This document shows, piece after piece, positions 1 through 64,000 of a DNA stretch of 64,000 nucleotides. The stretch's first letter is position 1, and each line of letters opens with the position of its first letter. Source of the stretch: an uncultured Pelagibacteraceae bacterium (GTDB lineage Bacteria; Pseudomonadota; Alphaproteobacteria; Pelagibacterales; Pelagibacteraceae); the NCBI GenBank assembly GCA_902632935.1, contig CACPEJ010000003.1, forward strand, positions 1 to 64,000, read 5' to 3'. The notes beneath the pieces were generated by a model, which saw only the letters and a program-made list of their open reading frames with translations, was not told where the DNA came from and did no database searches. The position numbers and the translations under genes were made by a program.

Positions 1-591
1 GCAAATCTTAAACTAAGTGGTGAAGATAACTCTTTATATTACTTTGACTCAAAAAATAGTGAGGGACATTATGATAAGAGTGGAAAAAGTGTTCGGAAAG
101 CTTTAATGAAAACACCAATTAATGGTGCAAGGCTTTCTTCATCTTTTGGAATGAGAAAACATCCAATTGATGGATTTAATAAAATGCACAGAGGAACAGA
201 CTTTGCTGCGCCAATGGGTACACCTATCATGGCATCTGGTAATGGAGTAATTAAAAAAGCAGGATGGTGTGGTGGAGGTGGTAATTGTGTGGTTATAAAA
301 CATAATTCTACTTATCAAACTGTTTACGCCCACATGTCAAAATTTGCCAAGGGCATCAGAAAAGGAACAAGAGTAAAACAAGGACAGACTATAGGATTTG
401 TTGGGTCTACAGGAAAATCAACCGGACCTCATTTACATTATGAAGTGATCGTCAATGGTAAAAGAATAAATTCTCAAACATTAAAGCTGCCATCAGGGAA
501 AATTTTAAAAGGAGATGAAAGAAAGATTTTTGAAACAAAAAGAATCAAATTGGACGTATTAAAGTCGGAAAAAATAATTGGTCTAAATTAA
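1..591 (+). CDS. M23 family metallopeptidase (LytM domain), 5'-truncated by window edge
   Basis: Frame open from base 1; motifs SSSFGMRKHPIDGFNKMHRGTDFAAPMGTPIMASGNGVI and GPHLHYEV typical of LytM/M23. Confidence 0.9.
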   Translation, partial: ANLKLSGEDNSLYYFDSKNSEGHYDKSGKSVRKALMKTPINGARLSSSFGMRKHPIDGFNKMHRGTDFAAPMGTPIMASGNGVIKKAGWCGGGGNCVVIKHNSTYQTVYAHMSKFAKGIRKGTRVKQGQTIGFVGSTGKSTGPHLHYEVIVNGKRINSQTLKLPSGKILKGDERKIFETKRIKLDVLKSEKIIGLN

Positions 592-1001
592 TTAATTTCT
601 GAATGTTTATCTTCGGCACCATCTTTTTCATTTGATGTAGAGTTTTCTTTTTTTTCTTTATTTTCATTAGTGTCGGCGGTTTCCTCTAAATCCTTATTTC
701 TAAAACTCATCTTTCTTTGAGTCCCTTTCTCATTTAAAATTCTCGTAAAATGATCTGCATGCTGAAAGTAATTTTCTGATAAAATCTTATCCCCAGTTGA
801 TAAGGCTTCCCTAGCTAAGTTGTTATATTTCTCAATTAATTTAGGCGCATTGTGATTATTTCTACCTGGAGATTTTCTTTGAAAATTTTCAGAAGTTGAG
901 AAACTATTAGTAAATTTATTTCTTTCACCATTAGACTTAAAATTTCTATCATTTCTTCGAAAATTGCTTCTTCGTCCGTTGTTGTTTCTAAATGTAACCA
1001 T
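588..1001 (-). CDS. DUF4167-type basic protein
   Basis: Arg/Asn-rich N-terminus followed by KYNNLAREALSTGDKILSENYFQHADHFTRIL, adjacent to prmC-prfA as in other alphaproteobacteria. Confidence 0.75.
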   Translation of the reverse strand: MVTFRNNNGRRSNFRRNDRNFKSNGERNKFTNSFSTSENFQRKSPGRNNHNAPKLIEKYNNLAREALSTGDKILSENYFQHADHFTRILNEKGTQRKMSFRNKDLEETADTNENKEKKENSTSNEKDGAEDKHSEIN

Positions 1002-1005
1002 CTTA

Positions 1006-1845
1006 TTAAGTTTTAATACTTACTATGCAGCGATCATGATTTGATAAATCTTTAACAGTTTTTTTTATATAAAACCCCTTATCACGTAATAGTTTTTTTA
1101 CTTTAATTTTTTGATCAAAACCTATTTCTATTATGAAATGACCACTTCTTTTTATCAGTTCAGAAGATTTGTTTATAACTTTTCTGATTTCTGATAAACC
1201 ATCTAACCCGCCGTCTAATGCTTGTTTAGGCTCAAAACCAATATCTTTTTCCAAACATTTTAAATTACTTTTTTTTATGTAAGGAGGATTAGATACAATT
1301 AAATCATATTTGCCTGTATTGAAATTGTCAATATTTGATTTAAATAATCTCAATCTATTATTTAACCTCAATTTGTAACCATTAACCTTACTTATTTGCA
1401 ATGATTTATCGCTTATATCAATGCCAGTTCCAATTAAATTTTTCTTTTCTTTCAAAATTGACATTAAAATACAACCAGACCCAATTCCAATATCTAATAT
1501 TTGCAGCCTGTTTTTATTTTTTATTAATTTAAGAGCTTGTTCAATCAAGATTTCAGTATCTGGTCTTGGTATTAATACATTATTGTTTACGATAAACTCA
1601 TATTTCCAAAAATCTTTTTTTTTTATGATTTGGGCTATCGGCTTACTTTTAGCTCTTTCTTGAATTAAATTGTCAAAGTAGTCAAGATCCTTTTTTTTAA
1701 TTTCTTTATGTAAATTTAAGATTATAAATTTTTTATTCTTTCTAATTGCTTGTGACATTAAAATTTCACTATCTAGTTTTGCTGATATGATATTATGATC
1801 TATTAAAATTGATTGTCCTTTTTTTAATGCACTCTGTATATCCAT
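1006..1845 (-). CDS. prmC: Peptide chain release factor N5-glutamine methyltransferase PrmC
   Basis: IGSGCI and NPPY motifs; next to prfA. Confidence 0.92.
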   Translation of the reverse strand: MDIQSALKKGQSILIDHNIISAKLDSEILMSQAIRKNKKFIILNLHKEIKKKDLDYFDNLIQERAKSKPIAQIIKKKDFWKYEFIVNNNVLIPRPDTEILIEQALKLIKNKNRLQILDIGIGSGCILMSILKEKKNLIGTGIDISDKSLQISKVNGYKLRLNNRLRLFKSNIDNFNTGKYDLIVSNPPYIKKSNLKCLEKDIGFEPKQALDGGLDGLSEIRKVINKSSELIKRSGHFIIEIGFDQKIKVKKLLRDKGFYIKKTVKDLSNHDRCIVSIKT

Positions 1846-1848
1846 AAT

Positions 1849-2919
1849 TTAAAGTTTGCTCAAACTTTCCTCTTGTGCTTTTAAAGATAAAGACTCAATT
1901 ATTTCATCAAATGCTTCTCCCTCCAAAAATTCTTCCAACTTATGTAAGGTTAGATTGATTCTATGGTCTGTGACTCTTCCTTGTGGAAAATTATAAGTTC
2001 TAATTCTTTCAGATCTATCTCCGGTGCCAATCTTACTTTTTCTATCCGCTGATCTTTCTTGATCTATTCTGTTTCTCTCTAACTCATATAATCTTGCTCT
2101 CAATATTTTCATTCCCTTTGCCTTATTTTTATGTTGAGATTTTTCATCTTGCTGTGAAACACTCAAACCAGAAGGTATATGAGTTATTCTTACTGCACTA
2201 TCAGTTGTATTAACAGATTGACCACCAGGACCACCCGCTCTGAAAACATCAATTCTTAAATCTGTCTCATTTATTTTTAAATCAACCTCTTCTGCCTCAG
2301 GTAACACAGCAACGGTTGCAGCTGAAGTGTGAACTCTACCTTGAGTTTCTGTATCTGGGACTCTTTGAACTCTGTGTACACCACTTTCATATTTTAAAGT
2401 TGAATAGATGTTGTTACCCTTAATAGACGCTATAACTTCTTTTAATCCACCTGCATCACTTCTAGAAATAGATATTAATTCCAGAGACCATTTTTTTTTA
2501 TTACAAACTTTTTCGTACATTTTGAATAAATCACCTGCAAATAAACTTGCTTCTAAACCACCGGTTCCAGCTCTTATCTCTATAATAGCATTTTTTTTAT
2601 CAGCCTCATCTTTTGGTAGTAAAAATAATTTTAATTTCTTTTCATTTTTTTCAAATTGTGAGTTTAGCTCACTTAATTCAGTATGAGCCATCTTCGTTAA
2701 CTCCTCATCAGAATTTTTATCATTTAGAATTTTTTCTAGTTCAATTTTTTCATTTTTATATGAAGCATATTTCTTTGCGCTATAAACAATTTCATTTAAA
2801 TCAGAATACTCTTTTGATTTTTCTGCAAACAATTTCTTGTCTACATTTCCTGATGCTAAATCTTTTTCTAGAGAAGAATGTCGAGTAATTAATTCCTCGA
2901 TAGTTTTTTCTGGTATCAT
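1849..2919 (-). CDS. prfA: Peptide chain release factor 1
   Basis: [25 protein letters not shown] containing the GGQ motif. Confidence 0.96.
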
Positions 2920-4019
2920 TTTAAATTATTTTCTAATTCGGAAGCTTTCTTTTCAACTTCATCAATCACTCTAGTTATGATTTCATCTGTCATTACTTTT
3001 TCACTTTGAACACCAGAGAGGTAAAGCATATTACTTCCTTTTTGCCCACCTGTTATTCCTACATCTGTCATCGCAGCCTCCCCAGGACCATTAACAACAC
3101 ATCCGATAATTGATAGAGTGATTGGCGTCTTGATATGTGATAATTTTTCCTCTAAGACCCTTACTGTATCAATTACTTGAAAACCTTGTCTTGCACAGGA
3201 TGGACAGGAAATAATCTTTACTCCTCTATTTCTAAGACTCAATGATTTGAGTATCTCATTCCCAATCGCCACCTCTTTTACTGGATCATCAGAAAGAGAT
3301 ACCCTAATTGTATCTCCAATTCCTTCTTTAAGGAGAATTCCTAAGCCAATCGAGGATTTAATACTCCCTGCAATAAAACTACCAGCTTCAGTGATTCCTA
3401 AGTGAAGTGGATAATCTATTTTCTTTGAAAGTTGACGATAAGCCTCTACAGACAGAAAGACGTCAGAAGATTTTACGCTTACCTTTAAATTTGAAAAATC
3501 CATATCCTCTAGAATTTCAATATTTCTTGTTGCACTTTCTACCAATGCCTCTGGACAAGGTTCTTTAAATCTTTCTAGTATATCTTTCTCTAATGAACCA
3601 GCATTAACTCCTACTCTGATTGAGCAATTATTATCTCGAGCAGATTTAATTACTTCAACAATTTTTTTTTTATCTCCAATATTTCCAGGATTAATTCTCA
3701 AACAACTCGCTCCATTTTCTGCAGCTTCAATTGCTCTCTTGTAATGAAAATGTATATCTGCAACTATTGGAATACTAACATGTTTTGTAATTTCTTTAAG
3801 CGCTTTAGATGACGACTCATCAGGACAAGAAACTCTAACAATGTCAGCTCCTTCAGATTGTATTTCTTGAATTTGTTTAATTGTACTCTTAACATCTGAT
3901 GTTAAGGTATTGGTCATTGATTGCACAGTTATAGGATTTTCACCCCCAACTTTTACATTACCTACATTTATAGTTTTGGTCTTTCGTCTTTTAATATCTC
4001 TAAAAGGTCTGATGCTCAT
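2916..4019 (-). CDS. ispG: 4-hydroxy-3-methylbut-2-enyl diphosphate synthase (flavodoxin)
   Basis: IspG motifs [26 protein letters not shown]. Confidence 0.96.
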
Positions 4020-4022
4020 TTT

Positions 4023-5237
4023 TTATTCTTGTAATTTAAATTCTTTATGTAAAGTAATTATAGCTTTTTTAGCATCTTTTTTATTAATCAAAACAGATAT
4101 TTTAATTTCAGATGTTGATATAACTTGAATGTTAATTTTTTTATTTGCTAAAGCTTGAAACATTCTAAAGGTAACACCAGGAGTTGTTATCATTCCAACG
4201 CCAATTATTGATATTTTAGAAACACCTTTTTGGAATAACACTTTTTTAAATTTTATACTTTTGTTTTCTTGAATTATCTTTTTTGTTTTGTTGAGATCTT
4301 CAGCTTTAATCGTAAAAGTTAAATCAGTTTCTTTTCCATTCTGTGAAATATTTTGTACCACCATATCAACGTTAATAGAATTGATTGATAGTGGTTTAAA
4401 AATTGATGCTGCCACGCCCGGTCTATCTTTTACACCAACTAAAGTAACTTTTGCATCATTATGCGTTGAGGAAATTCCTGTAATAATTCTATTATTATTT
4501 AAATTTGTTCTTTTTGTAATTAATGTTCCAGGTTTTTTTATAAATGATGATTTTACCTCAACATTAATTCTATTTAATCGTGCATCTTGAATTGAAACAG
4601 GCTGCATAACTTTAGCACCCAAAGATGCCATTTCTAACATTTCCTCATAAGAAATTACTTTAATTTTTTTTGCTTTTTTTAATTTATTTGGATCTGTGGT
4701 GTATACGCCTTCTACATCTGTATAAATAATACATCTCTGTGCTTTAAAGGACTTAGCAATCATAATTGCACTTGCATCTGAACCTCCTCTACCTATCGTG
4801 GTTACTCTCTCGTTCATATTTATCCCTTGAAAGCCGGTGATAATAGGAATCCCTCCCTCTTTAAGGAATCTTAATAATTTTTTTTTATTCACTTGTTGAA
4901 TTCTTGAATTTGTGTAAGGACCATTGGTAAAAATCGGTATTTGCCAACCTAGCCAAGATCTTGATTTGAAACCTTTATGGTTTAATCTTCCAGCTATCAA
5001 GGAGCATACGACCTGCTCACCTGAAGATACTAAAACATCAAATTCGGAGTCTATGAAATTGTTACTAATCTGTTTTGATTTTTTGATCAAATCATTTGTC
5101 ACACCGCTCATAGCTGAAGAAACAACTATTACTTTGTTTTTTTTCTTTTTATGTTCAATGATAATATCAGTAACTTTTTTAATTTTTTCAATTGTACCCA
5201 CTGATGTTCCACCAAATTTTAATACTACAATTTTCAT
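4023..5237 (-). CDS. lysC: Aspartate kinase
   Basis: VLKFGGTSVG N-terminus and two ACT-type C-terminal domains. Confidence 0.95.
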   Translation of the reverse strand: MKIVVLKFGGTSVGTIEKIKKVTDIIIEHKKKKNKVIVVSSAMSGVTNDLIKKSKQISNNFIDSEFDVLVSSGEQVVCSLIAGRLNHKGFKSRSWLGWQIPIFTNGPYTNSRIQQVNKKKLLRFLKEGGIPIITGFQGINMNERVTTIGRGGSDASAIMIAKSFKAQRCIIYTDVEGVYTTDPNKLKKAKKIKVISYEEMLEMASLGAKVMQPVSIQDARLNRINVEVKSSFIKKPGTLITKRTNLNNNRIITGISSTHNDAKVTLVGVKDRPGVAASIFKPLSINSINVDMVVQNISQNGKETDLTFTIKAEDLNKTKKIIQENKSIKFKKVLFQKGVSKISIIGVGMITTPGVTFRMFQALANKKINIQVISTSEIKISVLINKKDAKKAIITLHKEFKLQE

Positions 5238-5300
5238 GATAAATATTTTTAATTAAAATTTATTGATTAAATACATCTTCAATATATTGTTAATCTTGTA

Positions 5301-6029
5301 ATGAAAACTAGCACAATAAATAAAAAAGAAATAGAGAAATTTTCTAGAATCGCAGAAGAATGGTGGGATCCTACTGGTAAATTTAAACCATTACATAAAT
5401 TTAATCCTATTAGAATTTCATATATAAAAGAAAAAATAATTAGTAGTTTTAAACTTGAAAATTCAGATAAGCCATTACAAAAAATTAGATTATTAGATAT
5501 TGGGTGTGGCGGTGGTTTACTATCAGAACCTATGAGCAGATTAGGAGCAGAAGTAACTGGCATAGATGCGTCAGAAAAAAATATACAAGTTGCAAAACTT
5601 CATGCAAAAAAGAATAATTTAAAAATTAATTATCTAACTGCCTCACCAGAAAATTTAAAAATAGATAGAAAATTTGACGTAATTTTGAATATGGAAATTA
5701 TTGAACATGTTGAAGATGTTGATATTTTTTTAAAATCATGTTCATCACTATTAAAAAAAGAGGGTATAATGTTTGTTGCAACAATAAACAAAACTTTAAA
5801 ATCTTATCTATTTGCAATAATAGGTGCAGAGTATATTTTAAGATGGCTACCTATTGGGACACACGAATGGGATAAATTTATAGATCCCAATGATTTAATT
5901 AAAATTTCTAAAAAATATAATCTTCAATTACAAAATCTAGACGGAATGAAATTTAATATTATTACCGACAAATGGTCTATAAGCTCAGATAAATCCATTA
6001 ATTATATTGGAAAATTTAATAAAGTTTAA
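5301..6029 (+). CDS. ubiG: Ubiquinone biosynthesis O-methyltransferase
   Basis: EEWWDPTGKFKPLHKFNPIR and LDIGCGGGLLSEPMSRLGAEVTGID. Confidence 0.95.
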   Translation: MKTSTINKKEIEKFSRIAEEWWDPTGKFKPLHKFNPIRISYIKEKIISSFKLENSDKPLQKIRLLDIGCGGGLLSEPMSRLGAEVTGIDASEKNIQVAKLHAKKNNLKINYLTASPENLKIDRKFDVILNMEIIEHVEDVDIFLKSCSSLLKKEGIMFVATINKTLKSYLFAIIGAEYILRWLPIGTHEWDKFIDPNDLIKISKKYNLQLQNLDGMKFNIITDKWSISSDKSINYIGKFNKV

Positions 6030-6454
6030 TTACTCTTATCTTCAATCCATGGTATCATTTCAGCTTCAACTCCTTCTTCCTTAAGTTCTTGAATTTCATT
6101 TTTTGTAGCTGAGCCATAAATACCTTTTTTCTTATTTTTTTTATTATAGTGTAACGATCTTGCTTCGTAAGCAAAATTTTCACCCACATAATCAAAATTA
6201 CTTTTGATAAATTTTTGATACTCTTTAATCTTATTTTTTATCTCATTTAATTTCATGTTCTTTTTTTCAAGATTATCTATGCTATTTCTATTTATTAATT
6301 GAGGAGCCATTAAAGTTTTTTCAACTTTTTGAGAATTACATTTATGGCAATTTAAAAAATTTTTACTTTTGAGTTTTTCATACTCTTTAGATGAAGCAAA
6401 CCAACTATCAAATAAAAAATCACAATTTTTGCAAATCAACTTATATTTGATCAT
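6026..6454 (-). CDS. DUF1178 family protein
   Basis: MIKYKLICKNCDFLFDSWFASS N-terminus with CxxC pairs. Confidence 0.85.
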   Translation of the reverse strand: MIKYKLICKNCDFLFDSWFASSKEYEKLKSKNFLNCHKCNSQKVEKTLMAPQLINRNSIDNLEKKNMKLNEIKNKIKEYQKFIKSNFDYVGENFAYEARSLHYNKKNKKKGIYGSATKNEIQELKEEGVEAEMIPWIEDKSN

Positions 6455-6498
6455 GATAATTATTTAGTAATAGTTCTATAAATTTCAATAGAACAAAT

Positions 6499-7800
6499 CT
6501 AACTTCGATAATCTCCATTAATCTCAATGTATTTTTTTGTCAAATCCATGGTGTAAACTTTGAAACTTTTGGAACCACATGAGATATCAACATTAATATC
6601 AATGCTATCACTTTTCATATATTCGGATACTTCATCCTCATTATAATTAGAATTCAGCTTTCCATTGGAAACAACATTTATCTCACCAAATTTAATAGAC
6701 AATTTTTCATGTTTAATTTGTACACCTGCTTTTCCTATTGCCATAACCACTCTTCCCCAATTGGCATCTTCGCCTGAGATAGCTGTTTTTACTAAAGGTG
6801 AATTTGCAATTGAGAAAGCTATTTTTTTTGCATCATCTTCATTTTTGCACCCCTGGATATTGATAGTTATAAATTTTGAAGCACCTTCACCATCAGCTAC
6901 AACTCTTTTAGCCAAATTTAATAAAACCTTATTTAAAGCGATATCAAAATTTTTAATTTTTTCATCATTAGCATTTTTAATTTTAGGATGTTTTGATTTA
7001 CCTGTTGAAAAAATTGAAACCATATCATTAGTGCTAGTATCACTATCACAGCTGATAGCGTTAAAAGTGTTAGAAATATTTTTCTTTAAAAGTTTTTTAA
7101 GTATATCATTTGGTAAATCAGCATCAGTAAAAATATATGCTAAGGTTGTAGCCATATCAGGTTGTATCATGCCTGAGCCTTTAGCAACCCCAAATATCTT
7201 TATATCACTTCCACCAATTGAACATTCCTCCATTGCCATTTTAGGCTGAGTGTCGGTAGTCATTATCCCTAATGCGGACTTCATCCAGATATACTTGTTT
7301 TGTGTATATTTTATTTTTTCAATTAGTTCAGGAATTTTAATAATTATTTTTTCCTCAGGAAAAATCTCACCAATAGTTCCGGTACATCCAAATATTATTT
7401 CCTTTGAATTAATTTTTTTTGGTTGATCTTCATCCTCTTTCTGTTTTTGTGTTAATTTTTGAGAGATAATTTCTGCAATTTTTTCGAGACTTTTATAACC
7501 TTGTTTTCCAGTGAAACAATTAGCATTTCTTGTGTTCACTATTAATGAAAAAATTTTTTTAGCTTTTTGATTTAAGTTCCATTTTATATTTTCAGAAATT
7601 ATTTTGGATTGGGTATAAACAGATGCATAGTTAACTCCATCTCTAAAATAAAACATGACTAAATCATCTCGAGAACTATTATATAAGTCAGCACTAATCG
7701 TAGAAATTGCTACACCATCAATATGATCAAGATCTTGAAATTCGTTTAATCTCTTGCTTTTTGATTTAGATGATAGAAAATTTGTTAAATTAATACCCAT
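6499..7800 (-). CDS. argJ: Bifunctional glutamate N-acetyltransferase / N-acetylglutamate synthase
   Basis: ArgJ motifs KGSGMIQPDMATTLAY, CDSDTSTNDMV. Confidence 0.95.
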   Translation of the reverse strand: MGINLTNFLSSKSKSKRLNEFQDLDHIDGVAISTISADLYNSSRDDLVMFYFRDGVNYASVYTQSKIISENIKWNLNQKAKKIFSLIVNTRNANCFTGKQGYKSLEKIAEIISQKLTQKQKEDEDQPKKINSKEIIFGCTGTIGEIFPEEKIIIKIPELIEKIKYTQNKYIWMKSALGIMTTDTQPKMAMEECSIGGSDIKIFGVAKGSGMIQPDMATTLAYIFTDADLPNDILKKLLKKNISNTFNAISCDSDTSTNDMVSIFSTGKSKHPKIKNANDEKIKNFDIALNKVLLNLAKRVVADGEGASKFITINIQGCKNEDDAKKIAFSIANSPLVKTAISGEDANWGRVVMAIGKAGVQIKHEKLSIKFGEINVVSNGKLNSNYNEDEVSEYMKSDSIDINVDISCGSKSFKVYTMDLTKKYIEINGDYRS

Positions 7801-7865
7801 TCTATTTAAAATAATTATTTAATGATTATATAAATGGTTATAAGTAAATAATAAATCAAAAACTG

Positions 7866-10412
7866 ATGCTAAATCCACTTAACTTTTTCTCAAAACTAAT
7901 TAAATCCAATAATCAAAGAGAACTTGATAGAATTGCTAAAATTGTAAACAAAATTAATTTATTAGAAGAAGAAATCAAAAATTTAAAAGATGAGGACTTT
8001 CCAAACAAAACTATCGAATTAAAAGAAAAAGTTAAAAAAGGAGAAAAAATTGAGCAGATATTGCCTGAGGCTTTTGCGGTAGTCAGGGAGGCCTCAAAAA
8101 GAAAAAGAGGAGAAAGACATTTCGATGTACAGTTAATAGGCGGAATAGTCCTACAAGAATCTAAAATTGCTGAAATGAAAACTGGTGAAGGAAAAACGCT
8201 TACTATTACTCTTGCGGCATATCTTAATGCTCTTTATGAAAAAGGGGTTCATATCGTAACTGTAAATGATTACCTCGCTAAAAGAGATTCTCAAGAAATG
8301 GGTGAGATTTATAACTTTTTAGGATTAACATCTGGTTACATAAACAATGATCAAGACGACTCTCAAAGAAAGCGAAATTATAATTGTGATATTACTTATG
8401 CAACTAATAGTGAATTAGGTTTTGATTATTTACGAGATAATATGAAATTTTCAAAAGATGAAATGGTACAAAGGGAACACTTTTTTGCTATAGTTGATGA
8501 AATAGACTCCTGTCTAATTGATGAAGCCAGAACACCATTGATTATTTCTGGAGCAGCAGAGGATAGAACAACCCAATATTTGGCTATAGATAAATTAATC
8601 AGATTTTTAAAAGAAAAAGACTACGAGGTTGATGAAAAGGACAAAAATGTACTTTTGACCAATGATGGAATAAACAATATTGAAAAAATTTTTTCAAATG
8701 CAGGAATTTTAAAAAATAATAACTTTTATGATCCTGAAAACTTAAGTTTGGTTCATCATGTAAATCAAGCTTTACGAGCAAATCATTTATTTCAAAAAGG
8801 TAAAGATTACATCATTCAAGATGATGAGTTGAAAATTATAGATGAATTAACCGGTAGAATTCTTGAAGGAAGAAGATTTGGTGATGGGCTTCATCAAGCC
8901 TTGGAAGCAAAAGAAAGAATTCCCATAAAAGTTGAAAATCAAACTTTAGCTTCAATTACTTATCAAAATTATTTTAAATTATATGATAAGATTTCTGGTT
9001 GTACTGGAACAGCAGTAACAGAATCTCAAGAATTTTACGAAATATATAATCTTCCAGTGGTTGTTATTCCAACTAATAAAAAAATGATAAGAAATGATTT
9101 TAATGACCAAATATTTAGAACAGAGACTGAAAAAAATGATGCTATTATAAGAAAGATAAAAGAGTGCCATCAAAAAGGTCAACCTTTATTGGTGTTTACC
9201 TCTAGTATTAACAAATCTGAAATATATTCAAATCTATTAAACAAAGAGAGTATTAAACATGAAGTACTTAATGCTAAAAATCATGAAAATGAAGCTAAAA
9301 TAATCGCAAACGCTGGCAAAGAAAATTCTGTAATTATAACTACCAGTATTTCTGGTAGAGGAGTAGACATTCAGCTTGGTGGAAAGAAAGGCTCAATGCC
9401 AGATGAAGAATTAAAGTTGAATAAAGAAAAAATTAAATCACTTGGTGGATTATTTGTAATTGGAACTGAAAGAATGGAGTCTCGAAGAGTTGACAATCAA
9501 GCAAGAGGTAGATCAGGACGTCAAGGTGATGAGGGAAATTCAATCTTTTATGTAAGTCTTGAAGATGATTTAATGAGAATTTTTGGATCAGACTCAATGA
9601 ATAATATATTACAAAAACTTGGTCTTAAAGATGGAGAAAGTATTGATCATCCTTGGATAAATAAAGCTTTAGAGAGAGCCCAGCAAAAGGTAGAGGCTCG
9701 AAATTTTGACGTAAGAAAAACATTAATTAAATTCGATAACGTTTTAAATGACCAAAGAAATGTAATCTTTAGTCAAAGAGAAGATGCCATGAATAGTGAC
9801 ACAATTTTTGATTATTCTAATAGTTTTTTAAACGAAATAATTGATGACCTTATTAGACTTAAAATAAAGAAAAAGTCCAATCCTAAAAGCACTGATTTCG
9901 AAAATAAACTTAAATCAATTTTAGGTAAGAATTTTATATATTCATACCTAGAGGAACTTACAAATTGTAGTGATAAAGAATTAAGGGAGTCATTAAATAA
10001 GAAATTTCAAGACTCCAGGGAGGGAAGAATAAAATTGTTAGGTAAAGATCAATCACAGGATATAGAAAAAAGAATTTTTTTACAAACTATTGATATAAAC
10101 TGGAAATCCCACATTCAGTATTTGGAACAACTTAGACAAGTTATCGGGTTAAGATCTTACGGTCAAAGAGATCCTTTAGTGGAATATAAAAAAGAAGCAT
10201 TTCACTTGTTTGAAAGTTTGTTAAGTAGATTGAAACTAGATTTTACAACAATATTAATGAATCTAACTTTAGTTCAATCATCAACTAAAAACCTAGATAA
10301 TGATGAAAAGAAAGAGAATTATAAAAAAGCATTTGATAAAAAAATAAGTAGAAACGAACCTTGCCCGTGTGGTTCTGGTAAGAAATATAAGCGATGTTGT
10401 GGAGCTTTATAA
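7866..10412 (+). CDS. secA: Preprotein translocase ATPase SecA
   Basis: MKTGEGKT Walker A, DEIDS, C-terminal zinc motif CPCGSGKKYKRCCG. Confidence 0.98.
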   Translation: MLNPLNFFSKLIKSNNQRELDRIAKIVNKINLLEEEIKNLKDEDFPNKTIELKEKVKKGEKIEQILPEAFAVVREASKRKRGERHFDVQLIGGIVLQESKIAEMKTGEGKTLTITLAAYLNALYEKGVHIVTVNDYLAKRDSQEMGEIYNFLGLTSGYINNDQDDSQRKRNYNCDITYATNSELGFDYLRDNMKFSKDEMVQREHFFAIVDEIDSCLIDEARTPLIISGAAEDRTTQYLAIDKLIRFLKEKDYEVDEKDKNVLLTNDGINNIEKIFSNAGILKNNNFYDPENLSLVHHVNQALRANHLFQKGKDYIIQDDELKIIDELTGRILEGRRFGDGLHQALEAKERIPIKVENQTLASITYQNYFKLYDKISGCTGTAVTESQEFYEIYNLPVVVIPTNKKMIRNDFNDQIFRTETEKNDAIIRKIKECHQKGQPLLVFTSSINKSEIYSNLLNKESIKHEVLNAKNHENEAKIIANAGKENSVIITTSISGRGVDIQLGGKKGSMPDEELKLNKEKIKSLGGLFVIGTERMESRRVDNQARGRSGRQGDEGNSIFYVSLEDDLMRIFGSDSMNNILQKLGLKDGESIDHPWINKALERAQQKVEARNFDVRKTLIKFDNVLNDQRNVIFSQREDAMNSDTIFDYSNSFLNEIIDDLIRLKIKKKSNPKSTDFENKLKSILGKNFIYSYLEELTNCSDKELRESLNKKFQDSREGRIKLLGKDQSQDIEKRIFLQTIDINWKSHIQYLEQLRQVIGLRSYGQRDPLVEYKKEAFHLFESLLSRLKLDFTTILMNLTLVQSSTKNLDNDEKKENYKKAFDKKISRNEPCPCGSGKKYKRCCGAL

Positions 10413-11504
10413 AAAGTAAAGAATCAATCCTATAACAAAAATTGTAAGTCCAGCACCTACAACAAATATTTTTTTGGATTTTAAAAAGTGATTAAAATTA
10501 CTTTTTTCTAAATTTAGCGAACTTAATTCATTTAAATTACTCATAAATCCTTTACTTCTACCTATTTTTAAAAATTTATTTTTTCTACCATCAAATATTT
10601 CCTCTGGGGACATTTGTTTAAAATTTTCTAAATTTTTATTTAAAGCATTTCTAACATTTTCTAGTATCAAATCTTTGTCTCTATGCGCACCTCCAGATGG
10701 CTCTGGTATAATTTCATCTATTATCTCAAGCTCTAGTAAATCTTTAGCCGAAAGCTTCATTGCTTTAGCTGCATCTAGCATTTTTTTTGGATCTCGCCAT
10801 AAAATTGTTGCACATCCCTCAGGAGAAATAACTGAGTAAATTGCATTTTCTAACATTAAAACTTTATTAGATGATGCAAGAGCGATTGCACCTCCGGAGC
10901 CACCTTCCCCAATAACAATTGCAATCGTTGGAACTTTTAATTTCATACAACATTCTATTGATTTTGCGATGGCCTCTGCCTGACCTCTTTCCTCTGCACC
11001 AACACCAGGATAAGCGCCCGGAGTATCAATAAATGATATGATTGGTATATTAAATTTATCAGCCAGCTGCATTAGTCGAATAGTCTTTCTGTAACCTTCT
11101 GGTCTCATCATGCCAAAATTTCTTTTGATTCTTGAATCTAAATCCTCTCCTTTTTCCTGTCCAATAACTAAAACTGATAAACCATTAAACCTCGCAAACC
11201 CACAAAGCACTGAAAGATCCTCGCCATAAAAACGATCCCCTGATAAAGGGATGAAATCTTCAAACAAATTATCTATAAAAAATTTTGACTTCGGCCTATC
11301 CTCATGTCTAGCTACCATTGTAGTTTGCCAAGGATCTAAGTTTGCATATACCATTTTTAATTTTTCATCTAACTCGTCTTGTATCTGAGAAATTTTTTGT
11401 GTATCTACTTCTGAAAGTCCACTTTGATTATATGGATCTTTAAGTTTATCTAATTCATCTTCTAAATTCTTTATATCACTTTCAAAGTTTAGATAATTTT
11501 TCAT
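10407..11504 (-). CDS. accA: Acetyl-CoA carboxylase carboxyltransferase alpha subunit with extra C-terminal hydrophobic tail
   Basis: GEGGSGGAIALA and DTPGAYPGVGAEERGQ; tail KKIFVVGAGLTIFVIGLILYFL. Confidence 0.95.
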   Translation of the reverse strand: MKNYLNFESDIKNLEDELDKLKDPYNQSGLSEVDTQKISQIQDELDEKLKMVYANLDPWQTTMVARHEDRPKSKFFIDNLFEDFIPLSGDRFYGEDLSVLCGFARFNGLSVLVIGQEKGEDLDSRIKRNFGMMRPEGYRKTIRLMQLADKFNIPIISFIDTPGAYPGVGAEERGQAEAIAKSIECCMKLKVPTIAIVIGEGGSGGAIALASSNKVLMLENAIYSVISPEGCATILWRDPKKMLDAAKAMKLSAKDLLELEIIDEIIPEPSGGAHRDKDLILENVRNALNKNLENFKQMSPEEIFDGRKNKFLKIGRSKGFMSNLNELSSLNLEKSNFNHFLKSKKIFVVGAGLTIFVIGLILYFL

Positions 11505-11597
11505 ATTCTATAATATTAACTATGGAAATTGACAACAAAATGTCAATGCTACTATTAATTAATTGACTTAGTTTTACGGGAGTTTTAGAAATTATTT

Positions 11598-13757
11598 ATG
11601 TCTAAAAATTATCAAAATGTTAACAATTTAAAAATTTCGGAAGAATTGCTGTCATTTGTGAATAAGGAGTTACTAAAAGATTTAGATATTTCTTCTGAAA
11701 AATTTTGGGAAGGTTTTGATAAAGCTGTACACGATTTAGCACCTAAAAATAAAGAGCTGATCCAAATTAGAGAGAATTTACAAAAAAAAATAGATGATTG
11801 GCATATAAAGAATAAAGGAAATGAAATCGAAATTGAGCAATATAAAAAGTTTTTAAGAGAAATCGGTTATTTAAAGGAGGAAGGACCAGATTTCAAAATA
11901 GAGACCAATAATGTAGATGATGAAATTGCTCAAATTGCTGGACCACAACTAGTCGTTCCAATAATGAATGCTAGATACACTCTCAATGCAGCTAATGCTA
12001 GATGGGTAAGTTTATATGATAGTTTATATGGTACAAATATTATTGCATCAGAAGAAGGAGGAAGTGAAAGATACGACCCAAATAGAGGACAAGAAGTAAT
12101 AAAATATGTCAGAGAATTTTTTGATAAATATATTCCAATTGATGGGACTAGTTGGAAAAATATATCTGCACTTAAAATAAAAGATAAAAATTTGCTAATT
12201 TTAAAAGACGATAAAGAGTATAAACTTAAGGATGAAAATAAATTTGTAGGTCACAGAGGTGATGTAAATAAGCCAACAGCAATAATCATAAAAAATAATA
12301 ACCTGCATTTTGAAATTATAATTAATCCAAAAGCGTTTAGTGCTGCTCATGATATAGCCGGAATAAGTGATGTGATAGCAGAGTCTGCGGTTTCAACAAT
12401 TTGTGACAATGAAGATAGTGTTGCTGCAGTTGATGCTGAAGACAAAGTAACATGCTACAGAAACTGGCTAGGTCTAATGAGGGGAGATCTAAAAGTACAA
12501 TTCGAAAAAAATGGAAAAAAATTAGAAAGAAAACTTAATCCTGACAGAAGCTTTATTTCTAAAGAAGGAAAAGGTCTTAAATTGCATGGAAGAAGTTTGC
12601 TGTTAATACGAAATGTAGGCCACTTAATGACCAATTCATCAATAATTTTAAATAATGGTAGCGAAGTGCCAGAGGGAATAATGGATGCTTTTATAACAAC
12701 CACTGCTGCATTACACGACTTTAAAAAAAAGAAAAATTCAAGAACTGGATCAATTTACATTGTAAAACCAAAAATGCATGGACCAGATGAAACAGCTTTT
12801 ACTGACTTAATTTTTTCCAAAGTCGAGGAATTACTTGGCTTACAAAAGTATACTTGCAAAATTGGTATAATGGATGAAGAAAGAAGAACTTCTGCAAATT
12901 TAAAGGAGTGTATAAGAACTTTGAAAAATAGAGTTTTTTTTATAAATACTGGATTTCTAGATAGAACTGGTGATGAGATGCATACCTCCATGGAAGCTGG
13001 TCCAATGATTAAAAAGGGCGATATGAAATCATCCAGATGGATTTCTGCTTATGAAAATAATAATGTTGATATTGGTCTTAAATGTGGTTTTTCAGGTAAG
13101 GCACAAATAGGTAAAGGCATGTGGGCAATGCCAGATAAAATGAAGGAAATGTTAGATGAAAAAATAAGTCATTTAAAAGCTGGTGCAAATTGTGCCTGGG
13201 TTCCTTCCCCAACTGCAGCATCATTACATGCTCTTCACTATCATCAAATAAACATTTTTGATGAACAAAAAAAAATTATGAAGCGTGAACAATCTAAATT
13301 AGATGATCTATTGACTATCCCTGTGGCTGATAGACCTAATTGGTCAGTTGATGAAATCAACAAGGAAATTACTAACTCAGCACAAACACTGCTAGGTTAT
13401 GTTGTCAGATGGATTGACCAAGGAGTGGGTTGTTCAAAAGTCCCTGATATAAATAATATTGGACTTATGGAAGATAGAGCTACCTTGAGGATATCGTCGC
13501 AACATATTGCTAATTGGATACATCATGGGATCACAACAAAAATTCAGGTAGTGGAAATCATGAAAGCCATGGCAAAAGTTGTCGATAAACAAAATGAGAA
13601 TGATAAAAACTATATTAAAATGTCAGATAATTTCGAAAATTCTTTAGCATTTAAAACAGCTTGCGACTTGATATTTAAGGGAAAAGATCAACCATCAGGT
13701 TATACAGAGCCTCTTCTACATTTAAACAGAATAGAAAAAAAATCTAGCTTGAATTGA
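11598..13757 (+). CDS. glcB: Malate synthase G
   Basis: Full-length malate synthase G with MDEERRTSANL and MHTSMEAGPM motifs. Confidence 0.96.
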   Translation: MSKNYQNVNNLKISEELLSFVNKELLKDLDISSEKFWEGFDKAVHDLAPKNKELIQIRENLQKKIDDWHIKNKGNEIEIEQYKKFLREIGYLKEEGPDFKIETNNVDDEIAQIAGPQLVVPIMNARYTLNAANARWVSLYDSLYGTNIIASEEGGSERYDPNRGQEVIKYVREFFDKYIPIDGTSWKNISALKIKDKNLLILKDDKEYKLKDENKFVGHRGDVNKPTAIIIKNNNLHFEIIINPKAFSAAHDIAGISDVIAESAVSTICDNEDSVAAVDAEDKVTCYRNWLGLMRGDLKVQFEKNGKKLERKLNPDRSFISKEGKGLKLHGRSLLLIRNVGHLMTNSSIILNNGSEVPEGIMDAFITTTAALHDFKKKKNSRTGSIYIVKPKMHGPDETAFTDLIFSKVEELLGLQKYTCKIGIMDEERRTSANLKECIRTLKNRVFFINTGFLDRTGDEMHTSMEAGPMIKKGDMKSSRWISAYENNNVDIGLKCGFSGKAQIGKGMWAMPDKMKEMLDEKISHLKAGANCAWVPSPTAASLHALHYHQINIFDEQKKIMKREQSKLDDLLTIPVADRPNWSVDEINKEITNSAQTLLGYVVRWIDQGVGCSKVPDINNIGLMEDRATLRISSQHIANWIHHGITTKIQVVEIMKAMAKVVDKQNENDKNYIKMSDNFENSLAFKTACDLIFKGKDQPSGYTEPLLHLNRIEKKSSLN

Positions 13758-14364
13758 TTTCAGATCTGTTTTTAAAGGCAGAGAATAATGTTCCATCATC
13801 AAGAGTTTCTATTTCACCACCAACAGGTAAACCTTGTGCTAATCTTGTAATTTTAGCCTTTGTTTTTTTTAGACTTTCTTGAATATAAAATGCTGTTGTT
13901 TGGCCTTCAACAGTAGCACTAGTTGCTAAAATTACTTCTTCTATATCATCTCTTTTTACTCTCTCAACCAATGAATTGATTAATAAATCCTCTTTTCTCT
14001 GTGTAGACGAAGAAATGGTTCCTCCTAAAATATGAAAATATCCTTGAAATATATTAGAATTTTCTATCGACCACTGATCTGCAATGTCCTCAACTACACA
14101 AATCTTTTTGAAATTCCCCTTTGGATTTACACAATTAACGCAATCTTGAAGACTAGATTTTAAAGATCCACATGCATTACATCTTGTTACATTTTTATAA
14201 ATTTGAACTAATATGTTGGCCATAGGTTTTACAAGTTCATCTTTATTATTGATTAATTTTAGAACAATTCTCTTTGCAGATTTAGGTCCAAGACCAGGGA
14301 GTTTTGATATTATCTTTATTAGTTCGTCTATCTCATTTACATTTTGCATATTTATAGTGGCCAT
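13744..14364 (-). CDS. recR: Recombination protein RecR
   Basis: LPGLGPKSAKRI, Cys4 zinc finger, Toprim domain. Confidence 0.95.
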   Translation of the reverse strand: MATINMQNVNEIDELIKIISKLPGLGPKSAKRIVLKLINNKDELVKPMANILVQIYKNVTRCNACGSLKSSLQDCVNCVNPKGNFKKICVVEDIADQWSIENSNIFQGYFHILGGTISSSTQRKEDLLINSLVERVKRDDIEEVILATSATVEGQTTAFYIQESLKKTKAKITRLAQGLPVGGEIETLDDGTLFSAFKNRSEINSS

Positions 14365-14669
14365 TTAAAGCCAGGGATTCCAAATCCTCCGGTTGTTTTA
14401 GAAATTTCTTCGTTAGTTTTTTCTCTTAATTTTGATTTTGCATTATTGTGAGCAGCAGTAATTAAATCCTCTAAAACAGATTTATTTTCCTTTAATGTTT
14501 CATCTGAGATTTCTATTTTTTGCATTATGCCCTCTCCATCCAAAATAACTTTAACTGAATTAGCTCCTGATATACCCTCTACTCTAATTTTTTTAATATT
14601 TTCCTGACTTTCTTTCATTTTTGCCTCAAGTTCTTTAGCCTTATCTAATATTTTAGTAAAATCTGTCAT
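14352..14669 (-). CDS. YbaB/EbfC nucleoid-associated protein
   Basis: Small YbaB-like protein between dnaX and recR. Confidence 0.9.
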   Translation of the reverse strand: MTDFTKILDKAKELEAKMKESQENIKKIRVEGISGANSVKVILDGEGIMQKIEISDETLKENKSVLEDLITAAHNNAKSKLREKTNEEISKTTGGFGIPGFKWPL

Positions 14670-16340
14670 CTAATCATTTTCTTCTTTTGAGTTGACGTCG
14701 ATTAAATCTGCATCAGGAAATTTTTCTATTAAATTTTTGTATAATTTAGATTGTTTAGCGGAATTAATATTCTTAATTTTTTGATTTATTTGCTTATCTT
14801 TTATTGATAACTCACCTTTTAATTTACTTAATGTGATAATCCATCTGTCTCCAGTCCATTCAAAAAGTTTCAAAGATAAATCTTTAATAAAATTTTTATC
14901 TAGATTATCATTAAAAGATATTTCAATACGATTGCTCTCAAAATGAACTAAATTTACATTTTTTTCTAGCTCATACTTAAGCTTAATCTCTTTTTTTTCA
15001 TTACAAATTTTTAAAAGTTGGTCAAATGAATTTACATTTAGCTTTTCCTCTGCATTAATTTTTTTATTGTTTTCAATTTTCACTTCTTGCTCTTGTGAAA
15101 TATTTTTAACCTGACTAATTGTTTCATTCTTTTTTTCGTTCACTATGATTTGTTCATCATCTTGCTTTTGAAATTGATCAATTTTACTCTTATTCAAGAG
15201 TGAATGCTCTTTATTTGCTGAGGACTTTAAATACATTAATCTAATAAGAAACATTTCAATTGATAGATTTTGATTGTTAACAATTTCTAACTCCCCAAGC
15301 GTTTTTAGAGTAAACTGCCAAAATAATATTAATGTTTCATCGCTAACTTCATTAGTAATTCTTTTTATTTTTGAAAACTCCTCATCATTCAAAGTAAAAT
15401 TCATACTCTCCATATTTAATGAGTTAATATTTTTAAAGTAATAAACCAGCTCTAAAAAATCATTTATAAATACTTTCGGCTCAACCCCTTGCTCATAAAT
15501 TTTTCTGTAAATTTCTATGACTTTTTTTTCTTCTCCCATTAAGATTAATTCAAATAAATCAATCAATTGTGATTTATCAAAATATCCAAAAATTTTTTGA
15601 GCTGAATTTAAATCTAATTCTTTATCTTTATTCAAACTTAATAAGGCTCTATCGAGTAAAGATAGTGCATCTCTAACAGACCCCTCAGAAATTTTTACAA
15701 TCAGTCTCAAGGCATCATCTGATATTTTTCCTCTCTCTTTCTCTTTAATTTTTTTTATAAACTCAAACAATTCACCTGATTTAACTCTTGATAAGTCAAA
15801 TCTCTGACATCTGGAAACCACAGTAATTGGAATTTTTTTAATTTCTGTAGTGGCAAAAATAAATTTTAAACTACCTCCATTCTCATATTGAGGAGGTTCT
15901 TCTAAAGTTTTTAATAAAGCGTTAAATGCCTGCTTACTAAGCATGTGCACTTCATCAATTATAAAAATTTTATACTTTGATGTGCTTGGACCATATCTTG
16001 AAAATTCAATGAGATCTCTTACATCGTCGACACCTGTTTTGCTTGCGGCATCCATCTCTAAGACATCAATGTGACTGGAATTAGTAATTTCCTCGCAGTT
16101 ATCGCATAAATCATCTTTACATATTTTATCAATACCATTTATACAATTAAGAGATTTAGCTACAATTCTAGCAATTGTTGTTTTACCAACACCACGAATA
16201 CCAGTGAAAAGATATGCATTGGGCACTTTGTTTGCTTTAATTGAATTTATGATAGTTTCAGCAATAACCTCTTGTCCTATCAATTCAAAAAAATTTTGCG
16301 GTCTGTACTTAAGAGCCAATACTTTAGAATTTTTATTCAT
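14670..16340 (-). CDS. dnaX: DNA polymerase III subunit gamma/tau
   Basis: YLFTGIRGVGKTTIARI Walker A and IIDEVHMLSKQAFNALLKTLEEPP. Confidence 0.96.
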   Translation of the reverse strand: MNKNSKVLALKYRPQNFFELIGQEVIAETIINSIKANKVPNAYLFTGIRGVGKTTIARIVAKSLNCINGIDKICKDDLCDNCEEITNSSHIDVLEMDAASKTGVDDVRDLIEFSRYGPSTSKYKIFIIDEVHMLSKQAFNALLKTLEEPPQYENGGSLKFIFATTEIKKIPITVVSRCQRFDLSRVKSGELFEFIKKIKEKERGKISDDALRLIVKISEGSVRDALSLLDRALLSLNKDKELDLNSAQKIFGYFDKSQLIDLFELILMGEEKKVIEIYRKIYEQGVEPKVFINDFLELVYYFKNINSLNMESMNFTLNDEEFSKIKRITNEVSDETLILFWQFTLKTLGELEIVNNQNLSIEMFLIRLMYLKSSANKEHSLLNKSKIDQFQKQDDEQIIVNEKKNETISQVKNISQEQEVKIENNKKINAEEKLNVNSFDQLLKICNEKKEIKLKYELEKNVNLVHFESNRIEISFNDNLDKNFIKDLSLKLFEWTGDRWIITLSKLKGELSIKDKQINQKIKNINSAKQSKLYKNLIEKFPDADLIDVNSKEEND

Positions 16341-16350
16341 AATTAAATGA

Positions 16351-16432
16351 GGAGACTAGACCCGTTCCACTTTTAGCTCGGCTGCTGAATTTCTTCCCTG
16401 ACCGGTTCCATGAAGCAAACGCCCTAGCCCCC
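16351..16432 (-). ncRNA. ffs: SRP RNA (4.5S, small bacterial type)
   Basis: Minus strand GGGGGCTAG...GGAACCGGTCAGG-GAAGAAATTCAGCAGCC...CTAGTCTCC; conserved SRP helix-8 core and terminal stem pairing. Confidence 0.9.
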
Positions 16433-16482
16433 AAAACTATTATAGCAGGTATAATTTCTAGTCTACAATAAAAGATTATTTT

Positions 16483-17313
16483 TTATTTTCCTCTTATTTT
16501 GTCTGCCTCAAAAACACCTAAGACGTGAAAATCTTGGCAATGCAATCCTAATTCCTCTAAGGATTTTTGAACATTTGTATCCTCAATATGACCATCCAGA
16601 TCACATAAAAAAAAGAAAGAGTCGAACGTATTTTTTTCTGGATAACTTTGCAATTTTGTTAAATTCACTCCATTAATAGCGAAACCACCTAAAGATTGGT
16701 ATAAAGCTGCAGGTTTACTTTTAAGCTTGAACAAAAAAGATGTAATATATTTTTTATTTCCAAATTCTGGTTGAGATATATTTTTTCCCATAATTAAGAA
16801 TCTTGTTAGATTGCCTTTTTCATTTTCAATATTTTTTTTAATTATTTCTAAATTATATGTTTTAGCACTCAAAGATGAAGCTATTGCAGCTTTTGTCTTA
16901 TCTTTTGTTTTTGAAACCATTTCTGCAGAGCCAGCTGTATCAGCCCTCACATGCTCAATTAGGCTATTTGATTTTATAAATTTAGAACATTGAGAAAGTG
17001 CTTGTCCATGAGAGTAAACATCCTTTATGTCTGAAATTTTCGTGCCCGGTAAACCTAATAAATTATGTTCTATTTTCTGAAAATATTCAGAATAGATATT
17101 AAGTCTATATTTAAAGATTAAATATTCAATTCCAATATTGCCTGTAATTCTATTTGACTCTGGAATAATAATTTTTGAATTACCATCTTTTGAGGCTTTT
17201 AAAAAACATTCATCAAAAGTTTTACATGGAATAATTTCAGCATCTTTAAAAATTGATAATGCTGCAAGATGTGAATAGGCTCCAAATGTACCTTGAAAAT
17301 AAATTTTATTCAT
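16483..17313 (-). CDS. pheA: Prephenate dehydratase
   Basis: GAYSHLAA, TRFLIM and C-terminal ACT domain. Confidence 0.93.
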   Translation of the reverse strand: MNKIYFQGTFGAYSHLAALSIFKDAEIIPCKTFDECFLKASKDGNSKIIIPESNRITGNIGIEYLIFKYRLNIYSEYFQKIEHNLLGLPGTKISDIKDVYSHGQALSQCSKFIKSNSLIEHVRADTAGSAEMVSKTKDKTKAAIASSLSAKTYNLEIIKKNIENEKGNLTRFLIMGKNISQPEFGNKKYITSFLFKLKSKPAALYQSLGGFAINGVNLTKLQSYPEKNTFDSFFFLCDLDGHIEDTNVQKSLEELGLHCQDFHVLGVFEADKIRGK

Positions 17314-18047
17314 TAAGATTTGTTTTCCATGATTTTTTTAACAGCTTCTAAATCCTCTATTGTGTCTACACCTATAGGGGCAAAGTTCGCAAAAGCAACA
17401 TTAATTTTTATGTTATTATCTAACGCCCTAAGTTGCTCAAGTTTATTTTTGATCTCACTAGGAGATTGTTTTAAAGAAACAAATTTCTCAAGAGTATCTT
17501 TATCATATGAATATATACCAAGATGATGATAAATGTTCCCTTTTTCTTCAGTAATATTTCTCTTAAAATTTAATGCCTCCGGAAAATTTGTTCGATTTAG
17601 ATTTTCTTTTGTCAAAACCTTAACGACATTTGGATTTTCCAATAGAGCTTTGTCATGAATTTTGGAAGCTAAAGTTCCTAAGTTTGAAGAACTTTCAATC
17701 ATCTTTTTATTCAAGTTTCTAATATCATCTATATTCATTAAAGGTTCATCACCTTGAAGATTCATTATTAAATCAATATCCGCGGAATTAATTTTTTGAA
17801 ACACCTCATAAATCCTATCTGTCCCTGTTTTATGCTCATTTTTTGTTAAAATTGCTTGTCCACCATTTTGTTTAACATCGTCGACTATCTCTTGGTCCTC
17901 TGCTGCAACTATTACCTCTCCAATATTTGCTTCCTCTGCTTTTTTAAAAACATGCGAAATGATTGACAATCCTTTAATTTTCATCAAGGGCTTACCTGGC
18001 AATCTCTCGGCAGACAATCTAGAGGGAATTATTACCAAAGTTTTCAT
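17313..18047 (-). CDS. kdsB: 3-deoxy-manno-octulosonate cytidylyltransferase
   Basis: IIPSRLSAERLPGKPL, LQGDEPL. Confidence 0.95.
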   Translation of the reverse strand: MKTLVIIPSRLSAERLPGKPLMKIKGLSIISHVFKKAEEANIGEVIVAAEDQEIVDDVKQNGGQAILTKNEHKTGTDRIYEVFQKINSADIDLIMNLQGDEPLMNIDDIRNLNKKMIESSSNLGTLASKIHDKALLENPNVVKVLTKENLNRTNFPEALNFKRNITEEKGNIYHHLGIYSYDKDTLEKFVSLKQSPSEIKNKLEQLRALDNNIKINVAFANFAPIGVDTIEDLEAVKKIMENKS

Positions 18048-18154
18048 TATTTTTTTTAACTATGAGCACAATATAAACAGAGGCAAAATTGTACATCAAA
18101 ATATATGAGCAATTTTAAATTTATAGTGTTATATGTTCAAAATATTTTAATTAA

Positions 18155-18697
18155 ATGGATTCATTTGAACTAAATAAGATAATCGCTGCTGTTTTATTGG
18201 TTGCTCTAATCATTATTGGCATTGGAAAACTTTCCGATGCTATTTTTTACGTAGAAAAACCTAAAACTCCAGGTTATGTCGTAGAGGTAGAACAAGGAGT
18301 AACGGCTAGTACAGAAACTAAATCAGACGCAGTAACAGAAAAAGTTGATATTGCAGCCCTGATGGCGATGGCAGATCTTGCTCATGGAGAAAAAGTTTTT
18401 AAAAAATGTGCCGCATGTCACTCGATTGTCAAAGGTGGGAAAAATAATATTGGTCCTGCACTTTACAATGTAGTGAACAGACAGGTTGGTGTTGTCTCCG
18501 ATTATAAATATTCTAAAGCACTTACCGAATATGGAAAGAATTGGAACTTTGAAGAATTAAATGGTTACCTAATTAGACCAGCAAAATGGATTAAGGGAAC
18601 TAAAATGGCTTTTGCTGGATTGAAAAAAGAGAAAGATAGAGCCTCAGTTATTTTATACCTAAATCAAAATTCTGATAACCCACTTCCCTTACCTTAA
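18155..18697 (+). CDS. Membrane-anchored class I cytochrome c
   Basis: N-terminal TM segment, CAACH heme motif, KGTKMAFAGL distal Met region. Confidence 0.92.
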   Translation: MDSFELNKIIAAVLLVALIIIGIGKLSDAIFYVEKPKTPGYVVEVEQGVTASTETKSDAVTEKVDIAALMAMADLAHGEKVFKKCAACHSIVKGGKNNIGPALYNVVNRQVGVVSDYKYSKALTEYGKNWNFEELNGYLIRPAKWIKGTKMAFAGLKKEKDRASVILYLNQNSDNPLPLP

Positions 18698-19615
18698 TTT
18701 TCCAAGACAATAAAGTAGTATCGATTTTTGTACGTGAACTCTATTTAAAGCCTGTAGCCAAACTTTTGATTGTTTGCTTTTAAAAACATTTTCATCAACT
18801 TCGCTCCCTCTTGGAAGACAGTGCAAGAATATAGCTCTTGGACATTTTTTGAGAAGATTTTTATTAATCTTAAAATTTTTGAAATCCTTTAATTTTTTTT
18901 TTTTATTAACTTTATCGTTCATTGATATTACTTTATCAGAAAAAATTATATCGGCTCCAACAACTGCTTTTTTTGGATCATTATAAATCGTAATTTTATT
19001 TTTATTTTTTTTGATATAATTCATTATGTTCTTACTAGGTTGATATTTTTTTGGACAACCAACTTTTAATTTAAAAGAAAATTTAATTGAGGCAGCAATC
19101 AAAGAATTCAGAACATTATTTGAGTCTCCAATCCAAGTAATATTTAATTTAGATATTGGTTTTTTTTTAATTTCTTCGACAGTAAATACATCTGACAAGA
19201 TTTGTGTTGGATGAGAAGATGGGCTTAATCCATTAATAATTGGAATTGTTAAATGTTTTTTAAATTCCTCCAACTTTTCATCATTATCAGTTCTTAACAT
19301 GAAAGCATCACCAAAACTTGACAATATTTTAGCGGTATCTTCAATACTTTCACCTCCTTTAGATAAATGCAGTTCATCTGGTCTAAGTGTTAAAGTTCGA
19401 CCAGAAAGTTGGGAGATAGCTAAGAAAAAGGACAAGCGAGTTCTTAAACTCGATTTTTCAAACATTTGTATCAATAGTTTTCCTTTTAAAGGCGTACCTT
19501 TATCATGATCAAGATTGTTAAGATTCTTTCTTGCTTTTTTTCTTTTTTTTGCATCGATCAAAATTCTTCTAAGATCTTTTGCTGGAATATCTTTTAGATT
19601 AATAAAGTGTTTCAT
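18689..19615 (-). CDS. argF: Ornithine carbamoyltransferase
   Basis: FEKSSLRTRLSF carbamoyl-phosphate motif, HCLPR. Confidence 0.94.
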   Translation of the reverse strand: MKHFINLKDIPAKDLRRILIDAKKRKKARKNLNNLDHDKGTPLKGKLLIQMFEKSSLRTRLSFFLAISQLSGRTLTLRPDELHLSKGGESIEDTAKILSSFGDAFMLRTDNDEKLEEFKKHLTIPIINGLSPSSHPTQILSDVFTVEEIKKKPISKLNITWIGDSNNVLNSLIAASIKFSFKLKVGCPKKYQPSKNIMNYIKKNKNKITIYNDPKKAVVGADIIFSDKVISMNDKVNKKKKLKDFKNFKINKNLLKKCPRAIFLHCLPRGSEVDENVFKSKQSKVWLQALNRVHVQKSILLYCLGKLR

Positions 19616-19616
19616 T

Positions 19617-20780
19617 TTATTTTAGTTCAGCACAAACTTTGTCGATAATCTTGAGAGCTTGATCTAACTCATTTTTTTTGACATTTAACGGAGGTAAAAC
19701 ACGTATAACATTTTCCGCTGCTCTAATGGTTAATAACTTTTTATCCATAAGTTTTTGAATAAATTTTGATTGATCTTTGTAAAGCTGAATTCCTATTAAA
19801 TAACCTCTCCCTCTAATATCTTTAATTACTTTGGGATACTTTTTCTGAATAATATTTAAATTTGAAAAAAAGTATTTAGATAATTTATTAATGTTAATTA
19901 AAAATTTCTTATTTGAAACTATATCCATTACTGCATTTCCAACTGCCATTGCCAAAGGATTTCCTCCAAAAGTGGATCCATGAGTTCCTGGAGTCATTCC
20001 TGCAGCAACTTTTCTATTCATTAAAACTGCTCCAATTGGAAACCCACCACCTATACCTTTTGCAATTGGTACTATATCTGGGATACATTTTGATTTTTCA
20101 AATGCAAAAAAACTACCTGATCTGGAAATACCACATTGCACCTCATCTAAAATAAGTAATATTTTCTTCTTATTACATAATTTTCTCAATTCTTTTAAAC
20201 ACCAATCTGGTACAACTTTAATACCTCCCTCACCCATTATAGGTTCTATCATAATTGCAGCTGTATTTTTGGTTATTTTTTTTTTTAAAGATTTGTGATC
20301 TCCAAAAATGAAATGATCAAAACCACCTACATGTCCAAATCCCTCTGTCATTTTCTTAGATCCGCTTGCAAAAATTGTAGCTAAAGTTCTTCCATGAAAC
20401 GAGTTTTTTACACACAAAATTCTTGTCTTATTTGGTTTGCCTATTGAATAAAAATACCGTCTAGCAACTTTAATAGCAGCCTCAGTAGCCTCTGCACCAC
20501 TATTTTGAAAAATTACATAATCTGCAAAGGTTTTTTGACATAATTTTTTTGCTAATCTCTCTCCCTCGGGAATTTGAAAAGCATTGGATACATGCCAAAG
20601 CTTCTTTGATTGTTTATTTATGGTTTCAATTAATTTTGGATTAGCATGACCTAAACAATTTACCGCTATGCCTTGTACAAAATCTAAATATTTAGCTCCA
20701 GACGCAGTATAAAGATAAGATCCTTTACCTCTAACAAATGAAATTTTTTTTCTATTATAATTTTTTGCCAAATAGCTCAT
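19617..20780 (-). CDS. argD: Acetylornithine aminotransferase
   Basis: Class III aminotransferase with LDEVQCGISRSG and FGGNPLAMAV; adjacent to argF. Confidence 0.94.
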   Translation of the reverse strand: MSYLAKNYNRKKISFVRGKGSYLYTASGAKYLDFVQGIAVNCLGHANPKLIETINKQSKKLWHVSNAFQIPEGERLAKKLCQKTFADYVIFQNSGAEATEAAIKVARRYFYSIGKPNKTRILCVKNSFHGRTLATIFASGSKKMTEGFGHVGGFDHFIFGDHKSLKKKITKNTAAIMIEPIMGEGGIKVVPDWCLKELRKLCNKKKILLILDEVQCGISRSGSFFAFEKSKCIPDIVPIAKGIGGGFPIGAVLMNRKVAAGMTPGTHGSTFGGNPLAMAVGNAVMDIVSNKKFLININKLSKYFFSNLNIIQKKYPKVIKDIRGRGYLIGIQLYKDQSKFIQKLMDKKLLTIRAAENVIRVLPPLNVKKNELDQALKIIDKVCAELK

Positions 20781-20963
20781 AAATTTTTTATTTTTTTAAA
20801 ACTTTGTATAAACAATAAAATTAAATACAAGTCAGGATTGAATATATCTATTTTACTTATTAAGTAATTTTTGTTGATAACTTAGATTAATTACTTGTTT
20901 AAATAAAATTTATATCAGTATATTGTGTAAAAATTACATTTAAACACTAAATATAGATTTATT

Positions 20964-21458
20964 ATGAGTTGGACTGATGAAAAAGTAGCTAAACTTAAAG
21001 AATTATGGGGTAAAGGCAATACTGCAAGTCAAATTGCAGAGATAATAGGTGGTATTAGTCGAAATGCAGTTATAGGTAAAGCTCACCGACTAAATCTTTC
21101 AGCAAAAATAAAAACTAGGTCTGCAACCTCTAATGAAAACTTTGAAAGTTCAGTTGATAATAAAAATTTAAAATTAAAAAGGGGACGAAGAAGTAAATTT
21201 AAATCACTGATAATTGAAAAAGATTTTGAGCCTGAAAATCCTAAAACGCTCGAGGAATTAGATGAAAACTCTTGTAAGTGGCCAATTGGTCATCCAAATG
21301 AAAAAGGTTTTTATTTTTGCGGAAGGACATCATTAAAAGATTTTTCCTATTGCAAACTTCATTTACTTTATGCTTATCAACCCAAAGGTAAAAAAGATGA
21401 TGTCACAGATAAAGTTGAAGTGCCGGAATTTATAGAAAAAAAAATAAAATCAGCTTAA
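20964..21458 (+). CDS. gcrA: GcrA cell cycle regulator family
   Basis: MSWTDEKVAKLKELWGKGNTASQIAEIIGGISRNAVIGKAHRL. Confidence 0.93.
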   Translation: MSWTDEKVAKLKELWGKGNTASQIAEIIGGISRNAVIGKAHRLNLSAKIKTRSATSNENFESSVDNKNLKLKRGRRSKFKSLIIEKDFEPENPKTLEELDENSCKWPIGHPNEKGFYFCGRTSLKDFSYCKLHLLYAYQPKGKKDDVTDKVEVPEFIEKKIKSA

Positions 21459-21467
21459 AGAAATTAA

Positions 21468-22430
21468 TTAATTTTTACTAATAGATATTTTTTTTGAGAA
21501 TTGTCCACCCTGTCTCCACATATAACAATATTTTTCTACTTCTTTTTCAAATAAACATTTAGCTGGAAACCCAATATCTGAATTTGTTTTATATTTGCCA
21601 GATATTACATTATCATATTTTAAAAGTATAAGTTGATCTTCTGTAAGTAATGGTTTGGGAAATAATTGAAAAAACTTTGCTGATAATTTTCCAAAAAACA
21701 AAGGAACAGGTAATAAAATTCTTCTTTTATCTATTAAATTAAGCAATTTTTCGATTATTTCCTTTAGCGTCAGTGTTTCATTGCCCACGCACTCAATTAT
21801 CTGAGAATAGATATTTTTAGATATTATATTGTAGATAATTTCTACTAAATCAGAAGAATGAATAGGCATAAATTTAGTTTGTCCATTAAAATAAAGTGGA
21901 AATACTGGAAGCCTATTTAACAGTGTCATGAAGTTAGTCGTAAAATTATCATCTACAGAGTAAACAACTGATGGTCTTAAAATTGTAGATAAAGGAAAGT
22001 TTTTTAATATCTCCTTCTCACCATCTAGCTTACTTTGAGCATATTTAGATTCTGTTGATTCGTTTATACCTAACGCTGATAAATGAATAAAATGTTTCAA
22101 ATTATTTTGCTTACAAAGTTTTGCTAAAAGAGATGGGAATAAAGTATGAATTTTTTTGAAAGAACTTCTTTTTTTTTCATACAAAATACCAATCAAATTT
22201 ATACAAACATCTGCTCTTTCAAATAAACCTTTAATTTTTTCTTCTTCAAAAATGTTTGCCTCAACAATATCAATATAACCAGCATTTCCCTGGGTTTTAA
22301 TGATGTGACCTTTTTGGTGAATGTTTCTAGTAACAACAATAACCTTATTGTCATTTTTTGTTAACTTTCTAATTAGATGACGTCCAATTTGACCACTTCC
22401 ACCAAAAATTAGACAATTTTTTCCTTTCAT
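21468..22430 (-). CDS. NAD(P)-binding SDR, complex I NDUFA9-like
   Basis: IFGGSGQIGRHLIRKL Rossmann motif, HLSALGI, YAQSKLDGE. Confidence 0.85.
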   Translation of the reverse strand: MKGKNCLIFGGSGQIGRHLIRKLTKNDNKVIVVTRNIHQKGHIIKTQGNAGYIDIVEANIFEEEKIKGLFERADVCINLIGILYEKKRSSFKKIHTLFPSLLAKLCKQNNLKHFIHLSALGINESTESKYAQSKLDGEKEILKNFPLSTILRPSVVYSVDDNFTTNFMTLLNRLPVFPLYFNGQTKFMPIHSSDLVEIIYNIISKNIYSQIIECVGNETLTLKEIIEKLLNLIDKRRILLPVPLFFGKLSAKFFQLFPKPLLTEDQLILLKYDNVISGKYKTNSDIGFPAKCLFEKEVEKYCYMWRQGGQFSKKISISKN

Positions 22431-22447
22431 ATATAAGTCTTTAAAAA

Positions 22448-23059
22448 ATGAATATTGATATTAAACTCCACAAAAATGATTTACCAGATGATTTAGATTT
22501 AGGCAATGTAATAGCCGTTGATGGAGAATTTATGGGTCTAAATGTCAGAAGAGATCCATTATGTTTAGTGCAAATTTCATCAGGTAATTCTGATGCACAT
22601 ATTGTCCAGCTCAATAGATCAAATTATAAAGCTCCTAATTTGATAAAAATATTAGAAGATAAAAAAGTCACGAAAATCTTTCATTATGGTAGAGCAGACA
22701 TGGCTCATATTAAGTATTATTTAAAAACAGATACAAATAATATTCTCGATACAAAAATTGCAAGTCGTTTAGCTCGAAGTTATGCAGATAATCACTCGCT
22801 TAAAACATTGATTAAAGAATTTATAAATATAGACATTAGTAAACAATTTCAAAATTCAGATTTTGGGGGTGAATTAACGCCTGCTCAAATGAAATATTGT
22901 GCCAATGATGTTATCTATCTTCATAAGATTCATTATGAATTAAATAAAATTTTGGAAAGAGAAAAAAGAATTGATTTATACCAAGATTGTCTTAAGTTTC
23001 TGAAAACTAGAGTTGAACTAGATTTGGCATTGTTTAAAGATGATATTTGGTCCCATTAA
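22448..23059 (+). CDS. Ribonuclease D-like 3'-5' exonuclease
   Basis: AVDGEFMGL, HYGRADM, YCANDVIYL DEDD-family motifs. Confidence 0.9.
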   Translation: MNIDIKLHKNDLPDDLDLGNVIAVDGEFMGLNVRRDPLCLVQISSGNSDAHIVQLNRSNYKAPNLIKILEDKKVTKIFHYGRADMAHIKYYLKTDTNNILDTKIASRLARSYADNHSLKTLIKEFINIDISKQFQNSDFGGELTPAQMKYCANDVIYLHKIHYELNKILEREKRIDLYQDCLKFLKTRVELDLALFKDDIWSH

Positions 23060-24028
23060 ATGAAAAAAAAAAAATTTATTAGAATCGCTAGAGAAGTAAT
23101 CGATCTAGAAATTAAAGCATTAGTAAAATTAAGAAATAGTGTTAATGAGTCATTTAATTTGACAGTTCAGCAGATACTAAAATGTCAATCAAAAGTAATT
23201 TTATGTGGTGTAGGGAAAAGTGGACTAATTGCGAATAAAATCGCTTCAACTTTATCATCAGTCGGCACTCCTGCATTTTATTTATCAGCGAATGATTCAT
23301 CTCATGGGGACTTGGGAAGCATTTCAAAAAAAGATATTTTGATTCTAATTAGTAATTCAGGAGAAACAAATGAGTTGAAAAATATTATCCAATTTGCAAA
23401 AAGAAATAAAATTTTGCTTATCGGAATAGTTTCACAAAAAAACTCTGTCCTTTATAGATCGGCTGATATAAAACTATTAATACCTAAAGCTGTTGAAGCG
23501 GGAGGTATTGTCCCGACTTCAAGTACAACTTCTCAACTAGCATTGGGTGATGCTTTAGCAATCGCAACTATGAAACAAAAAAAATTTAACAAAAAAGATT
23601 TTAAGAAGATACATCCCGCAGGAAGTTTGGGTGCACAATTAAAAACTGTTGAAGATATAATGCTTAAACACAAGTCAATTCCTTTTGTGAGTGAAAATTT
23701 AAGGATGAAAGATGCATTAAAAATTTTAAGCTCAAAAAAATTAGGCTTTTTGTTAGTTAGAGACAAAAAAAAATTTACTAGAGGCATAATCACCGATGGT
23801 GAGCTGAGAAGATTTAGCCAAAAAAATCAAAATCTTCACAATAGTTTTGTAAAAGAAATTATGACAAAAAATCCAATTGGAATTGATAAGAACGAATTAG
23901 CCGCTAAAGCACTATCAGTAATGAATAATAAAAAAATCACCTCTTTATGTGTTTATGAAAAAAGAAATAAATTAAAGACAATAGGAGTGCTACACATTCA
24001 TAATATTTTACAATCAAATATTTCTTGA
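23060..24028 (+). CDS. kdsD: Arabinose-5-phosphate isomerase (KpsF/GutQ family)
   Basis: SIS domain (GVGKSGLIANKIA, SNSGET) plus CBS pair. Confidence 0.93.
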   Translation: MKKKKFIRIAREVIDLEIKALVKLRNSVNESFNLTVQQILKCQSKVILCGVGKSGLIANKIASTLSSVGTPAFYLSANDSSHGDLGSISKKDILILISNSGETNELKNIIQFAKRNKILLIGIVSQKNSVLYRSADIKLLIPKAVEAGGIVPTSSTTSQLALGDALAIATMKQKKFNKKDFKKIHPAGSLGAQLKTVEDIMLKHKSIPFVSENLRMKDALKILSSKKLGFLLVRDKKKFTRGIITDGELRRFSQKNQNLHNSFVKEIMTKNPIGIDKNELAAKALSVMNNKKITSLCVYEKRNKLKTIGVLHIHNILQSNIS

Positions 24029-24630
24029 TGAAAAGAAAAATTATTTTAGTAATAATTTTCATTTTAATTTTTTTTTCTTTTTTGGTTTTTTTTTACTTTA
24101 AGTCAAATTATAATAATGAATTAATTGAAAAAAAACCTCAAACAGAGTCAATTGAAAAAGAAAATATTGAGAAGATCAATGAAATAATTGAAAGCTCAAA
24201 CATAATAGAAGATGTTAGTTATTCCGCGAAAGATGCTAAAGGAAACGAGTATTTTTTAAAGGCACGTGAGGGCACAATAGATCAAAGTGAAAGTAATTAC
24301 ATCTTTTTAAAGTCTGTCAATGCAATCATAAACTTAAAAGACTACAAAATTATAGAGATTTCATCTGACTTTGGTAAATATAATATAAAAAATTACGATA
24401 CTATTTTTTCAAAAAATGTAATAATTAAATATTTAGATAATAAAATTTCAGGTGATTATCTTGATTTTTCTTGGGAAAAAAATTTTATGATAATTTCTAG
24501 AGACGTGATTTTAGAAAATAATGAAAATTCTCTTCAAGCTGATGTGATTGAAGTGAATATTAAAACAAGAGATATAAAAATATTTATGTACGAAGAAAAT
24601 AAAAAAATTAATATTCAATCTTCTAATTAA
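24025..24630 (+). CDS. lptC: LPS export ABC transporter periplasmic protein LptC
   Basis: N-terminal TM and LptC-like beta repeats; between kdsD and lptB. Confidence 0.8.
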   Translation: MMKRKIILVIIFILIFFSFLVFFYFKSNYNNELIEKKPQTESIEKENIEKINEIIESSNIIEDVSYSAKDAKGNEYFLKAREGTIDQSESNYIFLKSVNAIINLKDYKIIEISSDFGKYNIKNYDTIFSKNVIIKYLDNKISGDYLDFSWEKNFMIISRDVILENNENSLQADVIEVNIKTRDIKIFMYEENKKINIQSSN

Positions 24631-24631
24631 A

Positions 24632-25408
24632 ATGGCTTTAATTAAAAAATTTAGAATAAAATCATTTAAAAAGATTAATTCAATTATTGAATTTGAAAAT
24701 ATAACCTTAGCTTATGGAAATAGAATTATATTAGATAATATAAGTTTTAAAATCAATGAAGGTCAGATTTTTGGCATGCTTGGTCCTAATGGTGTTGGAA
24801 AATCAACTATATTTAATCTGATCACAGGACTGATAAGTCCAAAGCATGGAAAAATTAAAATAGATGGAGAGGACGTATCACATTACCCAATATATCTAAG
24901 AACTAAGAAATTTAAAGTTGGATATGTTCCGCAATATGGTGGTTTTTTTAACGACTTAACTTTACATGATAATTTAAAAGCTATTAGTGAAATTGTAATA
25001 GAAGATAAGAATATAAGGCAAGAGAGAATTGACTACTTGCTTGCAAAATTTGAACTTGAAAATATTAAAAACATCAAAGCAAAGTTTTTATCAGGTGGAC
25101 AAAAAAAGAAACTTGTTATTTCCCTATCACTTTTAAGTGATCCAAAAGTACTTTTATTGGATGAATGTTTTGCAGCATTAGATGTATTAACAATAAAAAT
25201 GTTGCAGGAAATTATAGTAAATTTACAGCAGGAAAATCAAATAACTATTTGCATTTGCGATCATCAAGCTAGAGATTTATTAGCATGCGTAGACGTAGCA
25301 ATGATTTTAAGTAATTGTAAAATTGTTGCACAAGACACACCATCAAATCTTGTAAAAGATATAAATGCTAAAAATGCATATTTTGGTAATAGTTTCAAAT
25401 TCTATTAA
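24632..25408 (+). CDS. lptB: LPS export ABC transporter ATP-binding protein
   Basis: GPNGVGKST, LSGGQKKKL, LLLDECFAALD. Confidence 0.92.
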   Translation: MALIKKFRIKSFKKINSIIEFENITLAYGNRIILDNISFKINEGQIFGMLGPNGVGKSTIFNLITGLISPKHGKIKIDGEDVSHYPIYLRTKKFKVGYVPQYGGFFNDLTLHDNLKAISEIVIEDKNIRQERIDYLLAKFELENIKNIKAKFLSGGQKKKLVISLSLLSDPKVLLLDECFAALDVLTIKMLQEIIVNLQQENQITICICDHQARDLLACVDVAMILSNCKIVAQDTPSNLVKDINAKNAYFGNSFKFY

Positions 25409-25417
25409 TTATTATTA

Positions 25418-26740
25418 ATGCCAAATAAGATTATTCTTAAAAAAAAAATTCCAAACTTTTCTAAAAATATCTCAATTCCTGGTGACAAAAGCATCAGTAT
25501 AAGATGGGTGCTAATTTCATCTTTGGCTAATGGCGTCTCTACAGCTAAAAATTTGTTATTGTCAGAAGATGTATCAGCATCTATCCAAGCCGTCAAAAAA
25601 TTAGGGGTGAAAGTTGTTGTTAACAAAAATACTTGCAAAATATATGGTGCGGGAGTTGGGGGATATAAATATAAAAAAAACTTAATTATTAACGCGCAAA
25701 ATTCTGGAACACTTGGAAGGTTAATCGCAGGAATTTTAATCGATACTCCTTACCCAATAAAGATCATTGGTGATAGAAGTTTATCAAAAAGAGATTTCAA
25801 AAGAATAGCAAAACCTTTGAGTAAATTTGGGGCTTCATTTAAACTTAATAATAATAGTTTACCACTTTTAGTTAACGGATCACAAAAATTAAAACCAATT
25901 AAATATTTTGAAAAAAGAGGTTCTGCCCAATGCAAAAGTAGTGTTATGTTTGGTGCAATTAAAGCTTCTGGAAAAACCACAATTAAAGCAAAAAAATCTA
26001 GAAATCATACTGAACTATTATTTAAATATTTAAAATTACCAATAAATATAAAAAAAAATAAAAATTTTGATTTAATTGAAATTCAAAAAGTAAGTAAGAT
26101 TAAACCTATAAATTATAATATTCCATCAGATATAAGCTCAGGAGCTTTTTTTATCGCTCTAACAGTACTTTCTAAAAAATCTAAATTAATCATTAAAAAT
26201 GTAAACGTTAATCCAACAAGGATAGGTATAATTAAAATTTTAAAAAGAATGGGGGTTAAAATTTCAGTGCTTAAAAAGAAAATTTATAAAGGAGAAACAA
26301 TTGCAAACATATTTGTAAAAAGTCCAAAAAACCTCAAGTCTGTGAATTGTCCTTCAAATTTGAATAGTGGAGCTATAGATGAATTTTTAATCATTTTTTT
26401 GATAGCTGCTAAAGCTAAAGGCATATCTATCTTTAAAAATTTAGATGAATTAAATAAAAAAGAAAGTCCAAGGTTAAAATGGGGTTCAAAAATTTTAAAA
26501 ATGATGGGAATAAAAGTTATCACGACAAAAAACTCAATTAAAATATTTGGTAATCCCGAGTTAAGAATTGACAAAAAAATTATTATTCAAAATTATTTGA
26601 AAGACCACAGAGTTTTTATGACAAGCGTTATAGCTGCATTAACTTTTGGTGGTGAGTGGCATATACATGATAAAGATTCAATAAAGACCTCATTCCCATC
26701 TTTTCTAAAAATCATAAATATGTTTAAAAATGAAAAATAA
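25418..26740 (+). CDS. aroA: 3-phosphoshikimate 1-carboxyvinyltransferase
   Basis: IPGDKSISIRWV, NSGTLGRL, precedes cmk-rpsA. Confidence 0.94.
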   Translation: MPNKIILKKKIPNFSKNISIPGDKSISIRWVLISSLANGVSTAKNLLLSEDVSASIQAVKKLGVKVVVNKNTCKIYGAGVGGYKYKKNLIINAQNSGTLGRLIAGILIDTPYPIKIIGDRSLSKRDFKRIAKPLSKFGASFKLNNNSLPLLVNGSQKLKPIKYFEKRGSAQCKSSVMFGAIKASGKTTIKAKKSRNHTELLFKYLKLPINIKKNKNFDLIEIQKVSKIKPINYNIPSDISSGAFFIALTVLSKKSKLIIKNVNVNPTRIGIIKILKRMGVKISVLKKKIYKGETIANIFVKSPKNLKSVNCPSNLNSGAIDEFLIIFLIAAKAKGISIFKNLDELNKKESPRLKWGSKILKMMGIKVITTKNSIKIFGNPELRIDKKIIIQNYLKDHRVFMTSVIAALTFGGEWHIHDKDSIKTSFPSFLKIINMFKNEK

Positions 26741-27386
26741 AAAAAAATTTATCAAAATTGCGATTGATTCTCCTGCGGCTGCTGGAGCAGGAACTATAGC
26801 TAAATCTATATCAAAACATTATAATCTTTTATATTTAGACACTGGAAAAATTTATAGATTAATAGCACTAACAAAACTAAAAACAAAAAATAAATTCAAT
26901 TTCAAATTTCTAAAAAAAAAGATTAAGCATCTAAATTTAAAAAGCCTTGAAAATAAAGATTTATTATCAGATGAGATTGGCACTGAAGCCTCTATAATCG
27001 CAAAAGATATAAATATAAGAAAACTTGTTCATTCATTTCAAATTAATTGTGCTTACAAGCCACCAAAAAAATTTAATGGGTCTTGCTTAGATGGGAGAGA
27101 CATTACTTACAAAATTGTTCCAGATGCAGATTTTAAGTTTTTTGTTATTGCGAGTTCTAAAGTAAGGGCTAAAAGAAGATTTCTAGAGTTAAAAAAACTT
27201 AAAAAAAATGTTTCGTATTCATCTGTTCTAAAAAGCATCAAAAAACGTGATAAAAGCGACTATAATCGAAGTATATCACCTCTAAAGAAAACCAAAGATT
27301 CTATATTGATAAATACCTCAAATTTATCTAAAAGGGCGTGCTTTTTTAAAATAAAAAAAATTATAGATAGGAAAATTAAATATTAA
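26730..27386 (+). CDS. cmk: Cytidylate kinase with altered Walker A
   Basis: IAIDSPAAAGAGT...LDTGKIYR, CLDGRDITYKIVPDADFKFF; synteny aroA-cmk-rpsA. Confidence 0.9.
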   Translation: MKNKKKFIKIAIDSPAAAGAGTIAKSISKHYNLLYLDTGKIYRLIALTKLKTKNKFNFKFLKKKIKHLNLKSLENKDLLSDEIGTEASIIAKDINIRKLVHSFQINCAYKPPKKFNGSCLDGRDITYKIVPDADFKFFVIASSKVRAKRRFLELKKLKKNVSYSSVLKSIKKRDKSDYNRSISPLKKTKDSILINTSNLSKRACFFKIKKIIDRKIKY

Positions 27387-29113
27387 TGGAAATTTATAAA
27401 GATCTAACTAATCCAGCCTCAAAAGAATTCGAAAAATTATTAAATTCAAAACTTTCAAAAACAAATATTGAAGAGGGAAAAATTATTAATGGAAAAATCA
27501 ATAAGATCACTGATAAATTTGTTTTTCTTTTTGTTGAAGGTCTTAAAAGTGAGCCGGTGCTTGATATAAATGAACTAAAAGGCATGGGTTTAGAAGAAAA
27601 AATAAAGTTAGGCGAGACAATCCCTGTTTTGTTAGAGAAGATAGAAGACAGGAATGGTGAGGTACTAGTTTCAGCCAGTAAAGCTCAAAAAATAAAAGGC
27701 TGGGATAAACTTGTAGAAGCATATGAAAAAAATGAACCTATTATGGGTAAAATAATATCTAAATGTCGTGGAGGATGTATTGTTGAGCATATAGACACAG
27801 GATCACTAATGTTTTTGCCTGGTTCTCAAATTAGTGACAAACCCTTAAAAGATATTGGTCACTTGATGAATGAGCCACAAAAATTTGCTTTGATCAAACT
27901 TGATATGGCCAGAGGTAACGCCTGCGTTTCAAGAAGAGAAATTATTTCATCTTTTAAGAAAGAAGATAAAGCAAAGATTATAGAAAAATATAAAGTTGGA
28001 GATATTATTAAAGGTGCTGAAGTAAAAGGATATAGTTCTTTTGGATGTTTTTTTAATGTAAATGGAGAATTAGATGTATTAGTACATTTACAAGAAATAT
28101 CTTACTCGAGAGTAAATCACCCTGATGAGGTTTTTAATATTGGTGAAAAACATGATTTAAAAGTTATTTCAGTTGACAAAGAAAAATTACAAGTTGGTTG
28201 CAGTGTAAAACAGCTTTCACCTGATCCTTTTGAACATATTGAAAATTACGAATTAAATAAAGTTTATAAAGTAAAAGTTGTTAAGATAATGGATTTTGGT
28301 GCATTCTGTGAATTAGAACCAGGGCTTACTACATTACTCCATTCAAGTGAACTCAGCTGGAACAAAAAAAATTCATCAGCAAAAAAAATGTTTAAAGTTA
28401 ACGATATAATTAATTGTGTAATAACTGAAATCGATAAAGAAAAAAGACGAGTAGCAATATCACATAAACTGACTTTTGAAAATCCTTTCAAAGTTTTTGA
28501 AAAAAAATACCCAGTTGGAAGTGTTGTTCAGGGAGAAGTGGTGAACAAGAATGATTACTCATTATTTGTAAAAGTTGAGGACTTAGAGGTTGATGCATTT
28601 TTACATTGCAATGATTTAACATATTCAAATAATGGCGAACAAGAACTAAATAATTTTAAAAAAGGTGACAAATTAAAAGTCAAAGTTTTAGAAATAAAAG
28701 TTAATGATCAAAAAATTAGAGTTGGGTTAAGACAAACACAGCCAGATCCTTTTGATTGGTTCAAGGATAAAAAGATAAAGCAGATAATTACTGTAAAAAT
28801 TATTTCTACTGATGCTAAAGGCTTAATTGTTAGACCAGAAGGATGCGATATGGATTTTACAATTAAAAAATCTAATATTGCAATTAATACAGCCGACACA
28901 AGAACCTCAAGATTTACAGGTGGTGAGAGAATAGATTGTGCGATCTCAGATTTAGATTTAGATAAAAGAAAAGTAGTTTTAAGTATTAGACTTTTAGAGG
29001 AAATAGAAAAAAAAGAAGCGTTGCAAAAATATGGTGCAGAGGGTTCAGGTAAAAATTTGCCTTTTTCATCTTTATCAGAAGACTTGAAAAAAAAGGGTAA
29101 AAACAAGACTTAA
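27386..29113 (+). CDS. rpsA: 30S ribosomal protein S1
   Basis: Multiple S1 repeats, downstream of cmk. Confidence 0.96.
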   Translation: MEIYKDLTNPASKEFEKLLNSKLSKTNIEEGKIINGKINKITDKFVFLFVEGLKSEPVLDINELKGMGLEEKIKLGETIPVLLEKIEDRNGEVLVSASKAQKIKGWDKLVEAYEKNEPIMGKIISKCRGGCIVEHIDTGSLMFLPGSQISDKPLKDIGHLMNEPQKFALIKLDMARGNACVSRREIISSFKKEDKAKIIEKYKVGDIIKGAEVKGYSSFGCFFNVNGELDVLVHLQEISYSRVNHPDEVFNIGEKHDLKVISVDKEKLQVGCSVKQLSPDPFEHIENYELNKVYKVKVVKIMDFGAFCELEPGLTTLLHSSELSWNKKNSSAKKMFKVNDIINCVITEIDKEKRRVAISHKLTFENPFKVFEKKYPVGSVVQGEVVNKNDYSLFVKVEDLEVDAFLHCNDLTYSNNGEQELNNFKKGDKLKVKVLEIKVNDQKIRVGLRQTQPDPFDWFKDKKIKQIITVKIISTDAKGLIVRPEGCDMDFTIKKSNIAINTADTRTSRFTGGERIDCAISDLDLDKRKVVLSIRLLEEIEKKEALQKYGAEGSGKNLPFSSLSEDLKKKGKNKT

Positions 29114-29126
29114 AAATTGAATTAAA

Positions 29127-29420
29127 TTGGCTATTGTAAAATCAGAGCTTATAAAAGAATTAAAAAAATCCTACCCAAATTTTTTAACTAAAGATCTAAA
29201 CAAAATAATAGAAATAATTCTTAAAGAAATAAAGGAAACTCTCAAAAGAGGTGAGGGAGTAGAGTTCAGAAACTTTGGAACTTTCAGAACAAACATTCAA
29301 AAGGCTTCCATTAGACGAAACCCTAAAACAGGTCAAAAAGTTAGCGTTCCCAAAAAAAAAACAATAAAATGGAAAATGTCTAGGGAATTGTTTAAAAAGT
29401 TAAATGATGAAAAAGAGTAA
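29127..29420 (+). CDS. ihfB: Integration host factor beta / HU family DNA-binding protein (TTG start)
   Basis: GEGVEFRNFGTFRTN...RRNPKTGQKVSVPKKK; downstream of rpsA. Confidence 0.92.
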   Translation: MAIVKSELIKELKKSYPNFLTKDLNKIIEIILKEIKETLKRGEGVEFRNFGTFRTNIQKASIRRNPKTGQKVSVPKKKTIKWKMSRELFKKLNDEKE

Positions 29421-30081
29421 AATTTTTGTAGCCTGCGATAGTAGTAATATCTCAAAAATAAGAGAAATAATTAGTAAAACACAAAATTCAAAAATAAAAA
29501 TTGGTTATAAATTTGGACTTGAATTTCTTAACTCAAAAAATGGTAGACCTTTTCTATCTAAATTAAATAACAAAACAATATTTGCTGATCTAAAACTTCA
29601 TGATATCCCAAATACTTGCGCATCAACAGTTAAAGCGATAAAAGATTTAAAGATTAATTATTTAACTATACACATAAGTTCTGGCTTAGAGGCCTTAAAA
29701 GCAACAAAAAAAGTTTCAGGAAAAATAAAACTAATTGGGGTGACGATTCTTACATCTTTAGACAATAAAGCACTAAGAGATATTGGATTTAATAAAGATT
29801 TAAAAAAACTAGTTCTTCATCAAGCAAGAATAGCAAATAGAGCAAAATTAGATGCAATAGTATGTAGCGCTCACGAAGTAAAACTAGTCAAAAAAGTATT
29901 TAAAAAAGAAATTATAACTCCAGGTATAAGATTAAATTCTAAATCAAATGATCAAAAAAGAGTTTTAACTCCTAAACAGGCTTACAAAAATGGAAGTGAC
30001 TGGCTTGTAATGGGAAGGCCTATAACCAAAGGAAATATAAAAAAGAATATTCAAAATTTAATCGATCACTTGAACAAATGA
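29404..30081 (+). CDS. pyrF: Orotidine 5'-phosphate decarboxylase
   Basis: FADLKLHDIPNT catalytic motif. Confidence 0.94.
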   Translation: MMKKSKIFVACDSSNISKIREIISKTQNSKIKIGYKFGLEFLNSKNGRPFLSKLNNKTIFADLKLHDIPNTCASTVKAIKDLKINYLTIHISSGLEALKATKKVSGKIKLIGVTILTSLDNKALRDIGFNKDLKKLVLHQARIANRAKLDAIVCSAHEVKLVKKVFKKEIITPGIRLNSKSNDQKRVLTPKQAYKNGSDWLVMGRPITKGNIKKNIQNLIDHLNK

Positions 30082-30695
30082 TCAAAGGTTTAAAAATTTG
30101 TGGGATCTCAGATCCTGAAACTTTAAACTATATTTTAAATCATATTCATAAACCTATAATGATAGGCTTCATTACAAACTATAAAAAAAGCAAAAGATTT
30201 GTTGAATATGAAAAATTGAAAGATTTAATAAATTTAGACAAAAAACAAGTCAATTTTGTCTCAGTGCTTGTAAATCCAAATGATGAAATCCTGGAAAAAA
30301 TCAAGGATCTAAATTTTGATTATTATCAACTTTATGATGTTAGTCCTGAGAGAACAAAAGAGATAAAATTAAAATTTCAAAAAAAAATAATCACAGCACT
30401 CACTATTTCTAATAAAAATGATGTTATCAAATATAGAGATTACACAAAAATATCAGATGTTATTCTGTTTGATTCAAAAGGATACGATAAATCTGAAAGT
30501 TTTGATCATAGTTTGCTAGATGATTTACCTAGTGAATTAAATAAAATGATTGCAGGAAATATTCAAATAGATGATATACCTAATTTAAAGAATAAAGACT
30601 TTATTATTGATCTCAGTGGAGCATTAGAAGACCAAAATGGAAAAAAAGATATTAATAAAATCGATAAATTGTTAAATTTATTTAAGAAAATATGA
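30078..30695 (+). CDS. trpF: Divergent phosphoribosylanthranilate isomerase
   Basis: KICGISDPE N-terminus, location between pyrF and trpB; C-terminal motifs degenerate. Confidence 0.75.
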   Translation: MIKGLKICGISDPETLNYILNHIHKPIMIGFITNYKKSKRFVEYEKLKDLINLDKKQVNFVSVLVNPNDEILEKIKDLNFDYYQLYDVSPERTKEIKLKFQKKIITALTISNKNDVIKYRDYTKISDVILFDSKGYDKSESFDHSLLDDLPSELNKMIAGNIQIDDIPNLKNKDFIIDLSGALEDQNGKKDINKIDKLLNLFKKI

Positions 30696-31936
30696 AACTT
30701 AAAAAGAGAGTTCCAGTTATTGATCAAGGAAATTCACTTGGATTCTGGGGTGGTAAATTTGGAGGAAACTTTGTTCCTGAAACTTTAAAAAAACCGATCG
30801 AAGATTTGGAAGTTTTATTCAATAAGCTAAAAAAGGATAAAAAATTTATTAACGAGAGAGATAAGTACTTTAAAAATTGGGTTGGATCTCCTACGAGATT
30901 TATAAAACTAGAAAATCTTACAAATCACATTGGTGGTGCTCAAATTTGGTCCAAAGTTGTATCGGATGCTAATGGAGGAGCCCATAAAATTTACAACGCT
31001 ACTGTTCATTGTTTGCTTGCAAAACGATCTGGTAAAAAAATTATATGTGGAGATACAGGTGCTGGATATGCTGGGAAAATGTTGAGTATGGCTGCTAAAA
31101 AGTTTGGTTTAAAATGCAAAATATTTATGGGCGCAAAGGATATTGCTAGACAACAGCCAAATGTAAAAGCAATGAAAAAAAATGGAGCTGAAGTCATACC
31201 CGTCTATTCAGGGAGTCAAACGCTTGTTGATGCTGTATCAGAATGTATGCGATTTTGGGTTGCTAATTGTGATACAACAGCAATGTGTGTTGGGAGTACA
31301 GTTGGACCAGCAGTTTTTGTTCGAATATGTGGATGGAGCACTAGCCAAATTTCAAGAGAGTTAAAAGTACAATTAATTGATGAATTTGGAACAATTCCAA
31401 AAAAACTTAAATTATACAATTGTGTAGGAGGCGGAAGTTCAAGCTTTGGTTTTTGGAATGAATTTATGGATTATGATAAAAGACAAGTGGAGTTTATTGG
31501 TGTAGAGGCTGGTGGACCAAAAAAAAGTAAAAAACATGCAGCACCTTTAACCTATGGCTCAAAAATTGGTATACTTCATGGCGCAGCTCAGTATGTTAAT
31601 CAAAACTCAGATGGACAAATTGAGGAAACGGAATCGATTTCAGCAGGACTTGATTATCCAGGAATATCTCCACTTCATTGTTTTTTAAAGGATACTAAGA
31701 GAGCTAGGTATACAGCAGCAAGTGATGAAGAGGCTCTAACCGCCTATAAACTTGTTACTAAATTCGAAAAATTAAGACCTTCTTTAGAACCAAGCCATGC
31801 TTTTTTTGTTGCACTTAAAGAGGCAAAAAAACTTAGCAAAAATACTGTGGTAGTAATTAATAGTTGTGGCGATGCTTACAAAGACCGAGGAATTTTAAAA
31901 GAAAGATTAGGCAAAAAATATGTTAAATCCAATTAG
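30692..31936 (+). CDS. trpB: Tryptophan synthase beta subunit
   Basis: GGAHKIYNA PLP-lysine region, GGGSSSFGFW. Confidence 0.95.
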   Translation: MKLKKRVPVIDQGNSLGFWGGKFGGNFVPETLKKPIEDLEVLFNKLKKDKKFINERDKYFKNWVGSPTRFIKLENLTNHIGGAQIWSKVVSDANGGAHKIYNATVHCLLAKRSGKKIICGDTGAGYAGKMLSMAAKKFGLKCKIFMGAKDIARQQPNVKAMKKNGAEVIPVYSGSQTLVDAVSECMRFWVANCDTTAMCVGSTVGPAVFVRICGWSTSQISRELKVQLIDEFGTIPKKLKLYNCVGGGSSSFGFWNEFMDYDKRQVEFIGVEAGGPKKSKKHAAPLTYGSKIGILHGAAQYVNQNSDGQIEETESISAGLDYPGISPLHCFLKDTKRARYTAASDEEALTAYKLVTKFEKLRPSLEPSHAFFVALKEAKKLSKNTVVVINSCGDAYKDRGILKERLGKKYVKSN

Positions 31937-32720
31937 TGTTGCATTTAAAAAAGCAAAAGCAGAAAAAAGACCAGCATTATTAACCTACACTGTTGCTGGT
32001 GATAGTTCAAAAAAACAATCTTTAGATATATTAAAATCTATATCTAAAAATGCAGATATTTTAGAAGTAGGTGTGCCCCACAATACTCCTGTTGCAGATG
32101 GAAGCCAAATTCAAACTAGCGCGTATAGAGCAATTGAAAAGGGTATCAAAATAAATGATATATTTAGGATTGTTAGAGATTTTAAAAAATTTGATAAAAA
32201 CAAACCTATTATATTGATGGGTTACTATAATATGATTTTTCAATATGGAGATAACAGCTTTTTAAACAAATGTAAAAACTCAGGAGTAAATGGATTAATA
32301 GTTGTAGATTTGCCTTGGCCAGAAAATAAAAATTTTGCAAAAAAATGTAAAAGAAAATCAATTTATTTTATTCAACTTTTATCACCTACAACAACGAGTA
32401 AAAGACTTAAAAAAATTATACAAAACTCTCATCCAATGAATTATTTTATATCAATGCTAAGTACTACAGGTGGCAAATTAAAAGTATCACCTAAAGAAAT
32501 AATTAAAAATTACAATAGGATAAAAAAAATTAATCCAAAAAAGGAGATAGTGATTGGTTTTGGAATAACAGATAAGACAATTGGAAAGCTTAAATCTGCT
32601 GATGGATTAGTAGTGGGAAGTGCTATTTGTAAAGAAATTACGAGAAGTTTAAATAGTAGACAAAATCCTGTCACAAATGTAGGTAAGTTAGTAAGAAAAT
32701 TAAAAAATAAAATAAAATGA
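31920..32720 (+). CDS. trpA: Tryptophan synthase alpha subunit
   Basis: TrpA barrel; DILEVGVPHNTPVADGSQIQ; after trpB. Confidence 0.94.
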   Translation: MLNPISVAFKKAKAEKRPALLTYTVAGDSSKKQSLDILKSISKNADILEVGVPHNTPVADGSQIQTSAYRAIEKGIKINDIFRIVRDFKKFDKNKPIILMGYYNMIFQYGDNSFLNKCKNSGVNGLIVVDLPWPENKNFAKKCKRKSIYFIQLLSPTTTSKRLKKIIQNSHPMNYFISMLSTTGGKLKVSPKEIIKNYNRIKKINPKKEIVIGFGITDKTIGKLKSADGLVVGSAICKEITRSLNSRQNPVTNVGKLVRKLKNKIK

Positions 32721-33644
32721 ATTGGATCACTAAAATAATCAAAGCAGGTGAAAAAATCAAATCTGCCATTCATAAAAGAGCGTCCAAAGAGGACATCGCG
32801 AATAGTGATTGGACATCTTGTTGCAAAGGTCCAATATTAAAAAAAGATTTAGAAGAAAATTTATGGGTTTGCCCTGATTGTAATAAACACCATAGAATTA
32901 AACCAAAACAAAGATTTGATATTTTATTTGGGAAAGACAATTACGAAATATTTCAAACACCCATACCAAAAGATGATCCGTTAAACTGGACAGACTCAAA
33001 ATCCTATAAGGATAGATTAAAATCTGCCAGAAAAAAGACGGGTATGGATTGTGGGATGATGGTCGTAAGTGGTGTAATCAATAATATTAAAATTACTGCA
33101 GTTGCATCTGATTTTGATTTTTTAGGCGCATCAATGGCTGCTGCAGAAGGAGAGGCTTTTTTATACGGTATTCAACATGCAATTGAGAATAAAACTCCTT
33201 TTTTATGTGTAAGCGCAGGGGGGGGGAATGAGAATGATGGAAAGTTTGATTTCTTTGTCTCAAATGACAAGGACCACACTAGCAATAAATGAATTAAAGA
33301 ATAATAACCTTCCATATCTTGTTTGTATAACAGACCCAACTGCTGGTGGGATCACAGCTTCCTATGCAATGTTAGGTGATATTCATATAGCTGAGCCCGG
33401 AGCACTAATCGCTTTTGCTGGAGCAAGAGTAATTCAAGGAACTGTTAAGGAAGAATTACCAGAAGGTTTTCAAAAAAGTGAATATGTTGAAAAGACAGGC
33501 TTTGTTGATTTAATTGTTGAAAGAAAGAATCTAGCTGAAAAAATTGGAACTTTATTGTCAATATTGTTAAAGAAAAATTCTGTTATAAGCACTGAACAAG
33601 ATGAAACTACAGAAAATACTCAGTCGCTTTCTAAAATTGCATAA
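32717..33644 (+). CDS. accD: Acetyl-CoA carboxylase carboxyltransferase beta subunit, interrupted by a frameshift at a G9 run (33218-33226)
   Basis: N-part ORF 32717-33292 (zinc finger CCKGPILKKDLEENLWVCPDC) and C-part frame 33228-33644 (MLGDIHIAEPGALIAFAGARVIQ); dropping one G gives SAGGGMRMMESLISLSQM. Confidence 0.93.
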
Positions 33645-34866
33645 AAAAGAAATTGATCTAAGCTTAGATCGAATTATTCACCTTTGCGAAAAACTGGGGG
33701 ATCCTCAGGATAAAATCAAAGCCATCAGTATTGTTGGGACAAATGGCAAAAACTCTACAATTCAAGCTTGTTATTCAATTTTAAAGGAGGCAGGAATTAA
33801 GTGTAATGTTTATACCAGTCCTCATATTCAAAAAATAAATGAAAGATTTGTTTTTAACAACCAACAACTTGGAGATGATGAGTTAGCTTCTTTATTTGAG
33901 GAAGTTGAGAGAGTAAATGCGAATAATCCAATAACATTCTTTGAAATTTTAACTGCATGTTTTTTTCATAAAGCAGCTCAATATCCTGATAATCTTAATC
34001 TGATTGAGGCAGGTTTATTTCATAGGTTTGATGCAACCAATATTTTAAAAAATAATCTTGCAAGTATTGTAACTTCTATATCAAAGGACCATTTAGACTG
34101 GCTTCCAGAAAATGAGAGAACAATCGATAAGATTATTTTTGAAAAAACTTCAAACCTTTTAAATTCAAATATTATTGTTGCAAAACAATACCCTGTTTCA
34201 ACATTAGAAAAGATTAAAAAAACTATTCATCAAAATTTATCTAATAAATATTTTTTTAATGATGATTTTTCATTCTCAAATGGAGAAAATGAATTCTTTT
34301 ATTATGAGGATAAATTTGGTGGATTAAAACTACCAAAACCAAATGTATTAGGTCAATTTCAACAGGAAAATATTTCAACAGCTATTGCAACCTTACGAAT
34401 TTTAGATCTGGGCATTGAAGATCATCATATAAAAAAAGGTATTCAAAAAATCGATAATGTTGCGAGACTTCAAAAAATTGAGTCAGGTAAATTAAAAGAT
34501 TTAGTTAAAGACAATCTTTTTTTGATATCTGGAGATCACAATGAAGATGGAGCAAGAGTATTAAATGAATATTTAAAAAGCCTAGATTGTAGAAAACATG
34601 TCATTATTGGTATGATGGATAATAAAGAACATGAAAAATATATTAATCACTTTAAAGATATTGCCTCAATAACAACTGTAGATATTAAAAACCAGCCAAA
34701 TGCAATTAGTGGGCTTAAATTAAAAGAAAAATTCAAAAATATGCCAAATGTAAGTTATAAAGAAAGTATTGAAGATGCGATTAAAAGCGTAAATCTAAAT
34801 CAAGGAGATATACTATTAATTACTGGATCTTTATATCTTTGTTCTGAGGTTTTGAATTTAAATTAA
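33601..34866 (+). CDS. folC: Folylpolyglutamate synthase / dihydrofolate synthase
   Basis: IDLSLDRI, GTNGKNST, downstream of accD. Confidence 0.92.
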   Translation: MKLQKILSRFLKLHKKEIDLSLDRIIHLCEKLGDPQDKIKAISIVGTNGKNSTIQACYSILKEAGIKCNVYTSPHIQKINERFVFNNQQLGDDELASLFEEVERVNANNPITFFEILTACFFHKAAQYPDNLNLIEAGLFHRFDATNILKNNLASIVTSISKDHLDWLPENERTIDKIIFEKTSNLLNSNIIVAKQYPVSTLEKIKKTIHQNLSNKYFFNDDFSFSNGENEFFYYEDKFGGLKLPKPNVLGQFQQENISTAIATLRILDLGIEDHHIKKGIQKIDNVARLQKIESGKLKDLVKDNLFLISGDHNEDGARVLNEYLKSLDCRKHVIIGMMDNKEHEKYINHFKDIASITTVDIKNQPNAISGLKLKEKFKNMPNVSYKESIEDAIKSVNLNQGDILLITGSLYLCSEVLNLN

Positions 34867-35183
34867 ATGTTTTTATCCAAAAATTCTTTCATATGACTTT
34901 CGGGTACACCTCCAACAAGTCTATCTACTTCAACACCTTTTTTGAAAATTATAACTGTGGGAACCGCTTTACAACCAACCTGTGACCCTAGATTGATTCC
35001 GTCGTTCTCCACGTCAGCATAATAAAAATTTGCTCTGTCCTTGTACTCGTTTTCTGATAGCTTGAGCATCAATGGCTTGAGTACTTTACATGGACCACAG
35101 TATGATGCACTTAGCTGGACGACAGAAGCATCCTCTTTTTTAATTTTGTTTTCAAAATCTTCGTCTTTAAAATCAATAAGCAT
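34863..35183 (-). CDS. trxA: Thioredoxin (YCGPCK active site)
   Basis: VQLSASYCGPCKVLKPLM, KAVPTVIIFKKG. Confidence 0.92.
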   Translation of the reverse strand: MLIDFKDEDFENKIKKEDASVVQLSASYCGPCKVLKPLMLKLSENEYKDRANFYYADVENDGINLGSQVGCKAVPTVIIFKKGVEVDRLVGGVPESHMKEFLDKNI

Positions 35184-35217
35184 ATAAACCTTCTATAAAT
35201 TATTAATACAAAGTCAA

Positions 35218-36654
35218 TTAGGCAATTTCATATTTTTTTTCAATTGACATTATAAATTCGTTTATTTCATCTAACTTTTTTAATTCTTCCTCATCATCTC
35301 TATTGGAAGCTTGATCTCTTAAATAGTCAATTTCAGTATAAGCCATATTAACAGTTTGCCACTTTTCCTTATTTTTACTCAAAATTCTTCTAGCAATTTC
35401 ACTTTTGATATTTTTGTAAAGATCAGGTGGTAAAATTTGTGGTGCTTCTTGATATATAATTTTTTGGCCGAACCAGCTACATCTTTTATCCTGAAACTTA
35501 TCTAATAATCTCAATTTATCTTCCCAAGATGAGCTATGCCAAGTTTTAAATAGCGCAGTATCTTTATTTGGAATAAATTTCTCATAAAGAGTTTCTTCTG
35601 GTAATAAATCTTCTTGAGTTTTTGTTTGTTCTTTTTCTTCAGCTGCCTCTCTGTGAATGATTTGAATATTTTTACAAAAATTTTCACTACTTCTTACTAA
35701 ATGCGCTCTCTTTTTAATTGTTTCTAAATCTAAATCTGAATATGGCTTTTGTTTTAATGCGAACCGTTTATCTAAAATCACTGGTGCTTTATTAGTTTTT
35801 AAAACTCTTAAGGCTTTAGGACTCATCTTTTTTAAAACATCTCTAAGCTGATTTACAGTTAAATCTAATAATGGTTCTGGATCTCTACGACAGTCCCACA
35901 AATATCCCCATGAAGCATAGGATGGATGAAAGGAATGTTTAGGATGTAAAGAGCAACCAAGATACATCATATTTCTTCCCTTTACGTTTTCAAAAATAGA
36001 GTAAATCCCCTCATTTGTTAAAAGTGTTTCTACACTTGATTTTGTTGATGTTTTTAAAAAATTTTCCCAATTTTCTTTATGTTTGTCTTTTACTATTCTA
36101 AGGACTTTTAAAGCTGTATAAGCATCATGGTAAGCAGTGTGTTGTTGTGAAGTGTCAAATCCTTGCATCCGGGCTAGTGCTTCGAGAGCCAGAGAGGGGT
36201 TGCCCGCTTCGGTAAGTTCTGTTTTTAAAGTTTCAGGATCTAATGTTTGAGCTGCCCTTGTTATATGGAGGCCATCTGCTTCTCGATTAGGTGATGAGTG
36301 AGTAATATATGGGTATCGATTTCCTTTAAAAAAATTAAAATGGAACATGCGACGATCAAAATTTAAATTAGACCAGCCCATAAACAAACTTGGCCCACAC
36401 TTAGTGAAAAAGTTTTCAACCGCTCCCAAAAAATCGTAATGGGAATAATTACCTTTTGTTAATAAATCAACACTAGTCGAATTTACTAGCAATGCCTTTC
36501 CACTCGGCACTTCTCCTTCAGGCATACGCCCCCTAATGCTTAACTTTCCAATTTCTTTTAAATTTTTATCAACTACTACAGCTCCAAACTCTATTATGGA
36601 TCCCCATATTGTTGAATTTGTTGTCTCTGTATCGTAAATTACAATCTTATCCAT
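35218..36654 (-). CDS. sbcB: Exodeoxyribonuclease I-like DEDD exonuclease
   Basis: IYDTETT, WSNLNFDRRMF, HTAYHDAYTALKV; ExoI-like C-terminal LRVLKTNKAPVILD. Confidence 0.8.
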   Translation of the reverse strand: MDKIVIYDTETTNSTIWGSIIEFGAVVVDKNLKEIGKLSIRGRMPEGEVPSGKALLVNSTSVDLLTKGNYSHYDFLGAVENFFTKCGPSLFMGWSNLNFDRRMFHFNFFKGNRYPYITHSSPNREADGLHITRAAQTLDPETLKTELTEAGNPSLALEALARMQGFDTSQQHTAYHDAYTALKVLRIVKDKHKENWENFLKTSTKSSVETLLTNEGIYSIFENVKGRNMMYLGCSLHPKHSFHPSYASWGYLWDCRRDPEPLLDLTVNQLRDVLKKMSPKALRVLKTNKAPVILDKRFALKQKPYSDLDLETIKKRAHLVRSSENFCKNIQIIHREAAEEKEQTKTQEDLLPEETLYEKFIPNKDTALFKTWHSSSWEDKLRLLDKFQDKRCSWFGQKIIYQEAPQILPPDLYKNIKSEIARRILSKNKEKWQTVNMAYTEIDYLRDQASNRDDEEELKKLDEINEFIMSIEKKYEIA

Positions 36655-36657
36655 ATT

Positions 36658-37425
36658 TTATTGAACCAAATTATTCATCTCATTAAATTTTTTTAATCTT
36701 CCTAAAAACAAATTTTGATATGTTACTAGTTCGGGCCCTTGAATTTTAAACTCTTGAAATAAATTATCCACTGTGCAAACAAGAATAATACAAGATGTAA
36801 TATTAGAATTATACACAACATTATGTGCTAAAGAATACGCTGCACATTGTAATAGCCAACTATCTATATACTCGAATTTTTTTGGTCTCCGCGCATTTTT
36901 AAAATCTATGATGCAAGATTGACCCTCATAAATTCCTACACAATCAGCAGTACCCGCGTACCTATCAGGATAATAAAGTGTACATTCAACTCCCCATATT
37001 TCCTCTAGTCTATTTTTTAAACCCTTTTCAATAATTTCTTTAGCCATTGTTTTATATTGTTCTTTATCCTCAAAGAAACTCAAGTTTTCTCTTCCTAAAA
37101 GAAAAGACTCTAAGTAACTGTGCATTTGAGACCCGCGGGAAGCAGCGTCTTTAACAATCTTATTTGCTACAGCTTCTCCTGTTCGTTCTCGCCAGTTGGC
37201 TAAAGCAGCCTTATCCTCTTCAGATTTTGTTGCATCTAGAATTGAGGTGACGCTTGGTAATTTTGTTTCACCTAATAAGTATCTTCTTATTCCATCTTCA
37301 GTTGCTCTTGATGATGTAGGATAGTTATATTTCTTATTCCATCGCATGAGATTTCTTATAGAGGGTATTTTCTGAAAAAAGAAATTATTTTTTAACTTGT
37401 CTATTTCTCTCAACGAAATTCTCAA
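36658..37425 (-). CDS. PD-(D/E)XK exonuclease, MGME1/phage-exonuclease-like
   Basis: LPSVTSIL, RGSQMHSYLE, YAGTADCVGIYEGQSCIIDFKNARRPK (D...DxK core). Confidence 0.7.
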   Translation of the reverse strand: MRISLREIDKLKNNFFFQKIPSIRNLMRWNKKYNYPTSSRATEDGIRRYLLGETKLPSVTSILDATKSEEDKAALANWRERTGEAVANKIVKDAASRGSQMHSYLESFLLGRENLSFFEDKEQYKTMAKEIIEKGLKNRLEEIWGVECTLYYPDRYAGTADCVGIYEGQSCIIDFKNARRPKKFEYIDSWLLQCAAYSLAHNVVYNSNITSCIILVCTVDNLFQEFKIQGPELVTYQNLFLGRLKKFNEMNNLVQ

Positions 37426-38482
37426 CGTTCTCAGTTAGTACAGCTTTTTCAACTTGCTCGGGATCTTTTATATTTTCTAAAGTTCTTGTAATTGATCTAG
37501 CATCAGTTCCAAACTTATCAACAACACTCATCGCCTCATCTAATTTTTTTCTTAAAACTATTACATTGTCAAAATGTTTAGCAAATCTTGTGCTGATTGT
37601 TTTTAGATGATTGTAAATTTCCACAGCTCCCTTTTGAACTTTTAATGATTGAAAACCCATATGTAGGGATTGTAAATAAGCTGAGAGAGTATTAGGGCCA
37701 CAAATAACAATTTTATATTTTCTCATCAATTCTTGAGTAAGTAATTCTTTTGAACTTGGATCTTGATACTCGGTTAATTCTCTGTAAAGACTTTCTGAGG
37801 CTGCATAAACTATGGCAAAATCAGTTGTTTTTGGTGGTACTATATACTTCTCATTAACGCTTTTTGCTTTCAACTTAAAAGCACTTGCCAATTTTGCTCT
37901 AGCATCAGCAACTGCTTTTTTATCATCTGCCTCATGTGCATCTGTAATTGCTTTAAATTTTTCGACTGGAAAATGAGAGTCCACTGGGACCAAAACATCT
38001 CCTTGAAGTTTGATAGCAAATTCCACATTCTCACTAGTATCCTCTTTCATCTTCACATTAGTCATAAATTGAGATGCGGGTAATAAGTCCCTCATAAGCG
38101 CATCAAGGCTACTCTCTGCTAAAACACCATATTTCTTAACGCCAGCAAGTATTTTTGTAATACCTTCTTGGCTTTGATTTAATAATTGAACCTGTTGATT
38201 GAAATTTCCAACCTTTTCATCAACCTTAGTTAAAGCCTCAGTCATGTCTTTTGTAACACCAGTTGATAAGGCATTAAACGAAGTAGACATAGAACTTAAT
38301 GAGGTATTGATTGTAGCATTTAAGCTATCTTTGAGTTTTACAATTTCTGCATTTAAATTAGCTATTTCTTCAGCTTCTTTATTTTCATCTTCTTTTTTAG
38401 TTTTAGACTTAATGTTTAAATAAAGAATTGCTAATGTTGCTATAAGCAACAAACCTAAAATTATTATTAAAATTGTATCCAT
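37385..38482 (-). CDS. rmuC: DNA recombination protein RmuC
   Basis: N-terminal TM, coiled coil, PVDSHFPVEKF, AIVYAASESLY. Confidence 0.92.
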   Translation of the reverse strand: MDTILIIILGLLLIATLAILYLNIKSKTKKEDENKEAEEIANLNAEIVKLKDSLNATINTSLSSMSTSFNALSTGVTKDMTEALTKVDEKVGNFNQQVQLLNQSQEGITKILAGVKKYGVLAESSLDALMRDLLPASQFMTNVKMKEDTSENVEFAIKLQGDVLVPVDSHFPVEKFKAITDAHEADDKKAVADARAKLASAFKLKAKSVNEKYIVPPKTTDFAIVYAASESLYRELTEYQDPSSKELLTQELMRKYKIVICGPNTLSAYLQSLHMGFQSLKVQKGAVEIYNHLKTISTRFAKHFDNVIVLRKKLDEAMSVVDKFGTDARSITRTLENIKDPEQVEKAVLTENVENFVERNRQVKK

Positions 38483-38524
38483 GATTCGTATGTTATACCT
38501 CCTTGATTATATTTAAAGTTTTTT

Positions 38525-38734
38525 TCAATTTACTTTTACGATTATGTTATTTTTTATTATTACCTCTGCAAAAAATTCACGTCCTTTATTCTCGGTTGAA
38601 TGAGGCCTGTTGCTACCAACTAACACTCCACTTTCCTTATACTCAGGTCCAAACATACTGGTTTCAGTATAATTAAGTGTTTTTCCTATATTTTCCTTAA
38701 GCTCTTTTTTGGATTTGTAATTAAAAATTAGCAT
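38525..38734 (-). CDS. Conserved-looking small hypothetical protein
   Basis: 69-aa ORF, stop/start junction with the next upstream ORF at 38734. Confidence 0.6.
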   Translation of the reverse strand: MLIFNYKSKKELKENIGKTLNYTETSMFGPEYKESGVLVGSNRPHSTENKGREFFAEVIIKNNIIVKVN

Positions 38735-39024
38735 TAGTTTAATAACCTTTTGGGGACTTTACCCATCATAATTTCTTTCATATCTGAAAATTCTGAAGCA
38801 ACATGATTTTGAACTGTTTTTATAAATGACTTGATAGTTTTTTTATTATAGCCCAAATTTTTTAAAATCTTCTCAGCCTCTTTTTCATTTTCAGTAGAAA
38901 TATAATGCTCAGCGATAGATAAATACCTAAAAAAAACCTCTTTTTGATTTTCTGATTTTAATTCTGATAGTTTTAGCTCCATTAAGTAACTTTTATCCAT
39001 TATTTGATATATATCTTTAGGCAA
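38734..39024 (-). CDS. Hypothetical protein, 96 aa
   Basis: ORF overlapping the 3' end of vsr by 8 nt; operonic. Confidence 0.65.
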   Translation of the reverse strand: MPKDIYQIMDKSYLMELKLSELKSENQKEVFFRYLSIAEHYISTENEKEAEKILKNLGYNKKTIKSFIKTVQNHVASEFSDMKEIMMGKVPKRLLN

Positions 39025-39388
39025 TGATTAGACGTTCCAGAGTGTTAAAAGTTTTATCAATATTCTTTCCTTTTAAAGTACACTCCCATACATCAATGAC
39101 TTTCCAACCTAATTTTTTAAGTTTATCTTTATTAATAAAATCTCTCTTTTTATTTAGTTCTAATCTTTCTATCCAATATTGAGTTTTAGTCTTTGGCACA
39201 TTGCTATGGGCGCAGCCGTGATAATGCCAATAGCAACCATGAACGTTTAGAATTGTTTTATGTTTATGCAGAACTATGTCTGGTTTGCCAGGAAGTTTTT
39301 TTACATGAATTCTAAATCTATAACCATTTTTATATAGTATAGATCTAATTAATTTTTCTGGTTTAGTGTTTTTGGATTTAGTATTCAA
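39017..39388 (-). CDS. vsr: Very short patch repair (Vsr)-like endonuclease
   Basis: KPEKLIRSILYKNGYRFRIHVKKLPGKPDIVL, VHGCYWHYHGCAHSNVPKTKTQYW, KLGWKVIDVWECTLKGK. Confidence 0.93.
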   Translation of the reverse strand: MNTKSKNTKPEKLIRSILYKNGYRFRIHVKKLPGKPDIVLHKHKTILNVHGCYWHYHGCAHSNVPKTKTQYWIERLELNKKRDFINKDKLKKLGWKVIDVWECTLKGKNIDKTFNTLERLIIA

Positions 39389-39392
39389 GTTT

Positions 39393-40169
39393 TCAAATCT
39401 GGTTTAACTTTTTGAGTTCATCAAATTCTTTAGGAAGTAATAAAACTATATCATTTGGATCCATTGACCATATATCATAAATTTCATTATATTGATTTAA
39501 CTTATCAATTAGTCTTCCTAAGGATGCTTTAACTAAAGTTTTTTTATTTTTTTTTCTGATATATTTTTTTGAGTAGCCTGGTCTGGGTTTATTATTTTTT
39601 TTATCAAAATAAAGTTTATAAGAGATATGGCCACTGGGAATAAAATTTTCATTTATTCTGTGACTAATAAACTGTTCTAAATAATCTGATCCAAAATAAG
39701 GTGCTTTTGATAAAAATAATTTAGATGACTCTCCATAAGTATTCACAGCATACCATGGGGTCCTAATTAAATGTCTATTTCTAACAAACCAATCTTGATT
39801 AAGAATATATCTGTGTTCCGAGTAACCTGTCATTTCAATACTAAACACTTCATTAAAATGAAATAATGTTATCCAGTCCCACATTTTTTCATCAAAATAT
39901 ATTTCATTTTGATTACAATCTTTTAATAATTCATTTAAATAAATTCCAAGATCATATGAATTTTTAAAATTTTGTTTTTTTAAAATTTTTCCATTCTCAA
40001 CTTCTGAACTAAGTGTGTCGTTATTCAGCAGATTTTCAATCTCATCTTTTAGTTTTTTAGTAAATCCTTTTTTGATGTCTTTTTTATTCTGTATTATTGA
40101 TTGCTTAATTTTATCGTAGATTAAAATATACTTATTATGACCATCCTCTGTAAATCTTCTCAGTTTCAT
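39393..40169 (-). CDS. Uncharacterised protein, 258 aa, of the GHKL/Vsr/methyltransferase cluster
   Basis: Long ORF, overlaps the neighbour by 4 nt; no catalytic motif recognised by eye. Confidence 0.85.
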   Translation of the reverse strand: MKLRRFTEDGHNKYILIYDKIKQSIIQNKKDIKKGFTKKLKDEIENLLNNDTLSSEVENGKILKKQNFKNSYDLGIYLNELLKDCNQNEIYFDEKMWDWITLFHFNEVFSIEMTGYSEHRYILNQDWFVRNRHLIRTPWYAVNTYGESSKLFLSKAPYFGSDYLEQFISHRINENFIPSGHISYKLYFDKKNNKPRPGYSKKYIRKKNKKTLVKASLGRLIDKLNQYNEIYDIWSMDPNDIVLLLPKEFDELKKLNQI

Positions 40170-41053
40170 ATTTCGCTTTCCTCAAGGTCGATAGATGGAG
40201 CAAAGTTATTGTAAGAAATAAATTTATCTATCAGTTTTTTCCCAGAGGCGTCTGGTAAATTACTGACAAAAGTATTTACTACATCCTCTATCCATTGCTC
40301 AGCTTCTGGATTTGTTTCGGTCTCTCCATTATCAATTATTAACAAAGACTCGGGAGTAGTAATTTCGGGATCACCTAATTTTTTATTTATTTCCTCAAAC
40401 CATTTTGATTTCCAGGGACAATCTTCAAATTTATTATCTGTTAAATATGTTTTAAGTAGCTCTCGAAGTGCTGCTGTATAGATGAGTGTTTTTTGGATAG
40501 GGTCTATATTATTGTCTAACTTATGTTTTATGTTACATCCTCTTTTTAGTACTAAGATTGGCTTATTACCTGGGGTCATTTCTAGTTTAAATGCTGTACC
40601 AATATCATCCTCCCTGGTTGGCAATAAAGATTCTGTTTTATAATTCCCATCTTTTCCATCGTCTGGTTCATCATAAAATTCCCTTATTTTAGATCTACCA
40701 ATTATCCTATAAACGACTACATCATTAAATTTACCTTTTTTAGAGACAAAGAGATTAAATCTTACAGCATCTTTATCAATATTGTTAACAAAGTAAGAAA
40801 AGGTATTACTTTCTTCTTTATTCAAAGTTTTAATATCTCCCATGTTCCATGGTTTTAATCCAGCACCTCTATTGTTGTAAGCTTGAAAAAAAACCTCACA
40901 ATCATCATCAAAATTATGTCTTTTCAAATTCACTTCTACTTTAATATGAATTCCATCATTAGAAATTTTATCTAGCAAAACCTTCACGTCAGGATTTTCA
41001 CCTTTATGTGTGATTCTCTCCTCATCAAAAATTGTAATTGTATTTTTAGACAT
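40166..41053 (-). CDS. Uncharacterised protein, 295 aa, of the GHKL/Vsr/methyltransferase cluster
   Basis: Long ORF, overlaps both neighbours; no catalytic motif recognised by eye. Confidence 0.85.
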   Translation of the reverse strand: MSKNTITIFDEERITHKGENPDVKVLLDKISNDGIHIKVEVNLKRHNFDDDCEVFFQAYNNRGAGLKPWNMGDIKTLNKEESNTFSYFVNNIDKDAVRFNLFVSKKGKFNDVVVYRIIGRSKIREFYDEPDDGKDGNYKTESLLPTREDDIGTAFKLEMTPGNKPILVLKRGCNIKHKLDNNIDPIQKTLIYTAALRELLKTYLTDNKFEDCPWKSKWFEEINKKLGDPEITTPESLLIIDNGETETNPEAEQWIEDVVNTFVSNLPDASGKKLIDKFISYNNFAPSIDLEESEI

Positions 41054-43206
41054 TAGCTCTCTCTTTCATACATGTGATGTATCATAAATTTTTCCTCAGA
41101 TTCTTTTCCAAAACCAGTTATTGAAAAGTCAAAATCTTCTTTTGAGGCAGCGCAAACAATTTTATTCTTATCATTCTTAACGATATTAAGTGATCCATGC
41201 ACATTATACTTGAAAGTTTTAGTGTCACTAAAATCAAAATCTTCCTCACAATAGTTATTGTATGGTCTTGTAGTGCCATCATCATATGCTGCTGTGATAC
41301 GGATCTTAATTGGATAAAAGGTATAATTATTTTTTCTAAATTCTTCAAATTCAGTTAGTCTGTTATTTGTTGACATTATGCCTTGATTAATCTTTTGGAC
41401 GTGTTTTTTTGGTAATTTATCTTTTCTTTCATTTAATAATTTATTTGCTTCTTTAATAAATAATTCACCTTGCTCTTCATATCTTGCTATATCCTCTTTC
41501 TTATATTTTACACCTTTGGCAACCCAATAAATTTTATCATTTTCTTTTTTTACTCTTGCTCGATATGCTTTTAATTTATTAGGTATTTCTGGTAACTTAT
41601 ATTTTGAGGTAAGAACATCATCGTTTTCGTCCTCATCATCTTCCTCTCCATGATTTTCATTTTCTATCTCTCTATCTGAAATTATTGAACATAAGTCTAA
41701 AGTTGTTTTCTCATCTAAAGTATCACCACTCTGACTTAATAAATCCTGTAATGACATGAAAGCATGATTCAAAAATGAAATATAAGGTCTTTGAACATTA
41801 TGTTTATAGAAAACCTTATATTTAGGATGGTCAACTCTTACTCTAGTATGATTTGCAACTTCTCCATTTTTTACAAGTAGCATCGACTCTTCTTCTTGAA
41901 TATCCGCAAAGAAGAAATTAGTAGTTCTTTTTCGACATTGTGTAATTGGCATGTCACCACGTAATGTATCGCAATACTTATATTGTTGATTTGCATAATC
42001 GGGAAATTTTTTTACGTAAAAATTAAAAGTACAATTAACATCTTCAAATTGGTCGGTAAGCTTGCCCTCTTTAAGTATTTTTTTTGCGAGGATGAATTTT
42101 AATTGATATTTAATTATTTTCCCTTCTTTATATAAATTTTGTATTTCATCCGTAAGATTTGACGAAACATCCAGAGAGGTTGGTCTTTGAGGTACAATAC
42201 TCAAATCAAAATTTTTCGCCTTATTTTGATCAATTTCATCTATAAAATCAAAATATTCTTCTATCATTTTTTTATCAGTTTCATTTTCAGAATATTTTTC
42301 TTTATAAATTTCAAGTAACGTATCTTTATTAATCTCTTTTCCACTAGCGACCTCAACTCTTAATTTTTTTCTTAAAATTGGGACTCGATAATTTTTACAA
42401 ATTGTTTCTTTTACTTTATCGAGAGTGACATCTTCGTTAATAAAGGGGATTACTACTGTTAATCCAGGTTCTTTTTTTCTTTTAACACCAAAAATTTTTT
42501 TAAGTTCATCAATTTTCTTTTGGTTACTTATAGGAAGAGCCCAAAATTTTCCTTGATAATCTTTACTTTCAACTTTGTCCCCAAAATGAACAAAGGGTTT
42601 ATATTCTGTCCCGTTAAGTTCAAAGATACCGAAATATGAAATTCCCATAAAAAATTCAGTCCCATCATCTCTAACTGTGAAAAAGAAAAAAGTTGAAATA
42701 TCGGAACTCAAACAAAAAGTTTGTTTACCTTCTCCCTCACTACCGCCCAAATGAGCAGCCTTACCTTTTCTTCTGCCCCCTATCTCATGAGTAAACTGAT
42801 GTATCAGATTAGGTTGACCGTTAGGTAATTTTGAAAAATAATGATTTGGATCACCAAGTAATCCTGTTGTATTAAAATCTTCCATTATTAGACAATTTAT
42901 ATCTTGCCCATGTTCTGGAATTTTTTGCATTGCAGAAAGTTCTGAATTTTCAAGATAATCTTCAAATTTATCTTTTAAGAAATTTTCCTTAAAGCTTGTA
43001 TATGAAACTCTAGTAGCATGAATTTTAATCAAAGTATTTGAGAAAGATTTTGCAATAGCATCTAAGGCATTTTGTATAAATTCTAATACACAGCTTAATG
43101 CGTTAAATTTATCTTGTGGTTTTGAATCACCTGGTTCGTCACCCTCTCCAACAGGGCCTGCAACCCATGTAAAACTTTTAATTATTTTTCTATTAAGTTC
43201 ATTCAT
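41053..43206 (-). CDS. GHKL (MutL/MORC-like) ATPase
   Basis: N box EFIQNALDA, LIMEDFNTTGL, GGSEGEGKQTF glycine-rich box, GLTVVIPF. Confidence 0.85.
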   Translation of the reverse strand: MNELNRKIIKSFTWVAGPVGEGDEPGDSKPQDKFNALSCVLEFIQNALDAIAKSFSNTLIKIHATRVSYTSFKENFLKDKFEDYLENSELSAMQKIPEHGQDINCLIMEDFNTTGLLGDPNHYFSKLPNGQPNLIHQFTHEIGGRRKGKAAHLGGSEGEGKQTFCLSSDISTFFFFTVRDDGTEFFMGISYFGIFELNGTEYKPFVHFGDKVESKDYQGKFWALPISNQKKIDELKKIFGVKRKKEPGLTVVIPFINEDVTLDKVKETICKNYRVPILRKKLRVEVASGKEINKDTLLEIYKEKYSENETDKKMIEEYFDFIDEIDQNKAKNFDLSIVPQRPTSLDVSSNLTDEIQNLYKEGKIIKYQLKFILAKKILKEGKLTDQFEDVNCTFNFYVKKFPDYANQQYKYCDTLRGDMPITQCRKRTTNFFFADIQEEESMLLVKNGEVANHTRVRVDHPKYKVFYKHNVQRPYISFLNHAFMSLQDLLSQSGDTLDEKTTLDLCSIISDREIENENHGEEDDEDENDDVLTSKYKLPEIPNKLKAYRARVKKENDKIYWVAKGVKYKKEDIARYEEQGELFIKEANKLLNERKDKLPKKHVQKINQGIMSTNNRLTEFEEFRKNNYTFYPIKIRITAAYDDGTTRPYNNYCEEDFDFSDTKTFKYNVHGSLNIVKNDKNKIVCAASKEDFDFSITGFGKESEEKFMIHHMYERES

Positions 43207-43477
43207 AATTTCTCAATTCTCTTTTTATTACCTCAATTTCATTTAAGCATTTTTTTAAAATAAACTTACTTTTTGAAACTTTTATAAATTTTAATATATT
43301 GGTTGGTAAATTTAGAATTTTATTTAGTAAAAATAATATTTTCTTGTTTTTATAAAATTCAATCTCTGTTTTTTTGGTGAATTCAACACTTTGTAAATAT
43401 ATTGTATAATCCCTTGCAAATTCTTGAGCGTATTGCAATCTGTCCTTTAAACAAGAATGGAAATAATCTCTTTTCAA
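43199..43477 (-). CDS. Small hypothetical protein, 92 aa (TTG start)
   Basis: TTG preceded by AAAGGAG; overlaps the GHKL gene start by 8 nt. Confidence 0.65.
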   Translation of the reverse strand: MKRDYFHSCLKDRLQYAQEFARDYTIYLQSVEFTKKTEIEFYKNKKILFLLNKILNLPTNILKFIKVSKSKFILKKCLNEIEVIKRELRNYE

Positions 43478-43498
43478 TTAAACTCCTTTATAGTTAGT

Positions 43499-43557
43499 TT
43501 TTAACGCGTACAAGCTACATAGAAAGAAAGAAAGGTGTAGCTTTGCACGCATTAAAA
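43499..43557 (-). repeat. 59-nt inverted repeat: 21-bp hairpin with a single bulge (attC-like or ncRNA domain)
   Basis: Minus strand TTTTAATGCGTGC-(A)-AAGCTACA / loop / TGTAGCTT-GTACGCGTTAAAA, all arms pair with two GU wobbles. Confidence 0.8.
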
Positions 43558-43614
43558 TTTGCATAGTTAACTTGCCAATTGCAACTTTTGAACACAAACA
43601 TAAGAAAAAACCAG

Positions 43615-43700
43615 GATGCACTCTGGCAAGAGGTATTGTAAGTGTTCTTTCGATGTAGCTGCCCACCGTGTATGATAACCTCTTCTTATTAAGGTGCATC
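43615..43700. other. Nested stem element (candidate structured RNA domain)
   Basis: GATGCAC(43615-43621)/GTGCATC(43694-43700) outside AAGAGGT(43628-43634)/ACCTCTT(43678-43684). Confidence 0.6.
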
Positions 43701-43712
43701 AATTCTCTAATT

Positions 43713-44000
43713 TTATTTTTTAAAATACTGCTCATAAAGATTTTCTGAATTTTGGTTTTTGTTTTTCTTCTTAGAATTGCGGCTCCATTTGTCATAAACA
43801 AATTCTTTGCTCCATTTTTTTAAACAATCCTCAACAATTTTTTGTGCTTTATCTGGTACCTCGTAAGTATTTCTATTAGACAAATATCCAACACCTCTTA
43901 AAGCACTTTTTAGAAGTCTCATTCTCAAGTTAAAATAATGCTCAAACTTTTCCGATGGCGTCATATGTCGTGTTCTGCTATTATCGTCTTTCTTAACCAT
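43713..44000 (-). CDS. Small basic hypothetical protein, 95 aa, divergent from the methyltransferase
   Basis: ATG ORF MVKKDDNSRTRHMTPSEKFEHYF..., 98 bp from the divergent methyltransferase start. Confidence 0.65.
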   Translation of the reverse strand: MVKKDDNSRTRHMTPSEKFEHYFNLRMRLLKSALRGVGYLSNRNTYEVPDKAQKIVEDCLKKWSKEFVYDKWSRNSKKKNKNQNSENLYEQYFKK

Positions 44001-44098
44001 TTTTATGACCTTTAATTACCCCTTCTTTTCTCTATTATATTTCTTAATATATTTCATTTGCGTTTTCACAGACGATCTGATAACAGTTTTGAAACTAA

Positions 44099-45307
44099 AT
44101 GTCAAATGATAAATTAAAAATTGCTGAATTATTTTGTGGGGCTGGCGGTTTTGCAGAAGGAGCCAAAAAAGCTGGTTTTAAGCATATTTGGGGTGTTGAT
44201 CTTCATAAAGATTCCTGTGAAACCTTTAAAAATAATCAAAAATGTGAGGCTTTTCATGAAAAAATAGAGGATTTTTCAAAGCCAAAAAGACTTGAGAAAG
44301 TAAAGAGAGATTTTGGAAAAATTAATGGTCTCCTTTTTGGATTTCCCTGTAATGATTTTAGTTTAGTAGGCAAAAATGAAAAAATGGAGGGTAAATTTGG
44401 TGGTTTATATACATATGCTTGTGATGTACTAAATTTTTTTGAACCTGAATTCTTTGTTGCAGAAAATGTCACTTCTCTAAGTAAAAAATTAAAACTCAAT
44501 TCATCGCACCAGGTAATAGTAGAAGAGGAATTTAATAAAGAAGAGCTAAAAAATCAGAATTACCAAAATTTTAAAAAAATAATGGGTGATTTAGCTAAAT
44601 GTTCTAAACATGGATATAGAATTTACGCTGATAATTATAAGTTCGAAGAATATGGAATTCCACAAACAAGACATAGAATTATATTAGTTGGTTTTAGAGG
44701 TGATTATTTTGATAAAAATAACATTAACTTTGAAAAACCAAAAAAAATAAAAGGACCTTTTACAACTTGTAAAAAAGCCCTCCAAAAAATACCTAAATGG
44801 GCTGAACACCAAGAGCTAACAAATCATGACGAAAGAGTTATACGAAGACTGAAAAAGACAGCTGAAGGTAAAAATGTTTGGGATTTAGGTGACGATAAAG
44901 ATGGTCTCCCTGGAGTCAAAAAAGCAAGAATGAGCCATATCTATAAAAGATTAGATAGTTCAAAACCTGCCTATACTGTCACTGGAAGTGGAGGTGGAGG
45001 GACACATGTATATCATTATAAAGAAAATAGAGCTTTAACGAATAGAGAAAGAGCAAGATTACAAACTTTTCCTGATAAATATAATTTTGTTGGAGGAAAA
45101 GAGTCTGTAAGAAGACAAATTGGGATGGCTGTACCTGTATTAGGAGCAGAAAAAATAATGAAAGCTGTCAAAAAAGCATTAAAAAAAAATAAAAAGCAAA
45201 CTACTTTTCATCACGACTGGATGATAAAAGCCAAAGGGAAAGATTTATACTTTACGGGAAAAGAAGAATTAGGGCCACAAATGAGTTTTGATTTTAATAA
45301 TTCTTGA
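44099..45307 (+). CDS. DNA (cytosine-5-)-methyltransferase
   Basis: Motif I AELFCGAGGFAEGAKKAGF, motif IV GFPCNDFS, motif VI ENV, motif VIII YGIPQTRHRIILVG, motif IX/X RERARLQTFPD..RQIGMAVP. Confidence 0.95.
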   Translation: MSNDKLKIAELFCGAGGFAEGAKKAGFKHIWGVDLHKDSCETFKNNQKCEAFHEKIEDFSKPKRLEKVKRDFGKINGLLFGFPCNDFSLVGKNEKMEGKFGGLYTYACDVLNFFEPEFFVAENVTSLSKKLKLNSSHQVIVEEEFNKEELKNQNYQNFKKIMGDLAKCSKHGYRIYADNYKFEEYGIPQTRHRIILVGFRGDYFDKNNINFEKPKKIKGPFTTCKKALQKIPKWAEHQELTNHDERVIRRLKKTAEGKNVWDLGDDKDGLPGVKKARMSHIYKRLDSSKPAYTVTGSGGGGTHVYHYKENRALTNRERARLQTFPDKYNFVGGKESVRRQIGMAVPVLGAEKIMKAVKKALKKNKKQTTFHHDWMIKAKGKDLYFTGKEELGPQMSFDFNNS

Positions 45308-45320
45308 TAGATTACATAAT

Positions 45321-45452
45321 ATGGATTTAATATTTATCTTTAAAATTATAGTAGTAATAGGAATTTTAATTGGACTTTATGCAATTATCAGAAATCTAGA
45401 CATTATAAAAATTATTCTTATTTACTTTAAAGATAAATTATTTGGTAAGTAA
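45321..45452 (+). CDS. Small single-TM protein, 43 aa
   Basis: MDLIFIFKIIVVIGILIGLYAIIRNLDIIKIILIYFKDKLFGK, 13 nt downstream of the methyltransferase. Confidence 0.45.
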   Translation: MDLIFIFKIIVVIGILIGLYAIIRNLDIIKIILIYFKDKLFGK

Positions 45453-46136
45453 TCTTATTAAACTTTTTAACCCCTTTTTCTTCTTACTTTTCTTTGAGCT
45501 AAATATACAAGCTTGAGACTTTAGTATTTCTCCATCATTTAAAATTCTAAGATTGTTTTGTCTAAGTGTAGCTCCTGAGCTTGTGATATCAGATATAAGC
45601 TGCGCAGAATTCATTGCACACATCAACTCAGTGCTGCCAAGTGATTTAACAATGGTAAAGTTGGTGACACCTCGTGAATAAAGAAACTTTTGTGTGAGAT
45701 TTACGTACTTCGTTCCAATTTTTAACAATGATTTATTACTTTTTTTGTAATCCTCTGCAACCTCATCAAGATCTAAAGTGGTAAATAAGTCGATAAATTC
45801 GTTTGGACAAGCAAGAACTAAGGTTGCAAAACCAAAATTAAGCTTTTTTTCCAATTTGATATTTCTTTGTATATTGATATCAGACTCCTTTAAGAGATCT
45901 AATCCACTTATACCAATATCTAAATTACCAATAGATAACTGATCTAAAATTTCTCTTGCGTGCATAAATGAAACTGAAATATTAGGTCTTCCTTTGATTT
46001 TACCTATCAATTCTCTTTTGCCTCTTTCAAAAAAAATTCTCAATTTCTTTTTTTTTAATACTTTTTCAGACTCTTCTTTTAGTCTGCCCTTAGATACAAT
46101 TCCTATCTTAATCTTTTCTTTATTCATAAACCCCAA
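45438..46136 (-). CDS. hisG: ATP phosphoribosyltransferase catalytic subunit (short form)
   Basis: HisG-short ORF paired with HisZ; DIGISGLDLL. Confidence 0.92.
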   Translation of the reverse strand: MGFMNKEKIKIGIVSKGRLKEESEKVLKKKKLRIFFERGKRELIGKIKGRPNISVSFMHAREILDQLSIGNLDIGISGLDLLKESDINIQRNIKLEKKLNFGFATLVLACPNEFIDLFTTLDLDEVAEDYKKSNKSLLKIGTKYVNLTQKFLYSRGVTNFTIVKSLGSTELMCAMNSAQLISDITSSGATLRQNNLRILNDGEILKSQACIFSSKKSKKKKGLKSLIRLLTK

Positions 46137-47181
46137 GATTTATTGCAGCACCTACAGCAGGTATATTTTTCAAACCAAGATTTTTTTGTGCCATATTATT
46201 ATAGCGACCTCCTGCAATATAAGTCTTCGTCTTATTTTTTATTTTTATATCAATTGAAAAATTGAATGAATCATAATACTCAATTTCTTTACCTCGACCA
46301 TTGCTGGCTGAAAATTCATACTTGAGATTTTTTTGACTAAAATTAGTGATTGGAAAAAAATCTTTACCAACAAATATATTCAAATTATATTTTTTGAAAA
46401 ATCTATTAAGTTGACGTGGTGCATCTTTTAAAGATGTTTTAATTTTAAGAAACTCCTTAATTATTTTTGCACTATACTTTCCAGTTTTTGTAATTCTTGG
46501 ATTTTGTAGTTTATTTTCATATCTTGAAAGTATTTCTTTATATGATCTTCCAGCAATCATTCTTTTCGGGTTATCCTTTTTCATTTTAAGATAGATTTTA
46601 TGATCAGCAGAAACTACGAAAGGATCGATATCTAGATTACTTTCTAATCTTTTTAAGAGTTCTAAAAAATATTTCTCATTCCAGTAAAATTTAATAAGAC
46701 GATTTTGCCATCGAGGTACAATTGGAAGTTTTTTAATTAAAAGCTCAAATAATTTAAAATTACCAATTTTAATTGTTGCCTTTTTAAATCCTGAGGTTTT
46801 CAACATTTTAATTGAAGTATCAACAATTTCCTTGTCATCTTTGTTTTCATCTTTAGATGAAAAAATCTCTATTCCTATTTGATCTATAACTGTTTTTTTA
46901 TTATTATAAGATTTTCTAAAAGCGTTACCTGAATAGAAAATTTTTTCTCTTTTATCGATATCTTTTTTTGCATAATGCAAAATTGCCGAAAGGCTAAGAT
47001 CGGGATTTAGTGCGAATTCTTTACCTTCAGAATTATTAAAAGAAAACAAATATTTTCTAAAATTTTCACCTGATCTTTGAAGAATATGACTGGCCTCAAT
47101 TACTGGAGGCAATTCAATAAACTTAAATCCCCTAGACTTAATAGTTTTAAGGATTTTGTTAAATAAATTTTTTGATTTCAT
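46120..47181 (-). CDS. hisZ: ATP phosphoribosyltransferase regulatory subunit
   Basis: HisRS-like paralogue between hisS and hisG; AGGRYNNM. Confidence 0.9.
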   Translation of the reverse strand: MKSKNLFNKILKTIKSRGFKFIELPPVIEASHILQRSGENFRKYLFSFNNSEGKEFALNPDLSLSAILHYAKKDIDKREKIFYSGNAFRKSYNNKKTVIDQIGIEIFSSKDENKDDKEIVDTSIKMLKTSGFKKATIKIGNFKLFELLIKKLPIVPRWQNRLIKFYWNEKYFLELLKRLESNLDIDPFVVSADHKIYLKMKKDNPKRMIAGRSYKEILSRYENKLQNPRITKTGKYSAKIIKEFLKIKTSLKDAPRQLNRFFKKYNLNIFVGKDFFPITNFSQKNLKYEFSASNGRGKEIEYYDSFNFSIDIKIKNKTKTYIAGGRYNNMAQKNLGLKNIPAVGAAINLGVYE

Positions 47182-48556
47182 TTACTAAATTTTCTTTTGA
47201 AAAAGTGATTTGATTATCTTCACCCTTAATACCTAGGAGGTTCTTAAGTGTAATTTTATTATCTTTAAATTCATTTTCTCCACAAATAACTGCAATCGGG
47301 CAACCTCTTTTATTTGCATATGTCAGTTGTTTCCCAAGATTTTTCTTACTATCTAAAAAAATTTCTGAATTAATATTATTTTTTCTTAAAACTTCCAAAA
47401 TCTCGTAATAATTTTTTAAATATTTTTCATCCATTACACAAACGATAACTGGTTTTTGATCATCTAATTGGACTTGATTTATTTGAGACATAGCAAACAA
47501 AAGTCTATCCACACCAATACTGACACCTGTTCCAGGTATATCGACACCTTTAAATCTTGAAATTAACTTATTGTATTGTCCACCAGAGCATACGCTACCA
47601 ATATCAATTTCTTTACCTTCATTATTTGTTGTTTTAAAATTTAGATTGGTCTCAATACAAAAGCCATCATAATACGCCAATCCTCTAACTATTGTAAAAT
47701 TAGTTTTTACCTGATCAGAATAATTTCCAAAATTTAAAACTTCAAATAATTCTTCCAATTCTTTTATACCTTCTTGAGTGAGAGGATTTTTAAAATTTTC
47801 TTTAAGTTCCTTTAAATCTTTAATTCTCAAAAAACTTAAGATTTTAGAAGCTTGATCATCACTTAAGTTTGCTCCTTTTGTTATAGCCCCACTTCTATCT
47901 TTTCTTTCTTTTCTTAATAATTCTTCAACACCCTTTAAACCAAATCCAGGTTTATCAAGTTTATCTATGGCTCTCATTACTTTAATTTGTTTTTCCTTTT
48001 CAATTTTCAAATCTTCAATTAAGCCTTGAACAATTTTTCTATTACTTACATTGATGGTAAATTGATCTTTTTTTAAACCACATTCAATTAAAGTACTTGC
48101 AACTAAATTACATAATTCAGCATTTGCTTGGGCTGGATTTACTTTGCCTACAATATCACAATCAGCTTGAGTAAATTCTCTAAAACGTGCATTGCCAGAC
48201 TTTTCATTTCTAAATACATTTTGAATAGCATATCTTTTATAAATGGATGGAAGTTCTTGATTATTTTGGGCAACAAATCTTGCTAAAGGACTGGAAAGAT
48301 CGTATCGAAGAGTAATATTCTTTTCACCATCATTAAAAGAAAAAACATCAGACATAGGATTACTATCATCCTCTGCAAGAAAGGATCCTATATTTTCTGC
48401 AATTTCAAATGATGGGGTTTCTAAAGGATCGAAACCATATTTAATAAAATTACTCTCAATGACTTTTAATAGTCTTTTTTTGAGAATTAATGTTTTATTC
48501 CATCTATCTTCAAAACCTGAAGGTAATCCAGGAATTAATTTGTTTTCTTTATTCAT
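47159..48556 (-). CDS. hisS: Histidyl-tRNA synthetase
   Basis: LRYDLSSPLARFVA, VRGLAYYDGF; start set to MNKENKL because the listed upstream Met (48604) lies inside the tRNA. Confidence 0.94.
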   Translation of the reverse strand: MNKENKLIPGLPSGFEDRWNKTLILKKRLLKVIESNFIKYGFDPLETPSFEIAENIGSFLAEDDSNPMSDVFSFNDGEKNITLRYDLSSPLARFVAQNNQELPSIYKRYAIQNVFRNEKSGNARFREFTQADCDIVGKVNPAQANAELCNLVASTLIECGLKKDQFTINVSNRKIVQGLIEDLKIEKEKQIKVMRAIDKLDKPGFGLKGVEELLRKERKDRSGAITKGANLSDDQASKILSFLRIKDLKELKENFKNPLTQEGIKELEELFEVLNFGNYSDQVKTNFTIVRGLAYYDGFCIETNLNFKTTNNEGKEIDIGSVCSGGQYNKLISRFKGVDIPGTGVSIGVDRLLFAMSQINQVQLDDQKPVIVCVMDEKYLKNYYEILEVLRKNNINSEIFLDSKKNLGKQLTYANKRGCPIAVICGENEFKDNKITLKNLLGIKGEDNQITFSKENLVNEIKKFI

Positions 48557-48560
48557 TTTT

Positions 48561-48635
48561 TGGTACCCGGGCTGAGAGTCGAACTCAAACTTAAAGTTCC
48601 ACAAACTTCCGTGCTAACCATTACACCACCCGGGC
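48561..48635 (-). tRNA. tRNA-His(GTG)
   Basis: Minus GCCCGGGTGGTGTAATGGTTAGCACGGAAGTTTGTGGAACTTTAAGTTTGAGTTCGACTCTCAGCCCGGGTACCA folds as a cloverleaf with anticodon GTG and encoded CCA. Confidence 0.92.
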
Positions 48636-48704
48636 TTATCCTTTTTGTTTTTATCTTATTTTGTGTGGATTTAAAATTATAATATAAATGATTATTCGCT
48701 AGCT

Positions 48705-48806
48705 TTAGCCAGCATGGAAATGAGTATGCGCAACTCTATTAGTTCCTTCAAGAGGTTTTCTTAAAGTACTTTTTATTGCCAACTTATTTAACTCAATTTT
48801 TTTCAT
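48705..48806 (-). CDS. 33-aa ORF MKKIELNKLAIKSTLRKPLEGTNRVAHTHFHAG, candidate leader peptide
   Basis: ATG ORF with three CAT (His) codons within seven codons of the stop; hairpin GCTGGC-TAAA-GCTAGC spans the stop; upstream of tRNA-His/hisS. Confidence 0.45.
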   Translation of the reverse strand: MKKIELNKLAIKSTLRKPLEGTNRVAHTHFHAG

Positions 48807-48856
48807 AAAATGCTTTTTAGACAAAAAAAATGATAATGCAACCCCTAAAAGAAAAG

Positions 48857-48897
48857 GACGTATATCAACTAGTAGATATATCGCCCTTTTTATAATT
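48857..48897 (-). terminator. Probable intrinsic terminator of cspA
   Basis: Imperfect dyad AAAAGGacgTATATC...GATATAtcgCCCTTTTT followed on the minus strand by a T-rich tract. Confidence 0.55.
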
Positions 48898-48905
48898 TTA
48901 GAAAA

Positions 48906-49118
48906 TTAGTCTAATTTTTTTAAATTTACTGCTGAAGGGCCTTTCGGACCATCTTCAAGAGTAAATTCTATTTTATCACCCTCATTAAGATATCTCATGC
49001 CCGCTGCTTTAACTGCGCTTGCATGTACAAATGCATCTTTTTCTTTATCGTCTCTTTCAATAAAACCGTAACCTTTTTTACCGTTAAACCACTTTACTTT
49101 TCCTTGTATTGTACTCAT
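48906..49118 (-). CDS. cspA: Cold shock protein
   Basis: [29 protein letters not shown]. Confidence 0.95.
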
Positions 49119-49195
49119 CTTGTTTACTCGTCCTTTTGTTATTTATTATTTCAAGAGGTTAATTTCTTTTGCAGTTATTTCAAGGTGAAACTTTG

Positions 49196-49271
49196 TGGTG
49201 GGCCCTCCAAGAATCGAACTTGGTCTTTTAGATTTTCAGTCTAACGTACGCACCAGCTATACCAAAGGCCC
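49196..49271 (-). tRNA. tRNA-Phe(GAA)
   Basis: Minus GGGCCTTTGGTATAGCTGGTGCGTACGTTAGACTGAAAATCTAAAAGACCAAGTTCGATTCTTGGAGGGCCCACCA; anticodon loop CTGAAAA. Confidence 0.93.
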
Positions 49272-49284
49272 TTATTTTATCAAA

Positions 49285-49547
49285 CTATCCCCTGAAGATT
49301 ATTCTTCCCTTAGTCAGATCATATGGGGTCATTTCTACTGTCACATTGTCACCCTGTAACACTCTAATTCTATTTTTTCAGTCTATAAGACTAGTCCCCA
49401 ACTAGTTAAAGTTGGGGACTAGCCCCGTAACTTTCCTGCAGTATGGGCGGTTACTGTATGCCCATTTTCTAATTGCACTCTAAACATAGCATTAGGTAAT
49501 AAATCAATAACTTTACCCTTAAATTCTAATAAGTCTTGTTTTGACAA
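49285..49547 (-). CDS. infA: Translation initiation factor IF-1, interrupted by a 47-nt insertion
   Basis: Part 1 (49425-49547) [M][40 protein letters not shown] and part 2 (49285-49377) [30 protein letters not shown]; together a 71-aa IF-1. Confidence 0.9.
49378..49424 (-). other. 47-nt hairpin-bearing insertion within infA
   Basis: Minus GG-CTAGTCCCCAACT-TTAACT-AGTTGGGGACTAG-TCTTATAGACTGA; perfect 13-bp stem; introduces an in-frame TAG and a frame change. Confidence 0.85.
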
Positions 49548-49549
49548 AT

Positions 49550-50833
49550 TTAGTTTCTCCTTATTCTTTTTTTTACAGATTGAGCATGTCCTGCTAACCC
49601 CTCGTAATTTGCAAGAGTTATAACTGATGGCCCAAGACTTTCAATACCCTTTTTTGATAAGTTTATGTAAGAAATTCTTTTATAAAATTCATTAACACTT
49701 ATACCGCTAGAATATTTCGCAGAGCCATTTGTTGGCAATATATGATTTGATCCAACGTTATAATCTGTCATTGCCATAACAGCATATTTTCCTAAGCATA
49801 TTGAACCAGAATTTTTAATTTTTGGTATAAAAGATTTGTAGTTTTTAACATTTAATTCCAAGTGTTCAGGTGCAATTTTATTTACGATACTAATAATTTT
49901 ACTATCGTTTGCTACATACATTAAAATTCCATTTCTCTTTAAACTTTTTTTTGCCACAGATTCTCTTGGAATACTTTTTAATTGTTTTGAAATTTCCATC
50001 TGGACTTTACTAATTAGTTTTTTGTCTTTTGAAATCAATATGCATTGTGCTTGAGGATCATGTTCTGCTTGACCGATTAAATCACTTGCAGCCCACTCAG
50101 GATTTGAGAATTTATCACAAACAATAGTTATTTCAGAAGGACCTGCCGTCATGCCTTCGATACCAACATCCCCAAAAACTTCTTTTTTTGCCGCTGCTAC
50201 ATATGAATTCCCGGGTCCAACTATTTTATCAACTCTTTTAATTTTTTTAGTTCCATAAGAGACAGCTGCTATAGCAGATGGACCACCAATAGAGTAAATT
50301 TCTTTAATTTTACATTTTCTTGCTGCGTATAAAACAGCCGGATTTTGATTTCCCTTGAAACCTGGGTTTATCATTACAATTCTTTTAACTCCCGCAACAA
50401 TTGCTGGTATAGCATTCATAAGCACACTTGATGGATAAGATACAAGTGAACCTGGAACATAAATTGCAACAGACTCTAAAGGTAAATATTTATATTCAAG
50501 TTTATTTTTGAATTTATCTGTATACGAAATATTCTTAAATTTTTGTAAGGAATGGAATTTATAAATTCGATTATAGGCTGTGTCGATTGCTTTCTTAACT
50601 TTAGGATTTAAAGACTTTATTAATTTATTAATTTTTGTAGCACTAGGTATAATTGTAGTATTTCGATTAAATTTCCTTTCATATTTAATTAATGCTTTAT
50701 CACCATTCTTTTTTACATCATTAATAATATTAGTTACAGAAACTTTGTCAGATTTTATACTTTTTCTCCTTTTAAAAAGTAAATAATCCAAATTTTTATC
50801 AAAATTCTTAGTTTTACTATTTAATATTTTCAT
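49550..50833 (-). CDS. hisD: Histidinol dehydrogenase
   Basis: [31 protein letters not shown]. Confidence 0.95.
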
Positions 50834-50835
50834 AA

Positions 50836-51228
50836 TTATTTAATTTCGTTTTGATCCTCAAGCCGCGCTTCGATAGTTTCTGTCGTCAAAGCTATGTGGG
50901 CATTATTATTAAAAATAAGATTTATTTCATAATCATCATTATTTTTCAAATAATCAATTCCAATTAATTCTAAAACTAAATCTTTGTTTGATTGATTGAT
51001 ATTTTTTGATCTTACTTTATCAACAAAATCAAATCGACAAATACTATTGATTTTCTTACCCTCTTGATCGGTTTCAATTTTAGTTCTTTCAATAGATAAT
51101 AAAAAAACCTTATTAGATGCTAGATACTTTATATCTGTCACTTTAACTTTTGCACCTGAACTACAAGCAGAAATCATTTGTAGCCCCTCTTGATCATTTG
51201 CAATTATTTTTGCTAAATATTTACTCAT
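50836..51228 (-). CDS. DUF2948 family protein
   Basis: Between hisD and murA as in other alphaproteobacteria; LISACSSGAKVKVTDIKYLA. Confidence 0.75.
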   Translation of the reverse strand: MSKYLAKIIANDQEGLQMISACSSGAKVKVTDIKYLASNKVFLLSIERTKIETDQEGKKINSICRFDFVDKVRSKNINQSNKDLVLELIGIDYLKNNDDYEINLIFNNNAHIALTTETIEARLEDQNEIK

Positions 51229-52487
51229 TATTTCAATCTTTTAATTTTAACACCAATTTTTTTTAATTTATTTTCAATATTTTCATATCCCCTTTCCAAG
51301 TGATAGACTCTTCCGACAATACTTTTACCATTCGCCACCATTGCGGCTAATACTAAAGCAACACTGGCTCGTAGGTCACTAGACATCAATTCAGCACCAA
51401 TAAATTTGGTATTGCCCTCAATTAATGCTTTATTGTTTTGAATATTTATTTTCGCGCCCAATCTTTGCAACTCAGCAACATGCATAAATCTATTCTCAAA
51501 AATACTTTCAGTTATAGAACTTTTCCCAACGCTCTTGCACATTAATACCATTAATTGAGCCTGAAGATCTGTTGGAATGCCTGGAAACTCTTTAGTTTTT
51601 ATATTTTTAATAGGTTTTATTTTGTCAGGTCCTTTTATAAAAATTTTGTTATCCAAAGTTTTAATCTTTGCCCCGACTTTTTTTAATAGTTCAATTTCGG
51701 TATTAATTATATTTGGGTCTAAATTTTTAATTTGTAGATTGCCTTTAGCAAGCGTTGCCGCTACACAAAAAGTTCCCGCCTCTATTCTATCAGCCATAAC
51801 TGTGTGACTTGTTTGATTGAGAGAATTAACTCCTATGATGGTGCAGGTTCTTCCAGACCATTTTATATTTGCACCTGCTTGACTTAAGAATTTTGTTAAA
51901 TCTTTAATTTCAGGTTCCACGGCACAATTTTTTAAAATTGTTTTACCTCTAGCTAAACATGCAGCTATTATAGAATTTTCTGTAGCGCCTACACTAATTT
52001 TAGGAAAATTTATTTTTTTGCCTTTAAGTCTTCCATTTGATTTGGCTAAAATATAACCATCTCGTATTTTATATTCCATTCCCAACTTCTTTAATGCACT
52101 AAGGTGATAATTTACAGGTCTTGCACCTATAAGACATCCGCCAGGCAAAGATGTTTTAGATTTATGAAATTTAGAAATTAATGGACCCAACACTAATATT
52201 GAACCTCTCATTGTTTTTACAAGTGAATAACTTGCAAAAGTTTTCATATTCTTTTTATTAATAATTTTTGCAGTTTTTCTGTCTTTAGATAAAGTTATTT
52301 TTGATCCAAGAGATTTTAATAAATTAAGCATAGTATCTATATCTCTTACTCTAGGTAAATTTTTAATAATTACTGGTTTGTCAAATAATAAAGTTGCTGC
52401 AAGAATTGGTAGAGATGCATTTTTAGAACCCGAAATCGAGACTTTACCCTTGATTTTACAAGGACCATTAATCAGAAATTTATCCAT
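51228..52487 (-). CDS. murA: UDP-N-acetylglucosamine 1-carboxyvinyltransferase
   Basis: SGSKNASLPILAATLL, GGCLIGARPV, FPGIPTDLQAQ. Confidence 0.95.
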   Translation of the reverse strand: MDKFLINGPCKIKGKVSISGSKNASLPILAATLLFDKPVIIKNLPRVRDIDTMLNLLKSLGSKITLSKDRKTAKIINKKNMKTFASYSLVKTMRGSILVLGPLISKFHKSKTSLPGGCLIGARPVNYHLSALKKLGMEYKIRDGYILAKSNGRLKGKKINFPKISVGATENSIIAACLARGKTILKNCAVEPEIKDLTKFLSQAGANIKWSGRTCTIIGVNSLNQTSHTVMADRIEAGTFCVAATLAKGNLQIKNLDPNIINTEIELLKKVGAKIKTLDNKIFIKGPDKIKPIKNIKTKEFPGIPTDLQAQLMVLMCKSVGKSSITESIFENRFMHVAELQRLGAKINIQNNKALIEGNTKFIGAELMSSDLRASVALVLAAMVANGKSIVGRVYHLERGYENIENKLKKIGVKIKRLK

Positions 52488-52490
52488 AAA

Positions 52491-53051
52491 TTACTTTTTT
52501 ATTTTAGCAACCTGTATGGTGGTTTGTCCCTGATATTTACCGTTTTTTGATTTATATGTCGTTTCTGGCTGGGTATCTGATTTAAAAAATAAAAATTGAG
52601 CAATACCCTCGTTTGAATAAATCTTTGCAGGATTAGGAGTTGTGTTGCTTAATTCGATAACAATATTACCTTCAAATTCATTTTCAATTGGCGTTACATT
52701 ACAAATAATTCCTGTTCTCGCATAAGTACTTTTTCCAACACAAATACAAAGGACATCTTTTGGAATTCTAAAATATTCAATGGTCTTTGCCAAAACAAAT
52801 GAATTTGGTGGAATTATACAATATGGCCCCTTTCGCTCAATAAAGTTTTCATCAGAAAAGTTTTTTGGATCCACTAACGAACTATTAACATTTGTAAATA
52901 TTCTATACTCGTCAGAAATTCTGACATCGTAACCCATGCTACTTAATCCATATGATATCTTTCCCTCAGAAACCTGATGATCCAAAAAAGGTTCAATCAT
53001 GTTATGCTCTTTACACATTTTTTTAATCCAAGTGTCAGGTTTAATAGACAT
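52491..53051 (-). CDS. dcd: dCTP deaminase
   Basis: [31 protein letters not shown]. Confidence 0.95.
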
Positions 53052-53166
53052 TACTTTTCTTTCTTTTTATTTTTTTTTGGAAAATTTTTCTTCTTTTTAA
53101 ATTGCCACGTAGTGCTATAGCCTCTCTATTTTTTCTCTCTTTTATTTTATCAATTTTTTCTTTCAC
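53041..53166 (-). CDS. Possible small basic protein (GTG start), 41 aa
   Basis: [41 protein letters not shown]; lies between dcd and the next ORF; boundaries uncertain because of A runs. Confidence 0.3.
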
Positions 53167-53363
53167 TCTTTGTTGGGATTTGTAAGGAAATCTAAAGTTA
53201 TTGGTTTAGATGCATCTAAAGCTTTATCCTTATTATCATCTTTTTTAGGGCCTTCTTTTGCTAATCTTTTTGCTTTTTTTTCAGCAAGTTTTCTTTCCCT
53301 TTTCGCTTGCTTTTCCATGAGCTTGGCACTTTTAGTTGATTTATAATCGTAATGAATACCCAT
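53163..53363 (-). CDS. Small Lys-rich hypothetical protein, 66 aa
   Basis: ORF MGIHYDYKSTKSAKLMEKQAKRERKLAEKKAKR... Confidence 0.65.
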   Translation of the reverse strand: MGIHYDYKSTKSAKLMEKQAKRERKLAEKKAKRLAKEGPKKDDNKDKALDASKPITLDFLTNPNKE

Positions 53364-53463
53364 AAAATTTCCTTGGTAAGATATAAATCATATTAATCAA
53401 AAAATTAAGGCAATAATTTGGAAAAAATGCTCTATTATCAATAAAAATAGAATTGATCCAAAT

Positions 53464-53537
53464 GCTCCTATAGTTAAATGGCATAACGTGTCCATGGTAA
53501 GGATAAATTCCAAGTTCGATTCTTGGTGGGAGCACCA
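53464..53537 (+). tRNA. tRNA-Thr(GGT)
   Basis: GCTCCTATAGTTAAATGGCATAACGTGTCCATGGTAAGGATAAATTCCAAGTTCGATTCTTGGTGGGAGCACCA; anticodon GGT, encoded CCA. Confidence 0.88.
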
Positions 53538-54263
53538 CTAATTTTTATAAAAAGACTTTCTAAGAAAAATTGTAATCAAGACTAAACTAAAAAAGGCTAA
53601 AATTGGAATATATATTTCAGGTGAATAAATTATATCTGTAATTTTAGGAACTTCTGAATTTTGTTCTATTACTTTTTCCAGACCACTACCTAAAGAAACA
53701 GCTAAAAAAATTTGAGGTATAATTCCTATTAATGATGCGAAAAAAAAATTTTTTACCCTTACATCAAAAATTGTAGGCAAAATGCAACTAAGTTGCCAAG
53801 GTATTCCTCCAATAAATCTATATACTAAAAGATAATAAAATTCAGACTTTTTAAATTTTCTCTCTAAATTTTGATATCTGTTTAAAAATTTATCTCTAAT
53901 TAGATCTTTTAAAAAATAGTTTCCAAAAATATATAGAAATGTTGCACCAACACTCATACCTATGACCACAATTATAGTACCCAGCCATTTGCCAAACATA
54001 AATCCTCCTAGTAATGCAATTGGAGAACCAAAACCTAAAAATGGGAAAACCCATAATATTGTGAAAATTAAAAAAATTATGGATATTAAAAACAAATTAG
54101 AATTTTTTAATTTTAGAAAATACAATCTGTTTTCTTTAATGAAGTCATAAGAAGTAATTTCTTGAATACTAAATTTTGAAAAAAACAATAACACAAATAT
54201 AGTAAGTAAAACCAAGTATGATAAACCTATTATTATTTTAGTTTTCTTAGCTTTTTCCATCAT
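53538..54263 (-). CDS. TVP38/TMEM64 (VTT domain) family membrane protein
   Basis: GFGSPIALLGGFMFGKWLGTI...RFIGGIPWQLSCILP; multiple TM. Confidence 0.85.
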   Translation of the reverse strand: MMEKAKKTKIIIGLSYLVLLTIFVLLFFSKFSIQEITSYDFIKENRLYFLKLKNSNLFLISIIFLIFTILWVFPFLGFGSPIALLGGFMFGKWLGTIIVVIGMSVGATFLYIFGNYFLKDLIRDKFLNRYQNLERKFKKSEFYYLLVYRFIGGIPWQLSCILPTIFDVRVKNFFFASLIGIIPQIFLAVSLGSGLEKVIEQNSEVPKITDIIYSPEIYIPILAFFSLVLITIFLRKSFYKN

Positions 54264-54351
54264 GGTTAATGGTATTTATAAATCTTCTATTTGCTATTTA
54301 TATATTTAATTATTATAAAGGGCGAAATTTTATATAAATTTAACCGCTTTT

Positions 54352-54513
54352 ATGAAAAGAACATATCAACCATCTAGGAAAAAAAGAAGCCGAACCCATG
54401 GTTTTAGATCAAAAATGAAAACCAAGGGAGGCAGAAAACTTTTAAAAAGAAGAAGAGCTAGAGGAAGAAAAAATTTAACAGTATCCTCAACTGTTAAAAG
54501 AAGAAGAAAATAA
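54352..54513 (+). CDS. rpmH: 50S ribosomal protein L34
   Basis: [53 protein letters not shown]; absent from the supplied ORF track. Confidence 0.97.
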
Positions 54514-54523
54514 AGCCAACTCA

Positions 54524-54865
54524 ATGAAAAGCAAAATTGTTGCTCTTTCAAAGAATGAAGACTTTAAAACTTTACTCAAAAAGAAAAAAGTATCAAACAG
54601 ATATGTAACAATTTTTTTTGGTAATATTAATAAAAAAAATAATCAGAAACTTAATATTTCTTTTGTAACTAAGAAGAAGATAGGAAATGCTGTAAAGAGA
54701 AACAAGATAAAGAGGAGACTAAGGAATATTATGAATGATGCTGTTAAAGAAATATCTCTAAAATATCACTATTCATATCTTGTTATTGCTAAGTCAACTA
54801 TGCTAAATAATGAATTTAAAATTATAAAAGAAACCTTATTTCAGGATTTTAAAAAAATTAAATAA
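54524..54865 (+). CDS. rnpA: Ribonuclease P protein component
   Basis: [21 protein letters not shown]; follows rpmH. Confidence 0.93.
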
Positions 54866-55104
54866 TGAACATTTTTACAATTATATTTATAAAATTAATT
54901 CAGGCTTACAAATACCTAATAAGTCCATTACTAGGTAACTCTTGTAGGTACTTTCCATCTTGTTCCGATTATAGCATTGAGGCATTAAAAACTTATGGTT
55001 TTTTTAAGGGTGGATATTTAAGTTTAAAAAGGATTCTTTCATGCCACCCTTTTAAAGAAGGTGGAATTGATCCTGTAAAAAAAGAAATAAAAATTAAAAA
55101 ATAA
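54865..55104 (+). CDS. yidD: Membrane protein insertion efficiency factor YidD
   Basis: [38 protein letters not shown]. Confidence 0.95.
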
Positions 55105-56783
55105 TGGACTCTAAAAATACAATAGCAGCTATAGCTTTATCATCTGCTGTAATTGTTTTATGGGCATTATTCTTTGTTCCAGAAAAATCAACAGTGAATC
55201 AAAATATTGTTGAAAAAAAAAAAATTGAACAAAGCGGTGATGCACCAAGTTTAGAACAAAAGGAAACACAAATTACAATTTCACGAGATGATGCATTAAA
55301 ACAAAGTGAAAGAATTCAATTTGAAAATGAAAATATTATAGGTTCAATATCATTAAAAGGTGCATCAATAGATGATTTAACTTTCAAGAATTATAAAGTA
55401 ACCCTTGATAATGAAAAAAGAGTAACTTTATTAGGACCTCGAAATATTAAAGAAGGATATCTAATAGATAGTGGTTTTGTTACTTCTGATAAAAATGTTG
55501 ATGTTCCTAACTCAGATACAATTTGGTCAATAGAAGGTAACAACAAACTCACAGACGGGTCTCCAATAAAACTAACATGGTCCAACGAACAGGGCCTAAA
55601 ATTTGAAAAAGTAATATCTTTAGATGATAAATATCTTTTTACAGTTAAACAAAAAATAATTAATGAGAGTAATAATAAATATGATTTTTACTCATATGGA
55701 CAAATAATAAGAAATGAAATTCCGGAAATAATTGACTTTTTAATTCTTCATGAAGGACTCATTGCAACTTTAGATGATGAATTAATAGAGGAGGATTATG
55801 ATGATATTCAAGAAAAGAAGTTTACTAAAGTAGCTAATAAAGGGTGGTTAGGGATAAGTGATAAATATTGGATTACTTCCTTAATACCACCAAAAGATAA
55901 AGAGTTTAAAACAACATTCGACTATAAAAATAAATTTAGAGCAAATTTTATTTCTACAGATCCTTTGGCATTAAATGAAAAAAGTTTAATTGAAGAAGAA
56001 TTACAAATTATCGTTGCTGCAAAAAGAGTGGATGTGATAGACGGATATGCTGAAAAACTCAACATAGATAAATTTGATTTAGTTATTGATTGGGGATTTT
56101 TGTACTTCATAACCAAACCTCTATTTTATGGAATTGATTATTTCTTTAAACTACTTGGAAACTATGGTTTGGCAATTATAGCTATCACTATTTGTATTCG
56201 TTTAGTTTTTTTCCCATTAGCTAATTTCTCATTTAAAAGCATGGCAAAAATGAAAGTTCTTCAACCAGAAATGGTTCGTTTAAAAGAGCTGCACAAAAAT
56301 GATAAAATGAAACTTCAACAAGAAATGATGGCTCTATACAAAAAGGAAAAAGTAAACCCTATGTCAGGTTGTTTGCCAATTCTTGTTCAAATACCTGTAT
56401 TTTTTGCATTATACAAAGTTTTGTTTGTCACTATTGAAATGAGACAAATGCCATTCTATGGATGGATTCATGATTTAAGTGAGAGAGATCCTACAAGTAT
56501 ATTTAATATTTTTGGTTTATTGCCCTACGACGTCCCAAGTTTCTTGGTTATTGGAGCTTGGCCAGTAGCTATGGGAGTTTCGATGTGGGTGCAACAAAAA
56601 TTAAATCCCGCACCTACTGATCCAATGCAGGCTAAAATTTTTGCTTTCTTTCCACTTTTCTTAACTGTAATACTCGCACCATTTCCAAGCGGGTTAGTTA
56701 TTTACTGGACCGTTAATAATATTTTAACAATGGCTCAGCAAGTATTTATTATGAGAAGAACAACAGTCAAAACGACAACCTAA
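55104..56783 (+). CDS. yidC: Membrane protein insertase YidC
   Basis: YidC N-terminal and C-terminal domains; KMKVLQPEM, GCLPILVQIPVFFALY. Confidence 0.96.
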   Translation: MDSKNTIAAIALSSAVIVLWALFFVPEKSTVNQNIVEKKKIEQSGDAPSLEQKETQITISRDDALKQSERIQFENENIIGSISLKGASIDDLTFKNYKVTLDNEKRVTLLGPRNIKEGYLIDSGFVTSDKNVDVPNSDTIWSIEGNNKLTDGSPIKLTWSNEQGLKFEKVISLDDKYLFTVKQKIINESNNKYDFYSYGQIIRNEIPEIIDFLILHEGLIATLDDELIEEDYDDIQEKKFTKVANKGWLGISDKYWITSLIPPKDKEFKTTFDYKNKFRANFISTDPLALNEKSLIEEELQIIVAAKRVDVIDGYAEKLNIDKFDLVIDWGFLYFITKPLFYGIDYFFKLLGNYGLAIIAITICIRLVFFPLANFSFKSMAKMKVLQPEMVRLKELHKNDKMKLQQEMMALYKKEKVNPMSGCLPILVQIPVFFALYKVLFVTIEMRQMPFYGWIHDLSERDPTSIFNIFGLLPYDVPSFLVIGAWPVAMGVSMWVQQKLNPAPTDPMQAKIFAFFPLFLTVILAPFPSGLVIYWTVNNILTMAQQVFIMRRTTVKTTT

Positions 56784-56804
56784 ATTTTGATTTAAAATAA
56801 ATTA

Positions 56805-57653
56805 ATGGACTTAAAAAAAATTCTTCCTGAAAACGGACCCCCAATAAACGAGGTTAATAAATATATAGAAAAATATAAAAATGACCTGATTGTCATCAAA
56901 TATGGAGGAAATGTTTTAATTGATAGAAATATCTTTGATAATTTTATTACTGATTTAAGTATCTTAAATAAATTAGGTCTTTCAGTTATTGTAGTTCATG
57001 GTGGAGGTCCAAGGATCAAGAGAGAATTAGAAAAATCTAATATTCAATCAAAATTTATAAGAGGTTTAAGAATCACTGATGAAAAAATTATAAACATTGT
57101 TGAGTCAGTCTTAATAGATTTTAACAATGATATTGTAAGCTCTTTGAACAAAAAAAATACAAAAGCGGTCTCTATCCACACTAAAAAAGATAATATTATT
57201 GAGGTCGTACCAGAGGCAAAAGAATTAGGTTTTGTTGGTCTACCAAATAAGATTAATAACGATATTTTATTAGATATAATTCGACAAAATAAAATACCAA
57301 TTATTTCACCACTAGGCTTAGATAAGAATAATCAAACACATAATATTAATGGTGATACTGCGGCAATGGCTGTAGCCAAATCTGTCAAATCAAGAAGATT
57401 ACTATTGATGACAAATGTTGATGGTGTTTTAAATAAAGAAAAAAAACTTATAGATGAAATATCCTCATCCGAAATATTAGAAATGGTAAAAGATGAGACA
57501 ATCACTGAAGGAATGATACCTAAAATAAATGCTTGTCTAGATGCTGTTAATAATGGAGTTACAGCAGCAGGTATAATTAATGGTACAAAACAGCATTCTT
57601 GTTTATGGGAAATTTTCTCAGACAAGGGATCAGGTACATTAATAAGAAAATGA
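56805..57653 (+). CDS. argB: Acetylglutamate kinase
   Basis: IVIKYGGNVL, VVHGGGPRI, INGDTAAMAVA. Confidence 0.95.
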   Translation: MDLKKILPENGPPINEVNKYIEKYKNDLIVIKYGGNVLIDRNIFDNFITDLSILNKLGLSVIVVHGGGPRIKRELEKSNIQSKFIRGLRITDEKIINIVESVLIDFNNDIVSSLNKKNTKAVSIHTKKDNIIEVVPEAKELGFVGLPNKINNDILLDIIRQNKIPIISPLGLDKNNQTHNINGDTAAMAVAKSVKSRRLLLMTNVDGVLNKEKKLIDEISSSEILEMVKDETITEGMIPKINACLDAVNNGVTAAGIINGTKQHSCLWEIFSDKGSGTLIRK

Positions 57654-58339
57654 ACTTAAAAGAAAAAAAATATTTGCTACTTGATCTTGATGGTGTTTGT
57701 TATGGAAAGCATAATAACTATTCTTTAGAGCGTGTATTTGGTCAAGTTTCAAAGAGGATGACTCAATTTATATCTGAAAAACTTAAAATTGATAAAGATA
57801 AAGCTAAAGAATTACAAACAAATTATTTCTATAAATATAATACATCATTAAGAGGATTAATGGTCCATAATGGAATATCACCAGATGAATTTTTATCTTA
57901 CGTCCATGAAATTGATTTATCATTTATGAAAGAAGATAAAATTATGAGAAATGAGCTTAAACAATTAGATATGGAAAAATTTATTTTCACCAATGGTAGT
58001 GCTGAACATGCTGCTAATATTTTAACTCACTTGGGTGTGTATGATTTGTTTGGAAGAGATAAGGTTTTTGATATTAAAGATGCTGGTTATGTACCTAAAC
58101 CAGAAGCAGAAACCTTCGACTTAATGGTAAAAAAATTTGGTATAAATCCAAAAGAGACTATTTACATTGAAGATATAGCTAAAAATTTAAGTATAGGTCA
58201 CGAACGAGGTTGTACAACCGTTTGGTTAATTAATGATGAGCATTTTGGAAAAATGGATGCAGACAAAGATTTTATTTCACACAAAATTGAAAATCTGTCT
58301 TTATTTCTAAAAGAAATAAGGCTATTAAAAAGTAATTAA
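57650..58339 (+). CDS. HAD-family pyrimidine 5'-nucleotidase-like hydrolase
   Basis: [33 protein letters not shown]; start moved to ATG at 57650. Confidence 0.88.
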
Positions 58340-58341
58340 TT

Positions 58342-59169
58342 ATGTCTTTAGAAAAAATAATCAATGATGCTTGGGAAAATAAAGATCAGGTAAACCAAAA
58401 TTCTGATCAAAATTTAAAAGATGCTATTAACCAAGTTATTGCTGATTTAGATAGTGGTAAATCAAGAGTTGCTGAGAAAATAAATGGAGAATGGGTAACT
58501 CATCAGCACCTTAAGAAAGCTATAATGTTAAGTTTTAGAATTTACCCAATGGAAAATTTAAATGGTCCTTATAGTAGTTGGTATGATAAATCACATTTAT
58601 TAAAAGGTAAAACTGCAGGATGGACCAAAGCTGATCATGAAAAAGCAGGTTTTAGAATGGTTCCGAACTCACCAGTAAGAAAAGGTTCATTTGTCGGAAA
58701 AAATGCTGTTCTTATGCCATGTTATGTAAACATTGGAGCTTATATTGACGAAGGAACGATGATTGATACTTTTGCAAGAGCTGGTAGTTGTTGTCAGATA
58801 GGTAAGAATTGCCATATTTCTGCAGGATCGGGTGTTGGTGGAGTTCTAGAGCCCGCGCAAGCTTTACCAACAATCATAGAGGATAATGTATTTCTTGGAG
58901 CGATGTCAGAGGTAGTTGAAGGCGTAATTGTTGGAGAAGGTTCAGTTTTAAGTATGGGTATGTATATTGGTCAATCAACTAAAATAGTTGAAAGGAAAAC
59001 TGGGAAAATTACTTATGGTAAAATACCTCCTTATTCAGTTGTAGTTCCAGGCTCGTTACCTGATAAAAATAATTCTTCTGCACCCTCCTTGTATTGTGCA
59101 GTAATAATTAAACAAGTTGATGAAAAAACAAGATCTAAAACTTCTATTAACGACCTCTTAAGAGACTAA
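58342..59169 (+). CDS. dapD: 2,3,4,5-tetrahydropyridine-2,6-dicarboxylate N-succinyltransferase
   Basis: [39 protein letters not shown]. Confidence 0.96.
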
Positions 59170-59171
59170 AA

Positions 59172-60329
59172 ATGAAAACTTTAAATGAGTTAAAATTAGC
59201 TAAAGAGCTAATCAGATTTCCTTCTATCACTCCAGTTGATGCTGGGGTAATGAAATTTTTAGAAAAAAAATTAAAAAAATTAGGTTTCAAAACAAAAATA
59301 TTGGAATTTAAAGAAAGAGGATTTCAGCCTGTAAAAAACTTGTATGCAAGATTAGGATCTAAGAAACCGAATTTTATGTTTGCAGGACATGTTGATATTG
59401 TCCCTCCAGGAAACATTACGGATTGGACAGTAAATCCATTTAAACCATCTGTCAAAAAAGGCCATTTAATTGGGAGAGGTGCAAATGATATGAAAAGCTC
59501 TGTTGCAGCTTTTGTGTCTGCTGTAAGCACTTTTCTATCAAAAAATAGAAAATTCAACGGATCAATAAGTTTACTTATTACTGGAGATGAAGAAGGTGAT
59601 GCAGTAAATGGCACCAAAAAAGTTGTAGATTATTTAAAAAAAAGGAAAGAGAAAATTAACTTTTGTCTTGTTGGTGAACCAACAAATCCAAATAAATTAG
59701 GTGAAATGATAAAGATTGGACGTAGGGGTAGTTTAACTGGTAAATTAAATATTTTTGGTCAGCAAGGCCATGTCGCATATCCTCATAGAGCTAATAATCC
59801 CTCAACTATAATTGTAAAAATTTTAAAAGAATTAAAAGATATTAAATTTGATAGAGGATCAAAAAACTTCCAACCTACAAACTTAGAGGTTACAAAAATA
59901 AATATAAATAATAACGCTGATAATGTTATCCCGGCTATGGCTGAGGCAACATTTAATATAAGGTTTAATAATAAACATTCGTCAAATTCTATTAAAAATA
60001 GACTTAATAAAATTTTTAAAAAAATAACCAAGAAAAATAAATCAAAATTTAAAATTGATTATAGAGTTTCAGGTGAGGCATTTCTAACAAAGCCAAATGA
60101 GACAACGCACATGATACAAAATATCATAAAAAAAGTGACCAAAATTAAACCAAAGCTATCTACTACAGGTGGAACCTCAGATTTAAGATTCATAAGAAAA
60201 ATATCACCTGGATTAGAATTTGGACTTGTTGGAAAAACAATGCATAAAGTTGATGAAGCCGTATCTTTAAAAGATTTGAAAAATCTTAAGAAAATTTATG
60301 AAAACATTTTAATAAATTATTTTAAATGA
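59172..60329 (+). CDS. dapE: Succinyl-diaminopimelate desuccinylase
   Basis: FAGHVDIVPPG, GRGANDMKSSVAAF, STTGGTSDLRF. Confidence 0.95.
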   Translation: MKTLNELKLAKELIRFPSITPVDAGVMKFLEKKLKKLGFKTKILEFKERGFQPVKNLYARLGSKKPNFMFAGHVDIVPPGNITDWTVNPFKPSVKKGHLIGRGANDMKSSVAAFVSAVSTFLSKNRKFNGSISLLITGDEEGDAVNGTKKVVDYLKKRKEKINFCLVGEPTNPNKLGEMIKIGRRGSLTGKLNIFGQQGHVAYPHRANNPSTIIVKILKELKDIKFDRGSKNFQPTNLEVTKININNNADNVIPAMAEATFNIRFNNKHSSNSIKNRLNKIFKKITKKNKSKFKIDYRVSGEAFLTKPNETTHMIQNIIKKVTKIKPKLSTTGGTSDLRFIRKISPGLEFGLVGKTMHKVDEAVSLKDLKNLKKIYENILINYFK

Positions 60330-61249
60330 AAACAGCGATCATAAATTCTGACTCCTATGAAAAACATAATACTGGCGATGGTCATCCTGAGCAGCCTAAG
60401 AGAGTAATTGCTATAAAAGAAAAGTTAAAAAAAAGAAAAGACCTAATCTGGGATAAGCCAGATAATGTTCCTGATGATATATTGTCTATGACACATTCAA
60501 AAGACTATATAAATAATTTAAAAGATTCTTTTCCTCAAAAAGGCCTAAAGTTTCTAGACGGCGATACTGTTGTATCACCCGAAAGTAAAAAAGCAGTTTT
60601 TGATGCTGCTGGTTCAACAATTAGAGCAATAGATGGAATAGAGAGTAATCAATTTAAAAATGCATTCTGTTTAGCTAGACCACCTGGGCACCATGCTGAA
60701 AAAAATAAAGCTATGGGATTTTGTTGTATATCAAACGCGGGAGTAGCAACAAACTATTTAGTGTCAAAATATAAATACAAAAAAATTGCCTGTGTAGATT
60801 TTGACGTGCACTGGGGTAATGGAAATTATGATGTCATGCGTAATAATAAAAATTCATTATATATTTCTACGCACCAATATCCTTTTTATCCTGGGGGTGG
60901 AACAGATAAAGATAAAGGAGACTTTAATAATTCATTGAATATCCCTTTGCCCGCTGGGACAAACTCTGAAGAATACTTTAATGCATTTGATAGGGTGTTA
61001 GAAAGATTAGTTCAATATAAACCAGATTTTCTCATATTTTCAGCAGGTTTTGATGCACATAAAGATGATCCATTAGCTCAATTTCAACTTAGTTCAAAAG
61101 ATTTTTATGAAATTACTAAAAGGACATTAGCGGCTACTAATAAGTTTACCGCAGGTAAAGTTGTTTCTATACTTGAAGGTGGATATGATTTAAATGCTCT
61201 AGCAGAAAGCGCTAACGAACATGTTAATGCATTGGTAGAATTCAATTGA
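60326..61249 (+). CDS. Histone deacetylase superfamily (AcuC/class II-like) hydrolase
   Basis: RPPGHHAEKNKAMGFC, DFDVHWGNG, FSAGFDAHKDDPL, EGGYDL. Confidence 0.94.
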   Translation: MKTAIINSDSYEKHNTGDGHPEQPKRVIAIKEKLKKRKDLIWDKPDNVPDDILSMTHSKDYINNLKDSFPQKGLKFLDGDTVVSPESKKAVFDAAGSTIRAIDGIESNQFKNAFCLARPPGHHAEKNKAMGFCCISNAGVATNYLVSKYKYKKIACVDFDVHWGNGNYDVMRNNKNSLYISTHQYPFYPGGGTDKDKGDFNNSLNIPLPAGTNSEEYFNAFDRVLERLVQYKPDFLIFSAGFDAHKDDPLAQFQLSSKDFYEITKRTLAATNKFTAGKVVSILEGGYDLNALAESANEHVNALVEFN

Positions 61250-61279
61250 TAAATATCTAGCCCATCATAGATCGACTTC

Positions 61280-61774
61280 ATGAAACTATACAAAATAGAA
61301 AAATCAAAAATTGATAATAAAGGTCGTGGACTTTATGCTACTAAAAATATCAAAGAAGGTACAAAAATTATTAATTACTTAGGAAAAATAATTACAAATA
61401 AAGAAGTCGAAGAGTCAGATAAATATGACAATAAAAAACCTATTTATCTATTTACTCTAAATAAAAAATATACCTTAGATGGTGATTTCTCATTTAATAT
61501 TGCTGGATTGGTAAATCATAGTTGTAATGCGAACGCACGTTATGATGGTAAGGGTTTAAAAATTTGGATAACAGCTGATAGAGATATTAAAAAGGGCGAA
61601 GAGATAACTTGTGATTATGGTTTTAGTTTTGATAAAGAAGATTACAAGCAATTTCCTTGTAAATGTAAATCAAAAAATTGTTGTGGTTTTATAATTCGTG
61701 AGGAAAGTAGATGGCGAATAAATCGTAAATTTGCGATGAGTAATAAAAAAAAATTAATAAATAACTCTCGTTAA
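61280..61774 (+). CDS. SET domain protein with post-SET-like Cys cluster
   Basis: GRGLYATKNIKEGTKIINYLG, GLVNHSCNANARY, EITCDYGFSF, CKCKSKNCCGFI. Confidence 0.93.
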   Translation: MKLYKIEKSKIDNKGRGLYATKNIKEGTKIINYLGKIITNKEVEESDKYDNKKPIYLFTLNKKYTLDGDFSFNIAGLVNHSCNANARYDGKGLKIWITADRDIKKGEEITCDYGFSFDKEDYKQFPCKCKSKNCCGFIIREESRWRINRKFAMSNKKKLINNSR

Positions 61775-62494
61775 ATAGAGACCTTGGGGTGGTGCAGGTG
61801 GAGCACATAGTTCTCTTTTTTTAGACTGCATTACATTGACAAATCTTTTTAATGTCCATTTTTCTTCCCCAACATATTTTAAACAACCAACCATAGACCG
61901 AACTTGTTGTTGTAAGAAAGATTGAGATCTGAATTCTATTTCAATCTTATTTTTTGTAGATCTAATTTTTACAGATTTCATAGTCTTTATTGAACTTTTA
62001 GCCCTACAACTCGATTTTCTAAAAGTACTGAAATCTTTAGTACCAATCAATTTTCTTGCAGCACCTCTCATCAATTTCAAATCAAGATCTTTTATAATAT
62101 GCCAGCCTCTATTTTTATCTAAAACTGGTCCACTAATCCGATTAATAATCACATAATTATAAACTCTCATTTTAGCTGAAAATCTAGCATGAAAATTATT
62201 ACCTCTTTTTGTAATTTTAAGTATTGCTATTCCATCTTTATTTAAAAAATGATTGATTGATTTTAAAAACCTATCAATTTTGATAATCTTATTTTTACAA
62301 TCAAAATGTGCTGACTGCTCTTTGGCATGTACACCAACATCTAATCTTCCAGCCCCATATATTATGATTTTTTCTTTTAAAAGTTTTGAAATTTTCTCTT
62401 GTAATAACCCCTGGACAGTTTTTCCTTTTTTTTGAATTTGCCACCCCCTAAAATTAGTGCCCTCATATTCAATTAATATTTGATACCTAAACAT
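61754..62494 (-). CDS. truA: tRNA pseudouridine(38-40) synthase
   Basis: YEGTNFRGWQIQ, GRLDVGVHA, FLQQQVRSMVG. Confidence 0.95.
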   Translation of the reverse strand: MFRYQILIEYEGTNFRGWQIQKKGKTVQGLLQEKISKLLKEKIIIYGAGRLDVGVHAKEQSAHFDCKNKIIKIDRFLKSINHFLNKDGIAILKITKRGNNFHARFSAKMRVYNYVIINRISGPVLDKNRGWHIIKDLDLKLMRGAARKLIGTKDFSTFRKSSCRAKSSIKTMKSVKIRSTKNKIEIEFRSQSFLQQQVRSMVGCLKYVGEEKWTLKRFVNVMQSKKRELCAPPAPPQGLYLTRVIY

Positions 62495-63419
62495 TTGATA
62501 ACTTTGAGCCCTTTTTAATTTGAGAGCCCAACATAAATTCGCTAATTGTTTGTGGTCTTTTTCCTTGTCTTTGAATTTCGAGAATCTTAATAGATTGGTT
62601 TTTATTACACGCTACCTCCAGCTGATTTGAAATTATTTCTCCAACTTGACCTATGCCATTACCAATTTCGGCTTTCAAAATTTTATATCTTTCGCCATTA
62701 AAACTAAAAGAAGCACCTGGGGAGGGAAATAATCCATTTATTTTTCCAATTATTTTAGAAGCATCCTCGTCCCAATCAATCCGTGACTCCTCCTTATCAA
62801 TTTTTTTTGCATAAGTAGCTTTTGAATGATCCTGATCAATAAACTTCGCCTTATCTTCAAGTATATCATCCACATTATCTAAAATTTTTTCAGCAGCTAA
62901 AGCGGATAGTTTTTCTGAAATTTCTTGAGCATTTTGAGTTTGATCTATTTTGATTTTATAAATATTACTTACTGGTCCGCTATCCAATTCTTTTTTGATC
63001 TTCATAATACTTATGCCCGTTTCAGGATCTAAATTCATAATTGATCTCTGGATTGGTGCTGCGCCTCGCCAACTTGGAAGAATTGAGGCGTGAATATTTA
63101 CAAAACCTTTTTTGGTTAAGTTTAAAAAATTTTCAGGAATTATTTGTCCATATGCACACACTATTGCAAGATCGGCATTTAACTCTTTTAAAAATTCATA
63201 CTCCACATGATTATCCTTAAGTGTCTTGGGTGTTCTATAATCTATATTTAAAGTTTCAGAGATACCCTGAATTGGACTTTTGTTAATTTTTTGTCCTCTA
63301 TGAGATTTTTGCGGTGGTTGAGTAAAAACCACAGAAATATTATAACCATTTTGATATAGAGATTTTAAGATAGGAACACAAAATATTGGTGTACCCATAA
63401 AGATAATCTTATTTGCCAT
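62487..63419 (-). CDS. fmt: Methionyl-tRNA formyltransferase
   Basis: IIFMGTPIFCVPIL, NIHASILPSWRGAAPIQRSI. Confidence 0.96.
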   Translation of the reverse strand: MANKIIFMGTPIFCVPILKSLYQNGYNISVVFTQPPQKSHRGQKINKSPIQGISETLNIDYRTPKTLKDNHVEYEFLKELNADLAIVCAYGQIIPENFLNLTKKGFVNIHASILPSWRGAAPIQRSIMNLDPETGISIMKIKKELDSGPVSNIYKIKIDQTQNAQEISEKLSALAAEKILDNVDDILEDKAKFIDQDHSKATYAKKIDKEESRIDWDEDASKIIGKINGLFPSPGASFSFNGERYKILKAEIGNGIGQVGEIISNQLEVACNKNQSIKILEIQRQGKRPQTISEFMLGSQIKKGSKLSNV

Positions 63420-63421
63420 CT

Positions 63422-63943
63422 TTAAACTACTATTCTGTCTGGATTTTTTTTAATTTTTGAAATTTTTTTTATAATAAAATCTTTCTTTAATTTTGATAAA
63501 TGGTCAATAATTAATTTTCCATCTAAATGATTTATTTCATGTTGAATACAAGTAGATAAAAGCCCGTCACATTTAAGATTTTTCTTCTCCCCCTTTTCGT
63601 CAATATATTCCACCTCACAAATTTTTGGTCTCTCAATTTCAATAAAAGTTTCAGGTATTGATAGACAACCCTCCTCGTACACCGATGTCTCTTCGCTTAA
63701 GTTTTTTATTACAGGATTGATTAATGCAATAGGTTGATTTTCTTCATCCTTATTCGAAACGTCAACAACTAAAACTCTTTTTAGTATACCTACTTGAACT
63801 GCAGCAAGACCAATTCCCTTGGAGTGGTACATTGTTTCAAATAAGTCTTCAATTAATTTTTTTTCATTAATTCCAACTTTTTCAATTGGATCAGAAATTT
63901 TTTTTAATATTTCATCTGGAACTGTAACAATTTCTTTAAGCAT
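63422..63943 (-). CDS. def: Peptide deformylase
   Basis: KGIGLAAVQVG, YEEGCLSIP, QHEINHLDGKL. Confidence 0.95.
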   Translation of the reverse strand: MLKEIVTVPDEILKKISDPIEKVGINEKKLIEDLFETMYHSKGIGLAAVQVGILKRVLVVDVSNKDEENQPIALINPVIKNLSEETSVYEEGCLSIPETFIEIERPKICEVEYIDEKGEKKNLKCDGLLSTCIQHEINHLDGKLIIDHLSKLKKDFIIKKISKIKKNPDRIVV

Positions 63944-64000
63944 AAATAATAATTAAACTAATTTTTAAACTTTTAAAGGAAGAACTTTAAGTAATATCTT

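Follow-up and report, generated by a model that had tools for sequence, protein, structure and literature searches.

The window analyzed here, a 64,000-nucleotide stretch of DNA from an uncultured Pelagibacteraceae bacterium, carries on its minus strand a predicted pseudoknotted RNA of ~210 nt that is undescribed, present in a single copy, and located between two small open reading frames (ORFs) of a candidate defense locus. An earlier note on this sequence had singled out a bulged hairpin at 43499 to 43557 as resembling an attC recombination site or a structured RNA; its sequence and coordinates match exactly, but the note overlooked the larger element, which extends to ~43706 and of which the hairpin is the 3' quarter. 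We interpret this hairpin, here called P4, as an accessory 3' domain of a larger conserved RNA.

The genes of the locus are ordered Dcm (divergent), p95, the gap with the RNA, p92, a GHKL-type ATPase, p295, p258, Vsr, p96, and RmuC, with the following features:

44099 to 45307, plus strand: Dcm, C5-cytosine DNA methyltransferase, divergent from the RNA operon (Pfam DNA_methylase, 3e-58)
43713 to 44000, minus strand: p95, small upstream ORF, swapped between loci (17 to 100% identity) and ending shortly before the RNA
~43490 to 43706, minus strand: the whole conserved noncoding element (P4, linker, and 5' core)
43483 to 43489, minus strand: Shine-Dalgarno sequence AAAGGAG of p92, 9 nt past the P4 end
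43199 to 43477, minus strand: p92, conserved small ORF that follows the RNA, 82 to 95% identical between loci
41053 to 43206, minus strand: GHKL-type ATPase, related to paraMORC and PADLOC PDC-M33A
40166 to 41053, minus strand: p295, cassette protein (ORF)
39393 to 40169, minus strand: p258, cassette protein (ORF)
39017 to 39388, minus strand: Vsr-type endonuclease (Pfam Vsr, 5e-22; PADLOC Vsr, 9e-29)

The ATPase has the GHKL motifs ExxQNxxD and GSEGEG. It has no PADLOC PDC-M33 match itself and is linked to that system through its relatives only: a homolog with 44% identity (L035) matches PDC-M33A with an E value of 6e-17, and PDC-M33A matches in six ATPase relatives range from 2e-13 to 5e-22. 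The locus combines a GHKL ATPase of this family with a DNA methyltransferase, the pairing looked for in PDC-M33 and paraMORC loci, and we regard it as a restriction-modification (R-M)-like candidate defense locus related to both. Near-identical ATPase loci belong to uncultured Pelagibacteraceae (SAR11). The p95 protein and its equivalents, encoded first in the operon, are small basic proteins that vary greatly between loci and are possible regulators.

Ten Pelagibacteraceae genomes of a single genus carry the element at the same position; their loci (n = 10) share 82 to 97% identity with no indels within the ~203-nt element, and its edges are sharp at GAATTGATGCAC and GCGTTAAAAA in these 10 loci regardless of the upstream ORF. 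The RNA of one locus (L032) retains 85% DNA identity despite an adjoining ATPase that is only ~21% identical and the absence of p92. A covariance model of the 5' core recovered three members in a second genus of the Pelagibacteraceae (SAR11) at E < 1e-17, one of which (G036) was in the training set of the model and two of which (G712 and G771) were outside it; all three copies adjoin the ATPase, and in this genus the RNA is placed between a p92-like ORF and the ATPase. In each of these 10 + 3 loci a stop codon lies a short way upstream of the element, and p92 and/or the ATPase follows it directly. The window's own genome has one full-length match and each related genome has one copy; among 289 sampled alphaproteobacterial genomes the element was present in the window's own genome alone, and no relative was recovered from the viral contigs, phage records, and plasmid records searched. 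A mobile element or MITE was rejected on its single copy in the window's own genome, three further weak model matches (E values of 0.1 to 0.25) not being credible. The 235-nt inter-ORF gap is more stable than its shuffles when folded as the minus strand (z = -3.0), but not as the plus strand (z = -0.96).

The domains and helices of the predicted RNA, all on the minus strand, are as follows:

43590 to 43706, minus strand: 5' core domain (P1, P2, P3, P1b, and PK), common to the second SAR11 genus
43694 to 43700, minus strand: P1 5' strand GAUGCAC, pairing with 43615 to 43621; C-G becomes A-U in the second genus
43615 to 43621, minus strand: P1 3' strand GUGCAUC, which doubles as the loop of hairpin P1b
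43678 to 43684, minus strand: P2 5' strand AAGAGGU, pairing with 43628 to 43634; two two-sided changes in the second genus
43628 to 43634, minus strand: P2 3' strand ACCUCUU, pairing with 43678 to 43684
43651 to 43668, minus strand: P3 hairpin CGGUG/CAUCG, 43664 to 43668 with 43651 to 43655; G-C becomes A-U in L031, L032, and L034
43611 to 43626, minus strand: P1b hairpin CCAG/CUGG, with the P1 3' strand inside its 8-nt loop; terminator-like in the window
43642 to 43647, minus strand: PK 5' strand GAACAC; all six of its pairs vary, three of them with two-sided changes
43590 to 43595, minus strand: PK 3' strand GUGUUC, pairing with the PK 5' strand
43558 to 43589, minus strand: conserved linker from the pseudoknot to P4, GUUGCAAUUAGCAAGUUAACUAUGCAAA in most relatives
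43499 to 43557, minus strand: P4 hairpin, the 3' domain of the RNA; a 21-bp stem with a single bulge, closed by a conserved pyrimidine-rich loop

The comparative evidence indicates that the 5' core is a double pseudoknot, in which P3 is followed by the PK helix enclosing hairpin P1b, and the 5' segment of the core forms P1 by pairing with the P1b loop and P2 by pairing with the strand that immediately precedes P1b. The core loops are strongly conserved, and 8 of the 29 core pairs have two-sided changes. In an alignment of 11 core sequences, 96.9% of cells are paired, 8 pairs are two-sided, and the covariation score is 0.208 (0.107 in shuffled alignments), a value reached by 0 of 500 shuffles. 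Extending the alignment to 13 sequences raises the score to 0.282 (0.133 shuffled, again 0 of 500), but the count of two-sided pairs is then matched by 43 of 500 shuffles and is less exceptional, as three of the rows are related sequences from the second genus. Both alignments retain 96 to 97% of core pairing with 15 to 29 two-sided cells; none of 500 shuffles matches the percentage paired, the number of two-sided cells, or the covariation score, and in control structures slid along the alignment only 32 to 49% of cells pair. PK is the best-supported helix, with the variants GAACAC/GUGUUC, GAACAU/AUGUUC, and GAACUU/AAGUUC; its 12-bp version in the second genus, GGAUUUGAAGUU/AACUUCAAAUCC, was read by eye and is also drawn by the fold. 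In that genus, G-C in P1b is replaced by U-A or U-G. An alternative 5' hairpin proposed by RNAalifold (columns 8 to 18 with 27 to 36) is unlikely, as it is not kept in the second genus. The earlier note had tied a structured-RNA reading to covariation in homologs, and compensatory base changes of this kind are present in the core.

P4 itself, read on the minus strand, is a 59-nt hairpin of the form TTTTAATGCGTGC-A-AAGCTACA-(16-nt pyrimidine-rich loop)-TGTAGCTTGTACGCGTTAAAA, in which the bulge can be placed at either of two adjacent A's with the same energy. The hairpin described in the earlier note is a real fold: the predicted energy of the 59-mer is -24.3 kcal/mol, compared to -7.35 ± 2.08 for 200 dinucleotide shuffles (z = -8.15), and 0 of the 200 shuffles are as stable. 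It is found in all 10 same-genus loci, with 98.6% of stem cells paired and, in L032, with the single bulge in the other register and pairing retained. Its variation is low (three pairs have one-sided changes and are still paired), and since P4 pairs vary so little its support comes mainly from stability and conservation. P4 is restricted to the window's genus, the second-genus copies being without it. Like an intrinsic terminator it is a strong stem-loop, but it is followed by CUAACUAU on the minus strand or TTTGCATAG on the plus strand, with no U-tract past the stem in either direction, and the downstream genes are retained in the operon; we rejected a terminator at this position. Elsewhere in the element one terminator-like site was found (P1b with a U-tract) versus 0.6 expected by chance, and this U-tract is present in the window's genus and absent in the second.

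The distribution of RNA and ATPase suggests that the element is tied to the ATPase system rather than to one ATPase allele. Both occur in the same 8 of 399 genomes of the genus, as found with an ATPase profile that included several of those eight ATPases but would also show others. One ATPase locus (L036 in genome G256) has no recognizable copy of the RNA, which is therefore not indispensable. Over 10 loci, the constant blocks have mean identities of 0.81 (Dcm), 0.88 (p92), and 0.93 (Vsr), compared to 0.38 for p95 and 0.34 for the ATPase, which are swapped. RNA core identity is uncorrelated with that of the ATPase (rho = -0.01), p95 (0.09), or Vsr (0.00), and identity in the P4 half tracks the downstream p92 (rho = 0.57); these values are descriptive, the pairwise distances not being independent.

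The swapped genes lie in a hotspot between hisG and RmuC (36658 to 46136 in the window, and also in L018 and L027 to L034), in which the p95 and ATPase cassettes are exchanged and the blocks flanking them (Dcm, RNA, p92, Vsr, and p96) stay constant, a pattern resembling allele exchange by homologous recombination within the constant blocks. In genome G573 (L027, 7254 to 13654), a different cassette lies downstream of the same RNA, encoding a distant GHKL/PDC-M33A protein, a 347-amino-acid (aa) protein, a DUF6339/PDC-M33C protein, and an 872-aa protein that matches sigma-70 region 4 once and has two RNA polymerase alpha-CTD-like matches. L034 has an extra 159-aa cassette protein (9615 to 10094) with a weak SRA/SAD match (E value of 0.006, below the cutoff); the SRA/SAD domain reads modified cytosines.

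Two readings would place the element outside RNA altogether. One forward frame is open throughout, comprising 67 codons without a stop in all 10 loci where the other two forward frames have several stops; it stays open in the 5' core of the second-genus members as well, and its apparent omega is 0.54. In the window this frame spans 43499 to 43706 on the minus strand, starts TTGATG, and in most loci runs to about the p92 start. A small protein gene is nonetheless very improbable: variable columns are distributed 19/23/25 over the three codon positions, compared to 20/17/60 in the adjacent p92 (omega of 0.12), most codons in common with the second genus agree in their third base as well, and the compensatory changes track helices. 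The missing third-position excess led us to rule out a protein-coding reading, and the frame, which evolves without codon constraint, is for that reason probably coincidental. The lowest probability falls to a DNA-level element (an attC site, a MITE, or a recombination anchor acting as a single- or double-stranded palindrome), a reading that the evidence has already largely refuted, even though the palindrome looks perfect and neighboring cassettes are swapped around constant blocks. The earlier note had proposed a relic attC site or another single-strand recombination substrate on the basis of partly fitting ends; however, TTTTAAT, the 5' end of P4 and nearly invariant in 10 relatives, does not fit RYYYAAC, and GTTAAAA misses the final Y of GTTRRRY. 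P4 resembles attC in being an imperfect palindrome that has an extrahelical base and carries GTTAAAA on one side, but it lacks the RYYYAAC box, cassettes, and IntI, and it is a single-copy part of a larger covarying RNA. The comparisons that the note recommended bear this out, with one copy per genome, no integron integrase (TIGR02249) in the window's own assembly, which is 65% complete, and the element at the same operon position everywhere rather than between cassettes. The covariation and pseudoknot of the 5' core are features of RNA, and the second genus is without the hairpin though cassettes differ there too.

Among roles for an RNA, cis regulation of the ATPase and restriction genes is the best-supported and most likely reading, with a trans-acting RNA its main rival. 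We consider the cis role probable on balance, given the position of the RNA, its single copy, its indifference to the effector allele, and the linkage of P4 to the downstream gene; that indifference, together with the linkage of P4, is better explained by a regulator serving the whole operon than by a cofactor for a single ATPase. The earlier note's alternative of a regulatory RNA upstream of the Shine-Dalgarno sequence stands insofar as a conserved, covarying RNA lies just 5' of the p92 and ATPase genes, but the hairpin on which it centered is an accessory 3' domain. As a cis regulator, the RNA would be transcribed within a p95-RNA-p92-ATPase operon and would set the expression of the ATPase and nuclease genes relative to that of the divergent methyltransferase. 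Translation, elongation, or processing downstream would be altered when the core folds, probably on binding a protein or small molecule, and P4 may be a spacer or stabilizer beside the p92 ribosome-binding site. In nested folds, which leave out pseudoknots and ligands, the unpaired probability of the p92 Shine-Dalgarno sequence is 0.32 to 0.67, broadly like that of shuffled leaders.

A trans-acting RNA, which would be processed from the operon and serve as a scaffold, guide, or inhibitor bound to the ATPase, Vsr, Dcm, or p92, is possible but unlikely. RNAs act as defense components of this sort in retrons, type III toxin-antitoxin systems, and OMEGA systems, and a double-pseudoknot core with strongly conserved loops would suit such a ribonucleoprotein too; the RNA co-occurs strictly with the system, the core is retained whether it precedes p92 (one genus) or follows it (the other), and P4 might serve as protection at the 3' end. 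On the other hand, core similarity is unlinked to the ATPase allele or Vsr, the L036 locus has an ATPase without the RNA, and no gene for a reverse transcriptase, Cas protein, or RuvC was detected in the neighborhood. The more specific proposal of a paraMORC/PDC-M33 system in which the double-pseudoknot RNA would be a protein partner (for example, a sensor, inhibitor, or scaffold) is doubtful; if true, it would mean RNA-dependent R-M-type immunity in one of the ocean's most abundant bacterial groups. A ribozyme or RNase-processing element that splits p95 from the p92/ATPase message appears improbable: the position is intraoperonic, and in its nested double pseudoknot and almost invariant loops the RNA resembles ribozyme folds, but no known Rfam ribozyme family was matched, even at permissive thresholds.

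The family is called new because it has no Rfam match and because nothing like it is found in the main text of the relevant surveys or in the open-access literature, and by these comparisons it would add a new family of structured RNAs to a type of defense locus that is already known. An Rfam scan of the window returned tRNAs only, with no match over the element at gathering or permissive thresholds (weak matches had E values of >2, far below the cutoffs). Restriction and DNA methyltransferase genes are unmentioned in the main text of both the 2009 survey of SAR11 RNAs (PMC2704228) and the 2010 survey of 104 motifs. Our searches of the open-access literature recovered nothing on PDC-M33, DUF6339, or GHKL ATPases with an anti-phage RNA, and no RNA component or regulator of MORC/paraMORC-type restriction systems. 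A constant RNA amid swappable effector cassettes would offer a handle on control (methylation before restriction) or sensing. SAR11 bacteria are hugely abundant and, to our knowledge, few of their defenses have been described, which makes a new RNA in a SAR11 defense locus ecologically relevant; it is also directly testable.

Comparison with known systems places the locus beside two of them. The ATPase relatives match PDC-M33A and one locus also matches PDC-M33C; we know of no RNA in the definition of PDC-M33. GHKL-ATPase R-M loci of the paraMORC/MORC type have been described by Iyer et al. (2008; PMC2292703), in a paper with a figure legend that names Cand. Pelagibacter, and they share with the present locus a C5 methyltransferase, a GHKL ATPase, a Vsr endonuclease, and uncharacterized cassette proteins, but no counterpart to the constant structured RNA inside the operon was found described in the consulted part of that paper. 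The closest precedents for the RNA itself are SAM-V and the rpsB motif, pseudoknotted cis-regulatory RNAs of SAR11 (Meyer et al., 2009; PMC2704228), which likewise belong to a streamlined marine alphaproteobacterium and lie just 5' of the gene that they control; the element described here differs from them in sequence and architecture, has no Rfam match, and precedes a defense operon rather than metabolic or ribosomal genes.
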